A program made the position numbers and the translations under genes. A stretch of DNA of 9,845 nt, from positions 1 to 9,845 of the forward strand of contig JBKPCR010000542.1 of assembly GCA_046727435.1 (NCBI GenBank), written 5' to 3'. The DNA comes from CAVPRW01 sp046727435 [NCBI: bacterium] (GTDB lineage: Bacteria > Tectomicrobia > Entotheonellia > J063). Below the pieces are notes generated by a model. That model saw only the letters and a program-made list of their open reading frames with translations. It was not told the origin of the DNA and searched no databases. Numbering within the stretch: the stretch's first letter is position 1; the number at the start of each line of letters is the position of its first letter. Below, piece by piece: positions 1 through 9,845 of this stretch.

Positions 1-261
1 GCCTCCGGCCCCGGTCACACTCGTGACGTGCGTGAGCGTGCGCTCGATGGCATTCACGCGGTACCACAGATTCACGCGTTCCCACCAGCTGCGGTCCGGG
101 TCTTCGCCCAGCGCCTGCGCGGCGAGGCCCCAGGGTTGCAGAAGCGTGACCAGCATGAGCACCAGCACACTCCCCGCGAGCTGCCGCCACAGCCGCAGCC
201 GCCACTGCACGGTGCGGACCTCGTCTTCCAGAGCTTCAAGGCGTTGGAGCAGGTTATCCAT
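1..261 (-). CDS. Membrane-anchored or secreted hypothetical protein, 3' end cut by window edge
   Basis: The ATG lies at 261-259, seven bases after a perfect AGGAGG, and the frame stays open for 87 codons to the window edge, so the C-terminus is missing. Residues 1-25 form a charged amphipathic helix with heptad-like leucines (LLQRLEALEDEV). Residues about 28-48 are hydrophobic and end in AAQA, which could be a signal-peptidase site or an uncleaved anchor. After it comes a soluble part with a second short helical stretch (VNAIERTLTHV). A cytoplasmic coiled coil, one membrane segment and then an exported part is the natural reading. Short helix-TM-helix starts like this precede repetitive surface domains in some Tectomicrobia-like proteins; that resemblance is from memory and the deciding part is outside the window. 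It has its own promoter (325-353), so it is separate from the signalling operon. Function unknown. Confidence 0.75.
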   Translation of the reverse strand, partial: MDNLLQRLEALEDEVRTVQWRLRLWRQLAGSVLVLMLVTLLQPWGLAAQALGEDPDRSWWERVNLWYRVNAIERTLTHVTSVTGAGG

Positions 262-268
262 GGAGAGT

Positions 269-274
269 CCTCCT
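269..274 (-). promoter_or_regulatory. Strong ribosome binding site for the gene at 261
   Basis: The minus strand reads AGGAGG, a full match to the anti-Shine-Dalgarno core, with a 7-base spacer to the ATG at 261. It fixes the start of the partial gene at the left edge; no reading frame on the other strand here has comparable support. Confidence 0.8.
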
Positions 275-324
275 AGGTGGCGTGAATGGGGCAAGGGGGC
301 GAGACTCGACTGGGGGGTGGCGTA

Positions 325-353
325 AGTGTAGCAGGGTGCCATGCGGGGTGCAA
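325..353 (-). promoter_or_regulatory. Sigma70-like promoter for the gene at 261
   Basis: On the minus strand TTGCAC (353-348) is followed after exactly 17 bases by TACACT (330-325), each matching four of six consensus positions of the -35 and -10 boxes. Transcription would start near 318, giving a leader of about 57 bases before the ATG at 261. It lies just outside the IS110 remnant. The stretch between it and the gene (275-324) shows no other structure I can support. Predicted by eye; the organism's sigma consensus is unknown. Confidence 0.5.
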
Positions 354-368
354 TCGGTGTGCGCTTCC

Positions 369-387
369 GCCGGCTCAACGAGCCGGC
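369..387. repeat. Perfect hairpin at the 3' end of the IS110 remnant
   Basis: GCCGGCTC and GAGCCGGC pair perfectly as an 8-bp GC-rich stem around a 3-base loop. The minus-strand reading frame of the IS110 remnant ends inside it (TGA at 377-375). On the plus strand it is followed by TT and a run of C, on the minus strand by GGAAGCG, so it lacks the U tract of a normal intrinsic terminator on either strand. It could be a subterminal structure of the old element, or a weak transcription barrier between the scrapyard and the promoter at 353. Confidence 0.45.
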
Positions 388-653
388 TTCCCCCCCCACG
401 GGCGTAAAGAATGTGCGATCTTCGTCACTTCTGATACTCCATTGAAAATCAATCGCCAGGCAGTCTGTCCCGGTTCGAGATGGACGCGGTACCCTAAACG
501 CTGCATCGGTCGAGTCAAACGATCCACGAAATGGTCGCGCCGTTGTTTGTCAAGATAGCTGGGTCCCAGTTCGCAATAAGGTTCATGACGGGAGAGCATG
601 TGAAACGCAATGAGGACGAAGGCATGGGCGACGGCCATGTTCGGCCGTTTTCT
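375..653 (-). pseudogene. IS110-family transposase, C-terminal remnant
   Basis: The frame encodes RKRPN followed by AVAHAFVLIAFHML, RHEPY, ELGPSYLD and a helical end MQRLGYRVHLEPG. This order (conserved AVAH helix, a hydrophobic helix, P-Y-x-E-L-G-x-x-Y-x-D, then LGYxVxLEP) is the C-terminal end of IS110-family DEDD transposases, as I know the family. The normal protein is 300-400 residues; only about the last 70 plus a short tail (to the stop at 377-375) remain, so the DEDD RuvC-like catalytic domain and the serine-containing domain start are gone. An ATG at 638 exists but no sensible ribosome binding site or N-terminus goes with it. At 654-656 an in-frame TAG closes the frame and the sequence switches directly to a WD40-protein fragment. 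The element cannot transpose by itself. Confidence 0.75.
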
Positions 654-655
654 CT

Positions 656-901
656 ACGCTCATAGGGGAGATCGGTGCCCACAAATCGGTGCCATTCGTC
701 CCACGTCAGATTCCGCCAGACCTGCTCGCACACCATCTCTGTAAGGGTCTCCGTGCGCGCGATCCAGATCCGAATCGTCATGCCTTCACTCCCCGAGGCT
801 AGTCGCTGCCCGTCCGGGCTCAAGGCCACCGACCAGACCTCATCCTCACGGCCGCACAGGGGATGGCTGAAATACGGGCGCTCAGCACGGTCGGTAACGC
901 G
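656..901 (-). pseudogene. WD40-repeat protein, C-terminal remnant
   Basis: Translating from just after a stop at 904-902 gives part of a WD40 blade (PLCGREDEVWSVALSPDGQ, then RLASGSEGMTIRIW) followed by VWRNLTWDEWHRFVGTDLPYER. The second part is the short conserved tail (RNLT-x-x-E/DW-x-x-x-G-x-x-x-PYER) found after the last blade in many bacterial WD40 proteins, often fused to kinase, NACHT or caspase-like modules; there it normally continues T-C-P-N-L. Here homology stops after PYER at about 656 and the frame runs on through transposase DNA to a stop at 515. The GTG at 829 is the first possible start but lies inside a blade. Everything upstream, which would be many blades and any effector domain, is missing. 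WD40 blades normally mediate protein contacts; this copy is not expected to make a functional protein. Confidence 0.75.
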
Positions 902-943
902 TCATCGACCTGATTCCGCAGGTGGCCCTGACTCCGCTGATTG

Positions 944-1255
944 CTGCACCAAGATATCGAAGACGTTCCCATCTTGATCGACGACCCGCCTGAGGTCAGA
1001 GCGCATGCCGTTGATCGTCAAAAATGCCTCATCGAGGTGCCGCGTGTCGCCGGGTTGGGGGCGCCGGCGCCGGAGTTGATTGGCATACGGTTGGCCGAAT
1101 TTCCGGCATTATTTGCGCATCGCCCCATACATCGCGACAATTCCGCGTGCGAACAGCAGCTCTTCGCCATTACGATAGCTGAGGCAGAAGCGAACGTAGA
1201 GCCAGCCGCCGTGGCCGACGATTTCAGCGGAAAAGCGGTGGTGTTTGTAGCACAT
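944..1255 (-). pseudogene. IS6-family transposase, N-terminal remnant with internal stop
   Basis: From the ATG at 1255 the frame reads MCYKHHRFSAEIV, GGWLYVRFCLSYRNGEELL, RGIVAMYGAMRK, stop, CRKFGQPYANQLRRRRP, GDTRHLDEAFLTING and VVDQDGNVFDILVQ. This is the start of an IS6/IS26-type DDE transposase: the helix-turn-helix region, the RW-like linker, then the first catalytic aspartate in HLDE and the second in VDQDG. A TAA at 1111-1109 sits where the family has a tryptophan (RQWC), and homology ends at LVQ near 944, followed by unrelated residues and a TGA at 904-902. The family protein is about 230 residues, so roughly half is missing, including the catalytic glutamate. Nonsense mutation plus truncation make it dead. 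No transposase end repeat can be defined with confidence, though GGCATTGTCA at 1378-1369 could be a decayed left end. Confidence 0.8.
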
Positions 1256-1360
1256 CGAGGGCATACCTTCCTACCTTTTCTGTTTGCCGACATGATTGGC
1301 ACCGAGGATTCAGCACTGGCGGAGATTATGCCACACTGGGCAAGGATTGGTGGGATGGTT

Positions 1361-1385
1361 GAATAAGGTGACAATGCCCTTATTC
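1361..1385 (-). terminator. Hairpin after the cyclase gene, possible weak terminator
   Basis: GAATAAGG and CCTTATTC form a perfect 8-bp stem around a 9-base loop, starting 28 bases after the stop of the last operon gene (1415-1413). The stem is AT-rich and the minus strand continues AACCATCC, so it lacks a U tract and is not a textbook intrinsic terminator. Its position fits the end of the operon transcript. The alternative is that it is part of the decayed left end of the IS6 element, since GGCATTGTCA occupies the loop and one stem flank. The rest of 1256-1412 has no gene I can support. Confidence 0.35.
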
Positions 1386-1412
1386 TTGTTCGGCTCCTCG
1401 ATGACATGATAT

Positions 1413-2681
1413 TCATAACCGCCTCATGGTGTCCAAAAACGTCCAGGCAGCCTCGGGAATCGACGTAAAACGGACCATCACCCCGCACGCGTCTTCGGGC
1501 AGTGTTTCGACCACCTTGGCAAACAGATCCACCGGCACCACCTCGCCGGAGGGGCGCAGGAGGTGCAGCTTGAGATTACTGAAGGCCGCCATCGGCTGGT
1601 CTACGTGCAGCTCCGCCGTCTTAGTGCCGAGCTTGACCAGACGCCCGCCATACATCGTGCTGCCGGCAAATTTCCCCTCCAGGACGGTATAGCGCAGGTC
1701 GAGCGCCTGGGGCAAGGCGACCAGCATCTCCATCGGCGTTGGCAGGCACAGGGAATGGGCACCCTCAATCGCACTGACGGCATAGAGAGTAATGGGTGCT
1801 GCTACCCCTTGGGGGGCCACGGTCAGCTGGTGGGACACCGTCAGAAGAGCAGCCGTTTCCGCATAGGTGGTAGGGGAAATGAGGATCTGCCCGCCCGTGG
1901 TGTACGACTCAATACGCCCGGTGAGGTTCACTGCGCTGCCGACCACGCCATACTTGGTGCGTTGCTGGGAGCCAATATTGCCCACCACCACCTCCCCGGT
2001 GTGGATGCCAATGCCCATTTCAATGTCTGGCAGCCCGGCCCGGCGATTGGGCGCGTTGCTCTCGTCCATGCGCAACTGCATGGCAAGGGCGCAGGCGACG
2101 GCCCGTTCGGCATCGTCGTCGCGGCTGAGGGGGGCCCCAAACAGCACCAGCAGGCCATCGCCCAGAATCTCGATGATCGTGCCCCGGTAGGCGAGAATGA
2201 CGTCCACCATCGCCTCCAGATAGCGATTGAGAAAGCGCATGACCTCCTGCGCTTCGAGGCACTCGGCGAGGGTCGTAAAGCCCCGCAAATCCGACATCAA
2301 AATGGTCACCTTGCGCTTGGCCCCGCCGAGCTCTAGGCCCTCGGGGGCGTCGAGCAGTTGCGTCACCACCTCTTCCGAGACATAGCGGCCGAACGTCTCG
2401 CGGATAAATTGACTCCGCCGGGCGAGGGCTTCCCCCTGCTTCTGCAGGTCGGCTTCGATGGCGTCGCCGTGGTCTGTGGTCAGCTTCAGTACGGTTTCCA
2501 GATCATCGCACTCATGCTGCAGGGCTTCCGAGAGGTCATCGGCATGGTCGGTGGCCATCTCTAACATGACTTCCAAGTCATGTTTTTCCTGCTCCAGGGC
2601 GGCGACGCGCTGACGCAGGGCCTGCACTTCTGCCAACAAGGCTTTGCGGGACGGTCCTCTGGGCGGCTGTGTGGCAGACAT
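1413..2681 (-). CDS. Class III nucleotide cyclase with N-terminal coiled coil and C-terminal PilZ-like domain
   Basis: This protein of 422 residues should make a cyclic nucleotide from ATP or GTP in the cytoplasm. Residues about 12-95 are a charged coiled coil with a duplicated 21-residue unit (35-55 and 60-80). The cyclase domain spans about 120-300: metal aspartates D131 (MSDLRGFT) and D175 (LGDGLLVLFG), the HTGEVVVG loop, and transition-state N252 and R256 (VNLTGRIE). The base-selecting positions are unusual, E171 and G245 instead of Lys with Asp or Thr, so the substrate is uncertain. Residues about 327-422 look like a PilZ-type beta barrel (GGRLVKLG, VMVRFTSI) but the D/N-x-S-x-x-G motif for c-di-GMP is not seen. 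I chose the ATG at 2681, which shares its A with the TGA of the STAS gene (TGATG), over a GTG at 2684; GGAG lies eight bases upstream. The overlap implies coupled translation, making this the likely output of the partner-switching module. No membrane segment. Confidence 0.9.
   Translation of the reverse strand: MSATQPPRGPSRKALLAEVQALRQRVAALEQEKHDLEVMLEMATDHADDLSEALQHECDDLETVLKLTTDHGDAIEADLQKQGEALARRSQFIRETFGRYVSEEVVTQLLDAPEGLELGGAKRKVTILMSDLRGFTTLAECLEAQEVMRFLNRYLEAMVDVILAYRGTIIEILGDGLLVLFGAPLSRDDDAERAVACALAMQLRMDESNAPNRRAGLPDIEMGIGIHTGEVVVGNIGSQQRTKYGVVGSAVNLTGRIESYTTGGQILISPTTYAETAALLTVSHQLTVAPQGVAAPITLYAVSAIEGAHSLCLPTPMEMLVALPQALDLRYTVLEGKFAGSTMYGGRLVKLGTKTAELHVDQPMAAFSNLKLHLLRPSGEVVPVDLFAKVVETLPEDACGVMVRFTSIPEAAWTFLDTMRRL
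2442..2579 (-). repeat. Duplicated 21-residue coiled-coil unit in the cyclase
   Basis: Residues 35-55 (DLEVMLEMATDHADDLSEAL plus Q) and 60-80 (DLETVLKLTTDHGDAIEADL plus Q) share the pattern DLE-x-x-L-x-x-x-T-D-H-x-D-x-x-x-x-x-L-Q. They are separated by HECD. The similarity is stronger in protein than in DNA, so it is an old, selected repeat, probably forming a parallel dimerisation stalk ahead of the cyclase domain. The regular T-D-H-x-D signature suggests a specific contact surface instead of a generic coiled coil. Confidence 0.7.
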
Positions 2682-3025
2682 CACTCAATCTCCAGTTGCA
2701 ACCCGGGCAACAGGCGTTGGAAATTCTTCAAGGACTTCTCTTGCCAGGGCACGCGATGGCTGCCCTTCATCACGACCTGGGTGGCATTGTCCTGACGGAC
2801 GTGCAGGACAAATTTCGCCAGCGTATTGATCCCCGAGCTGTTGAGAAACTGGAGCATCCGCAGGTCCAGCGTCAGCGTCGCGGGTTTGGCATCGGCGGCG
2901 GCAGTGAGCACCTGCAAGATCGGGGCATATTCCTCCGTGCCCCGGAGCCGAAACGAACCCTGGCAGATCACCGTCGCCGTGGCAGCGTCGTAGCGCACCT
3001 GATAGTCCTCGTGGATGATGTCCAT
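2681..3025 (-). CDS. STAS-domain anti-anti-sigma-like protein, slr1659 type
   Basis: This 114-residue cytoplasmic protein is a single STAS domain. The hallmark is LDLRMLQFLNSSGINTLAKF at 53-72, where SpoIIAA-type proteins have a D-S-S-G; S63 aligns with the serine phosphorylated in SpoIIAA, while the preceding Asp is Asn here (N62). The start (MDIIHEDYQVRYD), the EEYAPI helix and the end (VPWQEKSLKNFQRLLPGLQLE) match the slr1659-type regulators known from cyanobacteria and other bacteria, which sit next to an slr1658-type protein and a SpoIIE phosphatase as here. By family logic it would be phosphorylated by a HATPase partner, dephosphorylated by the PP2C protein, and bind its partner according to that state. 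The ATG at 3025 has AAAGGAA seven bases upstream. It starts 47 bases after the HATPase gene and ends overlapping the cyclase start by one base. Its true partner is inferred. Confidence 0.88.
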   Translation of the reverse strand: MDIIHEDYQVRYDAATATVICQGSFRLRGTEEYAPILQVLTAAADAKPATLTLDLRMLQFLNSSGINTLAKFVLHVRQDNATQVVMKGSHRVPWQEKSLKNFQRLLPGLQLEIE

Positions 3026-3072
3026 AGCAGCGTTCCTTTTCCCAGCTCGCGTATGCCTCTGACGCGCCCCCC

Positions 3073-3624
3073 TCAGATGGACAGGCGTACCATCGTGGTC
3101 ACCGTGACCACGTCAGGATCCTGCAGAGACGGGGCGAATTTCCAGGCCAAGGCCGCGCCATAATCATGCAGCATCGTCAGGTAGCCCAAGCCATCCGCCT
3201 GCGCGAGTTGCGCCATGTAGCGGGTGTCAATATCCTCGGTCAACAGCCGTTCAATGGTCTGCTGAAATGCCGGAACGGCGTGCGGATCGACGCTGTTGGT
3301 CACATAGAAGCTGACGGCATCGGACTCGAGATACATGGCAATACTGATCGGGTGTTGCGACAGGGTATAACTGAACTTCATGGCATTTTCCAGCAGCTCA
3401 TTGGCCACGTAACTGACCGCACTCTTGAGATCCGCCTGGCGCTCGGCCCCAGCACGGTCGTCGCCGGGAAAGAACGTGCTGAGGTAATCGGCGAGAAAAT
3501 CGGCGGACAGGCCATTATTGCGCCACCGCTGCTGAATAGGGATGGAGGTCGGAGAAAAGCCGATCTCCAGATACTCGCCGTGATCGTCTTTCCGTTCAAT
3601 GAAATCGCCAAATATCCGTGTCAT
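3073..3624 (-). CDS. GHKL/HATPase-like regulator, slr1658 type (anti-sigma-kinase-like)
   Basis: This 183-residue soluble protein has an N-terminal signature IFGDFIE, then GFSPTSIPIQQRWRNNGLSAD and FLADYLSTFFPGDD, which matches slr1658-type regulators. A clear GHKL N-box follows at 75-84 (NELLENAMKF, N80). The usual G1 box D-x-G-x-G is not visible: the corresponding strand reads FYVTNSVDP (106-114), and only a short glycine motif GLGYLTM (145-151) remains, so ATP binding or kinase activity is uncertain. In the classical scheme such a protein phosphorylates the STAS partner and binds either it or the output protein. I start at the ATG at 3624 because related proteins begin with M-x-x-IFGDFIE; a GTG at 3651 would add nine residues, MGHRWRDNA. 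The ribosome binding site is weak (GGCGAG). It lies 51 bases after the phosphatase gene and 47 bases before the STAS gene. Confidence 0.87.
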   Translation of the reverse strand: MTRIFGDFIERKDDHGEYLEIGFSPTSIPIQQRWRNNGLSADFLADYLSTFFPGDDRAGAERQADLKSAVSYVANELLENAMKFSYTLSQHPISIAMYLESDAVSFYVTNSVDPHAVPAFQQTIERLLTEDIDTRYMAQLAQADGLGYLTMLHDYGAALAWKFAPSLQDPDVVTVTTMVRLSI

Positions 3625-3675
3625 AGCATTATCTCGCCATCGATGGCCCACAGGTTACGCTCACAAGTCTTGCTC

Positions 3676-5673
3676 TCACCGTTGCTTCATGATCAGCAAG
3701 GTGATGTCATCATACACGATATGCTGATCGATGTGGTGTCGCACGTCGTCGATGATCGCCTCCCGAATGTCCCTTGCCGAGCCCTGGCAGTGGCGCCGCA
3801 TCTGCTCGCACAGGCGCTCAAGCCCATACAGCTCGCGCGCGGCGTTTTCGGCTTCGGTTACGCCATCGGTGTAGAGGGCCACCACATCCCCCGAGTCCAG
3901 ACGAACTTCCGCTTGCGCGATGAAGGGGGTGATGTCCGGCTCGAGTCCGATCGGAAATCCCAGATCGATCGTATCGATGCGCTCCACCCGCCCATCGGCG
4001 CGTACCACCACCAGTTCCTCATGCTGACCGCTGATGCGCAACCAGCCATCCTCATAGTCGAGCAAGACCAGGGTCAGGTTCTTGTCGGATTGCATACGCC
4101 GGACATTTTCATAAATCGTGCGATTCAGGGTGGTGAAAAACCGCACGGGGTCGGTTTCTCGGTGGGTTAACAGGGTGCGCACCGACGTTTGCACCATAAT
4201 CATCAACACGCCGCTCTCTAACCCATGGCCAGTCACGTCACCCATGGCGATCTTGACCAAGCCACCCTCCTGGAGCACGTCGTAATAGTCACCCCCGACT
4301 TCGGTGGCCGGTTGCATGAAGCTGGCGATCTCCAAGCCCTGAATGGTCTGGAATTCCGGCTCTTTTGGCAGAATCATTTCCTGCAAGCGCCGGGTAACGG
4401 CCAGTTCCGCCCCCATGCGCAGGTTCTCGGCTTCTAAGCGGCGATTCAGCTCGGTAATATCCTGATTGGCCTTGATCAGGGCCGCCGCGACATGATTGAA
4501 GGACCGTACCACCTGCCCAAGCTCATCCGTGTTGTCCAGGACGATGAGTTGATCCAGTTGGCCGGTTGCCAGCTGCTGCGAGGCTCCCGCCAAGACCTGC
4601 ACCGTCCGCATCACGGCCAGATAAAAGCTGATAAACAGGTAGATCACCCCCACCAGCACCACGCAGACAAACCCCCAGACAAATCGCCATTTGCGGTCAA
4701 ACCCCTGGATGCGCCGGTGCAGGAGATCATCCAGCTCGGTCACCACCTGTTGCCAGAGGTCCATGCCGATCTGCAGTGTGCGGTTGGTGGAGGGCCCATC
4801 ATCCGGGGACACCATGGGCGAGTTGCCTTGGGCTATCTGGTCGATGTCAGCTATTTGCTGATGCAGGGTGTTGATAAATGCCTCGACCGCCCCCGATAAT
4901 CGGGGATACACATTGCGGGCGGGATTGTTCTCATAGGCAAACGTCATGCTGCGCGCCAGCTCTTGCAGCTGATCCTGCAACCGGCCAGAGAGGGTAATGA
5001 GCCGGGCCCGCACCTCGGTCTGCTCCGCTAGGGCGGCGGCACTCCCCTGTCGAGGCTGGGCGGGCATCATCTCCTTGCCCAGCAGGTGCAACTGGCTCTG
5101 GAGATCCTGTATTTTGGGGAGCGTGAGCAGGCTGACGCTCATGAGGTAATAGGTATCGAGGTCGGGATCCAAAATCAGGTTGGAGGTATTCCCGACATGC
5201 GCATAGAGCTCCCGCACCTTATTGAGAACTAGGTTGTATTGACTGATGTGCTGTTCCAGGGTCAGTTGGTCTTGCCTGGCTTGCAATTGCTGCCAGGAAG
5301 CCCTGAGGGACTGCAGGCGTTCCGTCGTGTGCAGCACCCTGCTCAGTTGTTGATCAACGCGAGCAACCTCCTTCAGGGACTGATTAACTCGGGCCTGTTG
5401 CTGCACCAGGTCCTGTGGCGTCATTTCCTCCACTGCTAGGCGATAGGAGGCCAGCCGACTCTGGGAAATGTCTTCCAGCACCTGCCTGAGGGGGCGCAAG
5501 TAGGTGGTGCCATATAATTCTTTTTGGGAAAACTCCCGTTGCAGGCTTAACTCGGTCAGCAGCAGATACATCACCAGGACGAGGGGGAGGATGAACAGCA
5601 GGCTGATCAGCAGAAACTTTTGCGGATATGTCAGGCGATTCATCAGGGCAATCGCCGGATCAAAGGGTTTCAT
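3676..5673 (-). CDS. Membrane-bound PP2C/SpoIIE-type phosphatase with HAMP domain
   Basis: This 665-residue protein is built as an RsbU/SpoIIE-like serine phosphatase driven by a membrane sensor. Residues 20-39 (FLLISLLFILPLVLVMYLLL) are TM1, 40-328 a mainly helical sensor region that should face the periplasm, 330-354 TM2, 355-410 a HAMP domain (DELGQVVRSFN), and 411-435 a short coiled coil (RRLEAENL). The PP2C domain runs about 440-665 with metal aspartates D462 (VGGDYYD), D479 (GDVTGHG), D603 (YTDGVTEAEN) and D656 (YDDITLL). It is expected to dephosphorylate the serine of the STAS protein two genes downstream. The ATG at 5673 follows GGAAGG by 11 bases and gives MKPFDPAIALMNRLTYPQKF, a start common to sensor proteins of this kind; the open frame extends 27 codons to a GTG at 5754, but that part lacks similarity to anything I recognise and abuts the upstream gene. 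An 80-base gap precedes it. Confidence 0.93.
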   Translation of the reverse strand: MKPFDPAIALMNRLTYPQKFLLISLLFILPLVLVMYLLLTELSLQREFSQKELYGTTYLRPLRQVLEDISQSRLASYRLAVEEMTPQDLVQQQARVNQSLKEVARVDQQLSRVLHTTERLQSLRASWQQLQARQDQLTLEQHISQYNLVLNKVRELYAHVGNTSNLILDPDLDTYYLMSVSLLTLPKIQDLQSQLHLLGKEMMPAQPRQGSAAALAEQTEVRARLITLSGRLQDQLQELARSMTFAYENNPARNVYPRLSGAVEAFINTLHQQIADIDQIAQGNSPMVSPDDGPSTNRTLQIGMDLWQQVVTELDDLLHRRIQGFDRKWRFVWGFVCVVLVGVIYLFISFYLAVMRTVQVLAGASQQLATGQLDQLIVLDNTDELGQVVRSFNHVAAALIKANQDITELNRRLEAENLRMGAELAVTRRLQEMILPKEPEFQTIQGLEIASFMQPATEVGGDYYDVLQEGGLVKIAMGDVTGHGLESGVLMIMVQTSVRTLLTHRETDPVRFFTTLNRTIYENVRRMQSDKNLTLVLLDYEDGWLRISGQHEELVVVRADGRVERIDTIDLGFPIGLEPDITPFIAQAEVRLDSGDVVALYTDGVTEAENAARELYGLERLCEQMRRHCQGSARDIREAIIDDVRHHIDQHIVYDDITLLIMKQR

Positions 5674-5753
5674 AGGCAAGTGTGCCTTCCGTTCAGACCA
5701 CACCACGATGCCTGGGTGCTCCTTCGACGTCATCCACAGCAGGCCACACCTCA

Positions 5754-8700
5754 CTATCCCCCCAATGTCTCCAGTAGAGCCTGGGCCTCCTGCAGGTCGG
5801 CGGTGTCAAAGCCCTCGGTGAACCAGCCGTGGATAGGTGCGAGCAGGTCGTAGGCCTCGGTGCGTTTGCCCTGCTGCCGCCACAGCCGACTCAGGCTCAT
5901 GGCAGCCCGCAGCTCCAGCGCTTTAGCTTGCTGACGGCGAGCGACGTCGAGGGCTTGATAAAAACAGGGTTGCACCTCTTCTGGAGGGGCGGCCTGCTGC
6001 CGCAAGAGTTCCCCCTTGAGGTGGTATAACTCTACCACATAGAACCGCTCCCCGCTTGTGTGCGCTGCTGCCAATGCCTCGGCCAGCGCGCGCAGTCCCT
6101 CTTCAGGCTGGCCGATGGTCCCAGACGCCTCGGCCAACAAGGCCAGCTGATGCGACAGTCCATGCGCGGCCCCCGTGGCCCGGTAGGCCTCCAGACCCTG
6201 GTGCATCTGCGCCATTCCTGCCTCTGCCTGTCCCTGTGCCACGAGCGCCCAGCCCCGAAGCACCGTGCCGTTCGCCAACCGGTACGGAAACCCCTGCTCA
6301 CTGGCGAGTCCCATCAGGGCCTCAACCCGGTCATCAGCCGCCTGCACCTCCCGCCGGTTCTGATGCAGCCGAGCCGCCCAGAACAAGGCCCTCGCCTGAC
6401 TTAAGGGGTGCGACAGCTCCCCGGCCAGCGTCAAGGCCTCGTGCATGCGCTGTAGGGCCTGATCCGGATAGCCCAGAAACCACGGTACCCAGGCCATGTG
6501 CGTGAGACACACGACCCCTGGATCTTCGCCATACAGGAAGGTCAGGGTGCGATGCTGTCGGGGGTCGTACAGGGCCCACTCTTGCTCCAGGTGCACGCGG
6601 GCCTCGGCAAATGCGCCCAGCCAGGTCGCGCTCCCGGCCATCACGCCGTGAGTTTTCAGGAGGTGGGCCGGGTCGTGCTGGCGTTGGGCCAGCGTGAGCA
6701 ACTGCTCCGCCAGCTCCCGCGCCGTCTGGATCCCGGCCCGCGCCACGTAAAACCCGTAAAGTCCCGACAGCGCTGAGAAGAGCTGCGGCGTCTCGCCCAT
6801 CTGCGTGCAGAGCGCTCGCGCCCGGGCATACGCCCGTTCCACCTCCGGGGCCGCGAAGCCCTTGACGGCCAGCATCGGTACACCCAGGGCCAGTTGCAGC
6901 GTGAGTTCATGCTGGGTCCGCTCTGGCGTGTGCGGGACGTGCGTGAGGACCTCCAGACCCTTGGTGAGGTGGCTGATCGCTTCGAGATGCGCCGAGCGCT
7001 CGTTCGCCCGCTGGCCGGCCTGCTGCCAGTAGCCAATGGCCTGCACGTGGAGACCGGCTTCGGTGTAGTGCTGCGCCACCCATTCGGGCTGGCGCTCCGC
7101 AATCTCGGGAAACCGCTCCACCGCCGTCCGGGCAATCGTCTGGTGGTACTGCTGTCGTGTCGGCTTCAATAACGCCTGATAGGCGGCCTCCTGGATGAGG
7201 GCGTGCTTAAAGCTATACGTGGCCTGTCGTCCCATGCCGCGTTGGTACACCAGCTCGGCCTCGACCAGCCGCCCCAGTTCCCGCTCCAGCGCCGCCTCAT
7301 CCAGCTGCGACACCGCCTGCAGCAGCTCACAGGGAAATTGCCTCCCGATGGTGGCCGCCAATTGCGCAATCCCCTTGGCGGTGACCAGCCGGTCCAGTCG
7401 GGCCATGAGGGAATCGTGCAAGGTCGGGGGAATGGCGAAAGCTGGCAAGGGGCCGGTGAGCTCGTAGCGGTCCTCTGCCGCTCGGAGCGCGCCTGACTCC
7501 AGAACCGTCTTGGTCAACTCTTCCACAAACAGGGGCACGCCGTCGCTCTGGGTGACGAGCTGGTGGAGGACCTCCCCTGGCAGGGCTTTCCCCCGGGCCA
7601 CCCGTGACACCAGCTGCTGAACCTGAGGACGGGGTAAACGGCCGAGCGTGAGCTGGGTCAGGTGGGCCCTGGAGGTCCAGGGTGGGCGGAACTCCGGGCG
7701 CATGGTGAGCAGGGTGAAGATCCGGGCGGTGGCGGACTGGTCGATCAAGCGCGTGAGCAGCTCGAGCGTGGAGGGATCGACCCAGTGCAGGTCTTCGACA
7801 ATAAACACTACGGGCTGCTGTTCGGCCAGGGCCAGCAGCACCGCCAGCACGGCTTCTAGTGTCTGCTGTCGCTGCCGTGCCGCGGTGAGGGTCAGGCGGA
7901 GATAGCCCTCGGGCATCGGGAGTGACAGCAGCGAGGCCAAGAAAGGGACCACGTCTGGCAAGACGACGGGGTGAGGTGCCAAGAACCACTCCAGCTTTCT
8001 GAGCCGGTCCTCAGGGCTCTCGTCCCGCTCAAACCCTAGCGTTCGCTGCCACAGCTCGATCACGGGAGACCACGGACTGTTCTGGGCGTACGGGGAGCCG
8101 CGGCATTCCAGCCGGATATGGGAGTGGCCGCCGATCTGAGCTTGCACTTCCTGGACGAGGCGTGATTTGCCGATCCCCGCCTCCCCACTGAGCACCACGA
8201 CCTGGCCCATGCCCTCTTGCACCTGGGCCCACCGCTCCAACAGCAGCCCCACCTCCCGCTCCCGCCCTACCAGGGGGGTGAGACCTGTGGTCGCCTCGAC
8301 ATCGAAGCGACTCCGGATCGTACGCTCCCCCAGGATGTGATAGATCGGCATCGGCGTGGTGACACCCTTCAGCGTGTAAGGCCCCAGGTCTTCCTCCGTG
8401 AAAGACGCCTGAACCAGCCGATGCGTGGCGGCACTGATCACCACCGTGTCGGGTGCGGCCAGTCCCTGGAGCCGGGCGGCGACGTTCGGCGTGTCGCCTA
8501 GGGCCAATTGTTCATGTCGGTCGCCGCCCCCCATCTCCCCCACGACTACGAGGCCCGTGTCGATGCCGACGCGCACGGCGAGCGGCATGCCTTGATCCTG
8601 CTCGAGGCGCCTCTTCAACGGCCCCACGGCCTCGATCATTCCCAAACCCGCCCGTACCGCCCGCTGCGCATCATCTTCGTGCGCCTGCGGATAGCCGAAG

Positions 8701-9185
8701 TAGACGAGCAGACCATCGCCGAGATACTGGGCGATATGCCCCTCATAGCGCGCAATGACCCGAGCGCAGACCTCTTGATAGGCCCGCACCACCTCGCGCC
8801 ACGCTTCCGGGTCGAGCTGGCGGGCGAGCACGGTCGAGTCCACCAGGTCGCAGAACAGCACGGTCAGCTGGCGGCGTTCGGCCTCCGGGGCTCGAGGCGC
8901 TGGCGATGGCGAGCCCTCCTGTAGGGCTTGGCTGACCCCAGTGTCGGGCGGCGCAAAGGGTTCAGTCGCTCCTGAACTGGGGTGCGTGACCGCCGCGGCA
9001 CCCACCCAGACGAGGACTCTGCCGTCCTCATCCGTCGCGAGATGCTTGGCATAGATCAGATCTTCCTTGAGCGCTTCGAGGGTGTCGTCATCGAGCTGCA
9101 GCCGGAGTTTCAGCACGCGGTAGGAGAGGCGCCGTTCCCGCTGGAGGAGTGCGATGGCTTGATTGAGCAGAGCGTCATAGTCCAT
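5754..9185 (-). CDS. Class III cyclase-AAA/NACHT-like ATPase-TPR multidomain protein
   Basis: This 1143-residue protein has four parts. Residues 1-61 form a small helical, possibly winged-helix-like domain with one predicted strand at its end (GRVLVWVG). A low-complexity linker (63-102) precedes a class III cyclase domain at about 104-285: metal aspartates D113 (FCDLVDST) and D157 (YLGDGLLVYFG), transition-state N234 and R238. The base-selecting positions are Q153 and L227, not the Lys and Asp/Thr of adenylate cyclases. An ATPase follows with Walker A GEAGIGKS at 334-341 and Walker B VFIVEDLHWVD around 460-470. The C-terminal 430 or so residues are TPR/helical repeats (LGYPDQALQRMHEAL, AVTLEP-type units with G-x-x-x-A-x-x-x-x pattern). 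This architecture is common in large environmental genomes. The start at 9185 follows GGAGGGG by five bases and overlaps the upstream stop (TGATG); a longer frame exists 98 codons upstream but is low-complexity Pro/Arg-rich shadow of the neighbour. It may act as a STAND-type sensor; ligand unknown. Confidence 0.93.
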   Translation of the reverse strand: MDYDALLNQAIALLQRERRLSYRVLKLRLQLDDDTLEALKEDLIYAKHLATDEDGRVLVWVGAAAVTHPSSGATEPFAPPDTGVSQALQEGSPSPAPRAPEAERRQLTVLFCDLVDSTVLARQLDPEAWREVVRAYQEVCARVIARYEGHIAQYLGDGLLVYFGYPQAHEDDAQRAVRAGLGMIEAVGPLKRRLEQDQGMPLAVRVGIDTGLVVVGEMGGGDRHEQLALGDTPNVAARLQGLAAPDTVVISAATHRLVQASFTEEDLGPYTLKGVTTPMPIYHILGERTIRSRFDVEATTGLTPLVGREREVGLLLERWAQVQEGMGQVVVLSGEAGIGKSRLVQEVQAQIGGHSHIRLECRGSPYAQNSPWSPVIELWQRTLGFERDESPEDRLRKLEWFLAPHPVVLPDVVPFLASLLSLPMPEGYLRLTLTAARQRQQTLEAVLAVLLALAEQQPVVFIVEDLHWVDPSTLELLTRLIDQSATARIFTLLTMRPEFRPPWTSRAHLTQLTLGRLPRPQVQQLVSRVARGKALPGEVLHQLVTQSDGVPLFVEELTKTVLESGALRAAEDRYELTGPLPAFAIPPTLHDSLMARLDRLVTAKGIAQLAATIGRQFPCELLQAVSQLDEAALERELGRLVEAELVYQRGMGRQATYSFKHALIQEAAYQALLKPTRQQYHQTIARTAVERFPEIAERQPEWVAQHYTEAGLHVQAIGYWQQAGQRANERSAHLEAISHLTKGLEVLTHVPHTPERTQHELTLQLALGVPMLAVKGFAAPEVERAYARARALCTQMGETPQLFSALSGLYGFYVARAGIQTARELAEQLLTLAQRQHDPAHLLKTHGVMAGSATWLGAFAEARVHLEQEWALYDPRQHRTLTFLYGEDPGVVCLTHMAWVPWFLGYPDQALQRMHEALTLAGELSHPLSQARALFWAARLHQNRREVQAADDRVEALMGLASEQGFPYRLANGTVLRGWALVAQGQAEAGMAQMHQGLEAYRATGAAHGLSHQLALLAEASGTIGQPEEGLRALAEALAAAHTSGERFYVVELYHLKGELLRQQAAPPEEVQPCFYQALDVARRQQAKALELRAAMSLSRLWRQQGKRTEAYDLLAPIHGWFTEGFDTADLQEAQALLETLGG

Positions 9186-9845
9186 CACCGCCCCTCCACC
9201 TGTCCCAGTGCGGCCTCCGCCTGCGACAGCCAGAAGGTCATGTCCATGGCGCGGTAGAGGCCGATGGCGGCGGACAGTGCGACATGCGCCTGCTCCCCTT
9301 GGCCGGTTGTGGCGTAGAGGGTACCAAGACCCAGGTGGCAGTGGGCCTGGAGTGGGCGCATGGCGAGCTCTGTCGCGAGTGTTTGCGCCTGCCGGTAGCA
9401 GGCCTCGGCCTGGTGATAGGCTGGGGGGTCGCCCTGCACGGCGATGTCGCCGAGGAGGCGAAGGGCATAGGCCTCCCATCCCCGTTCCCTGTGCACTTGT
9501 GAGAGATCGAAGGCGTGCATCGCGAGCCCTCTCGCGTCCTCTACGCGGCCGGCTAACAGATACACCTCGCCCAGAGAGGCGAGGCGGTGTGACTGGAAGT
9601 CCATCATGCTTATTGATGCGGCGTGCGCCACCGCCTGCTCTAGGTGCGGCAGCGCCTCGGAGATACGCCCGGATAGCGCATACGCGGCTCCTAAGGCCGC
9701 AGCAACCAAGGGAAATAAGAGCGGGATCTGCCAGTCCTGATAGAGCCCAAAGCCCCGCTCGAGGAGGGGGATAGCCTGGGGCAGGTCGCCTTGGCGGAGG
9801 TATAGAAAGCCGAGCGCCGAATAGGCGTTGATGAGGCTATCTGGT
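9185..9845 (-). CDS. TPR-repeat protein, C-terminal part; N-terminus beyond window
   Basis: The frame is open from the right edge for 220 codons to a TGA at 9187-9185, so the true start lies outside. All of it is helical repeat: about five to six TPR-like units, for example LGFLYLRQGDLPQAIPLLER, ALGAAYALSGRISEALPHLE, SLGEVYLLAGRVEDARGLA, RLLGDIAVQGDPPAYHQAE and HLGLGTLYATTGQGEQAHVA, ending FWLSQAEAALGQVEGR. The first recognisable start inside the window is a TTG at 9709, which is in the middle of repeats and is not the real start. The tail strongly resembles the C-terminal end of cyclase-ATPase-TPR proteins like the next gene, so it is probably the end of a tandem relative; that needs the missing sequence. 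It shares one base with the next gene (TGATG), implying coupled translation and the same transcript. Confidence 0.85.
   Translation of the reverse strand, partial: PDSLINAYSALGFLYLRQGDLPQAIPLLERGFGLYQDWQIPLLFPLVAAALGAAYALSGRISEALPHLEQAVAHAASISMMDFQSHRLASLGEVYLLAGRVEDARGLAMHAFDLSQVHRERGWEAYALRLLGDIAVQGDPPAYHQAEACYRQAQTLATELAMRPLQAHCHLGLGTLYATTGQGEQAHVALSAAIGLYRAMDMTFWLSQAEAALGQVEGR

Follow-up and report, generated by a model that had tools for sequence, protein, structure and literature searches.

Gene content of the locus

The window, by which we mean the whole stretch of DNA analysed (9,845 nucleotides), holds four minus-strand open reading frames in a row, which we assigned from the reading frames and a profile scan to a HAMP-PP2C phosphatase, an slr1658-family protein, an slr1659-family STAS protein and a class III nucleotide cyclase (Table 1). 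Judged by its sequence, the row forms an operon. Gaps of 51 bases (PP2C to slr1658) and 47 bases (slr1658 to slr1659) separate the first three genes, and the stop of the STAS gene and the start of the cyclase gene overlap in TGATG; the cyclase frame was called from the GTG at 2684, the ATG of TGATG being the next codon. This order, both gaps and the overlap had been reported in the first-pass annotation of this DNA and were borne out, as was its statement that the last gene, a cyclase, is not a sigma factor: none was identified by profile search among the five window proteins scanned, so that the sigma factor expected in a gene cluster of the RsbUVW/SpoIIA type is missing from these five genes.

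Table 1. Features of the phosphatase-slr1658-slr1659-cyclase row (positions are those of the window).
Feature	Position	Strand	Evidence or remark
Class III nucleotide cyclase with N-terminal stalk, 423 aa	1413..2684	-	PF00211 3e-26; Synechocystis Cya2 2w01 9.7e-61
Cyclase C-terminal region, formerly labelled "PilZ"	1413..1769	-	no PilZ match; low-confidence model
Cyclase catalytic domain, residues 124-275	1860..2315	-	metal D132 and D176, N253, R257
Glu172, aligned with Cya2 E488	2169..2171	-	guanylyl-type residue
Putative docking motif copy 2, cyclase residues 61-74, DLETVLKLTTDHGD	2463..2504	-	25 residues past copy 1
Putative docking motif copy 1, cyclase residues 36-49, DLEVMLEMATDHAD	2538..2579	-	profile A4
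slr1659-family STAS protein, 114 aa; proposed SiaC-like docking protein	2681..3025	-	NF047705 4.4e-44
Ser63, proposed phosphosite of slr1659	2837..2839	-	block F60-L-N-S-S-G-I-N67
slr1658-family protein, 183 aa; proposed slr1659 kinase (SiaB role)	3073..3624	-	NF052618 2.9e-69, NF047703 3.4e-63
SiaA-like membrane HAMP-PP2C (SpoIIE-type) putative phosphatase, 665 aa	3676..5673	-	PF07228 1.2e-38, PF00672 1.5e-7
PP2C/SpoIIE phosphatase domain, residues 471-663	3685..4263	-	PF07228 1.2e-38
HAMP domain, phosphatase residues 354-399	4477..4614	-	PF00672 1.5e-7

Phosphatase, slr1658 and slr1659 proteins

The phosphatase has two hydrophobic stretches (residues 21-39 and about 336-361) and the PP2C metal motifs GGDYYD, GDVTGHG, LYTDG and DDITL, with aspartates spaced by 17, 124 and 53 residues versus 17, 126 and 53 in SiaA. 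The SiaA model NF038263 matched it with an E-value of 2.6e-13 and 49.4 bits, below the curated cut-off of 700. The slr1658 protein scored 232.5 bits with slr1658_cyano (NF052618), above the curated cut-off of 200, and the N-box residues E76 and N80 were invariant in 37 aligned rows; its sequence has no DxGxG box. At E ≤ 0.1, 35 of these 37 rows matched DUF6272 and 18 matched HATPase_c, and the window row matched HATPase_c_2 alone (0.015), DUF6272 being unmatched at this threshold. DUF6272, of which we take SiaB to be a member, had no match in 14 control genomes, and a search of the PDB with the slr1658 profile (E up to 1) returned no SiaB chain.

The slr1659 protein scored 149.3 bits with slr1659_superfam (NF047705; curated cut-off 100) and was modelled by AlphaFold with a pLDDT of 93.9. 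When the model was compared with solved structures, Foldseek ranks 1-4 were all P. aeruginosa SiaC chains (E 3e-5) and the best VIA Z score, 12.7, was also to SiaC, though in effect tied with those to STAS anti-sigma antagonists (12.2 to 8ih8, a UsfX-RsfB entry, 12.0 to 4qtp, and 11.8). The predicted fold is of the STAS/SiaC-like kind and S63 begins a helix (residues 63-79), but with other STAS proteins tied with SiaC within Z 1 the fold does not single out SiaC. With the SiaC family PF09345 (DUF1987) the window protein scored 16 bits, below the Pfam gathering score of 24.5; at E ≤ 0.1 this family matched 30 of 43 slr1659 rows including the window, the best at 1.5e-4. The block F60-L-N-S-S-G-I-N67 was identical in all 43 rows, in part by selection, because FLNSSGIN was one of the two patterns by which rows were picked. 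SiaC contacts the SiaD stalk through Y65, N67, T68, S69 and I71 (excerpt of PMC8457831), where the window protein has F60, N62, S63, S64 and I66.

Cyclase catalytic domain and C-terminal region

The cyclase carries the residues that define class III, namely two metal-binding aspartates (D132 and D176) and the transition-state asparagine and arginine (N253 and R257). Residue E172 aligns with the Cya2 glutamate, E488, that sets GTP preference and whose E488K variant makes cAMP (excerpt of PMC5995499). Given this Cya2-type glutamate, the cyclase is predicted to be GTP-specific and its product to be cGMP rather than cAMP, a prediction from sequence. G246 occupies the second base-contact position of the window cyclase. 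E172 occurs together with G246 in the window and at one other locus (L023); at these two positions K or R is paired with T or D in the 14 further cyclases that were aligned, out of 24 linked to slr1659.

The C-terminal region had been labelled PilZ in the first-pass annotation, for which we found no support: residues 310-423 matched no PilZ profile of Pfam up to an E-value of 10, in a search whose HMMER filters discard the majority of weak matches, and from residue 301 the AlphaFold model, with ten-residue pLDDT means of at most 56, contains helices and no beta-barrel. Among 2972 ORFs of 83 loci, the region resembled L023 alone.

A helical motif shared by genes downstream of slr1659

Both putative docking motif copies lie within a single predicted helix (residues 13-98, ten-residue pLDDT means about 69-89), so that the modelled cyclase presents a pair of similar motifs along one extended helical stalk, as in systems of the SiaABCD type, with a putative role in binding. 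Outside the window we examined 63 genes that immediately follow slr1659; by profile, 56 of them encode an N-terminal helix motif resembling DLEILLETTTEHSD, and 53 do so by a loose pattern; in the other genes of at least 130 aa in the same loci, this pattern occurred in 3 of 642, each within the same gene cluster. The outputs behind the motif are unlike one another (class III cyclase, histidine kinase, GGDEF, GGDEF-EAL, PAS-ParA), and two distinct cyclase types bear it. That the next gene is recurrently a cyclase, which had been put forward as a check, was found for 24 of the 63 downstream genes elsewhere, which carry a Guanylate_cyc domain (25 of 64 with the window). Of the earlier proposal that the N-terminal coiled coil couples the switch to a cyclase, the coiled coil is borne out as the shared element (56 of 63), but the output is not in every case a cyclase and can be a histidine kinase, GGDEF, GGDEF-EAL or PAS-ParA protein.

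Because motif rows had been chosen by the pattern itself, D28, L29 and E30 are invariant in profile A4; all rows came from genes beside slr1659. Positions H39 (34/34) and D41 (33/34), both polar, are also conserved, and among 40 motif proteins drawn from whole genomes near-invariance was seen at the initial Met and at five columns of the motif. A profile built from cyanobacterial rows matched 16 of 777 ORFs of the other loci, 12 of them directly downstream of slr1659, and the reverse profile, from non-cyanobacterial rows, matched 47 of 2060, 44 of them directly downstream; every match of either profile fell inside an slr1659 cluster, the loci searched being all slr1659 neighbourhoods.

In the two groups sampled, the motif was confined to genomes with slr1659. 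It was present in 25 of 31 cyanobacterial genomes with slr1659 over the cut-off versus 0 of 115 without (146 genomes), and in the order of L013, a Beggiatoa-like genome, in 26 of 33 versus 0 of 9, giving 0 of 124 sampled genomes without slr1659; these genomes are related, and their kinship makes Fisher p values too small. The genomes of slr1659 loci that were searched, 20 in number and not including that of L010, all had a motif match at E ≤ 0.001. Among the slr1659 genomes with no match at the cut-off (6 of 31 cyanobacteria and 7 of 33 in the order of L013), one (G034) had a motif-GGDEF gene in the stretches round slr1659 and another (G186) had a kinase with a weak motif there, and no motif gene was found in those of the other 11 (for G187, on one of three slr1659 contigs). 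At 18 of 80 slr1659 loci there was no qualifying same-strand downstream gene, and 6 further loci had one without the motif. A motif-only search of four additional genomes from the phylum to which L023 belongs gave no match. In three cyanobacterial loci (L105, L107 and L122), a motif-GGDEF gene precedes the slr1658-slr1659 pair.

We dropped the idea that Pfam already has a family for the motif, on the basis of the 25 of 31 families listed for the downstream proteins and of the N-terminus of the window cyclase, whose matches were weak, mostly to coiled-coil families and all below cut-off. Matches of the motif in solved structures were mostly generic coiled coils, with no SiaD among the best 60 of 64 rows. 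The SiaD stalk escapes the motif profile, and the alignment of SiaD (7e6g_A) with a motif-GGDEF protein begins at residue 90, beyond the motif. Since the profile misses that stalk, the interface may be analogous rather than homologous.

Proposed switch and alternative readings

We consider it probable that the locus encodes a SiaABCD-like phosphoswitch in which slr1659 docks on the cyclase stalk, with predicted cGMP as output and a motif that is portable. Two enzymes would set the phosphorylation of Ser63 in slr1659, the HAMP-PP2C phosphatase in the membrane and slr1658 as the kinase. Unphosphorylated slr1659 would dock onto the two helical motif copies that the dimeric cyclase carries on its N-terminal stalk, altering the stalk geometry and turning the class III cyclase on. 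We infer that slr1659, and not slr1658, is the motif binder, that its binding activates the cyclase and that phosphorylation of Ser63 frees it from the stalk. The N-terminal coiled coil as coupling point is partly supported, by comparison across genomes and by the precedent of SiaD. In other bacteria the docking motif would be a connector that plugs differing output enzymes into the same switch. We lean slightly towards the wider claim that DLExLLExTTEHSD is a universal docking tag read by slr1659 on many otherwise unrelated enzymes, adjacent or distant, through which one serine phosphorylation would set several second-messenger and two-component outputs at once; tag-bearing enzymes comprise class III cyclases, hybrid histidine kinases, GGDEF and GGDEF-EAL proteins, PAS-ParA ATPases and, once, the PP2C itself.

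The helix could instead be a mere dimerisation stalk kept by operon descent, with slr1658 and slr1659 acting on another target, as its long predicted helix and the weak match of the heptads preceding the motif to ordinary coiled coils might suggest. We find this improbable in view of outputs from unlike families, 40 of which have just the motif positions and the first Met in common, of its presence on two distinct cyclase types, of the conserved polar residues H39 and D41, and of its absence from the 124 sampled genomes without slr1659. An exchange of the sigma/anti-sigma kind, in which slr1658 binds the motif and is released by slr1659, would fit the presence of slr1658 in 35 of 56 motif loci. 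This too we hold to be improbable: at 19 cyanobacterial loci slr1659 and the motif gene are present and slr1658 is absent from the neighbourhood (although the loci belong to close relatives and an slr1658 encoded at a distance could be at work), and in the relative whose complex is solved it is SiaC that binds the stalk (excerpt of PMC8457831).

It is very improbable, in our judgement, that slr1658 acts as an anti-sigma factor of the Rsb type and slr1659 antagonises it, the main target being a sigma factor encoded elsewhere in the genome and the cyclase a passenger or side target; the antagonist-like STAS fold of slr1659 (the Z scores to 8ih8 and 4qtp) and the weak HATPase similarity among slr1658 relatives speak for it, but no sigma factor is linked in the window, where the search was confined to window proteins, and the recurrent gene beside slr1659 is a motif protein. 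As for the product, cAMP is the commoner one among bacterial class III cyclases, and the 14 other aligned cyclases have ATP-type residues. That the switch sets cAMP is nevertheless unlikely, as E172 is the counterpart of E488 in Cya2, a guanylyl cyclase (excerpt of PMC5995499). Under the preferred reading of slr1659 docking on the stalk, the tag would bring cyclic nucleotides, c-di-GMP or histidine kinases under the control of serine phosphorylation, and a short tag that places a dimeric enzyme under a phosphoswitch would be useful in synthetic signalling.

Comparison with known systems

In RsbU/RsbV/RsbW and SpoIIE/SpoIIAA/SpoIIAB, a PP2C phosphatase, a HATPase kinase and a STAS protein act on a sigma factor; the STAS fold is the same as in slr1659, but the window has no linked sigma factor. 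The slr1658-slr1659 pair of Synechocystis PCC 6803 is the namesake of the NCBIfam families matched here. Disruption of slr1658 reduces recovery from iron limitation (excerpt of PMC7555055), and no output partner of the pair was found in the portions of open-licence literature covered; these proteins, with a mutant phenotype and no target in that literature, gain a concrete kind of candidate partner. The Synechocystis cyclase Cya2 (2w01) shares with the window cyclase the catalytic domain and the glutamate at the base-selecting position; it has a CHASE2 membrane sensor (excerpt of PMC5995499) in contrast to the window stalk with its putative docking motifs.

The motif strings and DUF6272 had no match in the open-licence literature, the titles and abstract openings of the papers retrieved on partner switching contain no class III cyclase output, and a review devoted to STAS-only proteins (PMC8256260) mentions no cyclase. 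Within the open-licence papers searched, neither a class III cyclase as output nor the portable motif seems to have been described. HsbA-HsbD of P. aeruginosa and BgrSTUWV-BgrR of Sinorhizobium meliloti likewise use partner-switching STAS proteins, on diguanylate cyclases (excerpt of PMC8457831), an output by which their description sets them apart from the window.

The closest precedent is SiaABCD of P. aeruginosa, a phosphatase, kinase, STAS-like protein and diguanylate cyclase, in which unphosphorylated SiaC binds paired motifs of the SiaD stalk in a solved complex (excerpts of PMC8457831 and PMC7647112). The first-pass annotation saw a possible novelty in a cyclase-PilZ fusion as coupled output; a cyclase output of partner switching is not new in principle, because SiaABCD already couples a set of this kind to SiaD. 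The window order PP2C, slr1658, slr1659 and output parallels SiaA, SiaB, SiaC and SiaD, the phosphosite block N-(T/S)-S is common to both, and SiaD and the window cyclase each have two motifs per stalk. The window slr1659 and PP2C proteins differ in not reaching the cut-offs set for the models of SiaC and SiaA, respectively, the motif is not seen in the SiaD sequence, and SiaD is a GGDEF diguanylate cyclase whereas the window enzyme is a class III cyclase with predicted GTP use. We suggest that SiaC-SiaD, the sole solved case, may be one instance of a general principle, that of a short helical tag.

Proposed partner-switching operon in the window

The first-pass annotation had described four genes in a row, with 51- and 47-base gaps and then a TGATG overlap, and the ORF map of the window and family profiles bear out both the order and the spacing (see table). 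The PilZ domain that it had placed at the C-terminus of the cyclase found no support: profile search returned no PilZ match in this protein at E-values up to 10, and the structure model of the region so labelled is of low confidence. Next to the operon lies another class III cyclase, joined to AAA parts, whose protein comes close to the TOMM kinase/cyclase model (650.6 bits versus a cut-off of 705.75).

Features of the window, all on the minus strand
Feature	Coordinates	Strand	Evidence and remarks
HAMP-PP2C phosphatase	5673-3676	minus	domain match; PP2C metal motifs present
slr1658-family protein	3624-3073	minus	above curated NCBIfam cut-off
slr1659-family STAS protein	3025-2681	minus	above curated NCBIfam cut-off
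Class III cyclase	2684-1413	minus	class III catalytic residues present
Cyclase fused to AAA parts	5754-9185	minus	80 bases before PP2C start, upstream of operon
Open frame with TPR repeats	9185-9709	minus	PF13424, 6e-12; directly upstream of cyclase-AAA gene
Fragment with weak WD40 similarity	515-829	minus	PF00400, 1.2e-4, below its cut-off; perhaps a remnant

Genes downstream of slr1659

We scanned genome contigs with an slr1659 alignment, yielding at least 417 relatives, and mapped 82 loci, comprising the best 80 of these and two plasmid loci (L001 and L002). Downstream genes had to lie on the same strand and start within 700 bases, unlabelled ORFs under 130 amino acids being skipped; such a gene was present at 63 of the 82 loci and lacking at 19 (18 of the best 80, plus L002). 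Pfam searches of 64 downstream proteins, that of the window included, detected a class III cyclase domain in 25, HisKA in 24, GGDEF in 5 and a PAS_9 match in 40, and further types were PAS-ParA (L004, L005), GAF (L037) and PAS only (L027, L051). The cyclase is therefore a recurrent neighbour of slr1659, but one output among several.

A shared N-terminal helix motif

These unlike downstream proteins have in common an N-terminal segment, a putative docking helix motif with the consensus EKADLEILLETTTEHSD..EA.L. We built a profile (A4, which numbers the motif positions) from 34 of 51 fragments, picked by a pattern with D28, L29 and E30 fixed and positions 33, 37 and 39 limited, so that the invariance of D28, L29 and E30 in A4 is due to selection. 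H39, at a position limited by the pattern, is kept in all 34 rows, and D41, outside the pattern, in 33 of 34. The profile matches 56 of the 63 downstream genes and a loose pattern 53; the latter also matches 3 of 642 other genes of at least 130 amino acids at the same loci, all three within the same cluster. Among the 7 downstream genes devoid of the motif are one for a SulP transporter and a further copy of slr1658. On the Rhizobium plasmid (L002:2558-9956), PP2C, slr1658-like and slr1659-like genes lie upstream of bcsA, and inspection by eye of the interval up to bcsA found no ORF of at least 150 amino acids resembling a motif gene.

The window cyclase carries two motif copies 25 residues apart within one predicted helix (13-98). 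Its closest relative among our loci, in the genome of a member of Candidatus Tectomicrobia (L023:7279-8806), carries several copies in tandem, and the reading frame there appears to be broken in the assembly. Five motif segments occur in a PAS-GGDEF protein of 768 residues (L137:101-2407). Elsewhere a PP2C phosphatase bears the motif at its own N-terminus (L073:5212-6375), which suggests that the phosphatase may dock too.

Co-occurrence of motif and slr1659 in whole genomes

Since the rows behind the motif all came from genes next to slr1659, we searched whole genomes, and the motif matched at E-values up to 0.001 in all 20 searchable genomes of slr1659 loci. Among 146 genomes of cyanobacteria (the phylum of the Microcoleus locus L016), slr1659 was above its cut-off in 31, with a match of some kind at E-values up to 0.001 in 68; the motif profile, at E-values up to 1e-5, matched in 25, all among the 31. 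The resulting table of both, slr1659 only, motif only and neither is 25/6/0/115 (Fisher p 8e-23), and that for the order to which L013 (Candidatus Albibeggiatoa) belongs, with 42 genomes, is 26/7/0/9 (p 3e-5), both p values being too small because the genomes are related. What counts is the empty cell in both groups, that of the motif without slr1659.

The 38 cyanobacterial motif proteins are encoded directly downstream of slr1659 in 21 cases, otherwise within 5 kb of it in 10 and elsewhere in 7; for the 69 of the order of L013 the corresponding numbers are 34, 7 and 28. Around slr1659 in the 13 slr1659 genomes with no motif hit, we identified a motif-GGDEF gene (G034) and a weak motif kinase (G186), and no motif gene in the other 11 (for G187, on one contig out of its three with slr1659). 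A profile from 22 cyanobacterial rows only matched 16 of 777 ORFs at non-cyanobacterial slr1659 loci, and one from 12 non-cyanobacterial rows matched 47 of 2060 ORFs at cyanobacterial loci; all hits lie within the slr1659 cluster, 12 of the 16 and 44 of the 47 being the directly downstream gene.

From the genome searches we aligned 40 motif proteins (34 of the 35 located elsewhere, the 35th, from G100, being fetched separately, and 6 nearer ones), in which near-invariance is confined to the columns of the first Met and of five positions in the motif. Ten of these 40, Pfam-scanned, are GGDEF, GGDEF-EAL, hybrid kinase, PAS or HAMP proteins. Two Pseudanabaena genomes have motif-GGDEF genes distant from slr1659 (L100:1294-2151 and L103:1297-2145) and an slr1658-slr1659 pair with no adjoining output gene. 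Three open frames hold two slr1659 matches each (G167:C72:2101-2775, G168:C128:22108-22800 and G008:C1:1949-2629) and may represent two docking proteins already paired.

Predicted cyclase products

The catalytic domain of the window cyclase is closest to Synechocystis Cya2, and its E172 aligns with Cya2 E488, whose exchange for Lys is reported to turn Cya2 into an adenylyl cyclase (PMC5995499). In an alignment of catalytic domains (A8), the two base-contact positions are E and G in the window and L023, and K or R paired with T or D in the 14 other aligned cyclases (of 24 found), predicting cGMP as the product of the former two and cAMP for the latter 14. Two cyclase types, as predicted from these residues, are joined to one stalk motif.

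Proposed mechanism and comparison with SiaABCD

We propose that the PP2C phosphatase and slr1658 would set the phosphorylation state of Ser63 of slr1659, and that unphosphorylated slr1659 would dock on the cyclase stalk and thereby activate the cyclase. As the binder, slr1659 is favoured over slr1658 because of the precedent of SiaC, the STAS-like phosphoprotein of P. aeruginosa, and because 19 loci in cyanobacteria combine slr1659 with a motif gene and contain no slr1658, although these are close relatives and amount to about one case. Their motif genes are 18 histidine kinases (by pattern) and one that runs off the contig (L012); L004 is a 20th such locus, but with an unassigned gap where slr1658 could sit.

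We searched with an AlphaFold model of slr1659 (pLDDT 93.9). Foldseek placed SiaC at ranks 1-4 (E-values 3e-5 to 2e-4), and VIA-align placed it first (Z 12.7 over 113 residues), in a tie with the STAS antagonists that came next (Z 12.2, 12.0 and 11.8). By sequence, the slr1659 of the window falls under the SiaC cut-off, and 30 of 43 slr1659 rows touch the SiaC profile at E-values up to 0.1. As described for the crystal structure of SiaC with the diguanylate cyclase SiaD, four SiaC sit on two stalks with two motifs per stalk, SiaC contributes Y65, N67, T68, S69 and I71 to the interface, T68 phosphorylation prevents binding, and on binding SiaD passes from an inactive pentamer to an active dimer (PMC8457831). 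F60, N62, S63, S64 and I66 of slr1659 would, by offset, stand at the corresponding places. The hydrophobic SiaD contacts V78, I81, Y85 and M88 (PMC8457831) appear, from the published residue numbers, to be spaced as motif positions 33, 36, 40 and 43, a match that we infer from numbering because no alignment made here detects likeness between the motif and the SiaD stalk.

In the first-pass annotation, a cyclase-PilZ fusion as the coupled output had been thought perhaps undescribed. Partner switching onto a cyclase is already known from SiaABCD, and from HsbD and BgrR as summarised there (PMC8457831); a search of open-licence papers yielded no class III cyclase as a partner-switching output and no description of this helix motif. 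We file the window as of the SiaABCD kind by its proposed mechanism and, because it stays below both family cut-offs, outside the SiaA and SiaC families. The architecture of SiaD is seen at three cyanobacterial loci where a motif-GGDEF gene is followed by slr1658 and slr1659 (L105:2131-4003, L107:3251-5201 and L122:253-2125). A Synechocystis slr1658 mutant is reported to have a phenotype in recovery from iron limitation (PMC7555055), and a motif-GGDEF gene of this type would be the partner to consider first for slr1658-slr1659 in Synechocystis.
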